Assembly: GCA_016795385.1 (NCBI GenBank)
Contig: JAEUHI010000077.1
Location: 186,001 to 250,000, forward strand
Reading direction: 5' to 3'
Length of the DNA: 64,000 nucleotides
Source: Verrucomicrobiales bacterium
Lineage (GTDB): Bacteria; Verrucomicrobiota; Verrucomicrobiia; Verrucomicrobiales; DEV007
The notes under the pieces are model-generated. The model saw only the letters and a program-made list of their open reading frames with translations, ran no database searches and was not told where the DNA came from. Below, piece after piece: positions 1 to 64,000 of the stretch (within the stretch, counting starts at the first letter, position 1; every line of letters begins with the position of its first letter). Position numbers and translations under genes: made by a program.

Positions 1-1
1 T

Positions 2-733
2 GTTTCTGGACTTATCCTTTCCTCCGCGGGCCTCGCCCAGGAGGAGCCGCCGCGTGTCGCTCCAAAGCCCTCGGAGGCGGCGGCGGAGGTGCCGGCTCCG
101 GAGGTGAGCGTGAAGAAGGTCGGGGAAACCCGCTACCGGCTGGGAGAGATCGAATTCGACGCCAAGACGCGCGAGATCCGGTTCCCCGTGGTGGTGAACA
201 TGCGGGAGGGCGGTCCGGTCGAGTATCTGCTCGTGCATGAAAACGGGAAGGTGCACGAATCGATCCTGACGACAGCTGTCTCCCCGCTGCATCTCCAGAT
301 CGTGATGAAGTTGCTGCGATACCAGGGCGGCCACGGCGATGTCTTCAATCGTCTCCTCACCCCCGAACTGATTGAGAAAGAAGGCGGGAAAGAGGGTGAC
401 CGCGGAGAAGAGGTGACGTTCACCTTCGAAGCCGAGGGCGGGAAATCCCTGCCCGTCTACGAGATGATCATCGACGGCGAAAAGGCCGACGCGATGGCGC
501 CGGGAGGGTGGATCTACACCGGATCGGCGGTGCAGGAGGGCACTTTCATGGCCGAGGCGGAGGGATCCATCATCGCGATTTATTTGGATCATCTCGCCCT
601 TTTCAACATGACCCGCGACGGGGCCGACATCGACGAGCGCTGGGGCGCGCGCCACACCGTGATCCCCGAGATCGGCACGAAAGGAGTCCTCACGATCCGC
701 GCCGGAGAAAATCCGGTCACAAAAAAGGATTGA
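2..733 (+). CDS. YdjY-domain secreted protein, 5' end outside window
   Basis: The frame is open from base 2. The first visible residues read like the end of a signal peptide (VSGLILSSAGLAQ), so the gene starts before the window and the GTG at 89 is probably not its start. The mature part begins with a Pro/Ala-rich linker. A YdjY-like domain follows, with the segments FDAKTREIRFPVVVNM, VEYLLVHENGKVHES and SPLHLQIVMKLL. The family is exported and of unknown function, and is common in Verrucomicrobia and Planctomycetes. The stop at 731-733 lies 54 bases before the next gene on the same strand. The domain call is by recall of family sequence. Confidence 0.7.
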   Translation, partial: VSGLILSSAGLAQEEPPRVAPKPSEAAAEVPAPEVSVKKVGETRYRLGEIEFDAKTREIRFPVVVNMREGGPVEYLLVHENGKVHESILTTAVSPLHLQIVMKLLRYQGGHGDVFNRLLTPELIEKEGGKEGDRGEEVTFTFEAEGGKSLPVYEMIIDGEKADAMAPGGWIYTGSAVQEGTFMAEAEGSIIAIYLDHLALFNMTRDGADIDERWGARHTVIPEIGTKGVLTIRAGENPVTKKD

Positions 734-787
734 ACACGCAAGCGCTAACGCGACACGAAAAGCGGTGTCATTTTCTCCCTCGCATCC

Positions 788-1969
788 ATGAAAAACCTCA
801 TCCTCCTCACCAGCCTGCTGACGATCGCCTCCGCGACGGCGCAGGATCGCCTCGCCTCCAGCCCGGATGGCAATGTCTCCCTGAAGCTCGAAGTCGAGCG
901 CGCCATCGCCAAAGGCGTGGAGTATCTGAAGTCGCAGCAGGACAAGGACAAGGGTTCGTGGAGTGATCCGGTGAATCCGGCCTTCTCGGCGCTCGCGATT
1001 TCCTCGATCCTGGGTGACCCGAATCTCGATCCATCGAAGGGCCTCCCCGCCGAAGTCGAGAAGGGCTACGAATTCCTCCTTTCGAACGTCAAACCCGACG
1101 GCGGCATCTACGCCAAGGGCCTCGCCACCTACAACACGGCGCTGTCCCTGATGGCCTTGGTGCAATCCGGCAAGAAGGAGCACCTCCCGGTAATCGCGAA
1201 GGCGCGCCGGCTCCTCGTGAACCAGCAGCAGGACTACGACAAGAAGGGCACGGTGGACAACCTCTTCGACGGCGGGATCGGCTATGGCGGCACCTACGCC
1301 CATTCGGATCTCTCCAACACCCACCTCGCGATGGAGGCCCTCTATTATTCGAAAAAGGTCCTCGCCGACACCGAGTTCGACGAGACGAAGGAATTCGACC
1401 TCGACTGGAATGCCGCGATCGAATTCGTCAGCGCGACGCAGAACAGCGAGGCGAGCGTGAAACGTCTCGGCGACTGGGCCGGTCTGCGCGAGGAGGACAA
1501 GGGCGGGTTCGTCTATTTCCCCGGCGACACGAAATCGGAGGAGATCGAGCTGAAGACCGACGGCGGCACGAAGACCGCCCTGCGCAGCTATGGCAGCATG
1601 AGCTACGCGGGCCTGCTCTCTTTCATCTACGCCGACATGGACCGCGATGATCCGCGCATCGCCTCGGTGATGGACTGGCTCAGCAAGAACTTCACCCTCG
1701 AGGAAAATCCGGGGATGGAGGCGCAGGGGCTCTACTACTATTACCACACCATGTCGAAGGCCCTCGCCATCACCGGCACCAAGGCGCTCGTCACGCCCGA
1801 AGGCAAAAAGATCGATTGGAAAAAGGATCTCGCCCTGAAGTTGATGAGCGACCAGCAGAAGGATGGCTCGTGGATCAACGAAGGATCCAACCGCTGGATG
1901 GAGGACAATTCCATTCTCGTGACCGCCTATTCGTTGCTCGCGCTGGAGCACCTCTACCGGCAGCTGTGA
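788..1969 (+). CDS. Secreted prenyltransferase/squalene-oxidase repeat protein
   Basis: This 393-residue protein has a clear signal peptide (MKNLILLTSLLTIASATAQ). The rest looks like an alpha/alpha-barrel of terpenoid-cyclase type. Repeats carry the signature of a helix followed by Gly-Ser-Trp or similar, such as EYLKSQQDKDKGSW near residue 47 and LMSDQQKDGSWINEG near 365. Related proteins in Verrucomicrobia and Planctomycetes are exported and have no assigned substrate. No DxDD or DxDTA-like catalytic acid motif of true squalene cyclases is evident, so this is probably not a hopanoid cyclase. It converges with the NHL-repeat gene, with a 9-base gap. Confidence 0.75.
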   Translation: MKNLILLTSLLTIASATAQDRLASSPDGNVSLKLEVERAIAKGVEYLKSQQDKDKGSWSDPVNPAFSALAISSILGDPNLDPSKGLPAEVEKGYEFLLSNVKPDGGIYAKGLATYNTALSLMALVQSGKKEHLPVIAKARRLLVNQQQDYDKKGTVDNLFDGGIGYGGTYAHSDLSNTHLAMEALYYSKKVLADTEFDETKEFDLDWNAAIEFVSATQNSEASVKRLGDWAGLREEDKGGFVYFPGDTKSEEIELKTDGGTKTALRSYGSMSYAGLLSFIYADMDRDDPRIASVMDWLSKNFTLEENPGMEAQGLYYYYHTMSKALAITGTKALVTPEGKKIDWKKDLALKLMSDQQKDGSWINEGSNRWMEDNSILVTAYSLLALEHLYRQL

Positions 1970-1978
1970 GGGAACGCC

Positions 1979-3493
1979 TCACGGCACCGCGACCTTCACC
2001 GTCGCTTTCGCGGAGGCTTTCTCTCCGGGATTGTTGGATGGCGTGACGGTGACAGGGAGCTTCAACTTCCCGGCCGAGCCTGCCCGCACCGTGGCGGTGA
2101 GGATCGCCTTCCTGCCCGCCGGGATGCGGGAAAGGGCGGTGCCTTTCTTTACGGCCGCGGTGACATTTTTGCCCGAGAAGGAGAATTTCACCTTGAAGCC
2201 GCCACCCTTTTTCACCTTGGAGGAAAAGAGATAGTCTCCGGCGATCGTCGTGGTGTTCTGGGCGAGGAAGCGGATCTTTTTGGTCGCACCGGGAGAGACC
2301 GAGGACTTCGCTGGTTTGGCCGAGAGTTTCGCGGTATTGAAGATCGTGCGGAAGCGGAGGACGCGGCTGTTCGAGCTGTCGGTCACCCAGGCATTCCATT
2401 CGGCGTCAAAGGCCACGCCCGTCGGTGCAGCGAGGGAGCGTGCCGTGGGTGGATTAAGGGCAGCCGATGTCGCGAAGTCGGGTTGTCCCAGCACGACCGA
2501 CGCCGTCCCGCCGGAAAGAATGGAACTCGCGTCGGGAAAGACGAGGACGCGGCTGTGGGTGATGGCCGGCACAAACAGATTTCCCTTGTTATCCAGCGCC
2601 ACGGGATAATGGAACCCGATCAGATTCGCGCTCAAGCCCGGGGTGCTGGTGGTGAAGTTGACCTGCCCGATCACCGCGGTGGCGTTCGGTCCGGTGGTGT
2701 TGGCCGCGTAGGAGGTGACCGATGCAAAACGAAGAACGCGCCGATTGTCGGAATCGGAAACCCACAGATCTCCCTCGCTGTCAGCAAAAACGCCCGAGGG
2801 ATTGTTGAATTTGCTCTGGCTGAGACCGCTTGACTGCGCGTTGAAGGTCGTTTGTCCAAGAACGATGTCGGCGGCCGATCCGCTGCCGAGACCTGCGGCG
2901 TTTCTGAAGCCGAGCACCCGGTGGTTCCCGCTGTCGGCGACCCAGAGGGTTCCGGATGGGTCCATGCTCACTGAGCGTGGCGAATTCATCGCGGTCGCGG
3001 AGAAGGCCGAGGCGTTCGTGAAGAAATTGATCTGTCCGAGGACGCGGTCGGCGCCCGCTCCCGACGCCAGATTGGAGGCATTGTCAAAACGGAGCACCCG
3101 ATGGTTGGTCCGATCGGCGACCCAGAGCCGACCAAAGCGATCCACGCAGATGCCGTAGACCGAACCTCCGAACCGATTGGCACCTGTCCCGCTCTCCGAG
3201 CTGTTGAAATCGTCTTGACCCAGGATGGCCTCCGCCGCGCTCCCTGACGCAAGCGAGGTCGCCGAGCCGTAGCGGACGACCGATTCTCCCGTGGAGACAA
3301 ACACCTTTCCCGTGGTGGGATCGATGGCGATGGCGATGGGAAACGTCAAGCCCGTCGCGGAGGACGAGGCCGCCTTTGTTGTGAAACCCGGCTGCCCCAG
3401 CACGACTTCGGCGGGCTGATAGGTCTCCAGGTTTCGCGCGGATAGCGGCGCGATCCAAAACAGGACGAGGGAGAGGAGGAAGACCGGGCGCAT
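1979..3493 (-). CDS. Secreted NHL-repeat beta-propeller protein
   Basis: The 504-residue protein starts with a signal peptide (MRPVFLLSLVLFWIAPLSA). It holds about six NHL-type repeats, each opening with a variant of VLGQ-x-x-F (VLGQPGF, ILGQDDF, VLGQINF, VLGQTTF, VIGQVNF, VLGQPDF) and containing LWVADS/HRVLRF strands. The last 110 residues form a separate Lys/Thr-rich, Ig-like or CARDB-like beta domain that would suit extracellular binding. It is probably a binding scaffold rather than an enzyme; the ligand is unknown. It is transcribed divergently from the esterase gene at 3618, with a 124-base shared upstream region. Confidence 0.8.
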   Translation of the reverse strand: MRPVFLLSLVLFWIAPLSARNLETYQPAEVVLGQPGFTTKAASSSATGLTFPIAIAIDPTTGKVFVSTGESVVRYGSATSLASGSAAEAILGQDDFNSSESGTGANRFGGSVYGICVDRFGRLWVADRTNHRVLRFDNASNLASGAGADRVLGQINFFTNASAFSATAMNSPRSVSMDPSGTLWVADSGNHRVLGFRNAAGLGSGSAADIVLGQTTFNAQSSGLSQSKFNNPSGVFADSEGDLWVSDSDNRRVLRFASVTSYAANTTGPNATAVIGQVNFTTSTPGLSANLIGFHYPVALDNKGNLFVPAITHSRVLVFPDASSILSGGTASVVLGQPDFATSAALNPPTARSLAAPTGVAFDAEWNAWVTDSSNSRVLRFRTIFNTAKLSAKPAKSSVSPGATKKIRFLAQNTTTIAGDYLFSSKVKKGGGFKVKFSFSGKNVTAAVKKGTALSRIPAGRKAILTATVRAGSAGKLKLPVTVTPSNNPGEKASAKATVKVAVP

Positions 3494-3617
3494 GGCGGCA
3501 GTTTAGATCGATGCGGCACTTTCGGCAATACCGCCCTTCCGGCTGAAGCCGAAACCGGCTTTGCCCGCCGCAAATCCGGGATTGCCTCGACCCCGGCGAT
3601 CGTGCCTATGCTGGGGC

Positions 3618-4517
3618 ATGAACCGCTTGCTGTTTTCCACCCTTCTCCTCGGCTTCGCCCTCGCTTCCGCGCGTGCTGAAACCATCCCCCTCTGGCCCGA
3701 CCTCGCGCCGGGCGAGACCACGAAAAAGCCCGGCACGGAATTGCCGATGCGGCCTGAGGACCAGCCTCCCATCAGCCGGGTCGAGAACATCACCGCGCCG
3801 ACGCTCGCGCTGTTTCCGGCTCCCAAGGAAAAGGCGAACGGAGTCGGTGTGCTCATCCTGCCGGGTGGCGGTTTTGGAAAAGTGGTGCCGAACATGGAGG
3901 GCTCGGAGGCGGCTGCATGGCTCAACGGGCTCGGCATTTCCGCCTATGTCCTCAGCTACCGCACCACCACCGGCGTCGATCCCGCGGGTGAAGCCGCGGC
4001 GAAGGCCGAACCTTGGAAACGGCCCCTGCAGGACTCACAGCGCGGCATCCGCCATCTGCGCCATCATGCGAAGGAGTACGGGCTCGATCCGGCGAAGATC
4101 GGCCTGCTCGGCTTCTCCGCCGGAGGGCAGGTCGCGGCGATCCACCTGACGAGCGAGACGGCGGCTTACGAGGCGGTCGATGCCGTCGATGCGGCGGAGT
4201 TTCGTCCCGACTTCTCCATGCTCATCTATCCTTGGCGGGTCGCTGATGATCAGACGGGTCAACTCATGCCCCAGATCCAACCCTCCGCGAAAATGCCGCC
4301 GGGATTCCTAGTCCACACCGACGACGACAAATCGTCCTCCCTCGGTGCCGCGCTGATTTATCTAGGGATGAAACAGCATGGCGTCTCCGGCGAGCTGCAC
4401 GTCTATCAGAATGGCGGACACGGCTACGGCACGCGGCCCCGTCCCGGATCCGTCATCGGCACCTGGAAAGATCGCGGCAGCGACTGGTTGCGTGTGAGGG
4501 GGCTCGCGGCGGAATAG
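3618..4517 (+). CDS. Secreted alpha/beta hydrolase, acetylxylan-esterase-like
   Basis: The ATG at 3618 was chosen because it gives a signal peptide (MNRLLFSTLLLGFALASARA); an upstream in-frame start at 3561 would bury it. The 299-residue protein has the oxyanion strand LILPGGGFGKV, the nucleophile elbow GFSAGG, an acidic residue in HTDDDKSS and the catalytic His in NGGHGYG. The layout matches BD-FAE/acetyl-xylan esterases that remove acyl groups from plant polysaccharides outside the cytoplasm. This would fit the pectate lyase encoded at 15.4 kb. The substrate is inferred only from family resemblance. Confidence 0.8.
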   Translation: MNRLLFSTLLLGFALASARAETIPLWPDLAPGETTKKPGTELPMRPEDQPPISRVENITAPTLALFPAPKEKANGVGVLILPGGGFGKVVPNMEGSEAAAWLNGLGISAYVLSYRTTTGVDPAGEAAAKAEPWKRPLQDSQRGIRHLRHHAKEYGLDPAKIGLLGFSAGGQVAAIHLTSETAAYEAVDAVDAAEFRPDFSMLIYPWRVADDQTGQLMPQIQPSAKMPPGFLVHTDDDKSSSLGAALIYLGMKQHGVSGELHVYQNGGHGYGTRPRPGSVIGTWKDRGSDWLRVRGLAAE

Positions 4518-4589
4518 ACCCGTCTGATCCGACTTTTCCGCCCCCTCGTTTTCCTTGCGGATTTTCCCCGAAGGCCGTCCTTAGGGGGC

Positions 4590-5453
4590 ATGAAAACCCT
4601 CACCATCGGTCTCACCCAGTTCGCTGCGGTGGAGGACCCGGCCACGAATCTCGACAGCTCCGAACGCCTCGTCCGCGCCGCCGCGGCGAAGGGTGCTCAG
4701 GTGATCTGCCTGCAGGAGATGTGCTCGACGCTCTACTTCTGCCGCAGCGAGGATCCCGCGCTTTTCCGCTACGCCGAGGCCATCCCGGGCGACACGACGG
4801 CCCGCTTCGGCGCGATCGCGAAAGAGCTCGGCGTCGTCATCGTCCTGCCACTCTTCGAAAAACGCGCCACGGGTCTCTATCACAATACCGCCGCCGTCCT
4901 CGACGCCGACGGCACATGCCTCGGGAAGTATCGCAAGATGCACATCCCCGAGGATCCCGGTTTTCACGAGAAGTTCTACTTCACTCCCGGCGATCTCGGC
5001 TACCGCGTCTGGGAGACGGCCTTTGGCAAAATCGGCGTGCTCATTTGCTGGGACCAATGGTATCCCGAGGCCGCGCGTCTCACCGCGATGCAGGGGGCGA
5101 ACGTGCTTTTCTATCCGACCGCGATCGGCTGGCTCGCCGAGGAAAAGGACACCCTCGGCAAAGCCCAGCACAATGCGTGGGAAACAGTGCAGAAAGGCCA
5201 TGGCGTTGCCAACGGGTGTTTCGTCGCCGCCTCGAACCGCGTGGGTCGGGAAGGCGATACGATCTTCTGGGGACAGTCCTTCGTCAGCAATCCCTACGGC
5301 GAAGTCATCACCCGCACTCCCGTCACCGAAGAGACCGCCGAAGCCGTCGTCTGTGACCTCGAGCAGCTCGAGGAATTCCGGAACATCTGGCCGTTTTTCC
5401 GGGATCGGAGGATTGATAGTTACGATCCGATTCTGAAGCGCTGGATTGATTGA
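4590..5453 (+). CDS. aguB: N-carbamoylputrescine amidase
   Basis: A 287-residue cytoplasmic nitrilase-superfamily enzyme. The catalytic triad is visible: Glu43 in CLQEM, the Lys in KYRKMHIPE near residue 116, and nucleophile Cys153 in ICWDQWYPE. The length and the motifs FHEKFYF and NGCFVAASNRVG are typical of AguB, which hydrolyses N-carbamoylputrescine to putrescine, CO2 and ammonia. The agmatine deiminase gene follows after 20 bases, and the pair gives the arginine-decarboxylase route to polyamines. No arginine decarboxylase is in the window. Confidence 0.92.
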   Translation: MKTLTIGLTQFAAVEDPATNLDSSERLVRAAAAKGAQVICLQEMCSTLYFCRSEDPALFRYAEAIPGDTTARFGAIAKELGVVIVLPLFEKRATGLYHNTAAVLDADGTCLGKYRKMHIPEDPGFHEKFYFTPGDLGYRVWETAFGKIGVLICWDQWYPEAARLTAMQGANVLFYPTAIGWLAEEKDTLGKAQHNAWETVQKGHGVANGCFVAASNRVGREGDTIFWGQSFVSNPYGEVITRTPVTEETAEAVVCDLEQLEEFRNIWPFFRDRRIDSYDPILKRWID

Positions 5454-5473
5454 GAAGCCTCATATTTCTCCGC

Positions 5474-6523
5474 ATGTCATCCTCTTTGAAAAATCTGGGC
5501 TACCGAATGCCCGCCGAATGGGCCCCGCAATCCGCGATCTGGCTTTCCTGGCCATCGGGTCATCCCGATTGCTGGCCCGAGACCCTCGCGAAGGTCGAAT
5601 CCGTCTTCGCCGAAATCGCCGCCGCGATCAGCCGTTACGAACCCGTGCGCATCAATGCTCCCGCTTCCCGCCACGAGGACATCCGCCGCCAGATCCTCGG
5701 GGCCCACGCCGTCGCCGATCAAATCGAGCTCTACGATCATCCCAACAACGATGTCTGGTGCCGCGACCACGGGCCGCTTTTCGTGAAACACCGCGACACC
5801 GGTGCCCTCGCCATCACCGACTGGGGCTTCAACGGCTGGGGCGACAAGTTCGGTCCCTACGAGCTCGACAACGAGATCCCGCGTCACATCGCGAATACCC
5901 TCGGGCTCCCGCGCTTCGAAGCCGGGATGATCCTCGAGGGCGGCTCGATCGAGCAGAACAGCCTCGGGCAGATGCTCACGACCGAAGCCGTTCTCCTCAA
6001 TCCGAACCGCAATCCCGATCTCTCCCGCTCCGAGATCGAGGAACGCATCAAGGCTTTCCTCGGCATGGACGAGATCTTCTGGCTCGCCTCCGGGATCGAG
6101 GGCGACGATACCGACGGACACATCGATGACATCGCCCGCTTCGTGAACGACGGGACCATCGTCATCTCGCGCGAGCCCGACGGCGACAATCCGAACCATC
6201 GCGTCCTCGCCGAAAACCGCGAGCGCCTCGGCGACTTCCGCCTGCCCGACGGGTCGAAGCCCGAGATCGTCGACATCGACCTGCCCGAAGCCTGTCTCGC
6301 ACCCGACTGGCGGCTCCCCGTGCTCCCGGCGAGCTACGTGAACTTCCTCATCCTCAACGGCGCCGTCCTCGTCCCCGTCTTCGGACAGGAAAAGCGTGAC
6401 CGTGCCGCGGTGGGTTTGTTAGGCGAACTTTTCGCCGGACGCGAGATCGTGCCGATCAACGCGATCGACATCGTCCGCGAAGGCGGCGCGATCCACTGCA
6501 TCTCCCAACAACAGCCGGCATGA
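5474..6523 (+). CDS. aguA: Agmatine deiminase
   Basis: This 349-residue enzyme converts agmatine to N-carbamoylputrescine, feeding the amidase encoded just upstream. Guanidino-modifying-enzyme hallmarks are present: PAEWAPQSAIWLSWP at the N-terminus, NDVWCRDHGPLF, LEGGSIEQN, DTDGHIDD and the C-terminal GGAIHCISQQQP with catalytic Cys342. The ATG at 5474 was preferred over a TTG at 5450 because the family normally starts just before the GYRMPAEW segment. The next gene begins 8 bases downstream, so a three-gene transcript is likely. Confidence 0.93.
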   Translation: MSSSLKNLGYRMPAEWAPQSAIWLSWPSGHPDCWPETLAKVESVFAEIAAAISRYEPVRINAPASRHEDIRRQILGAHAVADQIELYDHPNNDVWCRDHGPLFVKHRDTGALAITDWGFNGWGDKFGPYELDNEIPRHIANTLGLPRFEAGMILEGGSIEQNSLGQMLTTEAVLLNPNRNPDLSRSEIEERIKAFLGMDEIFWLASGIEGDDTDGHIDDIARFVNDGTIVISREPDGDNPNHRVLAENRERLGDFRLPDGSKPEIVDIDLPEACLAPDWRLPVLPASYVNFLILNGAVLVPVFGQEKRDRAAVGLLGELFAGREIVPINAIDIVREGGAIHCISQQQPA

Positions 6524-6530
6524 CCGAAGG

Positions 6531-7037
6531 ATGAGGCGGATCGATTTCATGCTCCTTGCCATCTTGGTGGTTTTGTCAGGCTCCTCCGGAATCTCCGCCG
6601 AGCCGTCTTCGGACCGGCCTCTCCTCGTGCGCGGCGTCCGCACCACCGCCTACACCCACACCGAGGCCGACCACCTCATCTATGGCAACCGTTCCGCTCT
6701 CGGTACCGAGCTCCGTTACACGCCCGAGTATCATTCCGTCGCCGCCGACTGGTCACGCTTCCCCCTCGGGACGAAGTTCCGCATCCGTGGCTACGACCGG
6801 ATCTTTGTCGTCGATGACTACGGCAGCGCCCTCGTCGGGACCCACACGATCGACGTGTATTTTCCCGACCAGGATCGCATGAAGAATTGGGGCCTGCGTT
6901 TCGTCGATATCGAGATCCTCTCCTTCGGCAGCTTCCACGAGAGCCGCAAGATCCTTGCGGCCCGAGCCAAAAACCGGTATTGCCTCGCCATGCTCGCGAG
7001 CATGACCACCGACGACTGGTATCAGACACACCGCTGA
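6531..7037 (+). CDS. Exported 3D-domain protein
   Basis: A 168-residue protein with an N-terminal signal or anchor segment (MLLAILVVLSGSSGISA). It carries a 3D domain, the double-psi barrel found at the C-terminus of MltA-type lytic transglycosylases and in Bacillus YocH/Rpf2-like proteins. Characteristic stretches are TTAYTHTEADH, FPLGTKFRIRGYDRIFVVDD and GTHTIDVYFPD with the conserved Asp residues. It probably acts on or binds peptidoglycan in the periplasm. It may share a transcript with the agmatine genes. One TTTGTCAGG word lies in its signal peptide region. Confidence 0.75.
   Translation: MRRIDFMLLAILVVLSGSSGISAEPSSDRPLLVRGVRTTAYTHTEADHLIYGNRSALGTELRYTPEYHSVAADWSRFPLGTKFRIRGYDRIFVVDDYGSALVGTHTIDVYFPDQDRMKNWGLRFVDIEILSFGSFHESRKILAARAKNRYCLAMLASMTTDDWYQTHR
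6572..6580 (+). repeat. TTTGTCAGG word, copy 1
   Basis: Inside the 3D-domain gene; read as Leu-Ser-Gly in its signal segment. Confidence 0.9.
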
Positions 7038-7045
7038 GCCGGCCG

Positions 7046-7444
7046 TCATTCGAGGATGCGCGACTCCATCTCCGGATCCGGGAGCACGCAGAAATCGCCC
7101 TTCTTCGAAAGCCAGTAGCGGTTCCGCGCGACGCACTTGTAGGCGGCGTCGCGCAGGAAACGCGGGATGATCCAGGCCGGGAGAAAGACCCTCCACCAGC
7201 CGCCCAAGGCCCGCGTCAGTTCGACGACCGCATCGCTGCGGAGAAAGACGCGTCCATCCGACTCGCGCAGCAGCACCATCGTGCCGCCGGCCGGATCGGC
7301 ATGGACCTCAAAGCCTTTTTCGTGGGAAAGCCTGCCTTGCAGAGGCGCGAAGCGGATTCGCTTGCGGCGGTCGAGCCGCATCACCCGTCGCACCCCGGCG
7401 GAACAAAACGCGCAATCACCGTCGAAGAAGAGAATCCAGCCCAT
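7046..7444 (-). CDS. DCC-family thiol-disulfide oxidoreductase-like protein (DUF393)
   Basis: A 132-residue cytoplasmic protein beginning ILFFDGDCAFCS, the signature that names the DCC family, with a thioredoxin-like CxxC at the end of the first strand. The distal motif YKCVARNRYWLS is also typical. Members are predicted to be thiol-disulfide oxidoreductases, but no specific substrate is established. The gene stands alone on the minus strand and converges with the 3D-domain gene, with an 8-base gap. Confidence 0.85.
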   Translation of the reverse strand: MGWILFFDGDCAFCSAGVRRVMRLDRRKRIRFAPLQGRLSHEKGFEVHADPAGGTMVLLRESDGRVFLRSDAVVELTRALGGWWRVFLPAWIIPRFLRDAAYKCVARNRYWLSKKGDFCVLPDPEMESRILE

Positions 7445-7542
7445 GCGGGGAATCTAGCACAAGCGCAGGATCACGTTGGCCCCGTAGTAAAATTATGAAA
7501 ATTATGGTTGACTCTCTTTATTATAATTTCCATAAGTTGCGT

Positions 7543-8691
7543 ATGACCACCACCCGCCGTCTCCTACTCGCCGTTTCCACCCTCTTCCTCCCTTACCTCA
7601 CCCTCGCCGCGCCGCCCTCGGAGCTCACCGGCCGCTTCGTCTCGCTCAAGGGCGACCGGCTCGAATTCCCCACCGCCTCGAGCGGCACGAACGGAGCCGA
7701 TGCCGTCACCTATACCTACTCGGTCACCGATGCGACGAATGCCTCCCTCGTCGTCAATTACCCCTCGACCGGCCGCCAGCGCAGCGTCACCCTCGTCTTT
7801 GATGCGGGCGGTGCTCCGCTCGAATACCGCGAGTTCGATCTCGTGTCGATCAACCCGCCGATGCCGCCCATCTTCCGCTCGGGCACCTTCGAGATCGGTC
7901 TCCTCGAAGTCACGCCGCCGCCTCCGCTCGAGTCCTCGGCCCCGGATGAGCTCACCGGTCTTTATCTCCAGACCGGGAAAAAGCGGCTCGAATTCCTCAC
8001 CGGCGACCGCGGCCGTCACTACCTCCCGGGCAAGAGCGGTTACTTCACCTACGTCTACACGATCACCGACGAGGACTCCGCCCGCGTCGCCCTCACCTTC
8101 GAAACCGACGGCCTCACCGCCCTGCTCGATCTCGACTTCGACGCCCAGGGACGCCCCGTTTCCTTCACCGCGACCGAGGAGAAAAACGGCGCGCCCCTCA
8201 CCACCACCGGCAAACTCGCCATGGGCACGAACCGCCACCTCGCCGATCTCCAGATCGGCACCGATGCGGCCAAACTCGCCGGCAACGATCACTTCGGCGC
8301 CATCGGCCTCTACCAGACCGTGGGGCAGCGCGGCGATGACAAGGATCCCCTCGTCTACACCATCGTCCTACAGAACGACGGCGATACCGACACCTTCCGC
8401 CTCCGCGGCTCGCGCGACCGCAGCCACTTCCGCGTCGAGTATTACACCTATCCCGCCCGCGAAAACGTCACCGCCGCGATGGTCGCCGGGACCCTCGAGC
8501 CGGGCGAACTCGGACACGACGCCACCGCCACCTACACGATGGAGCTGACGCCGCTCCGTGCGAATGGCGCCTTCCTCGGCGAAGTCTCGGCCCGTTCCCT
8601 CTCCGTGCCCGAGGCCCGCGACGCCGTTCACAGCCTCAGCTTCGTCAAAGCCCGCTCCAAGCACGGATCCGGCAAGAAAAAGCGCCGCTGA
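7543..8691 (+). CDS. Secreted protein with internal duplication, function unknown
   Basis: The ATG at 7543 gives a signal peptide (LLLAVSTLFLPYLTLAAP) in a 382-residue protein. The frame extends upstream to 7495, but those 48 bases are AT-rich and look like promoter rather than code. Two related blocks follow, each opening with LTGRF or LTGLY and containing RLEF and a TYTYSVTD or TYVYTITD strand, which suggests a duplicated beta domain of about 100 residues. The C-terminal 150 residues form another beta-rich region (FGAIGLYQTVGQ, DTDTFRLRGSRD) ending in a basic tail KKKRR. I do not recognise a family with known function. Confidence 0.65.
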   Translation: MTTTRRLLLAVSTLFLPYLTLAAPPSELTGRFVSLKGDRLEFPTASSGTNGADAVTYTYSVTDATNASLVVNYPSTGRQRSVTLVFDAGGAPLEYREFDLVSINPPMPPIFRSGTFEIGLLEVTPPPPLESSAPDELTGLYLQTGKKRLEFLTGDRGRHYLPGKSGYFTYVYTITDEDSARVALTFETDGLTALLDLDFDAQGRPVSFTATEEKNGAPLTTTGKLAMGTNRHLADLQIGTDAAKLAGNDHFGAIGLYQTVGQRGDDKDPLVYTIVLQNDGDTDTFRLRGSRDRSHFRVEYYTYPARENVTAAMVAGTLEPGELGHDATATYTMELTPLRANGAFLGEVSARSLSVPEARDAVHSLSFVKARSKHGSGKKKRR

Positions 8692-8708
8692 GGCCCGCGC
8701 GGCGCGGG

Positions 8709-8751
8709 ATCCGACCCTGTCTGGTCCCGCATCCGACCCTCTTGGGTCGCG
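8709..8751. repeat. Imperfect 22-base direct repeat with hairpin potential
   Basis: Two copies of a unit starting ATCCGACCCT begin at 8709 and 8731. The second copy can fold as CGACCC-TCTT-GGGTCG (8734-8749); the first gives a weaker GACC/GGTC pairing. The region lies between the secreted protein gene and the DUF3817 gene. A near copy of the second hairpin word occurs at 61611-61628 inside another gene. It may be a dispersed repeat, but two loci are too few to be sure. Confidence 0.35.
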
Positions 8752-8825
8752 CAAAGAAGGCTTTTCAAGGACCGGACCCGGGGCGAGGGTGGCGCCGTAG
8801 TCTCACGAACGTCATCCCCGCTCCC

Positions 8826-9140
8826 ATGCCCCTCCGCCCCGGATCCGACTCCATCGACCGCCTCCGCCTCGTCTCGATCCTCGACGGCATCTCCTATCTG
8901 ATCCTCCTCGGCATCGCGATGCCGTTGAAGTACCTCGCCGATATGCCCCTCGCCGTCCGCATTGTCGGATCACTCCACGGCTTTCTCTTCCTCGCCCTCT
9001 GTGCCTGCCTCCTCGAGGTGCTCGTGCGCAAGCGCCTCTCCTTCGGCTGGTGCGTCATCGTTTTTGTCTGCGCGCTGTTTCCCTTCGCGCCCTTCGTGCT
9101 CGACCGGAAATTGAAGGCGAAAAGCAACGAGGCTTCCTGA
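8826..9140 (+). CDS. DUF3817 integral membrane protein
   Basis: A 104-residue protein from the ATG at 8826, with three hydrophobic segments: residues around 16-33, 44-64 and 70-90. The pattern LRLVSILDGISYLILLG, MPLKYLADMP and VGSLHGFLFLAL is that of the DUF3817 (YdzA-like) family, whose function is unknown. A longer open frame back to 8742 adds only a low-complexity extension and is rejected. The stop is 13 bases before the phosphoesterase gene, so the two may be co-transcribed. Confidence 0.8.
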   Translation: MPLRPGSDSIDRLRLVSILDGISYLILLGIAMPLKYLADMPLAVRIVGSLHGFLFLALCACLLEVLVRKRLSFGWCVIVFVCALFPFAPFVLDRKLKAKSNEAS

Positions 9141-9153
9141 TCCGTCACGCGCC

Positions 9154-10218
9154 ATGAAGCCACTCCTCGCTTCACTCGTCCTCTTCATGGCCGCCACCCT
9201 TTCCGCCCAGCAGCGCCAGTCGGCCATCACCGGAAAAGGCGAGCTCCCGCCCCTGCCCGCGGGCGCCTTCACCCTCGTCGTCATTCCCGACACGCAGCAT
9301 TACACCGGCCGCGGTTGCAAAGGCTCCCTCGCCTCCGACGCGCCCGTGGTCAACGCCCATCTCGCCGCGCAGGTCGAGTGGATCCTGACCAACCAACAAA
9401 AGGAGAACATCGTCTTCGTCACTCACGTCGGCGACATCGTCGAGGAGAACCGGCGCGAGGAATGGGCGATCGCGAAACAACACCTCGACCGCCTCCGCAG
9501 CGTCGTGCCCTTCGCGCTGAATGTTGGCAATCACGACATGGAGCCCGACGGCGACGCGCGGCTTTTCCAGGAGCATTTCCCCGCCACCAGCTTCGCGGGC
9601 GAGTCCTGGTATCTCGGCACCTACACCCACGAGCGCGCGGACCAACACGTCTCGGCCAACAACGTCAACAGCGCGCAGCGTTTCTCCGCGGGCGGCATCG
9701 ACTTTCTCCATCTCAGCCTCGAGTGCAACGCCCCCGACGACGTCCTCGCCTGGGCCGACCGGATCATCGGACAACACCCCGGACACCGTCTCCTCGTCAC
9801 CACCCACATGGACCTCGGCATCATCGACAAGCCGGAGACCGCGGAGGGTTACATCCACGATCCCAAGGGCCGGATGCGTTGGGTGAAGATCCACGGGAAG
9901 CGCGGCAACAGCGGCGAGGCGATGTGGGAGAAGTTCTTCCGCCGCCAACCGACCCTCGACCTCATTCTCTGCGGCGACCAAAGCCGTGTCACTGCCCTGC
10001 GCCTCGACACGAAGGCGAATGACGGGCATGTCGTGACTTCGTTGCTGAGCGATTACATGAGCGAGCCGGTCCTGCGGCTGATGCGGTTTCGTCCTGACAA
10101 AAACACCATCGAGGTGCTCACGTGGCATGTGGGCGGGGGATTTCTCGTCGAGTCAACGAGGTATGTGGAGGAACGGGAGGCGCACCGGTTTTCGGTGGAT
10201 TGGCGGGTGGGGGAGTGA
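9154..10218 (+). CDS. Secreted calcineurin-like metallophosphoesterase
   Basis: The 354-residue protein has a signal peptide (ASLVLFMAATLSAQ) and the metal-binding blocks of the superfamily in order: VIPDTQHY, THVGDIVE, NVGNHDM and, later, VTTHMDLG. Such proteins hydrolyse phosphoesters using two metal ions. The exported form with a DTQHY opening is common in Planctomycetes and Verrucomicrobia, with no assigned substrate. A TTTGTCAGG word (reverse) codes for PDK near the C-terminus. Confidence 0.82.
   Translation: MKPLLASLVLFMAATLSAQQRQSAITGKGELPPLPAGAFTLVVIPDTQHYTGRGCKGSLASDAPVVNAHLAAQVEWILTNQQKENIVFVTHVGDIVEENRREEWAIAKQHLDRLRSVVPFALNVGNHDMEPDGDARLFQEHFPATSFAGESWYLGTYTHERADQHVSANNVNSAQRFSAGGIDFLHLSLECNAPDDVLAWADRIIGQHPGHRLLVTTHMDLGIIDKPETAEGYIHDPKGRMRWVKIHGKRGNSGEAMWEKFFRRQPTLDLILCGDQSRVTALRLDTKANDGHVVTSLLSDYMSEPVLRLMRFRPDKNTIEVLTWHVGGGFLVESTRYVEEREAHRFSVDWRVGE
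10093..10101 (-). repeat. TTTGTCAGG word, copy 2
   Basis: Inside the phosphoesterase gene; CCTGACAAA codes Pro-Asp-Lys. Confidence 0.9.
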
Positions 10219-10233
10219 GAAAACCTTCATTAG

Positions 10234-10277
10234 AATCCGGGAATTCTTCATGAAATCAGTTGAACAGTTCCCGGATT
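10234..10277. promoter_or_regulatory. Perfect 10-base inverted repeat upstream of methyltransferase
   Basis: AATCCGGGAA at 10234-10243 is mirrored by TTCCCGGATT at 10268-10277, with 24 bases between that include the palindrome TTCATGAA. It lies 19 bases before the methyltransferase ATG, in a gap of only 78 bases. This is where an autoregulatory operator of a restriction-modification operon would be expected. It could also be an RNA hairpin. The repeat is seen directly; its role is inferred. Confidence 0.5.
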
Positions 10278-10296
10278 TAACCGAAGAAAAGACTCG

Positions 10297-11304
10297 ATGG
10301 ATTATCCGGCAAGATTAGAGGCCATTCTGAAGCCATCCCATCAGGGAGATTTGATCGCGTTGGACCTCTTTGCGGGTTGCGGCGGCCTTGCATTGGGTTT
10401 TGAAGCGGCGGGGTTCAAAACGATCGGTTATGAAAAGGCTGCTGATGCGTGTGCCACGTATCGCGCGAACTTGAACCATCCATGCCATGAAGTCACCTTG
10501 GGAACTGAAACCGTCCTGCCGGAATGTGATGTTCTGATCGGTGGTCCGCCCTGCCAACCCTTTTCCGTTGGCGGGCATCAGCTCGGTCTTAACGATTCTC
10601 GAGACGGATTTCCGACTTTCATTGCAGCGGTGGATCGCCTGCGGCCGAAGTTGTTCCTCTTCGAGAATGTTCGCGGCATGCTCTACTCCAATCGGAAATA
10701 CTTCGACGAAATTCTTCAAGTGCTAGCTGGGTTTGGATACACGATCAGTTTCAAGCTCCTCAATGCGCTCGACTATGGTGTTCCACAGAAGAGAGAGAGG
10801 TTGATCGTGGTCGGTCACGAAGATCCCTTTCAGTTTCCTTCGACAACCACGCGAAAAGTTACGGCCGGGGAGGCCCTCCTTGACCTCGCATTTTCCATTC
10901 CTCCTGAGTCCAGGTTTCTCACACCCAGCATGGACCAATACGTGGCAAACTACGAGCGGGCCTCAAAGTGCATCCGGCCAAGGGACCTGCACCTCGATCA
11001 GCCTGCCCGCACTTTGACTTGCCGTAACCTCGCAGGTGCTACCGGAGACATGCACAGGGTGCGACTACCCGACGGGCGGCGTCGAAGGCTGCTCGTTCGT
11101 GAGGCTGCTAGGCTTCAAAGCTTTCCTGACTGGTTTGAGTTCCGAGGTGGGGAAATCAGTCAATACACCCAGATCGGTAACGCCGTTCCACCTCTGATGG
11201 CGTGGCATATCGCGCGTGCCGTCCGTCAGCAATTAGGAAATGAAGTCACCGAACTTCCCTTCATAGACGGTGTGGAAAATCTCCAGCCGGAGCTGGCTCT
11301 TTAA
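10297..11304 (+). CDS. DNA (cytosine-5) methyltransferase
   Basis: A 335-residue C5 methyltransferase that transfers a methyl group from S-adenosylmethionine to cytosine in a specific site. Conserved motifs are in order: I (DLFAGCGGLALGF, residues 23-35), IV with nucleophile Cys86 (GGPPCQPFS), VI (FENVRGM), VIII (QKRERL) and X (YTQIGNAVPP). The target-recognition region between VIII and X is short, typical of Type II enzymes. Base composition is visibly more AT-rich than the flanks, suggesting transfer. The endonuclease gene begins 10 bases after its stop. Target sequence cannot be read from the protein. Confidence 0.92.
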   Translation: MDYPARLEAILKPSHQGDLIALDLFAGCGGLALGFEAAGFKTIGYEKAADACATYRANLNHPCHEVTLGTETVLPECDVLIGGPPCQPFSVGGHQLGLNDSRDGFPTFIAAVDRLRPKLFLFENVRGMLYSNRKYFDEILQVLAGFGYTISFKLLNALDYGVPQKRERLIVVGHEDPFQFPSTTTRKVTAGEALLDLAFSIPPESRFLTPSMDQYVANYERASKCIRPRDLHLDQPARTLTCRNLAGATGDMHRVRLPDGRRRRLLVREAARLQSFPDWFEFRGGEISQYTQIGNAVPPLMAWHIARAVRQQLGNEVTELPFIDGVENLQPELAL

Positions 11305-11314
11305 TTTTGCCAAG

Positions 11315-12286
11315 ATGCCCAAACAAGCTGCCGTTCAAAAGGTGATCAATGAGGCGATCCACATTCTCGAGGTCTGCGGACTTCCCATGAGTGAGAAATC
11401 CTCTCGTCAGCGTGAAAAGACTGCCATGAGCATTCTGGCTGTTGCGGGAGTAACCCACTCCGCGGGATGGCCTTCTGCCGGCGAGGGATCTCCGCTGGGA
11501 ACGCGCAAGATCATTCAATTCATCAACACGCATTTCCAAGAGTCGATATCGGAAGGTTCCTACGATGACATTCGCCGCAAGGATCTGAAAGATGCACTGC
11601 TCGCAGGCCTCGTGATAGCCAGCGCTGGGAAGCCGGGATCGTCGACGAACGATCCCACCCGTGGTTACGCGCTCGATCCGGATTTTGCCACCTTATTGCG
11701 CACCTACGGACAGACCGGCTGGCAAACAAGCGCGTCCTCGTTCATGGCCGGGCGAACCGCCCTGTCCGAACTGCTGCGTGCGAAGTTCGCGACCAATCCA
11801 GTTGCAGTCCAGCTTCCGAATGGCGCAAAGCTCGCGTTGAGCGGAGGCCCGCACAACCTCCTTCAGAAGGCGATCGTCGAGCAGTTCCTGCCACGTTTCG
11901 GATACAACTCGAATGTCCTCTACATCGGAGATACTGCACAGAAATCGCTCCACGTCGACTCACAACTCTGCAACCAGCTGAATCTGATTCTCGATCCGTC
12001 GAAGAAGACGCCCGATGTGATTTCGTATTCGTCCGAGAAAAACTGGCTTTACTTGATCGAGGCCGTCCACACTTTTGGTCCTATCTCCAATGAGCGGCGA
12101 ATGGAACTCACGGAATTTGCCGCGCAATCGAATGCCGGTTTGATTTTTGTCACCGCGTTCCTCGACCTCAAGGCCTTCAGAAAAAGCGCATCGGAGATCG
12201 GGTGGGAGACGGAAGTCTGGATTGCATCGGAGCCCGATCACTTGATTCATTGGAACGGAGACAGGTTTCTGGGACCTCGGACGTGA
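11315..12286 (+). CDS. BsuBI/PstI-family Type II restriction endonuclease
   Basis: From ATG 11315 the protein is 323 residues, close to BsuBI/PstI size. The C-terminal catalytic half matches that family: VLYIGDTAQKSLHVD, TPDVISY, NWLYLIEAVHTFGPIS, LIFVTAFLD, WETEVWIASEPDHLIHW and NGDRFLGP. The N-terminal half (RKDLKDALLAGLV, DPTRGYALDPDF) corresponds to the family's helical DNA-binding domain. BsuBI and PstI cut CTGCAG and are paired with adenine-N6 methyltransferases, whereas the partner here is a C5 enzyme. Specificity may therefore differ. An in-frame GTG at 11270 would overlap the methyltransferase and is less likely. Confidence 0.9.
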   Translation: MPKQAAVQKVINEAIHILEVCGLPMSEKSSRQREKTAMSILAVAGVTHSAGWPSAGEGSPLGTRKIIQFINTHFQESISEGSYDDIRRKDLKDALLAGLVIASAGKPGSSTNDPTRGYALDPDFATLLRTYGQTGWQTSASSFMAGRTALSELLRAKFATNPVAVQLPNGAKLALSGGPHNLLQKAIVEQFLPRFGYNSNVLYIGDTAQKSLHVDSQLCNQLNLILDPSKKTPDVISYSSEKNWLYLIEAVHTFGPISNERRMELTEFAAQSNAGLIFVTAFLDLKAFRKSASEIGWETEVWIASEPDHLIHWNGDRFLGPRT

Positions 12287-12335
12287 GCATACCGAAGAAT
12301 CGGGAAGCAGCTCGGACAAGACCCGGAGGCAGCTA

Positions 12336-13139
12336 ATGAACTTCTTCTCGCGTTGGACAAAACCCCGGTTCGACCCGGAGCGGATCGACTGGCTCTTCAG
12401 CCATTTTTCCTGGCTGCTGGAGAACTACGGGGGCCACGCTTCCTTCCTGCGCAACTACCATCTCATCATGCCCGGATCGAAGGACTTTCCGGTCTCGACG
12501 AAGGTTCCCTCGCTGCAGGTGGAGCAGGTCTTCCGTTCGATCATGCGACACATGGGCATGGGAAACTGGGCGGTGACGCTGGTGCCGATGACCCGTGAAA
12601 ACGCTCCGGACCCGGAATCGTTTGAAAAAGACACCAGCGAGCATTCCATGGGCTACAGCAGTGATGGCGCGGCCGGTTATTTTCAGTTGGACAGTTGGGG
12701 CCGGGCCAAAGTCGGCTACGGCACGGATCTGACCAAGGACTTCACGACCCTGGTCGCGGTGCTGTCGCATGAGGCATCACATTACCTGCTGACCAAAAGC
12801 ATCACGGTGATGCCGGGCGGGTGGAAGGATCTCGAGCCGGTCACGGATCTCACGGCGATCTTCACGGGTTTCGGACTATTCCAGGCCAACACCGCGTCAG
12901 TGGTCTATCACAGTGCCGCGGGCCAGTCGGCATCGAACATGGGTTACCTTCCGGAGTCGGGGCGGGCTTATGCGCTCGCAATCTTCAGCGAACTGTCCAT
13001 GCTCGATCCGGAGTTCGTGGCGAAGCAACTCCGACCCAATCCCCGCGCCAGCTACCGGGCCGCGATCGAAGACATCCGAAATCACCGTGGGTCGGAGATG
13101 AAGCAGCTCGAACTAGCGGTGAACTTGCGGAATTGGTGA
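12336..13139 (+). CDS. Putative HExxH zinc metalloprotease, function unknown
   Basis: A good Shine-Dalgarno (GGAGG, 12325-12329) six bases before ATG 12336 supports this start. The 267-residue protein has no signal peptide. It contains SHEASHYLL near residue 149, an HExxH zinc-protease motif. LEPVTDLTAIFTGFG follows about 20 residues later and could give the third ligand. The region DGAAGYFQLDSWGRAKVGY precedes it. It begins 49 bases after the endonuclease gene on the same strand, so it may belong to the same mobile module. I do not recognise a named family; proteolysis is inferred from the motif only. Confidence 0.6.
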   Translation: MNFFSRWTKPRFDPERIDWLFSHFSWLLENYGGHASFLRNYHLIMPGSKDFPVSTKVPSLQVEQVFRSIMRHMGMGNWAVTLVPMTRENAPDPESFEKDTSEHSMGYSSDGAAGYFQLDSWGRAKVGYGTDLTKDFTTLVAVLSHEASHYLLTKSITVMPGGWKDLEPVTDLTAIFTGFGLFQANTASVVYHSAAGQSASNMGYLPESGRAYALAIFSELSMLDPEFVAKQLRPNPRASYRAAIEDIRNHRGSEMKQLELAVNLRNW

Positions 13140-13216
13140 TCGTTGAAATCGGTCGCGCCGCCGCTTCCACCCTTGCCCCGCCTCATGGATTTTGATTCAA
13201 TGCATCGGCCCACCCG

Positions 13217-14506
13217 ATGAACCCCGAACCCGACCGCGTCCTGCCGACTCTGACCGCCTTTCTCTTCGGACTCGGCCTGGGGGTGGGCGGCACCTGGATG
13301 GCGTTGCCTCGGGAAGGTCCAGGCGATGCGGGCGACGGACCGATCGCGCAGGGGGAGCGGGATGTCACGACCCCGGCTCCGCCCCAGGCGGTCACCCTGC
13401 TTGAGCGGACCGACGGAAGCGAGCGAGAGGCCGCGGCTCCGCTCATCCAAGCCGCCCCGCGTCCTGGTGCCGTTGCCGGAGTGGATGTGGAAGCGGACGC
13501 CGCTAACGCCGGCGAAGACGATCGCCTCAAGGCCTTCCGCCGATCCCTCCTCGACACTTCGACGGTCGGGCGGCGTCAATACCTCACCCTCCTGCAGGAT
13601 CTGACCACCGAGGATGCCCCGGCGATGATGGCTCTTTTCCGCGAAATGGCCCAGCGCGGTCATGCCGTGGGCGACTACGACCGCCTCTTCTGGCTGCGCT
13701 GGGCCGAGGTCGACGGAGCCGCCGCCAGCGCCGCGATGTTCGCGCGCGACAAACGTTTCCCCGAGACCGCCCTATCCAACCTCGCCATCGCCACCTGGGC
13801 CAAGTATGAACCTGAGGCCGCCAGCGCCTGGCTCTTCGCCCAGGAGGACATTCCCCTCCGTGAGGGCATGACAAATGGCTTGCTCGAGGGCATGGCCGAA
13901 TACGATCCCGCCTTCGCGATGCGCTTTCTCGAAAGCGCCAACCTCTCCACGAGGCAACGCGCCCACGGCTATGCCCAGATCGCGCGCCAGCATCACCTGC
14001 AGCAGGGACTCGACGCGGTCGGGCAATGGTACGAGGAACACGCGGCGGGCGGTCGCGACCTTGACCAAGTGATCGAAGCCACCACCGGCGTCTATGCCCG
14101 CGCCCCCTTCGCCGAAGCCCTCGGCTGGGCCGATTCCCTCGAGGGAGCCTCCGAGCACGCCATGCGGACGCGGAATCAACTCCACGCCCGGCTCGCCTAT
14201 GATCGTCCCGACGGCCTCCTCGCTTATCTCGGGGGGGAACCCGGCGCCGAAAGCCTCGGCGGAGTGATTCCCCTCACCGAGCGCGCCGTGAGCCGTTGGA
14301 TCCAGACGAATCCCGGCGCGATGGCAAGCTGGCTGGAAAAGAACCGCGAGATCCGGAACTACGACCTCGTCGCCGCCCCCTTCGCCGCGCAGGTCGCCCG
14401 CGACGACCCTGCCGCCGCCCTCGCCTGGGCCGACACCCTCCGCGACCCCGCCCTGCGCGAGACGGTGAAGGAACGGATAGCGAGCGCTCGAAGTGCAGGA
14501 AGGTAG
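13217..14506 (+). CDS. Membrane-anchored helical-repeat protein, unknown function
   Basis: This 429-residue protein has one N-terminal membrane segment (LTAFLFGLGLGVGGTWM), then an acidic Pro/Ala-rich linker. About 300 residues of alpha-helical repeats follow, rich in Trp-Ala and Ala-x-x-Trp pairs (LFWLRWAEVDGAAASA, IATWAKYEPEAASAWLF, ALGWADSLEGA, ALAWADTLRD). Such WA-repeat proteins are frequent in Verrucomicrobia and resemble TPR/HEAT scaffolds. No catalytic motif is visible. It is probably periplasmic and involved in protein contacts. Confidence 0.6.
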   Translation: MNPEPDRVLPTLTAFLFGLGLGVGGTWMALPREGPGDAGDGPIAQGERDVTTPAPPQAVTLLERTDGSEREAAAPLIQAAPRPGAVAGVDVEADAANAGEDDRLKAFRRSLLDTSTVGRRQYLTLLQDLTTEDAPAMMALFREMAQRGHAVGDYDRLFWLRWAEVDGAAASAAMFARDKRFPETALSNLAIATWAKYEPEAASAWLFAQEDIPLREGMTNGLLEGMAEYDPAFAMRFLESANLSTRQRAHGYAQIARQHHLQQGLDAVGQWYEEHAAGGRDLDQVIEATTGVYARAPFAEALGWADSLEGASEHAMRTRNQLHARLAYDRPDGLLAYLGGEPGAESLGGVIPLTERAVSRWIQTNPGAMASWLEKNREIRNYDLVAAPFAAQVARDDPAAALAWADTLRDPALRETVKERIASARSAGR

Positions 14507-14561
14507 GTGGGGGGAATTCATCGGTCCCGACAGAGCCGGTCCACTTGACGGATCACGACTC

Positions 14562-14580
14562 ATGATAGATCTTCTATCAT
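14562..14580. promoter_or_regulatory. Operator-like palindrome of the toxin-antitoxin operon
   Basis: ATGATAGA-TCT-TCTATCAT is a perfect 8-base inverted repeat with a 3-base centre, ending at the base before the antitoxin ATG. A TTGACG at 14545-14550 could be a -35 element. Phd/YefM antitoxins repress their own operon through such palindromes, so this is the likely autoregulatory site. Confidence 0.65.
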
Positions 14581-14823
14581 ATGAAGACCGCTACGGTTGC
14601 TGACTTGAGAAACAACTTTGCCGCCGTCTCAAAGTGGATTCATGACGGAGAGGAGGTCGTCATCACCAAGCGTGGGCGCGCCTTCGCCACGCTGACTCCG
14701 TCGCGGGAGCGCCCCATTCTCCCTCCGCTCGACCGGATGGCTCGTCTTGAAAAGGCCTTCCCGGATGGTCCCGTCGATGGTGACGCCCGCGACACGGTTG
14801 ACTACGACCGCGGAGACCGATGA
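14581..14823 (+). CDS. Phd/YefM-family antitoxin
   Basis: An 80-residue protein whose N-terminal half (TVADLRNNFAAVSKWI, EEVVITKRGRAFATL) is the Phd/YefM DNA-binding fold. The acidic C-terminal tail (DGDARDTVDYDRGD) would neutralise the toxin. The stop overlaps the toxin start by four bases (ATGA), giving translational coupling. It should bind the palindrome directly upstream, with the toxin as co-repressor. Confidence 0.88.
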   Translation: MKTATVADLRNNFAAVSKWIHDGEEVVITKRGRAFATLTPSRERPILPPLDRMARLEKAFPDGPVDGDARDTVDYDRGDR

Positions 14824-15266
14824 CGACCTACATCGATACGGCGCTCTTCGTGAAGAGCTACGTCCTGGAGGTGGATTCGCCGGAAGCGGTCCGGCTCCTG
14901 GAGGAGATGGGTGAGCCATTCGCCTATTCCCACCTGCACGAACTGGAAATCCCCAACGCGATTCGTTTGAAACGCTTCCGTGGCGAAATCACCGTGGCCC
15001 AGGAAACGGCTGCGATACGAGCCTTTGTTACCGACGTGGACGCAGGCCGCTTCCAGCGGATCGATTACGATCTTGGCAACGTTTTCATTCGAGCCGAAAA
15101 GCTTTCCAGGAAGCACTCCGGCGAGATCGGTTGTCGCAGCCTCGATCTCTGGCACGTGGCCGCCGCCCTTGAGGGCAAGTTCGCGACCTTCGTCTCCTAT
15201 GATGCCCGCCAACGAAAAGCAGCAGAGCTTTCAGGACTAAGGGTGCTGCCTTTGATGGCAAAATAG
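14820..15266 (+). CDS. PIN-domain toxin, VapC-like ribonuclease
   Basis: A 148-residue PIN-domain protein with the acidic metal-binding set: Asp6 in TYIDTALFVK, Glu in HLHELEIPN, Asp in SLDLWHVAAA and Asp in FVSYDARQRKAA. PIN toxins cleave RNA, often tRNA or rRNA, when freed from the antitoxin. It overlaps the antitoxin gene by four bases. The cognate target cannot be told from sequence. All key acidic residues are intact, so it is probably active. Confidence 0.88.
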   Translation: MTTYIDTALFVKSYVLEVDSPEAVRLLEEMGEPFAYSHLHELEIPNAIRLKRFRGEITVAQETAAIRAFVTDVDAGRFQRIDYDLGNVFIRAEKLSRKHSGEIGCRSLDLWHVAAALEGKFATFVSYDARQRKAAELSGLRVLPLMAK

Positions 15267-15369
15267 GTGCCGAAGTCATCATCTGGAAACCCATGGTAAC
15301 CTCGTTTGGCAAGTGGGTGTTGTGAAAGGATTTCCCAACCTGCCCCCAATTCCGGTTTCACTCGCAGTC

Positions 15370-16626
15370 ATGAGTCGCCTCTCTTTTCCCGTCATTCTTG
15401 CCTCAGTGGCTGTTTCCCTCGCCCACGCCGCTGACGAGCCGAGACCCTTGCGTCTCCTCACCCCCGAGCGCATCGCCGCCCTCTCCGATTCCGAACGTGG
15501 CTCTTGGAACGCCTACCTCGAACGGTCCCGCGAGCGGGCTCTCGCCGAAGGTCGACTTCTCGCCGAGGAATGCCGCGCCGCCGGGAATGAGACCTCGCAA
15601 CCCGCGCCGAACCGGAGCAGTGAATTTGAAATCGATGGCGACACACCGCTCGATTGGTTTTCGAAACCGGAAAACCGGCGGCTCGTTGAGGTGCTGATCA
15701 GCTACCAGACCCCGACCGGCGGCTGGTCGAAGGCGGTCGATTACGAAAAGGGGCCGCGCTCTCCCGGCACCCACTGGACCTCGCAAAAGGGCGCGGGCTG
15801 GCACTACTGCGGCACGATCGACAACCGCACCACCACCGAGCAGATCCAGTTCCTCGCCGGAGTCCGCACGGCGACGGGAGACGAGGCCGCCGGCTCCGCC
15901 GCATTGAAGGGCATCGACTATCTCCTCGAGGCCCAATATCCGAACGGTGGTTGGCCGCAGGTGTATCCCGTCGAAAGCGGCTACCACGAGGCGGTGACGC
16001 TCAATGACAATGCCATGCTCCATGTGATGGAGGTGTTGCTCGATCTCGCGGAGGTCGAGGAATCTTACGCCTTCGTCGATGCGGAGCGCCGGGCCGCGGC
16101 CCGCTCCGCGGTCGATCGTGGCATCGCGTGGCTCCTTGCCGCCCAGGTCCGCATCGACGGAAACCCGACCGTGTGGGGTGCCCAACATGACCCTCTTGAC
16201 TCCGCCCCGGTGAAGGCCCGGGCCAAGGAACCGCCCTCGCTCAGCGGCGGCGAATCGGCCGAGATGGTGAAATTCCTCATGCGACGAGGGCCGGTGACGC
16301 CGGAGGTGATCGCCGCTATCGAGAGCGCGGTGAAGTGGTTCGAGGGCAACCGTCTCACCGGTCTCCGCAAGACGAAGAACGAGGCGGGCAAGACCGACTA
16401 CGTGCCCGATCCCGAGTCGAAGGAGGTCTACTGGGCCCGCTTCTACGATCTCGGAACCGGCAAGCCCATCTTCCCCGGAGCCGACGATGGCATTCTTTAT
16501 CCGACCCACGCGGAGATGGCCGCGAAGAACAAGGTCGCCTACGATTTCATGTCGACCCGCCCCCGCGATCTCCTCGAGAAGGAAGTGCCGCGCTGGAAAA
16601 TGCGCCTCGAGAAGGAGCGCGGGTGA
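15370..16626 (+). CDS. Secreted pectate lyase, PL10-type
   Basis: The ATG at 15370 gives a signal peptide (LSFPVILASVAVSLAHA); the frame upstream to 15313 is not needed. The 418-residue protein matches the PL10 (PelA) alpha/alpha-toroid family: VEVLISYQTPTGGWSKAVDY, GTIDNRTTTEQIQFLAG, LLEAQYPNGGWPQVYP, VTLNDNAMLHVMEVL, and AEMVKFLMR near the middle. It would cleave polygalacturonate by beta-elimination outside the cell. The C-terminal segment YWARFYDLGTGKPIFPGADD is also typical of the family. The esterase-like genes at 3.6 and 16.7 kb may assist. Confidence 0.88.
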   Translation: MSRLSFPVILASVAVSLAHAADEPRPLRLLTPERIAALSDSERGSWNAYLERSRERALAEGRLLAEECRAAGNETSQPAPNRSSEFEIDGDTPLDWFSKPENRRLVEVLISYQTPTGGWSKAVDYEKGPRSPGTHWTSQKGAGWHYCGTIDNRTTTEQIQFLAGVRTATGDEAAGSAALKGIDYLLEAQYPNGGWPQVYPVESGYHEAVTLNDNAMLHVMEVLLDLAEVEESYAFVDAERRAAARSAVDRGIAWLLAAQVRIDGNPTVWGAQHDPLDSAPVKARAKEPPSLSGGESAEMVKFLMRRGPVTPEVIAAIESAVKWFEGNRLTGLRKTKNEAGKTDYVPDPESKEVYWARFYDLGTGKPIFPGADDGILYPTHAEMAAKNKVAYDFMSTRPRDLLEKEVPRWKMRLEKERG

Positions 16627-16674
16627 GAATTCGACGGAAACGGCGTCGGGCGTGCGGGGTTGCAGGATCCTGAC

Positions 16675-17448
16675 ATGCGCACCATCCTTTTCCTCGCCCT
16701 GCTTCTGGTTTCCTCTCTCCATGCAGCCGACGGCCTCCAGCTCGAAGGCGAGCGCTGGACCTACCGCGAGGGTGATTGGGAGATGACCGGCATCCTCGTG
16801 AAGCCGGAGGGCGACGGACCCTTCCCCGCCGTGCTCATTAGTCACGGGCGGGGCGGCAGTGCGGGGAGCTTCGGGATGCAAAAGGCGCGCGAGATGGTCT
16901 CGTGGGGTTTCGTCTGCATCGCCCCCGACTACACCCATGCTGGCCCGGCGATGGGAGGCAAGGGCAAGGGGCCCGTGGCCAAGGGAGCGGCTCCGGCGGG
17001 TGATCTGGGAGCCAGTGCGGAGAACCTGCGCCGCGCGAAGACTTGTCTCGATCTCCTCGTGAAGATGCCCGAAGTCGATCCGGAGCGCCTCGCCGCCTAC
17101 GGTCACAGCATGGGTGGTTTCGTGACGATCGGTCTCGCCGCGAAGGAGCCCGAACGTCTCAAGGCCGCCGCCATCACCGGCAGCGGGGTGTCGCCGCGCG
17201 AAGGATTTCCCGCTCCGGCGGTGAGCGCGGTCGCGACGATCCGGACGCCTTTTCTCATCCTCCACGGAGATGCCGATCCGGTGGTTCGCCCGGATCAATC
17301 CGCCGCCTTCGCCGAGGCGCTGAAGGCGGCTGGTGTTGAACACGAACGCATCCTCTACCCCGGCGAAGGCCACCCCATCGATCAGACCAAACGCGAAGAA
17401 GTCTTCACCGCCGTGCGCGGCTGGTTCGCAAAATACGGTTTTAAGTGA
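16675..17448 (+). CDS. Secreted dienelactone-hydrolase-family esterase
   Basis: ATG 16675 is preceded by an AGGA ribosome site and yields a signal peptide (ILFLALLLVSSLHA). The 257-residue alpha/beta hydrolase has the oxyanion strand VLISHGRGGSAG, nucleophile elbow YGHSMGG, acid in LHGDADPVV and catalytic His in YPGEGHPID. It begins 48 bases after the pectate lyase gene and may be co-transcribed, which suggests a carbohydrate-ester substrate. That link is inferred from position only. Confidence 0.8.
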   Translation: MRTILFLALLLVSSLHAADGLQLEGERWTYREGDWEMTGILVKPEGDGPFPAVLISHGRGGSAGSFGMQKAREMVSWGFVCIAPDYTHAGPAMGGKGKGPVAKGAAPAGDLGASAENLRRAKTCLDLLVKMPEVDPERLAAYGHSMGGFVTIGLAAKEPERLKAAAITGSGVSPREGFPAPAVSAVATIRTPFLILHGDADPVVRPDQSAAFAEALKAAGVEHERILYPGEGHPIDQTKREEVFTAVRGWFAKYGFK

Positions 17449-17460
17449 ACGGCCTTCGCC

Positions 17461-17551
17461 GATCTCTGATCTCTGATCTCTGACCTCTGACCTCTGACCT
17501 CTGACCTCTGACCTCCGACTTCTGACTTCTGACTTCTGACTTCTGACCTCC
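17461..17551. repeat. 13-unit heptanucleotide tandem repeat
   Basis: Thirteen contiguous 7-base units fill the gap between two converging genes. The order is three GATCTCT, four GACCTCT, one GACCTCC, four GACTTCT and one GACCTCC. The reverse strand reads as an artificial Ser-Glu-Val-Arg peptide, which is the reason for a long spurious frame there. A four-unit array of the same heptad class (GGAGGTC) sits at the next convergent junction, 20041-20068. Confidence 0.95.
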
Positions 17552-17555
17552 GAAC

Positions 17556-18671
17556 TCACCCCCGCAACGCCAGCAATTCCAGCACCGTCGGCAGGATCTG
17601 TCCGTGGGTGCGGTTGCGGCCGGCGCGGTTGAGGATGTCGGCCACGAGGGAGGCGTCGTGCAATCTCCGGGCGGGGAGCCAGTCTTCCTCGGTGGCGGCG
17701 TTTTCGCGTTTTGTCAGGGTGCGGATGAAGTCGCGGGTCTGGCAGCGGCTGATCTCGACGCGGGTGCCGCCCATTTCAAAATCGATTTCCACGGTGCCGA
17801 GGCGGGCGGGATCGAGTTCAGAGACGCGGATGCGGAAGCCTTGTCGCACAGCCTTTCCGGGCTGACAGACGATCTCACGACCTGTGGAGATCCCGCCGTC
17901 GATGCCGGCTTCGAGACGTCCCGCGACCCAGGCCGCGAGGTAAAGGGCGCTCATGCGAAAGCCTTTCGCGTAGCGGATTGTCACCTCGGAGAGCGAGCCG
18001 AGTTCACGCGCGACGAGGGGACGGTCGAAGGCATTGGCGACGGCATGGCGGATCGAGTTCATCCGCGTGAAGGCGAGGTCGTGCATGACGTAGGACGACG
18101 AGCCCCGCTGGCATTCGAGGAGACGCAGGAAGGGATTGCGCGGCGCGGCCCAGCCCTCGCTGTCGAAGAGGAGGCGGTCGATGCGCGAATAAAGGCCCTC
18201 TTCAAAGGCGTCGGAGAGTTCGCCCCGCCACCAGAAGGCGAGCGGCAGATCCGAGTCGAGATGGGCGAGGACAACGTTGCGGAGGAGTCCTGGGGAATGG
18301 CCGGTGAGGAAAAAGCTGATCTGCTCGGTGCAGACACTCTTTTCGCCGTTCCGGTCGATCTGGCAGTGGGCCTGCACCCAGGCGCGGGCTCCGGTCGCGG
18401 CGGCACGCGGGTCGGCGTGGATGAGGAGCGAGCGGCAAGCCGTCTCGTTTGTCAGCTCGGCGAGGACGGCGGCATCGCGCTCCAGCTCGGACGGGTTTTC
18501 GTTGTAGAGCGCGAGATTGATGAGCGAGGCCCGGGCGATGCCGGTATGGCCGCTCTCATCGGGATCGCCGACAAAGAGCGCCTGCAGCGCCTTCTCGATA
18601 CGGGATAGCTCCACCTCTTCGCCGAGCAGGTCGAAGGCAGGCGGGGCGGAAAGGGCGGCGGCGGTCGTCAT
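17556..18671 (-). CDS. opcA: Glucose-6-phosphate dehydrogenase assembly protein OpcA
   Basis: The start at 18671 (MTTAAALSAPP) gives a 371-residue protein. The frame continues upstream across the divergent protease gene and that extension is a shadow. Family features are LALYNENPSELERDA, TACRSLLIHADP, VCTEQISFFLTG, WWRGELSD and WLPARRLHDASLVADILN. OpcA is an allosteric partner that activates glucose-6-phosphate dehydrogenase in cyanobacteria and actinobacteria. No zwf gene is in the window, so it is an orphan here. It is divergent from the M16 protease gene. Confidence 0.85.
   Translation of the reverse strand: MTTAAALSAPPAFDLLGEEVELSRIEKALQALFVGDPDESGHTGIARASLINLALYNENPSELERDAAVLAELTNETACRSLLIHADPRAAATGARAWVQAHCQIDRNGEKSVCTEQISFFLTGHSPGLLRNVVLAHLDSDLPLAFWWRGELSDAFEEGLYSRIDRLLFDSEGWAAPRNPFLRLLECQRGSSSYVMHDLAFTRMNSIRHAVANAFDRPLVARELGSLSEVTIRYAKGFRMSALYLAAWVAGRLEAGIDGGISTGREIVCQPGKAVRQGFRIRVSELDPARLGTVEIDFEMGGTRVEISRCQTRDFIRTLTKRENAATEEDWLPARRLHDASLVADILNRAGRNRTHGQILPTVLELLALRG
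17710..17718 (+). repeat. TTTGTCAGG word, copy 3
   Basis: Inside opcA; the coding strand reads Leu-Thr-Lys. Followed by GT. Confidence 0.9.
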
Positions 18672-18770
18672 CGTTCCGGAGAATAGCCCCATTTTTCCCG
18701 GTGGAAAAGCGATTCGGGCTGGAGAAAGGTTGCGACCCGCCGCTCGCGCGGATTCTTCCCCCTGCCCCTG

Positions 18771-20042
18771 ATGTCTCCCAGCACCCGCGTCACCCGTCTC
18801 GACAACGGCATTCGTCTCGCCACCGTCTCCATGCCCCACATGGCCAGCGTTGCCATGGGCATCTGGGCCGGGGCGGGGAGTCGTCACGAGACCGAGCGCG
18901 AGCATGGCATGGCCCACTTCGTCGAGCACATGCTCTTCAAGGGCACCGAGGAACGCTCCGCCGAGGAGATCTCGCGCCACATCGAAAGCCTCGGGGCCTC
19001 CATCGACGGGTTCACGGTCGAGGATCACACCGCCTACCAGGTGAAGGGACCGTCGGAGAAATTCGGCCGTCTTTTCGAAGTGCTCTCCGATCTTTACCGC
19101 AATCCCTTTCTCGATCCCACCGAGATCGATTCCGAGAAGCAGGTGATCCGTGAAGAGATCGCGATGGTGCACGACCAACCCTCGCAATACCTCGACGACC
19201 TCATCAGCGAGGCGGCGTGGGGTCGCGAGCATCCCCTCGGCCGTTCCATCACCGGTACCGAGGAGAGCCTCGAAAAATTCCGCCGCGCCGACATCGAGGC
19301 TTTCCACTCGCGCGTCTATCGCGGCCGCCACACCGTCGTCTCGGTGGCAGGAAACATCGACCATGATGAAGTCGCCGCGATCGTCTCCGCCCGTCTCGGT
19401 GATCTCGCCGCGGGCGAAGAGCTCACCTGCGAGCCCGCCCTGCCGCCGCAGCCCCAGCACCGCTTCCACGAGGACGGCGGGCAAGAGCAATCGCACTTCG
19501 CCCTTTCCTTCCGCAACGTCGACCGCAACGACCCGCGTCGCTACGCCCACAAGCTGCTGAACGTGATCCTCGGCGAGAACATGAGTTCGCGCCTCTTCCA
19601 GGTGATCCGCGAGCAGCGCGGCCTTTGCTACGAGGTGCAGAGTGATCTCGTGAGTTTCTCGGACGCCGGGGCTCTGCAGATTTACCTCGCCCTCAGTCCG
19701 GCGAATCTCGCCCAAGCCCTCCGCGCGATTTCCACCATCCTCGAAGATCTCCGCACCCGCGGAGCTACCGCCGTGGAACTGGAAGAGGCGAAATCCTACG
19801 TCATCGGGCAGAATCGCATCAGCCTGGAGAACACCTCGGCCCAGATGATGTGGGCGGGCGAGTCGTTGCTGTATTTCAACGAATGGATCGATCCCGAGGT
19901 CGCCCACCAGCATCTCGAAGCGGTGACGCTCGCCGACATTCACGCCGCGGCGCGGGAGGCTTTTGATCCCGATACCTTGTGCTCTGCCATCATCGGACCC
20001 GCCGAGTCGCGGGGTAGGTTGGCTCAGTGGTTGGGAAGGTGA
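18771..20042 (+). CDS. M16-family zinc protease (processing-peptidase-like)
   Basis: A 423-residue protein with the inverted zinc motif HFVEH (His49, Glu52, His53) and the downstream Glu of the family in EKQVIREEIAMVHD. The second half (FALSFRNVDRND, LNVILGENMSSRLFQVIRE, RGLCYEVQSDLVSF) is the paired inactive lobe. It resembles mitochondrial-processing-peptidase-like proteins such as YmxG, which degrade short peptides in the cytoplasm. No signal peptide is visible. The last codons run into a heptad repeat. Confidence 0.9.
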   Translation: MSPSTRVTRLDNGIRLATVSMPHMASVAMGIWAGAGSRHETEREHGMAHFVEHMLFKGTEERSAEEISRHIESLGASIDGFTVEDHTAYQVKGPSEKFGRLFEVLSDLYRNPFLDPTEIDSEKQVIREEIAMVHDQPSQYLDDLISEAAWGREHPLGRSITGTEESLEKFRRADIEAFHSRVYRGRHTVVSVAGNIDHDEVAAIVSARLGDLAAGEELTCEPALPPQPQHRFHEDGGQEQSHFALSFRNVDRNDPRRYAHKLLNVILGENMSSRLFQVIREQRGLCYEVQSDLVSFSDAGALQIYLALSPANLAQALRAISTILEDLRTRGATAVELEEAKSYVIGQNRISLENTSAQMMWAGESLLYFNEWIDPEVAHQHLEAVTLADIHAAAREAFDPDTLCSAIIGPAESRGRLAQWLGR

Positions 20043-20068
20043 GGTCGGAGGTCGGAGGTCGGAGGTCA
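20041..20068. repeat. Four-unit heptanucleotide tandem repeat
   Basis: Four 7-base units (GAGGTCG three times, then GAGGTCA) start inside the protease stop codon and end in the stop of the converging gene. The unit is the reverse complement class of the 13-unit array at 17461-17551. Both arrays sit exactly at the ends of converging genes. Confidence 0.85.
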
Positions 20069-21142
20069 CGCCGTGGGGACGACGTGGAGGAGGCGGAGGG
20101 TCGTGATCTGGCGGACGGGAGTCTGCACGGGAGGCTCTTCGCCGACGGCGGGTCGGGTGATCCAGAGATCGATGCTTTGCTGGGCGTGACGCACCATCTT
20201 GTCGAGCGGATCGAGATAGACGCGGCCGCTCAGGCTCGTCGTCTGCACCTCCACGGTGGTGGGGGCGGCACCTGCGTCGGGGAGAGATCCCGCGAGGGTT
20301 CCGGCATACTCGATCGAGAGGCAGTTCTGCCCTTCGAAGCTCACCGAGCCGGCGTGCCGACACGAGAGGTCAAAGGTCAAGGCACCGATCTCGCCGATCT
20401 GACGCGTCCCTTGGAGCGACCAACCGTCGCCCGGTGCGACCCGCTTTTCCGAAAAGCCCTGGAAAAGCCCTGCGATGAGCTGTTCGAGCTCGTCGGGTCC
20501 GAATTTCGGCACATCGGGCAGCAAAGCGGTCTCATCGCCGCCTCCCGACGTCACCGACGCGTCGATGCGGCCTCTGTCGTCGAGGGTCAGGTCGACGAGG
20601 CGGTTCATCGTCGCGCGGACGTGGCGGCCGAGGGGTGTCTCCTGATCCTCCGGCTTCAGGGATTCGTAAGTCAGCGTCGTGCCGCGCGAGTTGAAGGTCA
20701 GGTCGAGCCTCTCGGTGCGCGCTTTCAGGACGATGCCGGGCTTTCCGTCGACCCGGACCTTCGCGTCGTAGCGGGCCTGTTGCTCCATCGTGAAACCTTC
20801 GCCGCCGCCGAGCTGCAGCTCGGTCTTCACGACAAAGCGATAGGTGTTCCCGGGCTGGAATTCCGGACGGATCCGCTCGGCTTTCGACGAGGTCGCCGTC
20901 GTGCCCGGCAGCGTGAAGCCAGGCATCGCCACTCCCGGACCGGGGGCCGTGGGGAAAACCGCCGCCGGACGGCGCGGTTCGTTCATCGCGGGGACACCGG
21001 GGATCGCCGGGATGGGGATGACGACAGGCTCCGCCTTGGGTTTCTCCGTGGCGGATTGCTGCGCGCGCAACCCGGGCATGGCCAAGGTCAGCAAGGATGC
21101 CGTGGCGAGGAGTGAGCGGAGGTGCTGGGAAAGAATGCGCAC
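20066..21142 (-). CDS. Exported protein of unknown function, DUF6263-like
   Basis: I place the start at GTG 21142 (MRILSQHLRSLLATASLLTLA after initiator translation) because it gives a proper signal peptide; no ATG does. The mature protein has a Pro-rich linker, then a beta-rich domain beginning GNTYRFVVKTELQLGGG. This resembles lipoprotein-like or DUF6263-like proteins that carry hydrophobic ligands. Features include LDLTFNSRGTTLTYESL, GDGWSLQGTRQIG and LSGRVYLDPLDKMV. No catalytic residues are apparent. The family call is tentative. Confidence 0.55.
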   Translation of the reverse strand: MRILSQHLRSLLATASLLTLAMPGLRAQQSATEKPKAEPVVIPIPAIPGVPAMNEPRRPAAVFPTAPGPGVAMPGFTLPGTTATSSKAERIRPEFQPGNTYRFVVKTELQLGGGEGFTMEQQARYDAKVRVDGKPGIVLKARTERLDLTFNSRGTTLTYESLKPEDQETPLGRHVRATMNRLVDLTLDDRGRIDASVTSGGGDETALLPDVPKFGPDELEQLIAGLFQGFSEKRVAPGDGWSLQGTRQIGEIGALTFDLSCRHAGSVSFEGQNCLSIEYAGTLAGSLPDAGAAPTTVEVQTTSLSGRVYLDPLDKMVRHAQQSIDLWITRPAVGEEPPVQTPVRQITTLRLLHVVPTA

Positions 21143-21192
21143 ACGACGAGCGAACCACAAATCCGGGGGTGGGGCAATGATGGAGTGATGGA

Positions 21193-21621
21193 GTGGTTTC
21201 CGGTGGAGATCTTGAAAACGAAGATTTGCGTTTTGTTTTCGAACAGGAATTGCGAGAATTTCGTTCAAAACGTGGACGCAGCATGAGCCTTCAGGAGCTC
21301 TATCACCGAATCCGGCCACTGGCGAAGTGGCATGCCGAGCAGCAAGGGGAAAGACTTCCCATGGATCCGGTTGTCGCTTTCGTTCTCGCCGCCTTTTTCA
21401 GCGTGGTTGGTGGTCTGTTAGGGGGATTCGCTCTATGGATCAACCTGGGGTTCACTCCTGAAAACTCCGGAGGAACCCTCATCTTGATTGGCGGGGCCCT
21501 TCTCATGACGGTTCTTTCTGCCGTCATCTATGCGATTCAGAAGAGTCGCACCGTTTTCTACGGCCTGAATGCCTTTACCGTCCTGACATTGATCAACCTC
21601 GTCTCATCGCTTTTGAAGTGA
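21193..21621 (+). CDS. Small membrane protein of unknown function
   Basis: A 142-residue frame from GTG 21193; the ATG at 21282 (MSLQELYHRI) is an alternative that would remove a charged 29-residue leader. Three hydrophobic stretches follow: VAFVLAAFFSVVGGLLGGFAL, LILIGGALLMTVLSAVIYAI and GLNAFTVLTLINLVSSLL. No family is recognised. Base composition is slightly more AT-rich than neighbouring genes. It stands between divergent and convergent minus-strand genes, so it is probably transcribed alone. Confidence 0.5.
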   Translation: MVSGGDLENEDLRFVFEQELREFRSKRGRSMSLQELYHRIRPLAKWHAEQQGERLPMDPVVAFVLAAFFSVVGGLLGGFALWINLGFTPENSGGTLILIGGALLMTVLSAVIYAIQKSRTVFYGLNAFTVLTLINLVSSLLK

Positions 21622-21682
21622 GGTCTCGGAACGGCTCGGCACGAAACGCGGGTCGGCGTCATTCACCGCGGCAGCGCTGGAG

Positions 21683-21702
21683 GGGCACAGTCCTCTGTGC
21701 CC
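21683..21702. terminator. Perfect hairpin between converging genes
   Basis: GGGCACAG-TCCT-CTGTGCCC forms a perfect 8-base stem with a 4-base loop in the 155-base gap where the small membrane protein gene meets the sigma-54 activator gene. There is no T-run on either side, so it would be a poor intrinsic terminator. It could instead be a dispersed palindromic element. Role uncertain. Confidence 0.35.
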
Positions 21703-21776
21703 GAGTGTGCGCCCATGGAACCTGAGGCAGAACGCGGAAGCACACTTCTCAAAGCAACGGGGCTAGCAATCACCGC

Positions 21777-23234
21777 TCAATCCCGAGCCGCACCCTTCGC
21801 CACCGCTTTCCCCTTTTTCGCCGGAGCACCCGATCCGTTCGAGCGGGTCTCGACGTAGGCGAGGAATTCGTCTTTCGAGATACCGAGGATGGCGGCGGCC
21901 TGGTCGTCGTCGCCGGTCTCGCGCAGGGCGGTCTCGGCGAGCAGTTTCATCGCCAGCGCGACGGGAGAAACCTTGGCCAGGGCGGCGGATTGGAGGAAAC
22001 GCTTCGCGGCGCGCTCGAGGATGACGCGCTCGCTCTCGCTGCTGCTCGCCTGATCGAAGGGCAGGTCGCTGCCGAGAATGACGTTGCCGCTCGCGAGGAC
22101 GCAGGCGCGCTGGATGAGGTTCTCGAGCTCGCGGACGTTGCCGGGCCAGTGGTAGCCTTCGATCATCTCGGCGGCTTCCTTCGAAAATTGCATGGGCCGA
22201 CCGCGACCGCCCTCGGTGCGCTTCGCGAGGAAGTGCTCGGCGAGGAGACGGATGTCCTCCTGGCGCTGGCGCAGCGGTGGGATGTGGATGCGGACGACGT
22301 TGAGACGGTAAAAGAGGTCCTCGCGGAAGGTGCCGTGCTCGACTTCCTCCTCGAGCCGTTTGTTCGTCGCGGCAAGGATGCGGACGTCGGTCTGGAGGGT
22401 CTGGTTGCCCCCGACGCGGGAGAATTCACCGCTCTGGAGGACGCGGAGGAGCTTGCTCTGCACCTCCATGGGCATGTCGCCGATCTCGTCCAGAAAGAGG
22501 GTGCCGCCGTGGCATTGCTCGAAACGGCCGATGCGCTGGTTCACTGCTCCGGTGAAGGCACCCTTTTCGTGGCCGAAGAGTTCGCTCTCGAGGAGGTTGC
22601 TGGGGATCGCGGCACAGTTGATGGCGACGTATTCGGCCTTGGCGCGGCGGGAGAATTTGTGGATCGCGTTCGAGACGACTTCCTTGCCCACGCCGCTCTC
22701 GCCGGTGATGAGGACGGGGGCGTCGGCACGGGCGACACGGCCGATCAGTTTGTAAACATCCTGCATCGCCGGGGAACGGCCGATGATGAGGTCGTCGGTC
22801 GGCTGCGGGGGAATGATGGGATCGGATTTGCTGCGATCCTCGGCGGCGCGCATCTGCTCGGCGGCGGAGAGGGCCCGCTCGGCGATGCCGCGCAACTCGA
22901 AGTTCACCGATTCGCGGCGCAGCACGTCGAAGGCACCCAGGCGCATCGACTCGATCACCGCATTGGTGGAGTGGACGCGGCCGTTGAGGATGACCATTGC
23001 ATTGGGCTGCGCCATGCGGATCCGCTTCAGCAGCTCGACGCCATCGAAGGGACGCATCTGGAATTCGGCGATGAGGAGGTCGGCGTTCCGCTCGGTGAAC
23101 AACTTCAGGGCTTCGTCGGCGGTCCGGGTCGTGACCACCTCGACGGAATCGGCCTCGAGGTGGCGCGACGCCCACTCGAGGAAATCGGGATCATTGTCCG
23201 CGATAACGACCGTTTGTTTTTGGAGATCTTCCAT
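21777..23234 (-). CDS. Sigma-54 activator of NtrC type with degenerate receiver
   Basis: ATG 23234 gives a 485-residue protein: receiver (1-125), AAA+ sigma-54 interaction domain (about 150-385) and a short Fis-like helix-turn-helix. The AAA+ part is complete, with Walker A GESGVGKE, the sigma-54 loop GAFTGA, Walker B GGTLFLDEIGDM and the arginine-finger region. In the receiver the expected phospho-acceptor Asp is Glu57 (DLLIAEFQM) and the beta-5 Lys is Arg (VLRRES), so classical phosphorylation is unlikely. Activation may be constitutive or by another signal. It is divergent from the M24 peptidase gene. Confidence 0.88.
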   Translation of the reverse strand: MEDLQKQTVVIADNDPDFLEWASRHLEADSVEVVTTRTADEALKLFTERNADLLIAEFQMRPFDGVELLKRIRMAQPNAMVILNGRVHSTNAVIESMRLGAFDVLRRESVNFELRGIAERALSAAEQMRAAEDRSKSDPIIPPQPTDDLIIGRSPAMQDVYKLIGRVARADAPVLITGESGVGKEVVSNAIHKFSRRAKAEYVAINCAAIPSNLLESELFGHEKGAFTGAVNQRIGRFEQCHGGTLFLDEIGDMPMEVQSKLLRVLQSGEFSRVGGNQTLQTDVRILAATNKRLEEEVEHGTFREDLFYRLNVVRIHIPPLRQRQEDIRLLAEHFLAKRTEGGRGRPMQFSKEAAEMIEGYHWPGNVRELENLIQRACVLASGNVILGSDLPFDQASSSESERVILERAAKRFLQSAALAKVSPVALAMKLLAETALRETGDDDQAAAILGISKDEFLAYVETRSNGSGAPAKKGKAVAKGAARD

Positions 23235-23336
23235 ATAGGGTTGGGCTCCCACGGACCGGGATTGCTTACGCTCCCAACCGCGGGACGGGGGGCCAGACGA
23301 TAGCACAATCCCGCCATTCCACCGATTTTTTAGGCG

Positions 23337-24659
23337 ATGAAATACGACGAAATTCCTTCGGATCTCTTTACCAACAACCGCTCCCGGCTCGCCGCGGCGC
23401 TCTCCGGCAAGGCCCTCGCGGTGGTCCATTCGGCGGACATTCCCTGGCGTTGTGCGGATGGTTCGATGCCCTTCCTCCAGAATTCCGACCTGTTCTATCT
23501 CAGCGGGATCGATCAGGAGGAAACCATCCTGCTGCTGATGCCCGGGCACCCCGATCCGGCGCTGCGCGAGATCCTTTTCGTCCGCGAAACTTCGGAGCTG
23601 ATCGCGATCTGGGAGGGCCACAAGGTGACGATCGAGGAGGCACAAAAAATTTCCGGAATCGGTACGGTAAAATGGTCCAGCGAGTTCGACGCGGTCTTCC
23701 GGAGGCTCGTCCGCGAGGCCGAAACGGTCTGGCTGAACCACAACGAGCACGGCCGCTCGAGCGCCCCTGTTAATTTTTCGCTCGACGACCGCTTTCGGCG
23801 TCTTTGTCAGGAACGCCACCCCGACCTCCGTTACGAAAGGCTCGCCCCGGTGCTGCACCGCCTCCGCGCGGAGAAGTCGGATCACGAGATCGCCCTCGTC
23901 CAGCGCGCCTGCGACATCACCGCGAAGGGTTTCGAGCGGCTCCTCCGTTTCGTGAAGCCGGGGGTGATGGAGTATGAGATCGAGGCCGAGCTGCTCCACG
24001 AATTCGTCCGCCATGGATCGCGCGGTTTCGCCTACCAGCCCATCATTGCCTCGGGGAAAAACGCCTGCGTCCTTCACTACATCGTGAACGACCAGCCCTG
24101 CCGGGACGGGGATCTCCTCCTCCTCGACGTCGCGGCCGAGTACGGGAACTACAATTCCGACCTCACCCGCACGATTCCCGTGAACGGGAAATACACCCCG
24201 CGCCAGCGGGCCGTCTACGACGCGGTGCACCGCATCCTGCGCCTCTGCATCGACGAGCTCATCGTGCCGGGCAAACACCTCAAGGATGTCTACCACAAGG
24301 AAGTCGCCCGGGCCACGGAGGACGAGCTGATCGCCCTCGGCCTGCTCGATCCCCAGGTTGTCGCCGAGGAGCGCGCCCAGGAGGATCTGCCCGAGGAGAA
24401 ACGCGCTTATCGCAAATACTTCATGCACGGCGTCTCGCACAGCCTCGGTCTCGATGTGCATGACGTGACGCCGGCGGAGAATGTTTTCGTCGAAAACATG
24501 ATCGTGACGGTGGAGCCCGGCATCTACCTGCCCGAGGAGGGCTTCGGCGTGCGTCTCGAAAACGACATCGTCGTGAAGACCGGCGGCAACATTGATCTCA
24601 TGGCCCACATCCCGATCGATGCCGATGAGATCGAAGCGATGATGGCGGCGACGGCGTAA
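23337..24659 (+). CDS. Xaa-Pro aminopeptidase, M24B family
   Basis: A 440-residue PepP-like enzyme. The N-terminal domain (FYLSGIDQEETILLLMPG) is of aminopeptidase P type. The C-terminal pita-bread fold has the five metal ligands: LLDVAAEYGNYNSDLTR (two Asp), MHGVSHSLGLDVHD (His), VTVEPGIY (Glu) and GVRLEND (Glu). It removes N-terminal residues that precede proline in the cytoplasm. Two TTTGTCAGG words occur nearby: one in this gene, read as LCQER, and one in the next. Confidence 0.9.
   Translation: MKYDEIPSDLFTNNRSRLAAALSGKALAVVHSADIPWRCADGSMPFLQNSDLFYLSGIDQEETILLLMPGHPDPALREILFVRETSELIAIWEGHKVTIEEAQKISGIGTVKWSSEFDAVFRRLVREAETVWLNHNEHGRSSAPVNFSLDDRFRRLCQERHPDLRYERLAPVLHRLRAEKSDHEIALVQRACDITAKGFERLLRFVKPGVMEYEIEAELLHEFVRHGSRGFAYQPIIASGKNACVLHYIVNDQPCRDGDLLLLDVAAEYGNYNSDLTRTIPVNGKYTPRQRAVYDAVHRILRLCIDELIVPGKHLKDVYHKEVARATEDELIALGLLDPQVVAEERAQEDLPEEKRAYRKYFMHGVSHSLGLDVHDVTPAENVFVENMIVTVEPGIYLPEEGFGVRLENDIVVKTGGNIDLMAHIPIDADEIEAMMAATA
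23803..23811 (+). repeat. TTTGTCAGG word, copy 4
   Basis: Inside the M24 peptidase gene; read as Leu-Cys-Gln-Glu. Confidence 0.9.
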
Positions 24660-24681
24660 GAAGCCAGGGCGTTTCTCCGCG

Positions 24682-25179
24682 ATGAGCCTGCGCTCGCTCC
24701 TCGACGATCTCGGCAGGGTTTTCCGCCGGCTTCTTTCGCGAAAGGGAGTGCCTCAGGCAACGTTTTCCATCGATCACATCCTCGCGCAGGGACGTCTCAC
24801 CGAGGCGCGCGAGCGTTTCCGGCTCGGGCAGGCCGATCCTGACAAAACGGCAAAGTATTCGCATCGTCCCACCTGGCAACTCGTGTGCGAAGAGGTGCTC
24901 GACACCGATTTTGATCCGCCGGTATACGATGCGATCTACGCCGAATTGCTCCGCCGCGGCTACGACGACCGCACCATCGATGACCTGCGCCGTCTCGCCT
25001 GGGAGACGGCCGGATGGATGAATTACGATCTGATGCTCTGGGAATGGACGGTGCTCGAGGAGAGCGACATGAAAATCGCCCTCGACCTCCAACGTGAGCG
25101 CGGATTGATCGGGGCGATCGAGCACGAGCGGCGGCTCGAGCGGATCAGGGAGGTATCGGAGCGTCCGATCCCGGATTGA
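24682..25179 (+). CDS. Hypothetical protein
   Basis: A 165-residue, charged, mainly helical cytoplasmic protein beginning SLRSLLDDLGRVFRRLL, a possible amphipathic helix. Other segments are HILAQGRLTEARERFRLG, DDLRRLAWETAGWMNYDLML and IEHERRLERIREVSER. I recognise no domain. It begins 22 bases after the aminopeptidase gene and is likely co-transcribed with it. A reverse TTTGTCAGG word codes for DPDKT in the middle. Codon use looks native. Confidence 0.6.
   Translation: MSLRSLLDDLGRVFRRLLSRKGVPQATFSIDHILAQGRLTEARERFRLGQADPDKTAKYSHRPTWQLVCEEVLDTDFDPPVYDAIYAELLRRGYDDRTIDDLRRLAWETAGWMNYDLMLWEWTVLEESDMKIALDLQRERGLIGAIEHERRLERIREVSERPIPD
24838..24846 (-). repeat. TTTGTCAGG word, copy 5
   Basis: Inside the hypothetical gene at 24682; codes Asp-Pro-Asp-Lys. 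Followed by AT. Confidence 0.9.
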
Positions 25180-25184
25180 GGGGA

Positions 25185-26351
25185 TCACTCTCCGCCCGAC
25201 TCCGTGCTCTTTTTCAGGAATCCGCCGAACCCTTTCGGGAAGAGCGGTTTCACCTTTCGTTCCGTGACTTCCGTCTCGGTCGGTGCGGGCGCGGCCCGCT
25301 GCGCGTCCTTGAAGAGGATGGGGAGAAACTCCGCGTCGCGGAAGCCACGCGCGCCTTTTTTGCCCTGGTGCACGACGACGAGATCCATCGAGGGCACGAT
25401 GTAGAGGCGCTGGAAATTCGACCCGAGCGAGCAGATGAGATCCGGAGGTGCCGCCTTGCTGAGACAGGCGCGGCTCCAATCCTCGGGCAGGGGTTCGATC
25501 TCGAGGGTTTCCTCCACGTCGAGTTCGCGTGCGTCGGGCCGCGTGCAGTAGGAGTTCACCCAGAAACAGAGGCCGAAGGCGGGATTGATCGGCGTCGGTT
25601 TGAAACATTTCGTCAGTTCCTCGGTGGGAACGATCTGTTTCCCGTTCCAGGTGCCGCCTTGGCAGACCATCTCGCCGAAGTTCATCCAATGGCGGCCGCT
25701 CATGTACATCCCGGCCGAGGGGATGACGTTGCCATGACTGTCGGCGCGCCACTGCGAGATGCCGATGTCGAGCGGCTGGATGAGTTTGCGATTCAGATAG
25801 GCCTCGTAGGTCAGCCCTTTGCGTTTCAGCTTGCGGCGCATCACCTCGCAAAACACCTGCAGGTGGCTCGGTCCGTAGATGAAGGAAGCCCCCGGATCGT
25901 TCTTCGCATCGAGCCCGAGGGAGAGGGTGAGTTTGTCGGCGGTGGAGCGTCCGTAGATTTCCTCGAAGCCCGTCTCGAGGCCGGAAGTGAAATCGAGCAG
26001 CTCGCGGATCGTGATCCTCGCCTTGCGCGGATCGTCGCGCCACTCGGGCAGGGTCTCGGCGACCTTTTCATCGAGCGAGAGGAGGCCCTCCTTCTCGGCG
26101 ATCACGGCGATCGCGCCGAAGAAGGATTTCGTGCCGGAATAAATGTGGATGGGCGTGTCACCCGAGTGACCCTTCGCATATCGCTCGAAGCGCAGTTGCC
26201 CGCCTTCCTTGACGATGAATCCGATCCCGCCGCGTTTGGCGGAATAGGAGTGAGCCGCCTCGATGGAGCTTTTCGAGAGCTGGGCGGAGGCGGAAGAGGC
26301 TCCGAAATAGATCAGGCTCATGAGGAGGGGCACGAGGCGCGGGAACGACAT
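25185..26351 (-). CDS. Exported serine hydrolase of the beta-lactamase/class C family
   Basis: The start at 26351 gives a signal peptide (LLMSLIYFGASSASAQ) and a 388-residue protein. The serine motif S-x-x-K is in IYSGTKSFFGA near residue 75, a Tyr motif occurs at FIYGPSHLQ, and a possible third motif at VVVHQGKKG. This set matches the beta-lactamase/DD-peptidase fold (PF00144), where members act as esterases, peptidases or carboxypeptidases. No Y-x-N exists at the Tyr motif (YGPS), so it is probably an esterase-like member. The substrate is unknown. It converges with the preceding gene. Confidence 0.82.
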   Translation of the reverse strand: MSFPRLVPLLMSLIYFGASSASAQLSKSSIEAAHSYSAKRGGIGFIVKEGGQLRFERYAKGHSGDTPIHIYSGTKSFFGAIAVIAEKEGLLSLDEKVAETLPEWRDDPRKARITIRELLDFTSGLETGFEEIYGRSTADKLTLSLGLDAKNDPGASFIYGPSHLQVFCEVMRRKLKRKGLTYEAYLNRKLIQPLDIGISQWRADSHGNVIPSAGMYMSGRHWMNFGEMVCQGGTWNGKQIVPTEELTKCFKPTPINPAFGLCFWVNSYCTRPDARELDVEETLEIEPLPEDWSRACLSKAAPPDLICSLGSNFQRLYIVPSMDLVVVHQGKKGARGFRDAEFLPILFKDAQRAAPAPTETEVTERKVKPLFPKGFGGFLKKSTESGGE

Positions 26352-26434
26352 GCTCCCAAGATGCCCGAAGGATGCGGCCTGGTCAAAGGCGGGATCGACT
26401 TGACCGAAGGGGGAAAGCGGCGCTCTTTTGACGC

Positions 26435-27040
26435 ATGCGCCGCCTTTTGTTGTTCGCCGCCTGTTTCGTTTCCGTGTTGGGCAACACCCGTGCAGGGGAG
26501 ACGCTCGATCCCGAGCCCTGGAAGGATTACGTCGCCGCGCTGCGCGAATCGATGAAGGATGTCGATCGGCTCGGAGCCGTCCCCATGCCCTTGCTGCAGC
26601 CGGTCGCCTCCATCCGCAAATGGGGCAATCCCATGTTCCGGCGTGGTGAAGACGGCGGGTATTGGATGATGTATTCAAATCCGGATCCGAAGAAGCCCTT
26701 TGATCGTGTCATCATCCTCGCTTCGCCCAAACCGATCCCGACCCTCTCGGCCGTGCCTGACATGGAGGAACAGGCCGAAGTGAACGGGGAACTGGGGGTG
26801 ATCCGGAAACCGCAGACCGGCAAGAGTCTCGCGGTGAAGTGGAAGACACCCGAGGGCAAGGTGGAAAAGACGCTCCGCTATTTCCGTCACGATAACGGTG
26901 GCGGCGCCGATGGTGCCCTCGACATGACCGATGCTTTCTCCATCACCTCCGGTGGTAAGACGGGCTATTACGTGATCTCGATCGAGACCGTCGTCGAAGG
27001 AACGGAAAAGCGTCTGAAGATGCTCGAGGTCGCGCCCTAA
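26435..27040 (+). CDS. Secreted hypothetical protein
   Basis: A 201-residue protein with a signal peptide (LLLFAACFVSVLGNTRAG). The mature part has the segments KWGNPMFRRGEDGGYWMMY, DRVIILASPKPIPTL and LRYFRHDNGGG, suggesting a compact beta-rich fold. I recognise no family. It is divergent from the serine hydrolase gene, with an 83-base gap. Its stop overlaps the stop of the converging cytochrome fusion gene by three bases. Confidence 0.6.
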   Translation: MRRLLLFAACFVSVLGNTRAGETLDPEPWKDYVAALRESMKDVDRLGAVPMPLLQPVASIRKWGNPMFRRGEDGGYWMMYSNPDPKKPFDRVIILASPKPIPTLSAVPDMEEQAEVNGELGVIRKPQTGKSLAVKWKTPEGKVEKTLRYFRHDNGGGADGALDMTDAFSITSGGKTGYYVISIETVVEGTEKRLKMLEVAP

Positions 27041-29835
27041 CCTTTCCGCGAGGCGAGCCAGGCGACGAGGTCGGCGACTTCCTGCGCGGTGAGGCCATCG
27101 ACAAGTCCCTCGGGCATGGCGGAGGGGATCTGTGGTTTCAAATCCGCGACCTGATCCATCCCGATCGTTTCCTCCAGCCCCGGACCGGACCGGAGGACGA
27201 GACGCGTCGCATCACGCGAGACGATCATGCCGGTGCGGCTGCCGCCGGATTTCAGCGAGACCGACCACATCGCCGACTCCGGGGCCACCGTCTTCGACGG
27301 CATCAAGAAGCTCTCGAGGATCTGGCGGGGATCGAGACGCGCTCCGACGGAGTCGAGGGCGGGACCGAAAGCGAGCCCCTTTCCGCCGATCTGGTGACAG
27401 GCGAAACAGGCCGCGAGCTTGCCCGCGGGATCGAGGAGTGTTTTGCCTCTGTCACGATCGCCGGCGAGGCTCAGAATGGCGGACGCGTCGTGCCGGTGTC
27501 GCCGGGGGCGCTCCGAGTGAGGCCGGAAACGTTCGAAAAGGGCGCGAATCGCGGGATCGGGAGACGCCATCGCCGCGTCGATTGCGGCGGGGCGTCCGGC
27601 TTCGGCCAGCGTCCCGGTGGCGATGGCATGAGCGAGCCGCATCGCGGAAGATACATCGCCGAGCAGGGCCGGGTCCATCGCGGTGACCGGCTCTTGGCCC
27701 GCGGGTGTTTCACAAGGCATCGCTTTCACCCAATCCCAGAGGAGAGCAGCGGCGCGATCGTCGATCTCGCGGGCTCCGACCGGCGGCATGTGGCCGCTCC
27801 CGATCGAAGCGATGCGGTAATTCAACACCGATCGCGATGGATCGCCGGGGGTGATGAGATGGGCGTTTGTCAGGGTGAAATCGCCGCGCGTGGGTTTCTG
27901 CCAGAGCAGGGCGGACTCCGAGAGAGGGCGATCGAAATTCACCTCGAGCGGCGCGCTGCCTCCGCCATTGCGACGATGGCAGTGGGCGCAATTCGAATGG
28001 AGCCAGGAGCGTGCCCGTGTCTCGACCGGACCGGGACCCCGGCTCGCGAGCAGTTGTCCGCTCTTCTCCCGTTCGAACCAGGTCGCGTCGGTAAGCCCCA
28101 GAGCGAGGGCCGTTTCCCGCGCCGTGGCCGGGTCATGCGCGGGGAACCCCGTGAGCTGGATCGGCTGGAAACCGTTTGCAAACCCGCTCCACGGCGTGTG
28201 GCAACGAAGGCACTCCGCGCGGCTCGCGATGCGATAGCGCGTGCCGCCTTTCCATCCCGCCGCCGGCACCTCGATCTCGGCTCCGGAAGGACCCACAAGT
28301 TCCGCGTCGCTGCCACCGGCATTCCATTGGTAAGAGTAGCCGTTCCAGGTTTCGCCATCGAAATGAAGGAGCTGCGTCTCCACGGGTCGCGCACCGATCC
28401 TCACGGTGCGGGCGAGGACGGCATCGCGCGGCCAGATCACTCCCGCGGGATTCGTGCCCGGACTCGCGGTGATGGTGGTTTTGTCAGGCAAGGCGATCCA
28501 GCGGGTCGCGCTCGCGCCGTCTTCCCACATCGGTTCGGCGACGCGGTACTCGTAGACTCCGTCGGCGGGCGTGCCTTTCGCGGTGTCGGAGAAGAGCCCG
28601 GTCCCGCTCAGGAGCCGTGGAAAAGACGAGGCTTTACCCGCCTCGGGATGCGGGATGAGGCGATGCATCGATCCCGGATTGCCGTAGTGCAGGTAGTAGA
28701 GTTCGCCATCGTTGCCGCGGCCGAAGGTGACGATCTTGTGGGCGGTGTCGGCGATTTCCTCGTGGCGTGTCACGCGCTTCCCATCGTGCCAGATCGCCCA
28801 GATCTTGCCGGTTTCGTAGTCGGCGTAGACGTAGGCGCCCTTCAGGCCGGGGAGGCGCGAGCCTTCGTAGAGGTAACCGCCCGTGATCGAGGCGGCCTCG
28901 CTGTGTTCGTGCGCGGCGACAGGAGCGGTGATGGGCGCGAGCGGGCTCGCCACTTCGGGCAGGATGGGCTGCGAGGCCTCCATCGCGGCCCAGCCGTGAT
29001 TGCCGCCCTTGCCGACGAGGTGGATCATTTCCCAGAGTTCCCAGCCGACATCGCCGACCCAGAGACGACCGTCTCTGTGAAAGCTCATCTTCCACGGATT
29101 GCGGAATCCAAAGGCCCAGATCTCGGGCCGGACCTTCTCGACGCCTACCCAGGGATTGTCGGCGGGAATGCCATACTTCAATCCCGGATCGGCCGTGTCG
29201 ACATCGATCCGCAGGATCGAGGAAAGCAGATCGGAGTTGTCCTGCCCGGTCTTCAGTCCGTCCGGCGGCGAGGGCGCGGTGGCGTCGCCGGTGGAGACGT
29301 AGAGCTTTTTGTCAGGACCGAACTGGAGATGAGCGCCGTTGTGTCCTCCGCTGCGCCAGGTAAGGAGGATTTCCTCGGTCTCGGGAAGGAGCCGCGGAGG
29401 ATCGGTCTCGGAGAGGCGGAAGCGCGCGAGTTTCGTTCCGTCCTCGAGATCGTTCCCGATCGTGTAGGTGAGGAAGACGGTGCGGTTCTTCTCCGCATCG
29501 GGATGAAAGGCGAGGCCATAGGCATTCGTGAATCCCTCGCGGCCGGGCTTCAAATCCGCGAAAAGGTCCGCGTCGGATCCATCTCCCGTTTCCGCGAAGG
29601 ACCAGATCTTCCCGCCCCGTTCCACGAGGTGGAATCTCCCGGAGAACGCGACCAGCTCGAGCCCTTCCCGGACGGCGAGGCGGGGATAGACAGCCTCGGA
29701 CGTGTACGGTTTGGCCGGATCGGGCGAACCGTGGATCTTCGACGAAGTCCAAGGCACCCGGACGGGATCGGCGGCGAAAAGATCCGGGCCGGGGACGAAC
29801 AGGCAAAGGAGTAACAAACGGAATCGGCGAGCCAT
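27037..29835 (-). CDS. Secreted sorbosone-dehydrogenase-like/tri-heme cytochrome c fusion
   Basis: The ATG at 29835 gives a signal peptide (LLLLCLFVPGPDLFA) and a 932-residue protein. Residues about 50-400 form a GSDH-type six-blade propeller (NGAHLQFGPDKKLYVSTGD, EIWAFGFRNPWKMSF, GDVGWELWEMI) that may hold PQQ. Three c-type haem motifs follow: CLRCH near 542, CAHCH near 616 and CFACH near 810. The last lies in a C-terminal cytochrome module of the Planctomycete/Verrucomicrobium type (SFLMPSKTVAPESAMW, GLTAQEVADLVAWLAS). It is probably a periplasmic sugar or alcohol dehydrogenase passing electrons internally. The substrate is unknown. It carries three TTTGTCAGG words. Confidence 0.85.
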   Translation of the reverse strand: MARRFRLLLLCLFVPGPDLFAADPVRVPWTSSKIHGSPDPAKPYTSEAVYPRLAVREGLELVAFSGRFHLVERGGKIWSFAETGDGSDADLFADLKPGREGFTNAYGLAFHPDAEKNRTVFLTYTIGNDLEDGTKLARFRLSETDPPRLLPETEEILLTWRSGGHNGAHLQFGPDKKLYVSTGDATAPSPPDGLKTGQDNSDLLSSILRIDVDTADPGLKYGIPADNPWVGVEKVRPEIWAFGFRNPWKMSFHRDGRLWVGDVGWELWEMIHLVGKGGNHGWAAMEASQPILPEVASPLAPITAPVAAHEHSEAASITGGYLYEGSRLPGLKGAYVYADYETGKIWAIWHDGKRVTRHEEIADTAHKIVTFGRGNDGELYYLHYGNPGSMHRLIPHPEAGKASSFPRLLSGTGLFSDTAKGTPADGVYEYRVAEPMWEDGASATRWIALPDKTTITASPGTNPAGVIWPRDAVLARTVRIGARPVETQLLHFDGETWNGYSYQWNAGGSDAELVGPSGAEIEVPAAGWKGGTRYRIASRAECLRCHTPWSGFANGFQPIQLTGFPAHDPATARETALALGLTDATWFEREKSGQLLASRGPGPVETRARSWLHSNCAHCHRRNGGGSAPLEVNFDRPLSESALLWQKPTRGDFTLTNAHLITPGDPSRSVLNYRIASIGSGHMPPVGAREIDDRAAALLWDWVKAMPCETPAGQEPVTAMDPALLGDVSSAMRLAHAIATGTLAEAGRPAAIDAAMASPDPAIRALFERFRPHSERPRRHRHDASAILSLAGDRDRGKTLLDPAGKLAACFACHQIGGKGLAFGPALDSVGARLDPRQILESFLMPSKTVAPESAMWSVSLKSGGSRTGMIVSRDATRLVLRSGPGLEETIGMDQVADLKPQIPSAMPEGLVDGLTAQEVADLVAWLASRKG
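27866..27874 (+). repeat. TTTGTCAGG word, copy 6
   Basis: Inside the tri-heme fusion gene; the coding strand reads Leu-Thr-Asn. Followed by GT. Confidence 0.9.
28480..28488 (+). repeat. TTTGTCAGG word, copy 7
   Basis: Inside the tri-heme fusion gene; the coding strand reads Leu-Pro-Asp-Lys. Confidence 0.9.
29308..29316 (+). repeat. TTTGTCAGG word, copy 8
   Basis: Inside the tri-heme fusion gene; the coding strand reads Gly-Pro-Asp-Lys. Confidence 0.9.
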
Positions 29836-29912
29836 GGGCGGTAGTCGGCGATTAGAGCGGGCGAGCCTCATCCAGCGCAAGCCCAAACTAACCCCCCGAC
29901 CCCGTCGTGGGA

Positions 29913-30365
29913 TCATTCCTTCATCCGCGAGTCGAGCAGGATCGTCACAGGGCCGTCATTCACGAGGGCCACCTTCATCATTGCTCCGAATTCGCCCGTG
30001 GCGACGGGCTTGCCGAGTCCTTTCGAGAGTTCCGCCACGAACTGTTCGTAGAGCGGGATCGCCACCCCGGGGCGGGCGGCGCGGTCGAAGCTCGGACGCG
30101 TTCCCTTTTTCGTTCTGGCATGGAGAGTGAATTGGCTCACCACCAGGGCGCCCCCGCCGATATCGAGGATGGATCGGTTCATCTTGCCCTCTTCATCCTC
30201 GAAGACACGCATCGGCAAAATCTTTCCGACGAGCCACGAGACGTCCGCAGCTTCGTCCCCCTCTTCGACACCAAGCAAAATCAGGAAACCCGGACCCGTC
30301 TCCCCCGTGGTCCGGTCGCCGACCGTCACGGAAGCTTCACTGACGCGTTGGAGAACGGCTCGCAT
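29913..30365 (-). CDS. dtd: D-aminoacyl-tRNA deacylase
   Basis: A 150-residue enzyme that frees tRNA from wrongly attached D-amino acids and from glycine on tRNA-Ala. Hallmarks are [15 protein letters not shown] at the start, the SQFTLHA active-site motif, [10 protein letters not shown], and the cross-subunit Gly-cisPro motif in [12 protein letters not shown]. Length and motif order are standard. It is divergent from rseP, with a 144-base intergenic region. Confidence 0.95.
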
Positions 30366-30435
30366 GATCGCTTTTTGCGTCGCGATTCATCCAAACGCAA
30401 GCAGGTTTCCGTATAAAGTTCGTATTTTCTAGACT

Positions 30436-30464
30436 TTGCCCTCGCTCCATCGCGGTGATATATT
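30436..30464 (+). promoter_or_regulatory. Candidate sigma-70 promoter for rseP-ispG
   Basis: TTGCCC (30436-30441) and TATATT (30459-30464) are separated by exactly 17 bases, in an AT-richer part of the dtd-rseP gap. Transcription would begin near 30472, leaving a leader of about 38 bases before the rseP ATG. Matches to consensus are 4/6 and 5/6. Confidence 0.4.
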
Positions 30465-30509
30465 CGCCCGCTCCTTCTCGGGGCCTTTTCGATCTCATTC
30501 TGCCCCCTC

Positions 30510-31978
30510 ATGGAAGTCCTCCTCTCGATCCTCCGTTTCATCGGCGTCTTGTTTCTCGTCGTGATGATGTTCAACCTCATGATCATCGTCCATGAATGGG
30601 GCCACTTCCTCGCCGGGCGTTGGCGCGGGCTCTACATCGACCGCTTCCAGATCTGGTTCGGGAAACCGATCTGGAAGAAGACCTACAACGGCGTGCAGTA
30701 CGGGCTCGGCTCGATCCCGGCAGGTGGCTTCGTCTCCCTGCCCCAGATGGCGCCGATGGAGAGCATCGAGGGCAAGGTCGAGGGCGACGCCCCCACCAAA
30801 CAGCTCCCACCCATCACCCCGCTCGACAAGATCATCGTCGCTTTCGCGGGGCCGCTCTTCAGTTTCCTCCTCGCCGTCGTCTTTGCAGTGATCGTGTGGG
30901 CGGTGAAAAAGCCCGTCACCGAGGCCGTCGGCACGACCACGATCGGCTCCGTGCTTGAGGATTCGCCCGCCGCGAAGGCCGGTCTCCAGTCCGGTGACCA
31001 GATCACCTACGTGGATGGACAGAAAGTCGTGCGTTTCCAAGGGATGGATCGTTCCATCATGTGGACCATCATCTCCAGCCCGAACCAGAACATCGAGGTC
31101 GACTTCATCCGTCCCGGAGCCGGGGAAATGTCCGTCGTCGTCGAGCGTCCCGCCGAAGCCGAAGAGGCGAAGGTCGAAGGTGGCTGGCTGAAGCAGACCT
31201 GGGCCTACCTGACACGCCGTCCCGCGCTGCGCACCATCGGGATCACCCCTCACGTCTCTCCTGTTGTCGGCAAACTCCTGGCCAACGGCCCCGCGGAGGT
31301 GGCCGGGCTGCATTCGGGAGACATCATCCGCAAGATCAACGATCAGGAAGTTTCTTCCCCCGAACAAGTCGGCAACTTCGCCTGGGAAGCGGGCAAAGAG
31401 GTCACGCTGACCTACGAACGGAAGGGCCAGATCCTCGAAGCCAAGGTGACGCCGCGCGTCCCGGAAGTGGAGGGCACCAAGCCGCGCATCGGTGTGATCT
31501 GGGATCAGGATGGAGTCCGCACCTTGGTGCGGGAGAATCCGGTCACCCAGGTCGTGAACAGCTTCACCTCGATCGTGAAAACGCTTCAGGCGGTCTTCAC
31601 TCCGAAGTCCGATGTGAAAGCTGGTCACCTCAGCGGTCCCGTTGGCATCATGGGTCTTTACTACGATCTTTTCCAGCATCCGGAAGGCTGGCGTCTCGCC
31701 CTCTGGTTCAGCGTGCTGTTGAACGTGAACCTCGCCATCCTCAATCTGCTCCCCTTCCCGGTGCTCGACGGGGGGCATATCGTGATGGCCACGTATGAAT
31801 GGATCAGCCGCCGTCCCATTCCCTTCAAGTTTCTCGAGATTGTGCAGACGGCCTTCGTGCTCCTGCTGCTCGGTTTCATGGCCTTTGTCACGCTGAAGGA
31901 TGTGGGCGACCGCGTCCCGAACGGTGAGGTGGACAAGACACCCTCCGAACAATTCCTGCCCCTCGAGAAATCGCCCTC

Positions 31979-31982
<4 letters not shown>
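30510..31982 (+). CDS. rseP: RIP metalloprotease RseP, site-2 protease
   Basis: A 490-residue inner-membrane protease. The zinc motif HEWGH (His28, Glu29, His32) lies in the first membrane helix, and the third ligand is in NLLPFPVLDGGHI near residue 411. Two PDZ domains sit between (SPAAKAGLQSGDQITYVDG and NGPAEVAGLHSGDIIRKIND), as in E. coli RseP. The protein cleaves membrane-bound anti-sigma factors and leftover signal peptides. Its stop overlaps the ispG start (ATGA). An rseP-ispG pairing is common, but the usual dxr partner is not adjacent. Confidence 0.95.
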
Positions 31983-33769
<1,787 letters not shown>

Positions 33770-33836
33770 GGCACCGGAGTGGGAACTGCTTTCACGAGAT
33801 TTTTCTTGTCAACTTGCTTAGAAAACGACAATGTAT

Positions 33837-33858
33837 TTACATGGAGGGGGCCATGTAA
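33837..33858 (+). promoter_or_regulatory. Perfect hairpin around the Shine-Dalgarno of the next gene
   Basis: TTACATGG (33837-33844) pairs with CCATGTAA (33851-33858), with AGGGGG in the loop. The purine-rich block GGAGGGGG, the only ribosome-binding candidate, starts in the stem and fills the loop; the ATG is at 33863. The hairpin could modulate translation, or the DNA palindrome could be a regulator site. Confidence 0.5.
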
Positions 33859-33862
33859 TGCA

Positions 33863-34597
33863 ATGAAAGCGAAGTTTATTTGGTTTTGGCTGGCTCTGGC
33901 GGTGTTCGCGAGTTTCAGCGGTGCAGACGAGCTACCCACCGAATTGGACGTGGCGACGGCGGTAGGGCCAAAATTCTCTGCGGTGGTGACGCTTTCGGAA
34001 GACCTCCCGCTCTATTCCTCGAATCGTGCGGACCGGGTTTTAGACCTCCTGACGGCGGGGCAACGGGTCGTGGTGCTCGCCATGGATCTCCATGGTTTGA
34101 AGGTCGAAACACGAACGGCCCGCGGCGTGCTTCGAGGCTGGATCAGCCGGAAACGGCTTACCAAAAACGATCCCGGAAAGGAAGCCACTGTGGCCGCCTG
34201 GTATCAAAGGGAAATGACGGTGGCGGCGCTCGTCGCTTCCAAGACGGCCGCGCTCAATCTCACGGTGGACGAAATGGAGCGAATTTTCGGACCACCCACC
34301 CGGCGAAGTCTTGCTGTCGAAGATCAAAACGGAGGGACCAAAGAACGTCTCGAGTGGATCACGACGGAGGAACTGAAGCTCGACAAAACCGTCAAGGGAG
34401 CACTCATCGTTCTAAGCGGAGATACCTCCTTCACGCAGGTGGAGACCGCTCGATTGACGGTGGAAACGCTCAATGGCATGGTGCGGTCGATCGATGGATC
34501 CATCGGTGAAGGCGCCGTTGCCTCGCCTCAGCCGGTCTTGCCGCCCGTGCCATGCCCTTTCGAACTCGTCCCTTTCTCGACCACCGACCGGGGATAG
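33863..34597 (+). CDS. Secreted protein, possibly SH3-like, unknown function
   Basis: ATG 33863 gives a signal peptide (FIWFWLALAVFASFSGADE) in a 244-residue protein. Residues 50-105 (LYSSNRADRVLDLLTAGQ, VVVLAMDLHGLKVETRT, GVLRGWISRKRLTK) look like a bacterial SH3 domain that could bind cell-wall peptides. The rest (LNLTVDEMERIFGPPTRRS) is not recognised. Codon use is more AT-rich than neighbours at the start. The frame upstream to 33779 includes the hairpin and is rejected as coding. Confidence 0.55.
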   Translation: MKAKFIWFWLALAVFASFSGADELPTELDVATAVGPKFSAVVTLSEDLPLYSSNRADRVLDLLTAGQRVVVLAMDLHGLKVETRTARGVLRGWISRKRLTKNDPGKEATVAAWYQREMTVAALVASKTAALNLTVDEMERIFGPPTRRSLAVEDQNGGTKERLEWITTEELKLDKTVKGALIVLSGDTSFTQVETARLTVETLNGMVRSIDGSIGEGAVASPQPVLPPVPCPFELVPFSTTDRG

Positions 34598-34640
34598 CTT
34601 TGAGATTGCCTTTCGCCTTGCTCTCGGCTTCCCTCGTGGC

Positions 34641-35372
34641 ATGAACTTTACACGTCTCACCACTGTCCTGCTCCTGGGCTTTGCCGGAACGCTCCTCGCC
34701 GAGCCCCCCGACCAGCCCGCACCGCGCACGAAGGTCTATCCCTGGATGACGCTGGAGAAGTGGCGCGATTTTCACGATGGCGACCTCGCCCGGGCCAAGG
34801 AAGGTCGCATCGATGTGCTCTTTCTCGGCGACTCCATCACCGAGGCTTGGGAGAAGAACGGTGCGAAGGTGTGGGAGGAACACTTCGCTCCACTGCATGC
34901 CGCCAATTTCGGCATCGGCGGTGACACGACGCAGAACGTGCTTTGGCGCATCACGAAAGGCGGGGCCCTCGAGGGCGTGCATCCGCGTGTCGTCGTCCTG
35001 ATGATCGGGACGAACAACTTCGGTCTTCACGGCGACGAGCCGGAGGCCGTGATCGGGGGGATCAAGGCCATCGTGAAGGCCCTGCATCAGAAAATCCCGG
35101 GCGCGAAGGTGCTGTTGCTCGACATCTTTCCCCGAGGCAATCCGGGCGATCCGCTGCGCACGAAAGTCACGGAGGCGAACCGGCTCCTCGAAGCATACGC
35201 AAAGGAAGATGCGGAAGTGACAAGGCTGCGGATCTGGGAGGAGTTCATGAACGAAGACGGCTCCCTCCCTGCCGGGATCATGCCCGACAAGCTCCATCTC
35301 TCGGAGAAAGGTTACGCGATCTGGGCCGAGGCCATGGTGCCGACCTTGCAGCGCCTCCTCGCGGCACCTTGA
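34641..35372 (+). CDS. Secreted SGNH/GDSL-family hydrolase
   Basis: ATG 34641 is preferred to an upstream start at 34473 because it yields a signal peptide (TTVLLLGFAGTLLA). The 243-residue protein has the four SGNH blocks: I (VLFLGDSITEAW, nucleophile Ser), II (IGGDTTQNVLW), III (MIGTNNFG) and V (MPDKLHLSEKGYAIW with Asp and His). It resembles platelet-activating-factor acetylhydrolase-like esterases often encoded near carbohydrate-active enzymes. Likely substrates are acetylated sugars; this is inference. Confidence 0.88.
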   Translation: MNFTRLTTVLLLGFAGTLLAEPPDQPAPRTKVYPWMTLEKWRDFHDGDLARAKEGRIDVLFLGDSITEAWEKNGAKVWEEHFAPLHAANFGIGGDTTQNVLWRITKGGALEGVHPRVVVLMIGTNNFGLHGDEPEAVIGGIKAIVKALHQKIPGAKVLLLDIFPRGNPGDPLRTKVTEANRLLEAYAKEDAEVTRLRIWEEFMNEDGSLPAGIMPDKLHLSEKGYAIWAEAMVPTLQRLLAAP

Positions 35373-35447
35373 GCCATGATTCGGAGAAGTTTGCCCGGAG
35401 AAGGACGGCAGTCTTTACACGGGGGACGATCTCTCTAAGGTGCCCCG

Positions 35448-37142
35448 ATGCCATCGAAACCCAGATGGGTGGTCTCCCCGCCTCCCGATCCCGCCCTCGT
35501 CCGTGAATATGCGGGCGAGTTCGGGCTCGCCCCTGTCGTGGTCTCGCTGGCGCTGCAACGCGGTTACACCGAGCGTGAACAGATCGAACAATTCCTCTAC
35601 CCGCGCCTCAAGGACCTCAGCGATCCCTTTCTGCTGCCGGGGGTCGATGCGGCGGTGAAACGCATCCTCCGCGCCATCGACGACGGGGAATCGGTGGTGC
35701 TCTACGGTGATTACGATGTCGATGGTGTCAGTTCGCTGACCCTGCTCTGCACCGTCCTGCGTGCCTACGGGCTCGATCCTCATCCTTTCCTCCCGACCCG
35801 GCTCGAGGAGGGCTACGGACTCAGCGTGAAGGGCATCGAGAATTGTCTCGGGGGCCACCTGCCCGATCTGCTCATCGCCGCGGACTGCGGCACGAATTCG
35901 TGTGCCGAGGCGAAGCTGCTTTGCGAAAAGGGGATCGACCTCATCATCCTCGACCACCACGAACCTTCTCCGGAAGGGGTCGCCGAATGCGTCGCCCTGG
36001 TGAATCCGAAACTGGGCGACGATTTCCACTACCTCTGCACGGCGGGGGTCGTCTTCAAGATCGCCCACGCCCTCCTGAGGGCACGGCCGGTGGCGGGCTT
36101 CGATCTCAAAGACCACCTCGACATCGTCGCCCTCGGCACCATCGCCGACATCGTGCCACTGGAGGCGGAGAACCGGCTCTTCGCCCGCCGCGGCCTCGCC
36201 CAGCTCGAGCGCACGATCCATCCCGGTCTCGTCGCCCTGAAAAGCGTCGCGGGCGTGACCAGTCCGATCCGCACGCATGATGTCGGCTTCAAGCTCGGCC
36301 CCCGGCTCAATGCCTCGGGCCGGCTCGACACGGCGGTGGCCTCGTTGAATTTGTTGCTTTGTCAGGATCACGGCGAGGCCCGGCTCCTTGCCGAGTCGCT
36401 CGACCGCCAGAACCGCGAGCGGCAGGAGCTCGAACTCGCCACGCGCGAGGACGCCGAGCGCATGATCCACGATCTCCCCGCCTCGCTGCGCAGCCACGCC
36501 ATCGTCGTCGGTTCGCGAGGTTGGCATCCCGGAGTGGTCGGCATCGTCGCTTCGCGCATTTCCAAACAGTATCACCGGCCCACCTTCGTGATCGGCATCG
36601 ACGAGAACGGGCTCGGCAAGGGTAGTGGCCGCAGCATCCCGGGCATCTCCCTGGTCGCCGCGCTCGATTCCTGCCGCGAGCTGATCGCCGCGGGTGGAGG
36701 CCACGAAATGGCGGCCGGCGTGAGTGTCCGCGAGGAGAATCTCGACGCCTTCCGCGAGGCGCTCATCCGCAGCGTCATGGCCCAGGCCGACACCGACACG
36801 CTGGTGCCGAAGCTGCATATCGATACCGAGATCCGCTTCCCCGAGCTGACGCTCGATCTCCTCGACAGCTACGAATTGCTTCGTCCCTTCGGCACCAACA
36901 ATCCGCAGCCGCTCTTCATCTCCACCGGCGTTCGCCTCGCCGCGGAACCGCGTGTGATCAAGGACAAGCACCTCAAGTTCCGCTTCGAGCAGGACGGTGT
37001 GATCCACGAGGCGATCTATTTCAACGGTGCCGAGCTCGACCTGCCCAAACCACCCTGGGACATCGCTTTCCAGATCGATCGCAACGAATACCGCGGCCGC
37101 GCCCAGGTCAACATCGTGCTGCAGGCGGTGCGGAAGGCGTGA
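35448..37142 (+). CDS. recJ: Single-stranded-DNA-specific exonuclease RecJ
   Basis: A 564-residue 5'-to-3' exonuclease for recombination and mismatch repair. DHH-family metal motifs are all present: YGDYDVDGVSS, ADCGTNS, LDHHEPSPEG and the catalytic Asp in HLDIVALGTIADIVPL. The DHHA1 domain has GSRGWHPGVVGIVASR and GGGHEMAAGVSV. The C-terminal OB-fold (LRPFGTNNPQPLF, KHLKFRFEQDG) is complete. A TTTGTCAGG word is read as LLCQDH. Length is typical. Confidence 0.95.
   Translation: MPSKPRWVVSPPPDPALVREYAGEFGLAPVVVSLALQRGYTEREQIEQFLYPRLKDLSDPFLLPGVDAAVKRILRAIDDGESVVLYGDYDVDGVSSLTLLCTVLRAYGLDPHPFLPTRLEEGYGLSVKGIENCLGGHLPDLLIAADCGTNSCAEAKLLCEKGIDLIILDHHEPSPEGVAECVALVNPKLGDDFHYLCTAGVVFKIAHALLRARPVAGFDLKDHLDIVALGTIADIVPLEAENRLFARRGLAQLERTIHPGLVALKSVAGVTSPIRTHDVGFKLGPRLNASGRLDTAVASLNLLLCQDHGEARLLAESLDRQNRERQELELATREDAERMIHDLPASLRSHAIVVGSRGWHPGVVGIVASRISKQYHRPTFVIGIDENGLGKGSGRSIPGISLVAALDSCRELIAAGGGHEMAAGVSVREENLDAFREALIRSVMAQADTDTLVPKLHIDTEIRFPELTLDLLDSYELLRPFGTNNPQPLFISTGVRLAAEPRVIKDKHLKFRFEQDGVIHEAIYFNGAELDLPKPPWDIAFQIDRNEYRGRAQVNIVLQAVRKA
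36358..36366 (+). repeat. TTTGTCAGG word, copy 9
   Basis: Inside recJ; read as Leu-Cys-Gln-Asp. Followed by AT. Confidence 0.9.
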
Positions 37143-37163
37143 AGGGAGCCCGCCGAAGGGCGA

Positions 37164-37781
37164 TCAACCGTGCGGGTCGTCGAGCAGCGCCTGCAAGCGG
37201 GAGCGCAGGGTAGGCGGCACCCGGTCGAGCCAGGTCTCGTCGATCTGGCCGATTTCGAGCATGTCGCGCAGATGAACTCGATCCTTGTCACGATAAGAGG
37301 TCAGTTTCATCGTCACCAACGCCTCCAGATCGATGAGGCGGAAGTCGCCCGGCGTCGGGTCGATGTCCTCCACGCCGGGGGAGGGCTCGGGCGACTCCGG
37401 ATCAACACGTTCGTCGGCAAAGATGAGATGGACGGCGTCGCGGGCCTTGGCGCCGGGACCGTCGAGAAACATTTCGATACGGCCCCTGCCGCCGAGTATC
37501 GAGGCGGATCGGTGAATGAAACCGACGCCCTCCAGCGCAACGGTCAATCGCGGGAGATCCTCGCGTCTCACGAGCAGATCGACATCGCGGGTGTTCCGGA
37601 CGACGGAATCGTCGACCTTTGAAACCCACGCGGCGACCGCATTTCCTCCGATCACCGCGTACGGGATCTGCGCGGATTCAAGCGCTGCGGTGGCGCGTCT
37701 GAGCCGGTCTTTGACTTTTTCGATGCCCTCGCTCATTCGCTCCCAGGAAACGGGGCCTGAAACCGTCCCAAGTGGATTCAT
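37164..37781 (-). CDS. Nucleotidyltransferase-fold protein
   Basis: A 205-residue protein with a polymerase-beta-like nucleotidyltransferase core: AVIGGNAVAAWVSKV and RNTRDVDLLVRREDL, which supply the GG and paired Asp of the fold. A short helical tail follows (LVTMKLTSYRDKDRVHLRDML). Solitary members are common in Verrucomicrobia and Planctomycetes; some relatives are AbiEii-type toxins, others are uncharacterised. No antitoxin-like partner is adjacent, so a toxin role is unsupported. The in-frame ATG at 37736 (MSEGIEKV) is an alternative start. Confidence 0.7.
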   Translation of the reverse strand: MNPLGTVSGPVSWERMSEGIEKVKDRLRRATAALESAQIPYAVIGGNAVAAWVSKVDDSVVRNTRDVDLLVRREDLPRLTVALEGVGFIHRSASILGGRGRIEMFLDGPGAKARDAVHLIFADERVDPESPEPSPGVEDIDPTPGDFRLIDLEALVTMKLTSYRDKDRVHLRDMLEIGQIDETWLDRVPPTLRSRLQALLDDPHG

Positions 37782-37824
37782 GTCGAGAGGTTACCTTGAT
37801 TCCCTCACCTTCGCCAATCCCTTT

Positions 37825-39474
37825 TCACCCCTTGGCCCCGCCGAGCATCTTCTCCGCAAGGGCAAGCGTCTCGGGGCCGACACCTCCGAGCATACGGGCG
37901 AGCTCGTTGACGCGGGCCTTGCCGGAGACGGCTTCGAGACGGGAATTCGTGGTGTCGTTCTCGACCTCTTTCGTCACGAGGAAATGGCGGTGGGCGAGGG
38001 CCGCGACCTGGGGCATGTGGGTGATCGCGACGACCTGATGACGATCGCCGAGGAAAGCCATCTTGCGGCCGACGGCTCCGGCGATCTCGCCGCCGACGTT
38101 GGCATCGATCTCGTCGAAGACCATCAGGGGGATGCGGTCCTGGTCGGCGAGGGCGCTCTTCACCGCGAGCATGACGCGGGACATTTCCCCGCTCGAGGCG
38201 ATGACCCGGAGGGGCTTGAGCGGCTCGCCGGGATTGGGGCCGAAGAGAAAATCGATCGCCTCGAGGCCACGCGGTCCGGGCTCGGCGAGCGTTTCGACCG
38301 CGATCTCGAAGCTGGAGCGATGGAAGCCCAGGTCCTTGAGATGTGAGGCGATTTCCTTGGCAAGGGCGGGCGCGGCCTTGGCTCGTTTCGCGGAGAGCGT
38401 CTTGCCCGCTTTGGCGACGGCGTTCGCCGCGCTCTCGACGGCGGCGGATAGCCTCAGCAACTCGGCCTCCCGTCCGTCCACGGTGGCGAGACGGCGGCGG
38501 GCCCGGGCTTCGTAGGCGAGCACTTCCTCGACGCTTTGGCCGTACTTGCGCTTCAGCAATTCGATTTCGTCGATGCGTCGCTCGATGCGCGCGGCTTCAG
38601 CGGGATCGATTTCGAGATCTTCGGAATACTCGCGCAGACTGCTTTCAAGTTCCTCGATTTCGACGCGGGCCGATTCAAAGCCGGCGAGGCGCTCGGTCAC
38701 CGAGGGGTCGAAGCGTTCCAGTTCGCGCAGGCAGCGCTGGGCATTGCCGAGATTCGCCGAAGCGGCACTGAGGAGATCGACGGCTTGGTTCGCGTTTTCG
38801 ACAAGGCGAGATCCGTTCTGCGACTGTCGGTAGCGTTGCTCCAGCTCCCCCACTTCCGCCGGATCGAGCTCGGCCGCGGCGATTTCCTCGACCTGGAAAC
38901 GGAGCAGTTCGATCTCCTGATCGCTGACGAGGCGCTGGTTGCGGAAGTCGTCGAACTCGTGCTTCGCCGCGGTCCAGGTCTCATAGGCGGTGCGGTAAGC
39001 GCGGCGCTCGGTCGTGGCGTGGGCGTAGGCATCGAGCATGGCGAGTTGCCGATCCTGCGAGAGGAGCGATTGATGCTCGTGCGGGCCATGAAGGTCGACG
39101 AGCAATCCGCCGAGGGATTTCAAGAGCGAGAGCGTGCAGGGCGAGCAGTTCACGAATTGTTTGTTGCCCGTGCCGAAGACGCGTTTCACCACCAGCGAAT
39201 TGCCTTCGCAGGGCTCGAGGCCGCCGCTTTCGAGGAGGGCGTTGACGAGGTCGAGATTCGAATCGAGCTCGAAGACCGCCTCGACGGAGCAGAGCGATTC
39301 GCCCGTGCGGATGAGATCGTGGTTCGCGCGCTCGCCGAGGATCAGCTTCAGCGCGCCGACGATCATGGACTTGCCGGCACCCGTCTGGCCGGTGACCCCG
39401 ATGAGGCCCGAGCCGAGCTCCCAGGTGAGGTCGTCGACGAGGGCGAGATTCTTGATTTTTAAAACCGAGAGCAT
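37825..39474 (-). CDS. recN: DNA repair protein RecN
   Basis: A 549-residue SMC-like ATPase for double-strand-break repair. Walker A is GVTGQTGAGKSMIVGAL near residue 30. The signature is ASSGEMSRVMLAVK, and Walker B is PLMVFDEIDANVGGE. A coiled-coil middle separates the two halves (IEELESSLREYSEDLEIDPAEA and neighbours). The frame extends far upstream over other genes, but the family start MLSVLKIKNLALVDDLTW is at 39474. It is divergent from the MBL hydrolase gene. Confidence 0.95.
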   Translation of the reverse strand: MLSVLKIKNLALVDDLTWELGSGLIGVTGQTGAGKSMIVGALKLILGERANHDLIRTGESLCSVEAVFELDSNLDLVNALLESGGLEPCEGNSLVVKRVFGTGNKQFVNCSPCTLSLLKSLGGLLVDLHGPHEHQSLLSQDRQLAMLDAYAHATTERRAYRTAYETWTAAKHEFDDFRNQRLVSDQEIELLRFQVEEIAAAELDPAEVGELEQRYRQSQNGSRLVENANQAVDLLSAASANLGNAQRCLRELERFDPSVTERLAGFESARVEIEELESSLREYSEDLEIDPAEAARIERRIDEIELLKRKYGQSVEEVLAYEARARRRLATVDGREAELLRLSAAVESAANAVAKAGKTLSAKRAKAAPALAKEIASHLKDLGFHRSSFEIAVETLAEPGPRGLEAIDFLFGPNPGEPLKPLRVIASSGEMSRVMLAVKSALADQDRIPLMVFDEIDANVGGEIAGAVGRKMAFLGDRHQVVAITHMPQVAALAHRHFLVTKEVENDTTNSRLEAVSGKARVNELARMLGGVGPETLALAEKMLGGAKG

Positions 39475-39522
39475 TGCGCGGGGGGAGCGGCGGCAGTATG
39501 GAACAGACCGCCCCGGCATGCA

Positions 39523-40314
39523 ATGGAGACCCGCGTGGAAATCACCTTCCTCGGCACCGGCACCTCGATCGGGGTGCCTGTGATCGGCTGCGATTGCGCC
39601 GTCTGCACTTCGGGCGATCCGAAAAACCAGCGGCTCCGCTCCTCCATCCACGTCCGGACCCCGGAGGTCTCGCTGATCGTCGATACCGGCCCCGATTTCC
39701 GCCAGCAGTGCCTCCGCGCCGGCATCCGCGAGCTGGATGCCGTGCTTTTCACCCATGCCCACAGTGATCACATCATGGGATTCGACGACCTGCGGCGCTT
39801 CACCGTGCACGAGGAAGAGGAAATCGAGATCCACGCCACGCAGGAGTGCCTCGAGCGGCTCCACGCGGCCTTTACCTATGTCTTCGACGGGGAGAACCGC
39901 TACCGGGGCTACCTGAAGGCCGCCTCGAATGTGATCCGCGGTCCGTTCCGCGTGGGCGATCTCGAGGTGACCCCTCTTCCCGTCACGCATGGGAAGGTGG
40001 AGACGATCGGTTTTCTTTTTTCCCGCGGGGGTGAGCGCCTTTTTGCCTACATCCCCGATGCGAAGGAATTGCACGAGGAAAGCAAGCGTCTCCTCGCCGG
40101 GATCGATCTGCTCATCCTCGACGGTCTCCAGCCCGAGCCGCATTGGACCCACCTCTCCACGGGCGAGGCCGTCGCGGTCGCGCGGGAGCTGGGCGCGGGG
40201 ACGACCTGGCTGACGCATTTCTCCTGTCGCGTCGATTACCGCACCCTCGGCCCGACGCTCCCGCCGAATATCCATCTCGCCTGGGACGGCTTGCGATTGA
40301 CTTGTGGCACCTGA
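39523..40314 (+). CDS. PhnP-like MBL-fold metallohydrolase
   Basis: A 263-residue cytoplasmic hydrolase. ITFLGTGTSIGVPVIGCDCAVC holds the Cys cluster seen in PhnP-type proteins. The zinc motif is FTHAHSDHIMGFDDLRR, with further ligands in TPLPVTHGKVETIGF and LDGLQPEPHWTHLS. PhnP is a cyclic-phosphate phosphodiesterase; the broader family includes nucleases and lipoate-linked enzymes. No phn genes are nearby, so the specific reaction is open. Confidence 0.85.
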   Translation: METRVEITFLGTGTSIGVPVIGCDCAVCTSGDPKNQRLRSSIHVRTPEVSLIVDTGPDFRQQCLRAGIRELDAVLFTHAHSDHIMGFDDLRRFTVHEEEEIEIHATQECLERLHAAFTYVFDGENRYRGYLKAASNVIRGPFRVGDLEVTPLPVTHGKVETIGFLFSRGGERLFAYIPDAKELHEESKRLLAGIDLLILDGLQPEPHWTHLSTGEAVAVARELGAGTTWLTHFSCRVDYRTLGPTLPPNIHLAWDGLRLTCGT

Positions 40315-40335
40315 TTCTGCTTTCCTCATCCCGCC

Positions 40336-40704
40336 ATGCAGACTCCCGAATCCGGCCCGCTCCTCGTCCGACACGAAGGTCACACGCCGCGCGAGCGCAG
40401 TGCCTGCGGCTGGCGCGACCGTCTCATCAGTCATGAAGATGAGCCGCTCGCTCCCGCAGCCTGGGCTCATGCCGTCGACATCGACGGGGCGAAGCTGCAT
40501 TACCACAAACGCTCCACCGAGCTCTACTACGTGCTCGAGGGTGAGGGCTGCGTCGTCCTGGATGGAGTGGAACAGGCGGTGACGAAAGGTTCCCTCGTCC
40601 ACATTCCGCCCGGCGTCGTCCACGGTGCCCGTGGGCGGATGCGCGTCCTCGTCGTGGGCATCCCCGACATTGCGGACGACGACTACTTTCCTGTGGAGGA
40701 GTGA
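40336..40704 (+). CDS. Small cupin-domain protein
   Basis: A 122-residue single-domain cupin. Motif 1 is HYHKRSTELYYVLEGEG with the usual two His and Glu, and motif 2 is HIPPGVVHGARG. The protein starts 21 bases after the MBL gene and may be in the same operon. Cupins of this size bind a metal and act as isomerases, dioxygenases or sensors; nothing here points to one. Confidence 0.8.
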   Translation: MQTPESGPLLVRHEGHTPRERSACGWRDRLISHEDEPLAPAAWAHAVDIDGAKLHYHKRSTELYYVLEGEGCVVLDGVEQAVTKGSLVHIPPGVVHGARGRMRVLVVGIPDIADDDYFPVEE

Positions 40705-40834
40705 TCGGGCCCTCCCCGACGGAAGCCGACAAGCAAGCCGGCAAATGTGGCAAAGGATTTTCAGGCGCGGATCTTGCTCTTGTCGCAGATTCCGGTCATC
40801 CTCCGCACACGGAATCCACCATCGCTCTCGATCC

Positions 40835-41548
40835 ATGAGGCATCCCGACCACCATCCTCCGACGACCATCGCGAGAGGGCGGGGCTTTTCCTTGATCGAA
40901 CTGCTCGCCGTGGCCAGCATCGTCTCGCTGCTGCTCGTGATCGCGGCACCTTCCTTCGTTTCGTTGAATCCGTCGCGGAAAACCGGCATCCATGAGCTCG
41001 CCGGATTTCTCGAGAACGCCCGGGCCGAGGCGATCGCACGACGGGCCCCCCGCGTCGTCGCGTTCGCCGACGAGACGTTTCCCAGTGACACGGGTGCCCT
41101 GCGGGCCTACGCCCTCTTCGAGATCGAGGAACCGGAAAGCGATGGAGTGCCGCCCCGTTTCCGGAGGCTCTCACCCTGGCGTCAGTTGCCGGAAGGCATC
41201 GTCTTCGCCCGCAGCGGGAGTTTTGAAGTCGCCGAGGGCGAAGCTTTCCGCACCCTGCACGACCTCGCGGAGAAAGCCTCATTTCCCGTGCCCGGCCCCG
41301 GCGGCGCTGAGAATGCCACCGCGAAGTTGCCGCATTTGATTTTCGGACCCGACGGCGGCGTCCGGTCACCGCGTTTTCACCAAGCGGATGCCCTGCATCT
41401 CGGTCTCGTCGAAGGGTTTTTCGATCCCTCCACCACCCGGGTCGTTTACACCGCCAAACGCACCTCCCGCAGCGGACGCGTGCTGCCGAATGGCGAATGT
41501 CTCGAAATCGGTTTCTACACCGGACGGACGCGCCTCCTCACCGATTGA
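40835..41548 (+). CDS. Verru_Chthon cassette protein D-like pseudopilin
   Basis: From ATG 40835 the 237-residue protein has a type IV prepilin leader: a basic N-terminus, then G-FSLIELLAVASIVSLLLV with Glu at position 5 after the cleavage site. The following GspH/FimT-like stretch (LAGFLENARAEAIARRAP) and beta-rich tail match cassette protein D. It is the first of four coupled genes; the next starts in its stop codon (TGATG). It would be processed by a prepilin peptidase and inserted in the inner membrane. The cassette's job is unknown. Confidence 0.78.
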   Translation: MRHPDHHPPTTIARGRGFSLIELLAVASIVSLLLVIAAPSFVSLNPSRKTGIHELAGFLENARAEAIARRAPRVVAFADETFPSDTGALRAYALFEIEEPESDGVPPRFRRLSPWRQLPEGIVFARSGSFEVAEGEAFRTLHDLAEKASFPVPGPGGAENATAKLPHLIFGPDGGVRSPRFHQADALHLGLVEGFFDPSTTRVVYTAKRTSRSGRVLPNGECLEIGFYTGRTRLLTD

Positions 41549-42087
41549 TGAGATCGCACCCACGCCAGTCCCGGAGTCGACGCGCCGCCTTTTCGCTCAC
41601 CGAGGTGACGATGGCCACGGGCATCATCGCGGCTGTCGCCTTGCCCTTGCTCGCGATGTTGGCCGACGCGACCACCTCGCAGGGATCGGCGCGAGATCGT
41701 GGGAGCGCCGCCCACATCGCCCGGGACGTCAACGAGACACTCTTTCCGGTGCCGACAGGAGATTTTGAAATGCGCGTCGGCGACCTGCCTGCGATTTCGA
41801 TCCCAATGCCGCGGGCCGGTGAGACGGTGCGCTACCTGGCTTTCGGTGCCGACGCGCGCCTCCTCGGAGAAGTCGACGCCGATTCCTGGAATCGCGGTGC
41901 CCGGAGTGATGCGGCGGCCTTTCATCTCGTGCGTTTGCGACTCTCCGCCGTGGAGGGAGGAACAGCGGATCTCGGAGGACTCCTTGATTTGGAGTTGACC
42001 GTGACCCAACCGGCCGCGGCCGCGCTCTCCTCACGTTCCCAGGATGTCTTCCGTTCCCGGATCGCGTCACAACCCGCTTCACCATGA
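41548..42087 (+). CDS. Verru_Chthon cassette protein B-like pseudopilin
   Basis: ATG 41548 shares a base with the previous stop. The 179-residue protein has a basic leader and a prepilin helix FSLTEVTMATGIIAAVALPL; Ala-Phe replaces the usual Gly-Phe at the cleavage point, and Glu5 is kept. The middle segment ISIPMPRAGETVRYLAFGADARLLG is typical of cassette protein B as I recall it. It overlaps the next gene by four bases (ATGA). Confidence 0.75.
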   Translation: MRSHPRQSRSRRAAFSLTEVTMATGIIAAVALPLLAMLADATTSQGSARDRGSAAHIARDVNETLFPVPTGDFEMRVGDLPAISIPMPRAGETVRYLAFGADARLLGEVDADSWNRGARSDAAAFHLVRLRLSAVEGGTADLGGLLDLELTVTQPAAAALSSRSQDVFRSRIASQPASP

Positions 42088-43289
42088 TCCCCGGCCGCCA
42101 GTCCGAAGCGCGATCCGAGCAGGGAGTCACCCTGATCGAATTGCTGTCGGCCATGGCCATCCTCTCGATCCTCATCCTCGTCCTTTCGACGATGCTGGAT
42201 GCCTCGCTCCGCGGTTTCCGGAGAGGAGCCGAGACGGTGGAACAACGGGGAGACGCGCGGGTCGCGATCGATTGGATGGAGCGCGATCTCGCTTCGGCGT
42301 TCGCCTCGCGTCCCGCGCCCTTGCCCCGTCTCCCCGAGGACACCAGCGCGGTGCAGCGCGGGTTCTTTGAAGGGCGGCTCTTCTTTCCTTTTGAAATCGA
42401 CCGGCAGACTGGATCCGGCAACGCGACCGAGACCAGCTTTCCGAACGCCGCCCCGGGATTCAGCACGCTCGCCTTCGTCAATCGCGTCACCTCCGGGGAG
42501 AACGATCTCCGGGGTTCCGCCCCCGGTATCGTCGGCTATTATGTCGCCTTCGCACGCCATTCGCCTCTCGCCGACGACGAGGGCGCCGGGATGAAACTGT
42601 TCCGACATCATCGTCCTGGAGGTCATCCCGAAGGCGAGCGATATGCGGACAGTTTCCTCGTGCGCGCCTCGAGGGCGATCAACGACGACGAAAAAGGCTC
42701 CACCCGACCTCTCGACGCTCCCAACACCGCAGCGGTGCGGCGCGGACGATTTGCCAACTCCGCCTTTCCCTTTCTCCTCGCGGGCCGCGAGAAGCGGGAC
42801 GATCCCGGATCGGTACTTCCCGCGGTCGCGCCCTGGCCTTTGCGACCGGTGGTCAGCCGCCTCTCCTCACCGCCGCCGACCTACCAGCCCGACCGCGGCT
42901 CCGCCGCGGATTGGGAAAATCCCGCGTCACCCGTGCACGATTCCGTGTTTCCTGATGAGCCCATCTGCGATCATGTCGTGCGTTTCGAGCTGAGGCCCTC
43001 GCGCCGCGTCGAGCTCCCTTCCGGCAACACCGAGCGCCTCGATGCCGCCGCGTTGAACGCCCATCTCGGTTTCTCCGGCGAGGAATGGCCCGCGCTTGTT
43101 GCTCCTGATGAAATCGAGATCGTCCTCACCGTCATCGACAAGAGCACTGCGCGGCGTTTCACCCGCTATGAGGATTGGCTGATCGATTGGGAGAAGATCC
43201 AAAGTCCCTCCGCGACGACAGACGATCGGGCGATCCTCGCCGCGTCCCGCACCTTTCGTCATCGCTTCGCCGTGCCGGCCCAACCATGA
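42084..43289 (+). CDS. Verru_Chthon cassette protein C-like pseudopilin
   Basis: A 401-residue protein with the prepilin segment QGVTLIELLSAMAILSILIL: cleavage after Gly, Glu5 kept. A long periplasmic part follows (WMERDLASAFASR, FSTLAFVNRVTSG, IVGYYVAFARHSPL). This fits cassette protein C, which resembles GspJ-type minor pseudopilins in its first 100 residues. It is coupled at both ends by four-base overlaps. Confidence 0.78.
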   Translation: MIPGRQSEARSEQGVTLIELLSAMAILSILILVLSTMLDASLRGFRRGAETVEQRGDARVAIDWMERDLASAFASRPAPLPRLPEDTSAVQRGFFEGRLFFPFEIDRQTGSGNATETSFPNAAPGFSTLAFVNRVTSGENDLRGSAPGIVGYYVAFARHSPLADDEGAGMKLFRHHRPGGHPEGERYADSFLVRASRAINDDEKGSTRPLDAPNTAAVRRGRFANSAFPFLLAGREKRDDPGSVLPAVAPWPLRPVVSRLSSPPPTYQPDRGSAADWENPASPVHDSVFPDEPICDHVVRFELRPSRRVELPSGNTERLDAAALNAHLGFSGEEWPALVAPDEIEIVLTVIDKSTARRFTRYEDWLIDWEKIQSPSATTDDRAILAASRTFRHRFAVPAQP

Positions 43290-46200
43290 GAACGTCGCGC
43301 GACAAGTCCGAACGCAATACCCGCGGAGCGGCGCTCGTCCTCACCCTCGTCCTTGTCACCGTCATCGCCCTGATCGTCGTCTCGCTCTTCGCCCTGTCGC
43401 GGCAGGAGAGCTCCCTCAGCAGCGCCGCCGCCTCGAGCGTGCGTGCGGATCTCGGTGAGAAGGCCGCCTTCGCCGAGGCCTCGGCCAGGCTCGCCGCCCT
43501 CACCGCCGACGATGCCTACCTCGTCACGCTGGCCCGCCACGGGTCCGGCGCCGGATCGCGTTATACCTTTGTGACGACCCCCGATGGCGGAGGCATCTCC
43601 CACCGTCCGCTCTTTGCCGGAGGCGAGGAAAAGCGCGTTCCTTTGCCGAATTTCGATGCGACCACGACCGCCAGCCTCGCCGACGCCGCGATCGCCGCAC
43701 CATCCGTCACCTTCGTCGGCGAGACGCGCACCGACGCCATCCACCTGCCGAGACTCACCGGCCTGCATGCCTCGGGCGAATCCTACGAAGAGCACTCCCT
43801 TCCCGAACTCGGCTTTGTCGAGCTGCCGGCCGATCCCTCGTCACCTTGGCGCACCCGCTACACCTATTGGATCGAGGATCTCGAAGGGTATCCCAATCTC
43901 GACCTCGTCGGCGCGCGAGCCGGCCCCTACCCCGAGGCCGCGATCCGCCCAGGATACGCGGCACACGATCAGCGCGCCTTGTCATCAGCGACCCTGTTTC
44001 GACTCGGAGATGCCTCCGGGACCCCCTATCACTTTCCTATCGCCCATCGTGGTCAAAGCTATGTCGATCAAGTCGCTCCCGGCCTTTCTCCCAGAGAGAT
44101 CGTGCTGCACACCTGGCCGATTTCCGGGGGAGTCCATCCCTATCGCGACGTCTCGCTCCCGAAGTATCCCGTGCTCGATGACCCCGATCGCGAGCCCGAC
44201 CGATTCGTCGAGGGGATGAAACCGTATCGCACCGTGCCCCTCATTCCGTTCGGTCATGGTTACGTCGATCAGGGAAAACCCCGCTTCAATCTGAACACCC
44301 TCGTCGCCAACCGCGACATCGGCATCGCCGACATCGTCGAGCGCAACCTGCCCGCGTTCAAAGAGCGCCGGGGCGGCTTCCCCTCCGACGAGGATTACGT
44401 CGCCACCCTCGCCGCCAATGCGATCGATTATGCCGACGAAGACAGCCGCCCGTCCCTGCCCGCGAACACCGTGAATGCCGGCGCACGGACCTTCCGCGGC
44501 GTCGATGCCTACTGCCCGGTGAATGAGTTCTTTCTGAAATTCACCTACGTCGGATACGAAAGGGCCGGTGCGAACGACCTCATCGTCTTCGAGGCGATCC
44601 CCTATGCCGAATTCTGGAATCCCTCGAATCGTGAAGCGAAGATGGAGGCCGTCCGCCTGCGTTTCCGCTTTCTCGAACGCATCCGCTTCCGGTCCAACTC
44701 CAAGATCCACGAAATCCTCGAGAGCCATCGTGTCCTCGACGAGGCCTTTCCCGACAGCGGTGGACTCACCGTCACCGTGCCGCCGAATCATTATGAGGTC
44801 GTCGCCTTCGGCCGGATTCGATGGAAAGTGCCCGTGGCCCGACCGCCCCTCGTCGCTTTTCCCATCGTGCAGGATCTACGGGGGATCGGCAATGTGATGG
44901 TGCGCGCACATTACGAGTTGTATCTGGGAAATGATCGCATCGACCAATGCGGACGACCCGAATCCGGCGAGGATCCACAAAATCCCCGATACGGTTTCTT
45001 CTTCCCGCGGCACGAGCCTGTCCTCACCGGCGGTGAATCCATCATGCGGCTCGCTACTGCCTCGCTGGCGGGGAAGAGTTACGGCTTCAATGCTGGCTTT
45101 GGTGCCCATCTCGGCGATCCTTGGATGCCTTGGTATTCGCGATCCACCTTCGAAGAGGCCCAGTATCGGCTCAAAGCTTCACCCGGTTTTCGCAACCTCG
45201 ATCACGACAAGGTCACCAGCGCCGAGCCCGACCGATTCAAAGACCAGATGCGGGTTCGTGACTGGCCCGACCGGGGATATGATGCTCCGGCGAGCACTTC
45301 CCCTGCACCGACCACCGACACCCAGATGCCCGACCTCTACAACGGGCCCGAGACGACCGAGGAAAAGTCCTTCGCCCCGTGGCGCGTCTCCAATCAACGT
45401 CGTTACTTCTCCGTGACCGAATTGGGAAATCTCCACGACCCCGTCATGTGGGTTCCCGGGCCAGCCACGGGCGCGGACAGCATCATCACCAAACAGGCCA
45501 CGCAGCGCTACGATCTCCTGCGCGAAAACTCGCTGAAAAGCCTGACTGCCGACGCCGTCCCTGGTGCTGCCTGGGGCGGCGGCAACACCCTGCGCATCGG
45601 GCGGCCCGAACACAAACGCTTCGACCAGCCCGGGATGCGCGCTTCTCAATGGCTCGATCTTTTTCACGCCGGCACGAACGGCACGAATCTCGGTCCCGAC
45701 CCGGCGAGCCCGCTCGATCCCGCAGCCCTCTACCGCCACCACGATCCGCGCGATCACCAGCCTCCGCCCACCGCACCCGACCCTGTTGCATCGCAGACCG
45801 AACCCTCTTCGCTGCTCTACGATTCCGACCTGAATGCCCAAGGACGCTACGCCCTCATCCACGGCCACCTCAATCTCAACACCGCTCCGACCCGTTTCGA
45901 GATCGAGACGCTCCTGCGCGGTCCCTTCGTTTCGTGCGATCTCCGGCTTCAGACGGATCACTTCAAAACACCGATCTATGTCCGCGAGGGCGAGGATGGC
46001 ATTTTGAGGAGTGGTCTTCGTGAAGAATCGATCCCCCTCATCGCCGAGGGATTGATGCGCGCCCGACCCTTCTACAGCCCGTCCCATCTCGCCCGCGTCC
46101 TCTCCGAGCTGATCGATCGACACGACGCGTTGCCCGATCATCACAACGATGCCGAGGCCGAGGAGACGTTCGCCCGCCTCTTCAACACCACCACCATCTC

Positions 46201-46372
46201 CAGCCGACATTTCCGCATCCACACCGCCGCGGAGGTCTATCATGCCGGGAGCGGCGAGATCGTCGGGCGCTCCGGAGCGGTCCGCGAAGTCTTCCTGCGG
46301 TCCGAACGCGACTCCGATGGAAAGATCGTGCGGAGCACTCCCGAGATCCTTTCCACCCGCCTGCTCGATTGA
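43286..46372 (+). CDS. Verru_Chthon cassette protein A-like giant pilin-assembly protein
   Basis: ATG 43286 overlaps the previous stop. The 1028-residue protein opens with a PilX/GspK-like segment (RGAALVLTLVLVTVIALIVVS). The large outside domain has a repeated pattern of loop-rich beta segments (YTYWIEDLEGYPNLDLVGA, FIPFGHGYVDQ-like blocks, RFNLNTLVANRDIG, GHLNLNTAPTRFEIETLL). The NLNTL/NLNTA elements match GspK-like proteins, which cap pseudopilus tips. This suits cassette protein A. No separate ATPase, platform protein or secretin genes are in the window. Confidence 0.8.
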   Translation: MRTSRDKSERNTRGAALVLTLVLVTVIALIVVSLFALSRQESSLSSAAASSVRADLGEKAAFAEASARLAALTADDAYLVTLARHGSGAGSRYTFVTTPDGGGISHRPLFAGGEEKRVPLPNFDATTTASLADAAIAAPSVTFVGETRTDAIHLPRLTGLHASGESYEEHSLPELGFVELPADPSSPWRTRYTYWIEDLEGYPNLDLVGARAGPYPEAAIRPGYAAHDQRALSSATLFRLGDASGTPYHFPIAHRGQSYVDQVAPGLSPREIVLHTWPISGGVHPYRDVSLPKYPVLDDPDREPDRFVEGMKPYRTVPLIPFGHGYVDQGKPRFNLNTLVANRDIGIADIVERNLPAFKERRGGFPSDEDYVATLAANAIDYADEDSRPSLPANTVNAGARTFRGVDAYCPVNEFFLKFTYVGYERAGANDLIVFEAIPYAEFWNPSNREAKMEAVRLRFRFLERIRFRSNSKIHEILESHRVLDEAFPDSGGLTVTVPPNHYEVVAFGRIRWKVPVARPPLVAFPIVQDLRGIGNVMVRAHYELYLGNDRIDQCGRPESGEDPQNPRYGFFFPRHEPVLTGGESIMRLATASLAGKSYGFNAGFGAHLGDPWMPWYSRSTFEEAQYRLKASPGFRNLDHDKVTSAEPDRFKDQMRVRDWPDRGYDAPASTSPAPTTDTQMPDLYNGPETTEEKSFAPWRVSNQRRYFSVTELGNLHDPVMWVPGPATGADSIITKQATQRYDLLRENSLKSLTADAVPGAAWGGGNTLRIGRPEHKRFDQPGMRASQWLDLFHAGTNGTNLGPDPASPLDPAALYRHHDPRDHQPPPTAPDPVASQTEPSSLLYDSDLNAQGRYALIHGHLNLNTAPTRFEIETLLRGPFVSCDLRLQTDHFKTPIYVREGEDGILRSGLREESIPLIAEGLMRARPFYSPSHLARVLSELIDRHDALPDHHNDAEAEETFARLFNTTTISSRHFRIHTAAEVYHAGSGEIVGRSGAVREVFLRSERDSDGKIVRSTPEILSTRLLD

Positions 46373-47070
46373 TGAAAGCCTTGCCTCTCCTCCTCTTTCT
46401 TTTCATCCTCACAAAACCACCTTTCCTGCGGGCGCAGGAAGGCGCTCCCGAGGCCGCATTCTTGAACGTGGTCAATCTCATCGCCCTGCGCGAGCCCACC
46501 ACGATCCGCCTCGGTGACTTCGCGCTCAACGACGGTGAACCGCTCAACACCGGAGCGACCTCCGGTCTCCTCGCGATCGTCCCGGGGAATCACGCGCTCG
46601 TGGTCGCCAATCCCGGAGCGAAGCCTGAAGAGGTCTCCCTGACCCTGCCTCTCGATGCCGGGAAAACCGTTGCCGTGATCTGTTACGACGAGGTCAAGGA
46701 ATACGGCGACGGCCGGCGTGAGCCAAAGCTCCGCTGCACCGTCCTCGTCGAGGGCGAGAAGGCCGGAGCCCGGCTCAGTCTCGTCTCTCTCTTGAAAGAA
46801 CCGCTCGTGGGCGTCTCCCTTTCCGACCAGGATATCACGCTCACCGCCCGACAAGCCCATCAGGCTGCGGTGAAAACCGGTGATGCCATCCGTGTGGTGC
46901 ATCGCGGACGCACCCTTGCGGAATTTGAGATCGCGAAGCCGATCCACTACCTCGGCTTCCTCTTCGAAAATCCCGAGACCGGCGAGGTCGATTTTTCCCT
47001 CATCCAAAACGAGAAGCTCGAGTATCAGCCGCCGCTTGAGAGCGAGGAGGAGAGCGACGCGGAGGATTGA
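46372..47070 (+). CDS. Secreted accessory protein of the pseudopilin cassette
   Basis: ATG 46372 shares the last base of the cassette protein A stop codon. The 232-residue protein has a signal peptide (LPLLLFLFILTKPPFLRAQ) and a beta-rich body: NVVNLIALREPTTIRLGDFAL, GLLAIVPGNHALVVANPGAK, then an acidic tail. The body recalls DUF4397-like Ig domains in exported proteins. It is translationally coupled to the cassette, so a joint function is likely, but I do not recognise it as a named cassette member. Confidence 0.65.
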   Translation: MKALPLLLFLFILTKPPFLRAQEGAPEAAFLNVVNLIALREPTTIRLGDFALNDGEPLNTGATSGLLAIVPGNHALVVANPGAKPEEVSLTLPLDAGKTVAVICYDEVKEYGDGRREPKLRCTVLVEGEKAGARLSLVSLLKEPLVGVSLSDQDITLTARQAHQAAVKTGDAIRVVHRGRTLAEFEIAKPIHYLGFLFENPETGEVDFSLIQNEKLEYQPPLESEEESDAED

Positions 47071-47074
47071 AGGA

Positions 47075-47941
47075 TCAGGGCACCACCGATTCGCCGGGCG
47101 TGCGGATCGCGGCGATCACCCGCACCGCGTCAGCCACCGCGCGGACGTTGTGCACGCGGAAGAGATCCGCCCGCGCCACCAGACCCCGCACGAGACAAGC
47201 GATCGTACCCGCATCGCGATCGACCGGGACGGGCAGCCCGAGCACCTCGCCGATCACGGTTTTCCGCGAAATCGGCAGCAGCACTGGCAGGTCGTATCGT
47301 TGCAACCGCTCCAGCTCGCGGTAGATCGAAAGGTTGTCATCGCGTTGTTTCGCGAAGTCGATGCCGGGATCGAGGATGAGCTGGTCGTCGCCGAGCCCTA
47401 CCCGCCGGGCGCGCGCAAGGCGGTCGTCGAAGAAACGCTCCATCGCCTCCCACACATCCGCGTAGCGTTGCGTGGTGTGCGGCACCTTGGGCTCGCCCAC
47501 GGTGTGCATGATGAGGAGCGCCGCATCGTATTCGAAACAGAGGCGCGCGTTTTCCTCATCGACGAGCCCGCCGATGTCGTTGATGACATCGACCTTCCCC
47601 GTCTGCAGGACGGCCGCGACGATCTCCGGCCGCCACGTGTTGACCGAGAGCAAGGGAGGCCAGATCTGACGGTCATCGCGCGGCCGGGCTTCTTCACAGA
47701 GCGCTTCGAAGCCGTCGATGAAGGGCAGGAGCCGGGCGATCTCCTCGCGCACCCCGATGGGGCCGCGGTTCGTCCTCGCGCTTTCCGCCCCCACGTCGAT
47801 CACGTCCGCGCCATCGAGCAACATCTGCCGCGCCGTGGCGAGTGCCCTCGCCACGTCCAGCGTGCCATCGCCCGAAAAGGAATCGTCGTTGATATTGACG
47901 ATCCCCATCACCCGGGGAAAAGCTCTGAGGATCTCCTTCAT
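47075..47941 (-). CDS. folP: Dihydropteroate synthase
   Basis: A 288-residue folate-pathway enzyme joining 4-aminobenzoate to the pterin diphosphate. Motifs are VMGIVNINDDSFSGDG (pterin/diphosphate loop), DVGAESARTNRG, VINDIGGLVDE, LILDPGIDFAKQ and LPISRKTVIGEVLG; RVHNVRAVADAVR closes the barrel. The NINDDSFSGDG form, in place of NVTPDSFSDGG, is a known variant in Bacteroidetes and relatives. The stop lies four bases from the cassette accessory gene, converging. Confidence 0.93.
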   Translation of the reverse strand: MKEILRAFPRVMGIVNINDDSFSGDGTLDVARALATARQMLLDGADVIDVGAESARTNRGPIGVREEIARLLPFIDGFEALCEEARPRDDRQIWPPLLSVNTWRPEIVAAVLQTGKVDVINDIGGLVDEENARLCFEYDAALLIMHTVGEPKVPHTTQRYADVWEAMERFFDDRLARARRVGLGDDQLILDPGIDFAKQRDDNLSIYRELERLQRYDLPVLLPISRKTVIGEVLGLPVPVDRDAGTIACLVRGLVARADLFRVHNVRAVADAVRVIAAIRTPGESVVP

Positions 47942-47947
47942 CGCTTC

Positions 47948-47969
47948 TCCGCTCCCCCAACGGAGCGGA
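47948..47969 (-). promoter_or_regulatory. Hairpin over the folP ribosome-binding site
   Basis: TCCGCTCC (47948-47955) and GGAGCGGA (47962-47969) form a perfect 8-base stem with a 6-base loop, 7 bases before the folP start on the minus strand. In the folP message the GGGGGAG ribosome-binding candidate falls in the loop and the 3' arm. Two further perfect hairpins lie upstream at 47972-47985 (AGTCC/GGACT) and 48008-48026 (GAAAAAG/CTTTTTC). Confidence 0.45.
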
Positions 47970-48086
47970 CAAGTCCCAGTGGACTAAAAAGGCGAACGTG
48001 AGGCAATGAAAAAGGGGAACTTTTTCGGGAGCGGCGGGAGGACGCGGAGGAAATCAGGGAACATCGATGCGGGAAGCGGGACTTGA

Positions 48087-49691
48087 TCACCCCTCCTTCC
48101 CTCCCTCCAGCATCGCCTCCTCGAAGTCCAGGAGATGTTGCAAGGGCCGGTGGATCTCGTCGGAGATGCGATGCGCACTCCAGAGTTGATCGAGGGCGGC
48201 CCGCTCGGCGCGGAGAGCCCCGAGCCGGTGGACCCGGGCGAGACGACGGCGGCATCGCGCGTGCGATCGGGTCTCCCCCTCGGCGGTGAGCTCGGCGAGC
48301 CGGTATTCGTATTCGGCGATGATCTCACCGAGGGCGGCGGACTCGCCTTCCTCGTCACGCTCCTCGCTGCGGAGGTATTCCAATCCTGCCTCGACCGCGG
48401 CGATGCGGGCGAGACGTTCTTCTTCCAAATGGGTGTCGCCGGGTTGGACCTTCAGTTTGCAGATCAGGGCTTCGAGCGTGGTGCCTTGTAAAAGGAGGGT
48501 CACGACAATGGTGCCGGCCGCGAGGAAGATCACCAGGTCGCGGCCGGGGAAGGGCGTGCCGTCGTCCATCAAGACGGGGATCGAGAGCGCAGCTGCGAGC
48601 GTGATCGTGCCCCGCATCCCCGCCCAGCTCGCCACCGCCAGCCAGGAGCGCGGCGGGGGCGTCTCCCCACGCAAGCCACGGCGGAAGATCCGGTAGGAAA
48701 GCAGGGTCCCCGGACCGAACCAGAGCAGCCGCATGAGGATGGCGGTTCCCGAGACAGCGGCGGTGAAGAGGAGCAGTTGTCCGGTCGTGAATTGAGCCTG
48801 GAGGGAGCCGAGAATGGCAGGAAGCTGCAAACCGAGGAGGATGAAGGCGAGCCCGTTGAGCCAGAAGAGGAGCAGGCTCCAGACCCTCCAGGCCATCTGG
48901 CGGGTCGATGCGTCCATGCGCAGCGGATCGCGCCAGCCGGCGTAAAGACCGGCCGCGACGACGGCGAGGATGTTGGAGACGCCGAGCGGCCCCGCCGCGA
49001 GGTAGGCGGCGAAAGGAGTCAGCAGGGAAATGGTCGTCTCGAGGAGGGGATCCATGCCATGGACGCGCTGGAGGACATCGCGCAACTTCCCGACGGCCCA
49101 GCTGATCGCCAGCCCGAGGACGAGACCTCCGAGGGCGACGACGAGAAAACTCACCGACGCCCGCCCCAACGAAAAGCTCCCGGCCGCCGCCGCCGCGAGC
49201 GCGAACTTGAAGGCGACCAGACCGGTCGCATCATTCATGAGGCTCTCGCCATTGAGCACGGCGGTGAGGCGCGGCGGCACTCTCAGCTTTTGGGTGATGA
49301 CGCCGACGGCGACCGCGTCGGTCGGGGAAATGACCGCCCCGAGGGCAAAAGCCATCGCGAGCGGCAATCCCGGGATGAGCCAATGGGCGGCAAAACCCAC
49401 CGCCAGCGTCGTCACGACGACGAGTCCAGTGGCGAGGGTGAGAACGGGACGTCGGACCGACCAGAAATCGCGCAGGGGCATCAGCCAGCCATCGGCAAAG
49501 AGCAGTGGCGGCACAAAAAAGAGAAAGAAGAAATCCGGATCGAGCTGGATTGCGGGGAAGGCGGGCCACAGCGAGATGAGGCAGCCGCCCGTCGCGTAGG
49601 TGATGGGGGCGGGCCAAGGCAGCCGCCCGGCGAGGACGCTGAGACCCGCGAGGAGCAGGAGGAGGACGAGAGCTTGTTCGATACCGGACAC
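48087..49691 (-). CDS. CPA1-family Na+/H+ antiporter
   Basis: A 534-residue inner-membrane protein with about 12 membrane helices. Conserved transport motifs are FVPPLLFADGWLMP, GAVISPTDAVAVGVI and LNGESLMNDATGLVAFK (the Asn-Asp pair of CPA1 exchangers), and SWAGMRGTITLAAAL later. A soluble C-terminal tail of 130 residues (EERLARIAAVEAGLEYL) is helical, as in YjcE/NhaP-like exchangers. It probably exports Na+ for H+. It is divergent from the PepSY gene. Confidence 0.88.
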   Translation of the reverse strand: MSGIEQALVLLLLLAGLSVLAGRLPWPAPITYATGGCLISLWPAFPAIQLDPDFFFLFFVPPLLFADGWLMPLRDFWSVRRPVLTLATGLVVVTTLAVGFAAHWLIPGLPLAMAFALGAVISPTDAVAVGVITQKLRVPPRLTAVLNGESLMNDATGLVAFKFALAAAAAGSFSLGRASVSFLVVALGGLVLGLAISWAVGKLRDVLQRVHGMDPLLETTISLLTPFAAYLAAGPLGVSNILAVVAAGLYAGWRDPLRMDASTRQMAWRVWSLLLFWLNGLAFILLGLQLPAILGSLQAQFTTGQLLLFTAAVSGTAILMRLLWFGPGTLLSYRIFRRGLRGETPPPRSWLAVASWAGMRGTITLAAALSIPVLMDDGTPFPGRDLVIFLAAGTIVVTLLLQGTTLEALICKLKVQPGDTHLEEERLARIAAVEAGLEYLRSEERDEEGESAALGEIIAEYEYRLAELTAEGETRSHARCRRRLARVHRLGALRAERAALDQLWSAHRISDEIHRPLQHLLDFEEAMLEGGKEG

Positions 49692-49852
49692 GTGCCGGAG
49701 AGAGTAGCGGATTTCAACCGGGGCGAAAGGAGGGAAATCTTCGCCGTAGCCATGATTTTCGCCGAGTGCTCATCTTCACGTCATCTTCATCGAGGAAACT
49801 TCGGAGCGGCCGGGGATCTCCCCCGCCGTGGATCCAACTCCCATCGTCTCTC

Positions 49853-50332
49853 ATGAAGAAGCAATTCGTCCTCGATCTCTCCGCGAACCTGCTCGGCAGC
49901 ACCTTCACTTCCGTGCGCGCCGAAGGCATTCCTCTGAAACATTGCCCCGAACCGGTCCGTAGGACGATCGATCACCATGCCCGGCCCGGTCGGGTCGATG
50001 GGGTCAACGCCGTGCATGCGAAGGATCGGTTGCTCTATGTCGTCGAAGTGGAACGTCCCGGCGCGGGCGAGCGGATGCTCCATGTCTCGGGTGAGGGCGA
50101 TCTCCTCCGCATCGTTGATGAGATCGGTCTGCGCGATCTGCCGCGGCCGGTGAAGGCGGCCCTCCATCCCTTCCTCGGTGAAGGCAATCGCTTCGAGGGT
50201 GCCGACCGCGTCACCTGGGATCAACGGACGGAATATCATGTCGACTTCGATCTCAGTGACGAGGTGGACCTGCATCTCGTCATCGGAGAAAGCGGGGAAA
50301 TCCTGCGTCACCGGGAAGAAGCCGACTTTTGA
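49853..50332 (+). CDS. PepSY-like protein 1
   Basis: A 159-residue protein from ATG 49853. It has two similar blocks built round VRRTIDHHARPG...RLLYVVEVE and VKAALHPFLGEG...TEYHVDFDL, the pattern of a duplicated PepSY-like unit. LHLVIGESGEILRHREE ends the second block. The N-terminus (FVLDLSANLLGSTFTSVRAEG) is a weak signal peptide. The next gene encodes a paralogue, and a two-component system follows. Such proteins often sense ligands or inhibit proteases in the periplasm. Confidence 0.68.
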   Translation: MKKQFVLDLSANLLGSTFTSVRAEGIPLKHCPEPVRRTIDHHARPGRVDGVNAVHAKDRLLYVVEVERPGAGERMLHVSGEGDLLRIVDEIGLRDLPRPVKAALHPFLGEGNRFEGADRVTWDQRTEYHVDFDLSDEVDLHLVIGESGEILRHREEADF

Positions 50333-50418
50333 CCGCGAGCTTCTCCTTGCCTTGCCGGCCGGGAACGATCATGGTTCGGGGACGGTCGCCATCAGGCCTC
50401 GCCTGGACCTCGGGGATC

Positions 50419-50907
50419 ATGAGTAGGAGTTTTTCCATCGCGTTTTGCCTCATCCTCGCCACCCTGGCGGACGGGATCGTCGGCCTGCTCCATGCCGGCG
50501 ATGATTCCCCCAAACAACTGCCGCCCGAAGTCTCGGCGATTGTCTCGCAGCATCTGGACGGCGGACACGTCGATGACATCAAGGTGATCCGCATCGACGA
50601 GCGCACCCTCTACGTCGTCAAAGTCGACCTGCCGGGTCCTCACGAGCGAAAGGTCCACGTGACGGGCGACGGTATCCTCCTCAAGACGGTGCAGAAGGTC
50701 CGGCTGCCGGATCTCCCCGCGCCGGTCCGTGCGACAGTGGATGGAATTCTCGCGAAGCGGGGGAGATTTGACGGGGCCGACCGGGTCACCGCCGACGAAA
50801 AGGTCGAATACCACATCGAGCTCGACCTGCCCGGCCGCGTCGAACTGGAACTCGTGCTGAGTGATACGGGCGAGGTGATCAGCAGGCGAGAGGAACGGAA
50901 ACTGTAA
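50419..50907 (+). CDS. PepSY-like protein 2, paralogue of the preceding gene
   Basis: ATG 50419 gives a good signal peptide (FSIAFCLILATLADGIVGLLHAGD) in a 162-residue protein. The body repeats the paralogue's plan: VSAIVSQHLDGGHVDDIKVI, LYVVKVDLPGPHERKVHVTG, LPAPVRATVDGIL and VEYHIELDLPGRVELELVLS. It lies 86 bases after its paralogue and 26 before the response regulator. Position suggests periplasmic input for the two-component system; that is inference. Confidence 0.72.
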   Translation: MSRSFSIAFCLILATLADGIVGLLHAGDDSPKQLPPEVSAIVSQHLDGGHVDDIKVIRIDERTLYVVKVDLPGPHERKVHVTGDGILLKTVQKVRLPDLPAPVRATVDGILAKRGRFDGADRVTADEKVEYHIELDLPGRVELELVLSDTGEVISRREERKL

Positions 50908-50933
50908 AACCCGCCCGCGCCAGGTTCGCCCGC

Positions 50934-51608
50934 ATGCGTCTCCTCCTCGTCGAAGATTCCGAACGACTCCGCGCGACGCTGGTCCGCGCGCTGGCCCGTC
51001 TCGGCTATGCGGTCGACGAGGCCCGCGACGGCGATGAGGCGATGGCTCATGCGAAGGTCAATACTTATGACGCCATCATTCTCGATCTCATGTTGCCGGG
51101 CAAAAGCGGTCTGGAACTGCTCGAGACGTGGCGCAGGGGCGGCGACCTTTCGCCCGTGATCATTCTCACCGCCCTCGCCTCCGTGGCCGACCGGGTGAGG
51201 GGACTTGCCCTCGGCGCCGATGATTATCTCGTCAAACCCTTCGCGATCGAAGAGCTCGCGGCACGGCTCGAGGCCCTGATGCGGAGGCATCGCGGCCAGG
51301 CCGACTCGCGCATCCGGGTGGCGGATCTCGAGATCGATCTCGCGGCGCGTCTCGTCCGGCGCGGAGGAGCCCCGCTCTCGCTGACCGCCCGCGAGTTTTC
51401 CGTGCTCGAATGCCTCGCGAGACATCCCGGCCGGGTCTTCAGCCGCGAACAGATCGAGATCCGGATCTACGGAGAGTCGGAGAGTCCGCTCAGCAACGCC
51501 GTCGATGCGGCGATCTATTCCCTGCGTCGCAAACTCTCCCCGGGCGACGAGCCGCCTCTCATCCACACCCGGCGCGGACTCGGCTACGTGCTGCAGGAGC
51601 CGTCATGA
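50934..51608 (+). CDS. OmpR-family response regulator
   Basis: A 224-residue regulator. The receiver has the acidic pocket LLVEDSERLR, phospho-acceptor Asp51 in AIILDLMLPG, Thr in ILTALAS and Lys in DDYLVKPF. The C-terminal winged helix is of OmpR/QseB type (SLTAREFSVLECLARHPGRV, IYSLRRKL, IHTRRGLGYVL). The stop overlaps the histidine kinase start (ATGA), so the two are cognate. Targets are not known; the PepSY genes upstream are candidates. Confidence 0.92.
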   Translation: MRLLLVEDSERLRATLVRALARLGYAVDEARDGDEAMAHAKVNTYDAIILDLMLPGKSGLELLETWRRGGDLSPVIILTALASVADRVRGLALGADDYLVKPFAIEELAARLEALMRRHRGQADSRIRVADLEIDLAARLVRRGGAPLSLTAREFSVLECLARHPGRVFSREQIEIRIYGESESPLSNAVDAAIYSLRRKLSPGDEPPLIHTRRGLGYVLQEPS

Positions 51609-52978
51609 AATCGATCCGGCGTCACATGGCCCTCTCGATCGGCGCGGCGGCCGTCGTTCTTTTGATCGGCGGCGGGTCCGGGCTTCACTTCACCTTGCGG
51701 CAGAGCTTGACCGGGCAATTCGACAACGCGTTGATGACGAAAGCCCAGGCGCTCGTGATCGCTTCGGAGGTCGATGATGGAGAATTCGAGATCGATCTCG
51801 ACATCCAGGCCTTCGCGGGATTCGGATCGTCCTCGCCCGGGGATTACTTCGAGGTCTACGATGCGGCCGGGCGGCCCTTGGAGCGATCTCCCTCCCTGGG
51901 CACCTCCGATCTGCCTTTGCCGGAACAGTTGGCCTCGGAAGAGAGCGGCTTCGCCAATCTCACCCTGCCCGGTGGCGTCCCGGGTCGCGCTTACTGGGAG
52001 ACGTTCACCCCCTCCGACGATGACGATCACCAGTTCGACCAACTGCGTATCCTCGTCGCGAGCGACACCTCGAAACTGCGCAAGACGCTGCGCGCGGTCG
52101 CACTGGTCATTCTCGTGTTCGGGGCTTCGGCGATCTTCGCCAGTCTCGTCGTCCTGCACTTTGTGGTGGGTAACGCGTTGAAACCCGTCGATCGTTTGAG
52201 CGCCGACGTGCAGCGCATCGATGTCCAGCGGCTCTCGCAGGGGCTCGCCGTCGAGGACTTTCCGACGGAGTTGCAGGGCGTGGCCGCCAAGCTGAACGAG
52301 CTCCTCGCCCGTCTCGAAATCACCTTCGCGCGCGAGCGGCGGTTCACCAGCGATGCGGCGCACGAATTGCGCACGCCCCTCGCCGAGTTGCGCGCCATGA
52401 CCGAGCTTGCCGTGCGTTGGCCGGAGGAGTTCACCCCTGCTCACGGCAATGAGATGCTCGCCGTGCTCGCGGAGTTGGAGAGCCTCCTCGAAACGCTCTC
52501 GTTGCTCGCCAAGGCGGATTCGGAAACAACGCCCCACCTTGAGTCGGTCGATCTTCGGACCAGCCTCGACGAAGCTCTCGAACGTCTCCACGAGCCCATC
52601 GCCCATCGCCGGCTCGGGCTCGATGTGCGCGTCACCGACGGCGCCTTTCCCACCGACCCGGTGCTCTGGCGCGCCATCGCCGCGAATCTGATCGGAAATG
52701 CCGTACACTACGCCCCGGACGATTCACGGATTTCGATCGAGGCGACACCGCAACGTTTCTCCGTCGGGAATGAAGCGCCCGACCTTTCGCCCGACGACAT
52801 GGAGCGGCTCTTCGAGCGCTTTTGGCGGAAGTCATCCTCTCGCACCGAAAAAGGGCATTCCGGACTGGGGCTTTCCGTCGTGCGTGCGGCTGTCTCGTTT
52901 TTGGGGGGAGAATGCCACGCCTCTCTCGAAGGCACCCGGCTGAAGGTGGAGATCCGCTGGCCCACCGCCGGAGCCTGA
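51605..52978 (+). CDS. Sensor histidine kinase
   Basis: A 457-residue membrane kinase, cognate to the overlapping regulator. Two membrane helices (about 10-30 and 160-180) flank a periplasmic sensor of about 130 residues rich in acidic residues (SEVDDGEFEIDLDIQAF, SDDDDHQFD). HAMP follows (ALKPVDRLSADVQRID), then the H-box (TSDAAHELRTPLAELRAM) and an ATPase domain with N-box (ANLIGNAVHYAPDD) and G-box (KGHSGLGLSVVRAAVSFLGG). The acidic sensor could bind metals or cationic peptides. Confidence 0.9.
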   Translation: MKSIRRHMALSIGAAAVVLLIGGGSGLHFTLRQSLTGQFDNALMTKAQALVIASEVDDGEFEIDLDIQAFAGFGSSSPGDYFEVYDAAGRPLERSPSLGTSDLPLPEQLASEESGFANLTLPGGVPGRAYWETFTPSDDDDHQFDQLRILVASDTSKLRKTLRAVALVILVFGASAIFASLVVLHFVVGNALKPVDRLSADVQRIDVQRLSQGLAVEDFPTELQGVAAKLNELLARLEITFARERRFTSDAAHELRTPLAELRAMTELAVRWPEEFTPAHGNEMLAVLAELESLLETLSLLAKADSETTPHLESVDLRTSLDEALERLHEPIAHRRLGLDVRVTDGAFPTDPVLWRAIAANLIGNAVHYAPDDSRISIEATPQRFSVGNEAPDLSPDDMERLFERFWRKSSSRTEKGHSGLGLSVVRAAVSFLGGECHASLEGTRLKVEIRWPTAGA

Positions 52979-52989
52979 CGTGCCCCGCC

Positions 52990-53466
52990 TCACACCGGTG
53001 GTTCCTCGGTGACGCCTCCGGCCTTTCCGCCGAGACGCGAGACGAGTGCCGCGAGCATCCGGCCCATCTCGCGGGTCTCGCCGGCGTTCATTCCCTTTCC
53101 GAAATCCTCCTCGATGACGCGCTCGTAGGCAGGCCAGGCCGCACGCAAGGCGGCGGCACCCTTTTGGCTCAGCACGGCATAAAACACGCGTCCGTCCTTG
53201 GCGCAGCCCTCGCGACGGAGATAGCCATCCTTTTCGAGCTTGGCGACGCGGCGCGAGATGCCGCTGTTGGAGAAAAAAGTCGCGTCGGCGAGCTCGCTCA
53301 TGCGCAGCCGCTGCCCCGGTGCCTCCGCGAGGGTGATGAGCAGGTCGTAGGTGTCGAACGAGATGCAGCCCGCCTCGAGCAGCGCCGCATCGACCCGCTT
53401 CGTGAGCAAGGCGTGGGCTTGGAGAAAGAGTCGCCAGGCGACTTGGCTGCGGCGGGGACGGGGCAT
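52990..53466 (-). CDS. MarR-family transcription regulator
   Basis: A 158-residue winged-helix repressor: FDTYDLLITLAEAPGQRLRM, SELADATFFSNSGISRRVAKL as recognition helix and wing DGYLRREGCAKDGRVFYAVLS. It is divergent from the ABC-permease operon across a 171-base gap that holds a palindrome typical of MarR operators (53578-53595). It probably represses itself and the operon, released by the compound that the operon degrades. The ligand is unknown. Confidence 0.88.
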   Translation of the reverse strand: MPRPRRSQVAWRLFLQAHALLTKRVDAALLEAGCISFDTYDLLITLAEAPGQRLRMSELADATFFSNSGISRRVAKLEKDGYLRREGCAKDGRVFYAVLSQKGAAALRAAWPAYERVIEEDFGKGMNAGETREMGRMLAALVSRLGGKAGGVTEEPPV

Positions 53467-53545
53467 CGGTGGGACGAATCGGGGGCAAAGGTGCGACGTC
53501 GTTCCTATACCGGATCGACCTGCGGATCAATCTCCGTTTTTCGAT

Positions 53546-53554
53546 CCTGACAAA
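53546..53554 (-). repeat. TTTGTCAGG word, copy 10 (intergenic)
   Basis: The only exact copy outside a gene, in the MarR-permease gap. Followed by AT. Confidence 0.9.
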
Positions 53555-53577
53555 CGAAGAAAATCCCTCGCCGAAAG

Positions 53578-53595
53578 TATTTGCACACGCAAATA
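53578..53595. promoter_or_regulatory. MarR-type operator palindrome
   Basis: TATTTGC-ACAC-GCAAATA is a perfect 7-base inverted repeat with a 4-base centre. It lies between the MarR gene and the permease gene, 43 bases before the permease ATG. The TTGC-N4-GCAA core is the form bound by many MarR dimers. Confidence 0.6.
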
Positions 53596-53637
53596 GTTGT
53601 CCCCTCTGGCACAGGATCTGCGACCTCCGGCGAGTCG

Positions 53638-54501
53638 ATGAACGGCATCACGACCTGCGGCACCGGAGTCGACTCCGGCGTTCCGGCGACGCTTCCCCGG
53701 GAGCGGCACCGGCGCCCCGTGAAGTCGCTTTTCGAGTTCCGCCGACAGGTGCCGCGGACTGTCGCGATCGCATCGGCTTTCCTCGCCTGGACCGCTTTCC
53801 TTCTCGGCTGGCATCTCCTCGCCGCGGCCGAGTTCACGCCGGCGCAACTCCTTCCCGGGCCGATCTCCGTCGTCGAGGCGCTCTGGCGGCTGCTCGTCGA
53901 GGGCGCGTTCGGCATGGATATTCTCCAGAGCGTGAAGCGGATCCTCCTCAGTTTCTGCATCGCCGTCGCCATCGCCCTGCCCCTCGGCGTGCTGATGGGG
54001 GCGTTTCCAGTCGTCGAGGGATTCTGGAATCCTCTCGTCTCACCCTTCCGCTACCTCCCCGCCCCTTCTTTCGTGCCCTTGCTTCTGATGTGGCTGGGCA
54101 CGGGCGAATCGCAGAAAATCGCCCTGCTCGTCCTCGGGGTGGTGTGGTTCCTCGTCACCCTGTTCATGGACAACACCAAGGCGGTGCGGGAGGAGCTCGT
54201 CGAATGCTCGCGGACCCTCGGGGCCTCGCGCTGGCAGGTGCTCGCAAAGGTGATTTTCCCCGCGGCGCTCCCCACCTACGTCGATACCGCCCGCCAGATG
54301 CTGGCGGTGAGCTGGACCTACCTCGTCATCGCCGAGATCGTCGCCGCCACCGACGGGATCGGCGCGATGATGATGCGGGCGAAGCGTTTTGTCAGGGTCG
54401 ACGACATCCTCGCCGGCATCCTCGTGATCGGTCTCCTCGGCCTCGCCTTCGACCTCCTTTTCCGGCTCATCCACCGTCTCGGCTTCCGATATCTCCGCTG
54501 A
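53638..54501 (+). CDS. ABC transporter permease, SsuC/TauC type
   Basis: A 287-residue inner-membrane permease with six helices. The EAA loop is EELVECSRTLGASRWQVLAKVIFP, as in nitrate/sulfonate/taurine-family importers. The start at 53638 follows the operator; an in-frame GTG at 53719 (MKSLFEFRRQ on initiation) is an alternative. The binding-protein gene follows after 37 bases, but no ATP-binding subunit gene is nearby, so it must use one encoded elsewhere. A TTTGTCAGG word is read as RFVRVDD near the C-terminus. Confidence 0.9.
   Translation: MNGITTCGTGVDSGVPATLPRERHRRPVKSLFEFRRQVPRTVAIASAFLAWTAFLLGWHLLAAAEFTPAQLLPGPISVVEALWRLLVEGAFGMDILQSVKRILLSFCIAVAIALPLGVLMGAFPVVEGFWNPLVSPFRYLPAPSFVPLLLMWLGTGESQKIALLVLGVVWFLVTLFMDNTKAVREELVECSRTLGASRWQVLAKVIFPAALPTYVDTARQMLAVSWTYLVIAEIVAATDGIGAMMMRAKRFVRVDDILAGILVIGLLGLAFDLLFRLIHRLGFRYLR
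54388..54396 (+). repeat. TTTGTCAGG word, copy 11
   Basis: Inside the permease gene; read as Phe-Val-Arg. Followed by GT. Confidence 0.9.
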
Positions 54502-54538
54502 GCCATTCCCCTCTTTCCTCCAACCATCCGAACCATCC

Positions 54539-55738
54539 ATGAAGCATCCCGAACATCCAAACAGAACCATCCGTGGCCTCGCTCTTCTGAGCCTCGGCCT
54601 CCTCTTCCTCACTTCGTGCTCCGAACCCACGCCGCCGCCGACAGCGCCCGAGGCACCGCCGGCCGCCGAGGCTCCCGCGCCCGCCCCTGCGGAACCGGCT
54701 CCGGCTCCCGCGGAGCCGGCACCCGAAGCCAAGCCCGAGCCGGCACCCGCTCCTGCCGCCGCGGCACCGGCCGCTCCCACAACCGTGAAAGTCTCACTCT
54801 TCTCCTGGCCCGGCTATGGCTTCTGGTTCATCGCCAAAGAGAAGAACCTCGTCCCCGAGATCGCCCTCGATATCCAGATCATCGAAGATCCCTACGAGAG
54901 CTTCGGTCAGATGGCGGCGGGCCAGCTCGACGTCACCTCCTCCACCGTCGAGTATGGTCCGATCGCCGCCGAGGAAGGCGTGCCGGTGAAACTCGTCGCC
55001 TACACGAATCCCTCCTACGGCACCGACAAGATCATCCTCGCACCCGGCATCAACGGCGCGAGCGATCTCGTCGGCAAGGAAGTGGCCGTGCTCGAAGGCG
55101 GACTCACCCAGATCTACATGGGCATCTGGCTCGAGAAAAACGGTGTCGCCTTCGACCAGGTGAAATACACCAACCTCATCATGGACGACGCCGTCGCCGC
55201 CATGGTCAGCGGCAAGGTCGCGGCCGGGGAGTTCTGGGAACCCTTCGGCAGCAACGTCCTCAAGGCCTTGCCCGAGGCCAAGGTCGTCGCCACCTCGAAG
55301 GATGACTATTTCAAGGAAACCGTCCTCCTAGGCGACGGGATGTACATGAGCGGATCTTTCCTCGAGAAAAAGGAAACCGCGATGCTGACGATGAAGGCCT
55401 ACTTCGAAGCCGTGAAATTCTGGAAGGAGAATCCCGCCGAGGCCAACCAGATCATCGCCGATGGACTCAAGTTCTCCGTCGCCGATGTCGAACTCGTCAT
55501 CGGCAAGGATGGCAGCGCCACCGACGGCGGGATCTACCCCTTCAACTGGACCGAGGCCTCCCAGTTCATGGGCTTGACCGAGGGCACGCCGCCCTTCGGC
55601 AAGAACGGCCAGATCGCCGACCACTGGAAACTGACGAACGACTGGTGGATCAAGTTCGGCACCGTCAAGACCTCGCATCCGATGGAGGCCGGGGTCGCGG
55701 TCGAGCCGATGAAGATGCTGAAAGAGAGCGGCTATTGA
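54539..55738 (+). CDS. ABC transporter substrate-binding lipoprotein
   Basis: A 399-residue SsuA/TauA/NMT1-like protein. The lipobox is LTSC (acylated Cys near residue 27), then a 50-residue Pro/Ala/Glu linker and a two-lobe binding domain (SLFSWPGYGFWFIAKEKNL, AAGQLDVTSSTVEYGPIAAEEG, VKLVAYTNPSYGTDKIILAPG, LTQIYMGIWLEKNGV). The family takes up sulfonates, taurine, nitrate or thiamine precursors. The ligand here probably feeds the downstream oxygenase. Its stop overlaps a TTG start for the next gene. Confidence 0.9.
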   Translation: MKHPEHPNRTIRGLALLSLGLLFLTSCSEPTPPPTAPEAPPAAEAPAPAPAEPAPAPAEPAPEAKPEPAPAPAAAAPAAPTTVKVSLFSWPGYGFWFIAKEKNLVPEIALDIQIIEDPYESFGQMAAGQLDVTSSTVEYGPIAAEEGVPVKLVAYTNPSYGTDKIILAPGINGASDLVGKEVAVLEGGLTQIYMGIWLEKNGVAFDQVKYTNLIMDDAVAAMVSGKVAAGEFWEPFGSNVLKALPEAKVVATSKDDYFKETVLLGDGMYMSGSFLEKKETAMLTMKAYFEAVKFWKENPAEANQIIADGLKFSVADVELVIGKDGSATDGGIYPFNWTEASQFMGLTEGTPPFGKNGQIADHWKLTNDWWIKFGTVKTSHPMEAGVAVEPMKMLKESGY

Positions 55739-56430
55739 GTACGAGCCTTCCAGCCACCGTCGTCCGCGATGAGAATCCCGTCCTCCCTGGTGACTTGGTC
55801 AGGATCCCGGGAGGCAGCTTTCTCATGGGCGGGCGCGAGGACGACAAGTTCGCCAGTGCGATCGAGCTGCCCCGGCGCGAGGTGGCGGTGGCGGACTTCC
55901 TCCTCGGACGATTCCCCGTCACCGAGGCGCAGTGGGCCGCCTTTCGCGGAACTGCGTCCGACTCCGCCCTGCCCGTCGTCGGCATCTCGTGGCACGAGGC
56001 GGGGGAGTACGCCGACTGGTTTGCCATGAAAGCCGGACTGCCCTGCCGCCTGCCGACGGAAGCCGAGTGGGAGTATGCCTGCCGCGGCGGATCCGGGACG
56101 ATCTTTCCCGGGGGAAATGATCTCTCCCCGGCGGAGGCGAACTTTCTCTACGACGAATCGGGCCAGCCTGTCGGGGTGGGGCGACGGCTCCCGGTTGGCT
56201 CCTTCGCCCCGAATGCCTTCGGCCTCCACGACATGACCGGCAATGTCTGCGAATGGACCGCCGATTCCTGGCGGAGCCTCTCCGGAACCGATCCTGACAA
56301 ACGCACCATCCGCGGGGGCGCGTGGGATCACCTCCCCCGTCTCCTCCGCTGCTCCTGGCGCGACTGGGCTCCCGTCGATGCGCGCTTCGACAACCTCGGC
56401 TTCCGACTCGCCGCTTCTCTTCCCCGATAA
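55735..56430 (+). CDS. SUMF1/FGE-like protein 1
   Basis: I choose a TTG start at 55735 because TTGA overlaps the previous stop, copying the ATGA overlaps of the rest of the operon; there is no suitable ATG. The 231-residue protein has the formylglycine-generating-enzyme-sulfatase fold: IPGGSFLMGGREDDKF, LPTEAEWEYACRGGSG, GLHDMTGNVCEWTADSW and TIRGGAWDHLPRLLR. The paired catalytic cysteines of true FGE are not at the expected place. It may be an iron- or substrate-binding partner. Cytoplasmic. Confidence 0.8.
   Translation: MSTSLPATVVRDENPVLPGDLVRIPGGSFLMGGREDDKFASAIELPRREVAVADFLLGRFPVTEAQWAAFRGTASDSALPVVGISWHEAGEYADWFAMKAGLPCRLPTEAEWEYACRGGSGTIFPGGNDLSPAEANFLYDESGQPVGVGRRLPVGSFAPNAFGLHDMTGNVCEWTADSWRSLSGTDPDKRTIRGGAWDHLPRLLRCSWRDWAPVDARFDNLGFRLAASLPR
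56293..56301 (-). repeat. TTTGTCAGG word, copy 12
   Basis: Inside SUMF1-like gene 1; codes Asp-Pro-Asp-Lys-Arg. Followed by AT. Confidence 0.9.
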
Positions 56431-57293
56431 TGGAAATCCAACTTTTCAAAACCCTCTGGGGCCACGAAGGCACCCTCGCCGAAGCCGCCGTGCTCTGCCA
56501 CGAAGCCGGCTTCCACGGCATCGAAGGCCCCGTCCCGTCCGATCCCGGCGAGCGCGAGGCCTTCATCGCCACCCTCGGCGAGGCCTCCCTCGATCTCATC
56601 GCCGAAGTCTGCACCGCCACGCCGCCCGGTTTCTACGTGCCGACTCCGGGTGCGACGCCAGCAGACCACCTGCGGTCGCTCCGCGAGGGGATCGAACGCA
56701 GCCTGCCCGCCTCTCCGCGCTTCATCAACACGATGGCCGGATCCGATGCCTGGACCTTCCGCGAGAAGGTCGATTTCCACGCCGCCATCGTTTCTCTCGA
56801 GGCCGAATACGGCATCGCCATCAGCGTCGAGACCCATCGGGGTCGTCCCCTCAACAGCGCCTGGGTCGCCCGCGACATACTCCTCGAGGTACCCGGCCTG
56901 AAGCTGACCTGCGACTTCAGCCACTTCGTCGTCGTCGCGGAGCGGCTCGTGATGGACGAGCACCCTGACATTCTCACCCTGTGCGCCGACCACGCCTTCC
57001 ATCTCCAAACCCGCGTCGGCTACAACCAGGGTCCCCAAGTGCCCGACCCGCGCGCCCCCGAGCACGCCGGCGACCTCGCTGCCCACGAACGTTGGTGGGA
57101 CGAGATCTGGGAAAGCCAGCTCCGCCGTGGCTTCACCGTCTCGACCCTCACGCCCGAGTTCGGTCCCGACGGTTATCTCCACTGCGAGCCCTTCACCCGG
57201 AAGCCCGTCGCCGATCTCTGGGATGTGAACCGCTGGATCGCCCTGCGTCAGCGCGACCGCTTTCAAGAACTCCACCCTGACAAGACCACATGA
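56430..57293 (+). CDS. Sugar phosphate isomerase/epimerase-like TIM-barrel protein
   Basis: ATG 56430 shares a base with the previous stop. The 287-residue protein begins LFKTLWGHEGTLAEAAVLCHEAGF and has the family's metal-site segments: FINTMAGSDAW, AISVETHRGRPLNSAW, LKLTCDFSHFVVVAER and HLQTRVGYNQGPQV. These supply the Glu, Asp, His and Glu typical of AP-endonuclease-2/xylose-isomerase-like barrels. The reaction may be an isomerisation or C-C cleavage in the operon's pathway. It is coupled to the next gene by ATGA. Confidence 0.82.
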   Translation: MEIQLFKTLWGHEGTLAEAAVLCHEAGFHGIEGPVPSDPGEREAFIATLGEASLDLIAEVCTATPPGFYVPTPGATPADHLRSLREGIERSLPASPRFINTMAGSDAWTFREKVDFHAAIVSLEAEYGIAISVETHRGRPLNSAWVARDILLEVPGLKLTCDFSHFVVVAERLVMDEHPDILTLCADHAFHLQTRVGYNQGPQVPDPRAPEHAGDLAAHERWWDEIWESQLRRGFTVSTLTPEFGPDGYLHCEPFTRKPVADLWDVNRWIALRQRDRFQELHPDKTT

Positions 57294-58525
57294 CCACCGC
57301 CGCTCCTCCCTCGCCCGTCTATCATTTTCCCAAAGCCAGCCCCGTTCCCGACGGGATCGAGGCGCTCTTTTCGCAGGTCCTCGAAGCTGCCGCGCTGCCG
57401 CGGGAAAAGGCGCAATCGTCTCCCGCCGGGATCTACACCTCCCCCGAGTTTCTCGATTTCGAGACCCAGGCGATCTTCCGCAAGGAGTGGATCTCCCTCG
57501 CCCACGTCTCGCAGGTGCCGAACCCCGGCGACTACCTCCGCGTCGACCTTTGCGGCGAACCCATGCTCGTGACCCGCGGCAAGGACGACGTCGTGCGTGT
57601 CCTCTCCCGCGTCTGTCGCCACCGCGGCATGGATCTCATGCCCGAAGGCGGCAGCCTGCCCAACCGGGGCAACCAGCGCGTCATCCTTTGTCCCTACCAC
57701 CTCTGGAGCTATGATCTCAATGGACGGATGTTAGGGGCGCCCGAGATGCAGCAGGCCGACGGTTTTGACCGCAGCGAGGTCTGCCTGCACCAGTTCCGCA
57801 GCGAGATCTGGGAGGGTTTCGTCTTCGTCACGCTCAATCCGGAGGCCCCGCCGCTCGCGGAGAAGTTCGGACGTCTCCGCAGCGAATTCCTTTCCGGCTG
57901 GAACATGGGCGAAGCGAAGCTCGTCTGGGACCAGCATTGGGACTGTGGCTTCAACTGGAAAATCCTCCTCGAGAACTTCATGGAGGCCTACCACCACCTC
58001 GGCGCCCATCGCAAGACGCTCGAGCCCTTCCTGCCCGCGAAGGGTTGCTGGACCGTGCCCGAAGATCCCGACTTCTCGGCGATGCACCTGCCTCTGCGAC
58101 CCGACCTCGTCGAGACGATCCGCACCACCGGAGAGGCGGGCACCACGATGACTCCCTTCCCCGGGCTCGGGGTCGAGGATTACACCGAGTGGTGGGTCTT
58201 CCTTGGCTATCCGACCTTCCTCCTCTTCACCGCGCCCGACCGCGTCTACTGGTATCGGCTCCTGCCGACCGGACCGGAGACGTGCAGCCTAACCACCACT
58301 TTGCTCGTCCACCCGGCGACGATGGAGCGCGCGGACTACAACGAGCTCTATCAAAGCGAGATCGAAGCCGCGATCAACTTCCACCTCGAGGACATGGAGG
58401 TGTGCGCCGCGACGCAGAACGGGATGCGCTCCAGCGCCTACGAACCCGGACGCCTCAGCCACCTCGAGGAGCCGATCTGGCAATTTCAGCGCTACCTCGC
58501 CAACAAGATCCGCGAGTTCGCATGA
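57290..58525 (+). CDS. Rieske-type ring-hydroxylating oxygenase, alpha subunit
   Basis: A 411-residue oxygenase. The Rieske [2Fe-2S] ligands are CRHRGMDL and CPYHLWSYDLNG (Cys/His pairs near residues 107 and 128). The non-haem iron site has NWKILLENFMEAYHHLGAHRKT. The family oxidises aromatic rings or demethylates betaines; NWK..ENF.E.YH is shared with choline/glycine-betaine/carnitine-type oxygenases. No reductase or ferredoxin gene is in the operon, so electrons must come from an unlinked partner. Overlaps both neighbours by four bases. Confidence 0.92.
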   Translation: MTTAAPPSPVYHFPKASPVPDGIEALFSQVLEAAALPREKAQSSPAGIYTSPEFLDFETQAIFRKEWISLAHVSQVPNPGDYLRVDLCGEPMLVTRGKDDVVRVLSRVCRHRGMDLMPEGGSLPNRGNQRVILCPYHLWSYDLNGRMLGAPEMQQADGFDRSEVCLHQFRSEIWEGFVFVTLNPEAPPLAEKFGRLRSEFLSGWNMGEAKLVWDQHWDCGFNWKILLENFMEAYHHLGAHRKTLEPFLPAKGCWTVPEDPDFSAMHLPLRPDLVETIRTTGEAGTTMTPFPGLGVEDYTEWWVFLGYPTFLLFTAPDRVYWYRLLPTGPETCSLTTTLLVHPATMERADYNELYQSEIEAAINFHLEDMEVCAATQNGMRSSAYEPGRLSHLEEPIWQFQRYLANKIREFA

Positions 58526-59313
58526 GCGGATTCTTCTCCCTCGGCGGGAAGGTCGCCGTCGTCACCGGAGGCAGCTCCGGGATCGGCGCGGCCATCGTCA
58601 CGCGATTCCGCGCCGCCGGTGCCGTCGTCGTGATCGCCGACCGACTCGAACCGCCGGAGGAGAAGGGGGAGTTTGTCAGGGTCGACGTTTCGAGCGAAGC
58701 CGAGGTCTCTTCGGCGCTCGAATCGGTCGTCGCGAAACACGGCAATCTCGATCTCCTCGTGAACAACGCCGGTATCCAGCCACTCGGGGTGCGGTTCGAA
58801 GACCTTACCGAATCCGTCGTGCGGCGGACTTTCGACGTCAACGTGAACGGCACCATCTGGGGCATCAAACACGGCTCGCGCCTCCTCTCGCCGGGCGGCC
58901 GCATCGTCAATCTCTCCTCCTTCGTCGGTCTCCTCGGCGTGCCGGCGGGCACCGCCTACGCCGCCTCGAAAGCGGCCGTCGCCCATCTCACGAAATGCGC
59001 CGCGCTCGAGCTCGCTCCGCGTGCCATCACCGTGAATGCGATCGCCCCGGGCACGATCCGCACTCCCGCGGTCGAGGGCATCCCGGACAATCCCGAGATT
59101 CCCTTCGCCGAATCGCGCACGCCGATGGGACGTCTCGGCATGCCCGCCGAGGTCGCGGCCGCGGCGCATTTCCTCTGTTCCGACGAGGCCTCCTTCATCA
59201 CCGGCGTGATTCTCCCGGTCGATGGCGGCATCGCCGCCGGTTGGGAGCGCTACGACCTCACCCTTCCCTCCGAGATTTCCCCCGACGGCTCCTGGCATGA
59301 CCCTGAATCCTGA
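58522..59313 (+). CDS. Short-chain dehydrogenase/reductase
   Basis: A 263-residue classical SDR: cofactor motif VVTGGSSGIGAA, NNAG (LLVNNAGIQPLG), Ser and the Tyr-Lys pair (IVNLSSFVGL, AYAASKAAVAHLTK), and the family tail GVILPVDGGIAAGW. The Asp after beta-2 (VVVIADRLEPP) suggests NAD(H). It probably oxidises an alcohol made by the oxygenase. Its stop lies inside the next gene: the overlap is 17 bases, and a TTTGTCAGG word straddles it. Confidence 0.92.
   Translation: MSGFFSLGGKVAVVTGGSSGIGAAIVTRFRAAGAVVVIADRLEPPEEKGEFVRVDVSSEAEVSSALESVVAKHGNLDLLVNNAGIQPLGVRFEDLTESVVRRTFDVNVNGTIWGIKHGSRLLSPGGRIVNLSSFVGLLGVPAGTAYAASKAAVAHLTKCAALELAPRAITVNAIAPGTIRTPAVEGIPDNPEIPFAESRTPMGRLGMPAEVAAAAHFLCSDEASFITGVILPVDGGIAAGWERYDLTLPSEISPDGSWHDPES
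58672..58680 (+). repeat. TTTGTCAGG word, copy 13
   Basis: Inside the SDR gene; read as Phe-Val-Arg. Followed by GT. Confidence 0.9.
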
Positions 59314-60169
59314 CAAATACCTCCCTCCCCCGCGCTTCATCTGGCCCGAGGGCAAGCGCTGCGCCGTGATGCTCTGTTTCGACGTCGATGGCGAGACCAC
59401 CGCCCTCTCCGAGGATCCCGAACTGGCACGGCGCCTCACGACAATGTCGCAGTGCGAATATGGTCCCACCGTCGGAGTGCCGCGTCTCCTCGGGCTGATC
59501 GATCATCTCGGCGTGCCCGCGACCTTCTTCATCCCTTCCTTCATCGCGATGAAACATCCCGAAATGACCCGCGCCATCGCCGCGTCGGGTCATGAGATCG
59601 GAGCGCATGGCCACCTTCACGAGAAGCTCGCCTACCTGAATCCGGAGGAAGAGCGCGACGTGCTCCGCCTCAGTCTCGGCATCCTCGAGGAAGTGACCGG
59701 AAAACGTCCCGCCGGATTCCGCGCTCCCTGGTTCGAAATCAACCCGGGCACGACCGATCTCCTCGTCAGCGAAGGGTTCCTCTACAATGCCAGCCTCATG
59801 AGCGACGACGTTCCCTTCATCCACGGCAACGGGCTCGTCGAGATCCCCGGGCAGTGGATGCTCGAGGATTGGGAGCAGTTCGCCTTCAATCCCGATCCGG
59901 CCTGGGGCGTCATCCCCGAGGATTGTGAAAAAGTCTATCGGCTCTGGTGGGACGAGTTCGAGGCGATGCGGGACTTCGGCTGCTGTTTCGTCCTCACCCT
60001 GCATCCCTGGCTGAGCGGGCGTCCCTCGCGCGTCCGTCTCCTCGAGCGTCTCCTCCGCGACATCGCCGCGGCAGGCGACGTGTGGTTTTGTCAGGGTGAA
60101 GAACTGGCCCGATGGGTCCTCGCCAATCCGGGCGCGCGCCGCGTCCTCGACTTCGATGCCCGGGGATGA
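59297..60169 (+). CDS. Polysaccharide-deacetylase-fold amidohydrolase
   Basis: A 290-residue NodB-homology protein without a signal peptide. Metal motifs are CFDVDGETTAL (Asp) and SGHEIGAHGHLHEKLAY (two His); FRAPWFEINPGT follows. The FDVDGE form and cytoplasmic location resemble HpPgdA/PuuE-type members that act on cyclic amides or imides rather than on polymers. Within a Rieske/SDR operon it could open an amide ring. A TTTGTCAGG word is read NPDKY at the start and another FCQGE near the end. Confidence 0.85.
   Translation: MTLNPDKYLPPPRFIWPEGKRCAVMLCFDVDGETTALSEDPELARRLTTMSQCEYGPTVGVPRLLGLIDHLGVPATFFIPSFIAMKHPEMTRAIAASGHEIGAHGHLHEKLAYLNPEEERDVLRLSLGILEEVTGKRPAGFRAPWFEINPGTTDLLVSEGFLYNASLMSDDVPFIHGNGLVEIPGQWMLEDWEQFAFNPDPAWGVIPEDCEKVYRLWWDEFEAMRDFGCCFVLTLHPWLSGRPSRVRLLERLLRDIAAAGDVWFCQGEELARWVLANPGARRVLDFDARG
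59309..59317 (-). repeat. TTTGTCAGG word, copy 14
   Basis: Straddles the SDR stop codon and reads Asn-Pro-Asp-Lys in the overlapping deacetylase-like gene. Followed by AT. Confidence 0.9.
60087..60095 (+). repeat. TTTGTCAGG word, copy 15
   Basis: Inside the deacetylase-like gene; read as Phe-Cys-Gln-Gly. Followed by GT. Confidence 0.9.
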
Positions 60170-60828
60170 TCGTGCCGCCGACCATCGTCGTCGCCGGCGG
60201 CGACTTTTTCCTCGGGGCGTTGCCTCAGGACAAATACGCCAACACCACCGAACTCCCGCGCCGCCGCGTCGCGGTCGAGTCCTTCGAGTTGGGAAAATAC
60301 CCGGTGACGAACCGCGAGTGGGCCGCCTTTGCTCCCGGTCACCACGCGGCGCCCGACCTGCCGGTCACCAACGTCGCCCGGCAAGAGGCGCAGGCCTATG
60401 TGGCGTGGTTGAGCCGCGGGACCGGCGAACGCTGGCGGCTCCCCACCGAGATCGAGTGGGAATATGCCTGTCGCGCCGGCAGTGAAACGCTCTTCCCCCA
60501 AGGCGATGATCTTGCACCGGCCGACGCGAATTTCCTCTACGACGAATCGATCGAGCGGGTCGGACCAGGGGGCCTCACGCCCGTCGGCACCTATCCTGCA
60601 AATGCCTGGGGTTTCCACGATCTCCTCGGCAACGTGAACGAATGGACCGCTTCTCCCTGGACCCCGTCCCACGAGCCCGACGCCATGATCGTGCCCGGCT
60701 TCTTCACGATCCGCGGCGGATCGTGGGATGGGCTCCCGAGGCTCCTGCGCCCATCGTGGCGGGATGGTGTGGCGGAGACAACGCGATGCGATCACCTGGG
60801 GTTCCGGGTGGTGCGGGGTGGTGAATAG
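60166..60828 (+). CDS. SUMF1/FGE-like protein 2
   Basis: A 220-residue paralogue of the gene at 55735, coupled to the previous gene by ATGA. Parallel blocks are GGDFFLGALPQDKY, LPTEIEWEYACRAGSE, ANFLYDESIERVG, GFHDLLGNVNEWTAS and TIRGGSWDGLPRLLRPSWRD. It too lacks the paired FGE cysteines, and Cys-to-Asn in GNVNEW distinguishes it from its sister. The two may form a heteromer. It is the last gene of the operon. Confidence 0.82.
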   Translation: MIVPPTIVVAGGDFFLGALPQDKYANTTELPRRRVAVESFELGKYPVTNREWAAFAPGHHAAPDLPVTNVARQEAQAYVAWLSRGTGERWRLPTEIEWEYACRAGSETLFPQGDDLAPADANFLYDESIERVGPGGLTPVGTYPANAWGFHDLLGNVNEWTASPWTPSHEPDAMIVPGFFTIRGGSWDGLPRLLRPSWRDGVAETTRCDHLGFRVVRGGE

Positions 60829-60907
60829 CCTTCATTCCTGTTCCGACACGTTCGTTGTTTCAAGCCAACAGCGGTCGCCCCATCCACACGTCGCGAACCC
60901 CTTCGCT

Positions 60908-61651
60908 CTAGGCCGCGCCGGCAAAACGCAGGTTCGTCGTCCAGGGCTGTCGCACTCTTTCCAGAAAACCAGCCATGGTGAGCGACCTCAGGGTGAGCGA
61001 ATGGCACCGCCAGGGTTCGTGCCAGACGCGGAAGGCGAGGGGACGAATTCCGGCGGCGGTGTAGGCGACATACCGTTCCTGGAGAAACTCTTCGCGGCTC
61101 CCGGGTGGGGCGGTGGTCTCCTCGTTTCCAAGCGCTCCCGCAAAGGTTCCGCTCACACCCTCGGCGACGACCGTTCCCGAAACGGTGTTTGGGCTGTTTT
61201 GATAGGATAGCGTGCCCCGACGATAAGGCAGGCCGAAGGTCGAGGGACCGAGACGCACGGCGAGCGTGTGATCGAGCCATTCGTGCACGAAGAAGATGCC
61301 CGGGCCATGCGGTCCGTGCACGTAGGTGCGGAGATTCAGAAAGCGTTGCGTCGCCAGCGGCGCGGTCATCCACGAGGTCAGCCGACCGCCGAAGGCGGGG
61401 CGGAAACGGCGCATCGTGAAGGCGACGAGCGAGACGAAGGCTCGACCTTCGAATCGATCCAGCGGGAAGGGCACGACTTCCTGCAGGTTGTCCGGATCGA
61501 CCTCGAAATGGAGGAAGGTCAGTCCGGTCCAGTCGGCGAGAAACACGGTCCCGCCGCGGTGCCGGAGCATGGCCTCACGCGCCTCATCCGACAGGGTCGA
61601 ACGCGCCACCCGACCCTCTTCGGTCGCGGTGGTGGCAGGACCCGGATTCAT
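60908..61651 (-). CDS. DUF2071 (YqjF-like) protein
   Basis: A 247-residue protein matching the DUF2071 family: LHFEVDPDNLQEVVPFPL, RAFVSLVAFTMRRFRPAF, LNLRTYVHGPHGPGIFFVHEW and LGPSTFGLPYRRG. The family fold resembles acetoacetate decarboxylase but function is unknown. It is the last gene of a three-gene minus-strand operon with a GbsR-type regulator and an epimerase. Confidence 0.82.
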   Translation of the reverse strand: MNPGPATTATEEGRVARSTLSDEAREAMLRHRGGTVFLADWTGLTFLHFEVDPDNLQEVVPFPLDRFEGRAFVSLVAFTMRRFRPAFGGRLTSWMTAPLATQRFLNLRTYVHGPHGPGIFFVHEWLDHTLAVRLGPSTFGLPYRRGTLSYQNSPNTVSGTVVAEGVSGTFAGALGNEETTAPPGSREEFLQERYVAYTAAGIRPLAFRVWHEPWRCHSLTLRSLTMAGFLERVRQPWTTNLRFAGAA

Positions 61652-61657
61652 GGCGGT

Positions 61658-62653
61658 TCAACGGGCGAAGGTCTGCACCCACTCGCGTTCCTTGGCTTCG
61701 GCCGGTGGCGCGAGAAGGAGATCGGCGAGGGCGTCCTCCAGTTCGTGATAACGGAAACGAAAACCGAGTCCATGGATGCGACAGGGGAGCCCGCGGCGTC
61801 CGTTGAGGGCGAGGTCGGGATCGGTGTTGATGATGGGAGCCACCGCTCGCACCATCCACGCCGGTGTCGGCAGACCGACGGGCACCTTGAGAGTGCGGCG
61901 GAGGGTCTCCATGAATTCGGCGTTCGTGACCGGTTGCAGTCCCGTCGCATTGCAGATGCCGTGGACAGCGGGATTGCGGATCGCCTCGAGGAAGAGGCGC
62001 ATCATGTCCTCGAGATGGATCCAACTGATCCACTGGCGTCCCGATCCGATGCGGCCGCCGAAGCCGAGTTTCGCGATCCGCGCGAGGGTTGGCAGGGCTC
62101 CGCCGTCGCGTCCGAGGACAAATCCGATCCGCAGGGCGGCCCAGCGCATCTCGGGACGGATCGAGCGGCCGAGCGCTTCCTCCCAAGCGACACAGACGTC
62201 GGTGGGAAATTCATCGGGGACATAGGCCGACTCCTCGCAGATGCGGTCGCCGGCGTTGCCGTAGATGGCGAGGCTGGTGGCCTGCACCCAGACCGCGGGC
62301 GGGCGGTAGGCGAGGCGCAGGGCGGCCCCGAGAGCCTCGCACGAATCGACGCGCGATCGCACGATTTCCTCGCGGTTCTTCTCCGTACGGCGGCAGTCGA
62401 CGGGTTTGCCGGTCAGGTTCACGAGGGCGGCGGCGCCGTCGAGGAGGACGGCCCAGGATTCCTCGACGGTCCGGCCATCCCATCGCACCGCGCGTCCCGC
62501 GCCTTGGTAAGCGGAGGGATCGCGGGTGAGGACGACGACTTCGTAGCCCTCCTCTTCGAGCTTGCGGGCGAGGGCCCGGCCGAGGAAGCCGCTGCCGCCG
62601 GCGAGGACGACGCGACCGCTTTCCGTGGTCATTCTGTCAGGAGCCGTCTTCAT
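61658..62653 (-). CDS. NAD(P)-dependent epimerase, TIGR01777 (YfcH-like) type
   Basis: A 331-residue extended-SDR protein. Cofactor loop VVLAGGSGFLGRALARKL, then LVNLTGKPVDCRRTEKNR, WVQATSLAIYGNAGD with the catalytic Tyr, and the family tail (WISWIHLEDMMRLFLEAI, GICNATGLQPVTNAEF). Members are called YfcH or SulA-like nucleotide-sugar epimerases; the substrate is not known. Its ATG overlaps the regulator stop by four bases. An alternative ATG at 62632 drops seven residues. Confidence 0.9.
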   Translation of the reverse strand: MKTAPDRMTTESGRVVLAGGSGFLGRALARKLEEEGYEVVVLTRDPSAYQGAGRAVRWDGRTVEESWAVLLDGAAALVNLTGKPVDCRRTEKNREEIVRSRVDSCEALGAALRLAYRPPAVWVQATSLAIYGNAGDRICEESAYVPDEFPTDVCVAWEEALGRSIRPEMRWAALRIGFVLGRDGGALPTLARIAKLGFGGRIGSGRQWISWIHLEDMMRLFLEAIRNPAVHGICNATGLQPVTNAEFMETLRRTLKVPVGLPTPAWMVRAVAPIINTDPDLALNGRRGLPCRIHGLGFRFRYHELEDALADLLLAPPAEAKEREWVQTFAR

Positions 62654-63189
62654 TTCATCAATGCCCCGATCGATTTCGCGATCTTGTCGCCCATGCGGAT
62701 CGCCTGGATCGCCGATTTGGTGGGGAGGCGATCCATCTTGGTGTAGAAGTCGCTGACGAGTTCAAAGAAGCCGAGGAGCGACTCGAGCTGTTCCTTCGCG
62801 TGGGCATCGGCGGGATTGTCGGTCGCCCCGGCCTCGTTGGCGCAGGCGCGCAGACGCACGAGGGTGGGATCGATCTCCCGCTTTTTCCGCTCGGCGGCGA
62901 TGACGCGGAAGAGCTCGTAGACATCCTGGATCGATTCGAAATGATCGCGGCGGTCGCCGGGCAGGTGCACGACCTTCACGATGCCCCAGTTCTGCAGTTC
63001 CTTGAGGCTGTTGCTCACGTTCGAGCGCGCCACGCCGAGTTGGTCGCAGATCTCTTCGGCATGGAGAGGCCGGTCGGAGATGAAGAGAAGGGCGTGGATC
63101 TGGGCAACGGTGCGGTTGATACCCCACTTGGTCCCCATCTCGCCCCAATGGAGGATGAAGTGCTGCGCGAAGGGTGGAAGGTCTTTCAT
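62650..63189 (-). CDS. GbsR/MarR-family transcription regulator
   Basis: ATG 63189 gives a 179-residue winged-helix protein: HFILHWGEMGTKWGINRTVAQI, ALLFISDRPLHAEEICDQLGVARSN as DNA-binding helices, then a helical dimer domain. This is the GbsR layout, which controls osmoprotectant genes in Bacillus, though here it leads an epimerase/DUF2071 operon. A perfect palindrome 8 bases before its start is the likely autoregulatory site. A longer upstream frame is not supported. Confidence 0.88.
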   Translation of the reverse strand: MKDLPPFAQHFILHWGEMGTKWGINRTVAQIHALLFISDRPLHAEEICDQLGVARSNVSNSLKELQNWGIVKVVHLPGDRRDHFESIQDVYELFRVIAAERKKREIDPTLVRLRACANEAGATDNPADAHAKEQLESLLGFFELVSDFYTKMDRLPTKSAIQAIRMGDKIAKSIGALMK

Positions 63190-63196
63190 TTCGATT

Positions 63197-63216
63197 ATTT
63201 CTGTCTTTACAGAAAT
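63197..63216. promoter_or_regulatory. Operator-like palindrome of the GbsR-type regulator
   Basis: ATTTCTGT-CTTT-ACAGAAAT is a perfect 8-base inverted repeat with a 4-base centre, 7 bases from the regulator's start codon. It stands in an AT-richer promoter region and resembles the TTTCTGT/ACAGAAA-like sites of GbsR relatives. Binding here would block initiation. Confidence 0.65.
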
Positions 63217-63298
63217 GGAGAAAGGTAGTTTGGCAAGAGGAACTTTCCATTGTCTGGAAAAAAGCCGGGCGGCGTGGAGGGGAGCCTGCACCCGCGCA

Positions 63299-64000
63299 TC
63301 ATTCCTCTGCCACCCAGGCCCGGTCGTCGTACCACTCTCTCGCCACCAAAGCGGGGATGCGGTATTCCGCGCCACTTTGCCAACGCGGTATGCCAAGGCG
63401 CGCCGCCAGATCAAGGTCGAAGTCACGGAAGATCTGCTCGATCCGCTCTCTCTCGATTCCGGGATCGATCGGATAAACGGAGAAGGGCACGAGCGTCTCC
63501 TCCTCGGAAATGGCGAGCAATTGGCGCGCCAGGGGACGCCCCTCGCGATCACGGAGGAAGGCGACCCGTTTGTTGATGTCGAGCGAATTGGCGACGGCGG
63601 CGTGCTGGTTGCATCCGCCGATGGCGAGACAGGTATCGGTGTAGGTCCCCATCTTCAGCACTTCCTGGGGATCGTCTTCGAGCCTGACAAACGCACCTTC
63701 AAGTCCGGGAATGTCGACGGGCTGCCCGAGGGTGCCGGCCGCGATCCACGCTCCGAGATTGAGGTGACGGTGCTTTTCGAGCCAGCCTTGGTTCGCGGGA
63801 TGGGACGCGCGGTAGTCCTCTTGTCCCGAGCGGATTGCCCGGAGGAAACGTTTCAGGGAGCGCCGGTTCGATTTTCCGAGGGCTGCGAGAAAACGAACGC
63901 TATGGGGGTCGAGGCCATCGGTCCGGTAGCGGTCCTCGACTTCGCGGATACGGCGGTGGACGAGATCGATCTGGTAATCGGCGAGACGCGCCGCGAACTC
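63299..64000 (-). CDS. Hypothetical protein, 5' end beyond window
   Basis: The frame is open from the window edge to the stop at 63299 without interruption, so the visible 233 residues are the C-terminal part of a longer gene; a GTG at 63661 is probably internal. The C-terminal half (LKMGTYTDTCLAIGGCNQHA, VANSLDINKRVAFLRDREG, ARQLLAISEEETLVPFSVYP) recalls uncharacterised large proteins of Planctomycetes and Verrucomicrobia. The N-terminal part is basic and helical. It carries one TTTGTCAGG word read as FVRL. Confidence 0.6.
   Translation of the reverse strand, partial: EFAARLADYQIDLVHRRIREVEDRYRTDGLDPHSVRFLAALGKSNRRSLKRFLRAIRSGQEDYRASHPANQGWLEKHRHLNLGAWIAAGTLGQPVDIPGLEGAFVRLEDDPQEVLKMGTYTDTCLAIGGCNQHAAVANSLDINKRVAFLRDREGRPLARQLLAISEEETLVPFSVYPIDPGIERERIEQIFRDFDLDLAARLGIPRWQSGAEYRIPALVAREWYDDRAWVAEE
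63683..63691 (-). repeat. TTTGTCAGG word, copy 16
   Basis: Inside the last, partial gene; its coding strand reads Phe-Val-Arg-Leu. Confidence 0.9.

Follow-up and report, generated by a model that had tools for sequence, protein, structure and literature searches.

An eight-gene Rieske oxygenase operon of a Verrucomicrobiales bacterium, a likely front end of guanidino-compound catabolism

Main finding

An operon of eight genes within a 64,000-nucleotide stretch of DNA from an uncultured Verrucomicrobiales bacterium (the window) belongs to a conserved system of larger extent and is likely the front end of a catabolic route for guanidino compounds. Its genes turn up again at over 20 loci in other genomes, and the set is therefore far beyond chance. 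A preliminary description of the operon could not map it to a known pathway, but it can be mapped, since the known guanidine carboxylase pathway forms the end of the wider locus. The overall reading of that description, in which a small molecule containing nitrogen is taken up and degraded oxidatively, fits all of the findings and is supported in part. No characterised operon with this gene set was found in a literature search.

Operon layout, importer and regulation

All eight open reading frames lie on the plus strand at 53638-60828, as previously described, and their families were confirmed with Pfam and NCBIfam profiles. The first gene encodes a TauC/SsuC-like ABC transporter permease (53638..54501; PF00528) and is separated by 37 bases from that of a lipoprotein substrate-binding protein of the NMT1/SsuA-like type (54539..55738; PF09084; 54-57% identity to roseobacter proteins). 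From the binding protein onward the genes overlap by 4, 1, 4, 4, 17 and 4 bases, in agreement with the 1-17 bases given earlier. They encode SUMF1-like protein a (55735..56430; PF03781, E 1e-48), which has a TTG start in a TTGA overlap, a xylose-isomerase-like TIM barrel (56430..57293; PF01261), a Rieske non-heme iron oxygenase alpha subunit (57290..58525; PF00355, PF00848), a short-chain dehydrogenase/reductase (SDR) (58522..59313; PF13561, E 1e-63), a NodB-fold hydrolase of the PuuE/HP0310 branch (59297..60169; PF01522; matching 3RXZ at E 6e-76 and the HP0310-type 3QBU at E 4e-34) and SUMF1-like protein b (60166..60828; PF03781, E 2e-46).

The ABC uptake system of the preliminary description holds as to permease and binding protein, but the importer is incomplete here, with no ATPase gene; the ATPase is probably supplied by a second cluster of the same genome (G000:C39, locus L046), where the nearest candidate lies. 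The importer proteins fall below the curated cut-offs for the taurine/sulfonate systems TauABC and SsuABC (permease 133 bits against 342, binding protein 89 against 163.5). Among the genes near relatives of the binding protein are those for agmatinases, for an arginase-family protein, for an amidinotransferase and for a 5-guanidino-2-oxopentanoate decarboxylase.

A divergent MarR-family regulator gene (52990..53466, minus strand; PF12802, E 5.7e-12), placed identically in relatives, and a conserved operator-like palindrome precede the operon; neither was listed previously. The palindrome, TATTTGC-ACAC-GCAAATA (53578..53595), is perfect, lies between the MarR gene and the operon, and is the only such site genome-wide with up to one mismatch allowed (0.02 expected in the window). 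Its arms are exact in seven related loci and carry one mismatch in two more, with a variable spacer, and it is a probable MarR operator. The leader riboswitch of guanidine-riboswitch regulons had no Rfam match at gathering scores in the window and seven related loci. Nickel regulation through the NikR-like gene of some relatives was set aside, since, of the four nickel ligands of E. coli NikR, that protein keeps only one.

Linkage to the guanidine carboxylase pathway

At some 15 loci, spread over several families, the Rieske, TIM barrel and SUMF1-like genes are contiguous with UAAP1 and UAAP2 and, where the contig continues, with a TIGR02712 carboxylase as well. At locus L015 the carboxylase reaches 1848 bits, with the cut-off at 1304, and the two UAAP proteins and the allophanate hydrolase also exceed their cut-offs. 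The position corresponding to N1330 of KlUA, an Asn in the yeast urea enzyme, is Asp in all 17 carboxylases read, that of the present genome included, and Asp there is a reported mark of guanidine carboxylases (PMC12186494). TIGR02712 membership and this residue together predict that these enzymes belong to the guanidine carboxylase pathway. That pathway (gca, cgdAB, atzF; PMC12186494) is contiguous with the operon genes in relatives and complete in the present genome, which thus encodes all of the downstream steps (e.g. UAAP1 at C32:54140-54838 and allophanate hydrolase at C32:90899-92542); here the module lies on the same contig as the operon, ~185 kb away and not adjacent to it. The known gca operons differ in taking up guanidine as such and in lacking a Rieske/TIM/SUMF1 front end (PMC12186494).

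A minimal form of the system, found in another family, runs ABC importer, SUMF1-like protein, TIM barrel, Rieske protein, NikR-like regulator, CgdA, CgdB, guanidine carboxylase and allophanate hydrolase; the SDR, the NodB-fold protein and the second SUMF1-like protein are absent from it and are optional. Longer clusters add genes for type III glutamine-synthetase-like and creatininase-like proteins. The creatininase-family neighbor was rejected as a strict creatininase (114 bits against a 235-bit cut-off).

Co-occurrence points the same way as contiguity. The Rieske protein is present in 7 of 387 genomes of the phylum, as is the TIM subfamily in the same seven, and all seven have UAAP1 of the guanidine pathway, compared with 45 of 387 overall (P 2e-7, uncorrected for relatedness). 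Within the family 24 of 25 Rieske-bearing genomes have UAAP1.

Independent support comes from another phylum. A Paraburkholderia plasmid carries genes for a binding protein, a MarR regulator, the TIM barrel (49% identity), a 2-oxoglutarate (2OG) oxygenase, UAAP1, UAAP2, carboxylase, allophanate hydrolase, a permease and an ATPase, the last 67% identical to that of the C39 cluster. Among 11 proteobacterial loci the oxygenase beside the TIM barrel is of the 2OG type in nine and desaturase-like in two. In plasmid searches the informative probes were the binding protein and the TIM barrel; the Rieske protein was uninformative, retrieving only relatives of 31-36% identity whose gene contexts were those of sarcosine oxidase or choline, or unrelated.

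The Rieske oxygenase and N-methylated substrates

An alignment of 14 proteins shows the Rieske C-H/C-H ligands, the E-x2-H-x4-H stretch and a C-terminal acidic ligand all conserved. The protein has the features of the betaine/carnitine type, namely C-x-H and C-x2-H, two His and one acidic iron ligand, and a Glu as bridging residue, and it shares domain order, ligand residues and best sequence matches with the N-demethylases GbcA, CntA and Stc2-type enzymes. The comparison with characterised oxygenases that had been proposed earlier thus bears out a kinship, the best solved relatives including carnitine and stachydrine-type demethylases, but not membership, as the best family model, glycine betaine monooxygenase (GbcA, NF058607), gives 153 bits against a cut-off of 670.

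These relatives, along with the type III glutamine-synthetase-like and creatininase-like genes of the longer clusters, would suit a system whose substrate is a different small compound of nitrogen, for example a betaine or another N-methylated amine, and which adjoins the guanidine pathway only through shared nitrogen scavenging. This is unlikely, though it is the best of the alternatives. The gene context is that of guanidine and not of betaine catabolism; the dependence on the guanidine pathway is one-sided, the minimal form holds little beyond importer, SUMF1-like protein, TIM barrel, Rieske protein and guanidine genes, and in another phylum the same barrel is paired with a different oxygenase within a guanidine carboxylase operon.

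The TIM barrel and known guanidine-releasing oxygenases

The barrel residues E134, D162, H191 and E243 are invariant across Verrucomicrobia and Proteobacteria and would, by analogy, be metal ligands. This Glu/Asp/His/Glu quartet and the fold, which superimposes on xylose-isomerase (XI)-like isomerases with Z 19.9 and rmsd 3.1 over 244 residues at 13% identity, place the protein in the xylose-isomerase-like class. Its designation as an isomerase is unproven, as is that of the NodB-fold protein as an amide hydrolase; the latter scores 91 bits against a cut-off of 425 for the allantoinase PuuE (TIGR03212).

Among the closest known layouts is gca/mgdHL of Vreelandella boliviensis, a guanidine carboxylase operon that includes an ABC importer and in which MgdH and MgdL, an iron oxygenase and its partner, demethylate methylguanidine (PMC12508155). 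Oxidation releases guanidine there, as may happen here. However, MgdH is a 2OG oxygenase, MgdL a beta-barrel lyase and the operon is under guanidine riboswitches, whereas the present system has a Rieske protein, SUMF1-like proteins and a TIM barrel of the XI-like type, with MarR and NikR-like regulators. Other 2OG oxygenases that release guanidine are ethylene-forming enzyme and the plant homoarginine-6-hydroxylase, both unrelated to the window's Rieske protein in fold and class; of the solved chains, the one nearest to the oxygenase that neighbors the TIM barrel in Proteobacteria is named ethylene/succinate-forming enzyme.

With such chemistry established in a guanidine carboxylase operon and N-demethylases among its nearest relatives, the Rieske protein might demethylate methylguanidine, or N-methyl compounds derived from creatine or creatinine, in the manner of MgdH, with the TIM barrel in place of MgdL. 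That is improbable, for the SDR and the NodB-fold hydrolase suggest substrate carbon beyond one methyl group, and the agmatinase and arginase-family genes near relatives speak for alkyl guanidino compounds.

The SUMF1-like proteins

Both SUMF1-like proteins (220-231 residues) consist of an FGE-like domain only. FGE has two active-site cysteines, C336 and C341 in the human enzyme; these positions are not conserved here, a GG.WD..PR..R stretch without conserved Cys replacing the FGE cysteine motif. Although fold and PF03781 are shared with PvdO, ToxD, FGE and EgtB, the present proteins have no conserved His or Cys, and they lack the N-terminal DinB-like iron-binding domain of the EgtB/OvoA sulfoxide synthases. 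The earlier impression that such proteins are unusual does not hold for the genome, which has 30 PF03781 matches, but their tie to this Rieske protein is distinctive.

The structure model of protein b (pLDDT 94) has PvdO as its best match and PvdO, FGE and ToxD as its closest folds, which would suit a biosynthetic cluster whose Rieske, SDR and SUMF1-like proteins make a specialised metabolite, in the way of PvdO, ToxD and EgtB; this is very improbable given an importer with a binding protein, the pathway for nitrogen release that relatives encode in the same run of genes, and an operon in which no exporter, ligase or peptide synthetase was seen. Homarine catabolism, reportedly the business of a recent marine operon, was also considered and was made unnecessary by the guanidine linkage.

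Proposed function and significance

In the favored guanidino-compound route, the ABC importer would bring in a molecule bearing a guanidino group, and the Rieske oxygenase would hydroxylate the carbon next to a guanidino nitrogen to give a hemiaminal. The TIM barrel would act on the hemiaminal, perhaps by cleavage to guanidine and an aldehyde, and in the longer versions the SDR and the NodB-type hydrolase would handle the carbon part; the SUMF1-like proteins may also have a role. Guanidine would pass through guanidine carboxylase, carboxyguanidine deiminase and allophanate hydrolase and serve as a nitrogen source, with the dedicated MarR protein controlling the operon through its one palindrome. 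Against this reading stand the distance of the genome's own guanidine module, the riboswitch result and the fact that the cluster showed no recognisable gene for a Rieske reductase, and the creatininase-like and type III glutamine-synthetase-like genes are unexplained by simple guanidine release.

The biological source of guanidine is an open question according to a 2025 review (PMC12186494), and the known guanidine-producing reactions are limited in number (PMC12508155). A bolder and rather doubtful extension is that the TIM barrel is a new metal-dependent splitter of hydroxylated alkyl guanidines, served interchangeably by Rieske, 2-oxoglutarate or desaturase-like oxygenases, with this protein the first guanidine-releasing enzyme among Rieske oxygenases, and that the system is a riboswitch-free source of guanidine in more than one phylum. 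The system as proposed would add an oxygenase class not previously known to make guanidine, a partner protein common to several oxygenase types and more than one phylum, and regulation by named proteins instead of riboswitches.

Association with guanidine carboxylase genes

The bounds of the operon (53638-60828) and its eight genes are as the preliminary description had them; every gene is on the + strand, and the overlaps from the binding-protein gene onward measure 4, 1, 4, 4, 17 and 4 bases. Related loci carry a long form: a second binding protein with permease and ATPase, a creatininase-family protein, type III glutamine-synthetase-like proteins (one or two) and a second Rieske protein precede the window's set, which is followed by a NikR-like regulator, the CgdA/CgdB-type proteins UAAP1 and UAAP2, a urea/guanidine carboxylase and allophanate hydrolase. 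The window's own genome (6.49 Mb, 91 contigs; the window is C32:186001-250000) has uncultured Verrucomicrobiales/Akkermansiaceae as close relatives. It holds a second cluster (L046, C39:9000-24799) that encodes an importer including an ATPase, a creatininase-like protein, a pair of type III glutamine-synthetase-like proteins and a Rieske paralog (44%); the NikR-like/UAAP1/UAAP2/carboxylase set (L054) lies at about C32:49.8-55.4 kb and allophanate hydrolase at C32:90.9 kb. The window's importer has no ATPase and may borrow that of the C39 cluster. A minimal form occurs in a different family of the same taxonomic order (genome G401, locus L086): binding protein, permease, ATPase, SUMF1-like protein, xylose-isomerase-like TIM barrel, Rieske protein, NikR-like regulator, UAAP1, UAAP2, carboxylase and allophanate hydrolase, on a single strand throughout with one small additional ORF (4777-5196). 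Since this form lacks them, the SDR, NodB, glutamine-synthetase-like, creatininase-like and second SUMF1 genes are optional.

Among 387 genomes across the phylum, a Rieske protein of this type is present in seven and UAAP1 in 45; all seven Rieske-bearing genomes also have UAAP1 (P 2e-7, or 2e-6 with the own genome left out, neither corrected for relatedness), and the close TIM subfamily is found in the identical seven (at least 219 bits; next best at most 151). At the family level UAAP1 accompanies the Rieske protein in 24 of 25 genomes and a glutamine-synthetase-like gene in 25 of 25. The dependence is one-sided, many genomes with the guanidine pathway lacking this Rieske protein and almost none showing the reverse, as predicted for a feeder into guanidine degradation.

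When aligned to the Kluyveromyces lactis urea amidolyase, whose residue 1330 is Asn, 17 of 17 carboxylase sequences have Asp at that position. We take this position, whose numbering matches exactly, to be the residue meant in a review of the subject. There, aspartate is the mark of guanidine carboxylases and asparagine that of urea carboxylases (PMC12186494). By this sequence mark the predicted substrate is guanidine, not urea.

Regulation

In this group the NikR-like gene comes first in the run of guanidine carboxylase genes (L015:11295-11831 and L086:7926-8384 in relatives; L054:10845-11438, - strand, in the own genome). Its product retains only one of the four nickel ligands of E. coli NikR, and no Rfam match to a guanidine riboswitch was found in the window or seven related loci; this protein may itself sense guanidine or a similar ligand.

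Between the divergent MarR gene (52990-53466) and the permease gene lies a perfect palindrome, TATTTGC-ACAC-GCAAATA (53578-53595), that is the genome's only such site when up to one mismatch is allowed and is expected by chance 0.02 times in the window even allowing two. Seven related loci have exactly the same arms and two more show a single mismatch, the four-base spacer being variable; the palindrome is mostly missing from loci without a MarR gene, with the exception of L013, where it is present and no MarR gene was called. Position and conservation point to a putative MarR operator. The ATG at 53638 is the better permease start, since an ORF extended to 53581 would have its start within the palindrome. 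Response-regulator-like and histidine-kinase-like ORFs (50934-52978) lie immediately upstream of the MarR gene. Of these two, the kinase-like ORF is kept beside the operon in close relatives (L010, L011, L049).

Component proteins and relatives in other phyla

The window's Rieske protein retains all metal ligands and has Glu as the bridging residue. The TIM barrel has no solved relative detectable by sequence; because of its xylose-isomerase-like fold (Z 19.9 at 13% identity) and invariant Glu, Asp, His and Glu, it should be a metal enzyme. The second SUMF1-like protein resembles PvdO, FGE and ToxD in fold (model pLDDT 94). In the SUMF1-like proteins neither FGE cysteine is conserved, nor is any other Cys or His, and the EgtB iron domain is absent. 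PF03781, the SUMF1/FGE domain, has 30 matches genome-wide, many within long ORFs. Since the SUMF1-like protein travels with the Rieske protein, and none was recognised next to 2-oxoglutarate or desaturase-like oxygenases in the loci examined, our guess is that it serves the Rieske enzyme as an accessory or binding partner.

Proteobacterial TIM relatives (42-49% identity) adjoin a 2-oxoglutarate/iron oxygenase in nine of eleven loci and a desaturase-like membrane oxygenase in two. The latter, with histidine boxes (L101:10414-11445, L103:8570-9826), lies between the TIM gene and an importer that shares 54-64% identity with that of the window, which makes it a third type of oxygenase at the same position. 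In Paraburkholderia sprentiae the TIM and 2-oxoglutarate oxygenase genes immediately precede those for UAAP1, UAAP2, carboxylase and allophanate hydrolase. Its importer genes share 51%, 53% and 67% identity with their counterparts in the C39 cluster, and the closest solved chain to the oxygenase is named ethylene/succinate-forming enzyme. Ethylene-forming enzyme and plant homoarginine hydroxylases free guanidine via hydroxylation adjacent to the guanidino group (PMC12508155).

Roseobacter proteins share 54-57% identity with the window's binding protein, and genes annotated in the deposited records as agmatinase, arginase-family, amidinotransferase and 5-guanidino-2-oxopentanoate decarboxylase neighbor one or other of these. 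NodB relatives adjoin agmatinase and SDR genes, again as deposited, on two plasmids, one from Roseovarius and one from Pseudomonas. On Pseudomonas aeruginosa plasmid pF061_1 (L110, 8839-12385) genes for an agmatinase-family protein, a NodB-fold hydrolase with 42% identity to that of the window, an oxidoreductase and an SDR are consecutive and close to transaminase and semialdehyde dehydrogenase genes, a row that looks like a plasmid-borne guanidino-acid route.

Proposed pathway

A link of the operon with guanidino compounds is probable. After import, the carbon adjacent to the guanidino nitrogen would be hydroxylated, the hemiaminal would be processed by the TIM barrel, and guanidine would pass through carboxyguanidine and allophanate to ammonia. 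The rest of the carbon would go to the SDR and, in long forms, to hydrolases. Oxidative release by the Rieske enzyme is somewhat favored; a lyase function of the TIM barrel is doubtful at best. The 2-oxoglutarate oxygenase MgdH and lyase MgdL of the Vreelandella boliviensis guanidine carboxylase operon are a precedent for an oxygenase with a dedicated lyase, and N-(hydroxymethyl)guanidine is unusually stable (PMC12508155). We speculate that the glutamine-synthetase-like and hydrolase genes of long forms could provide gamma-glutamyl protection of the amine end, as in putrescine degradation, which would make agmatine a candidate substrate. Open-access full text yielded no paper in which guanidine is tied to a Rieske oxygenase or to a TIM barrel of this kind, and we rate the system as a new form of guanidine-compound catabolism.
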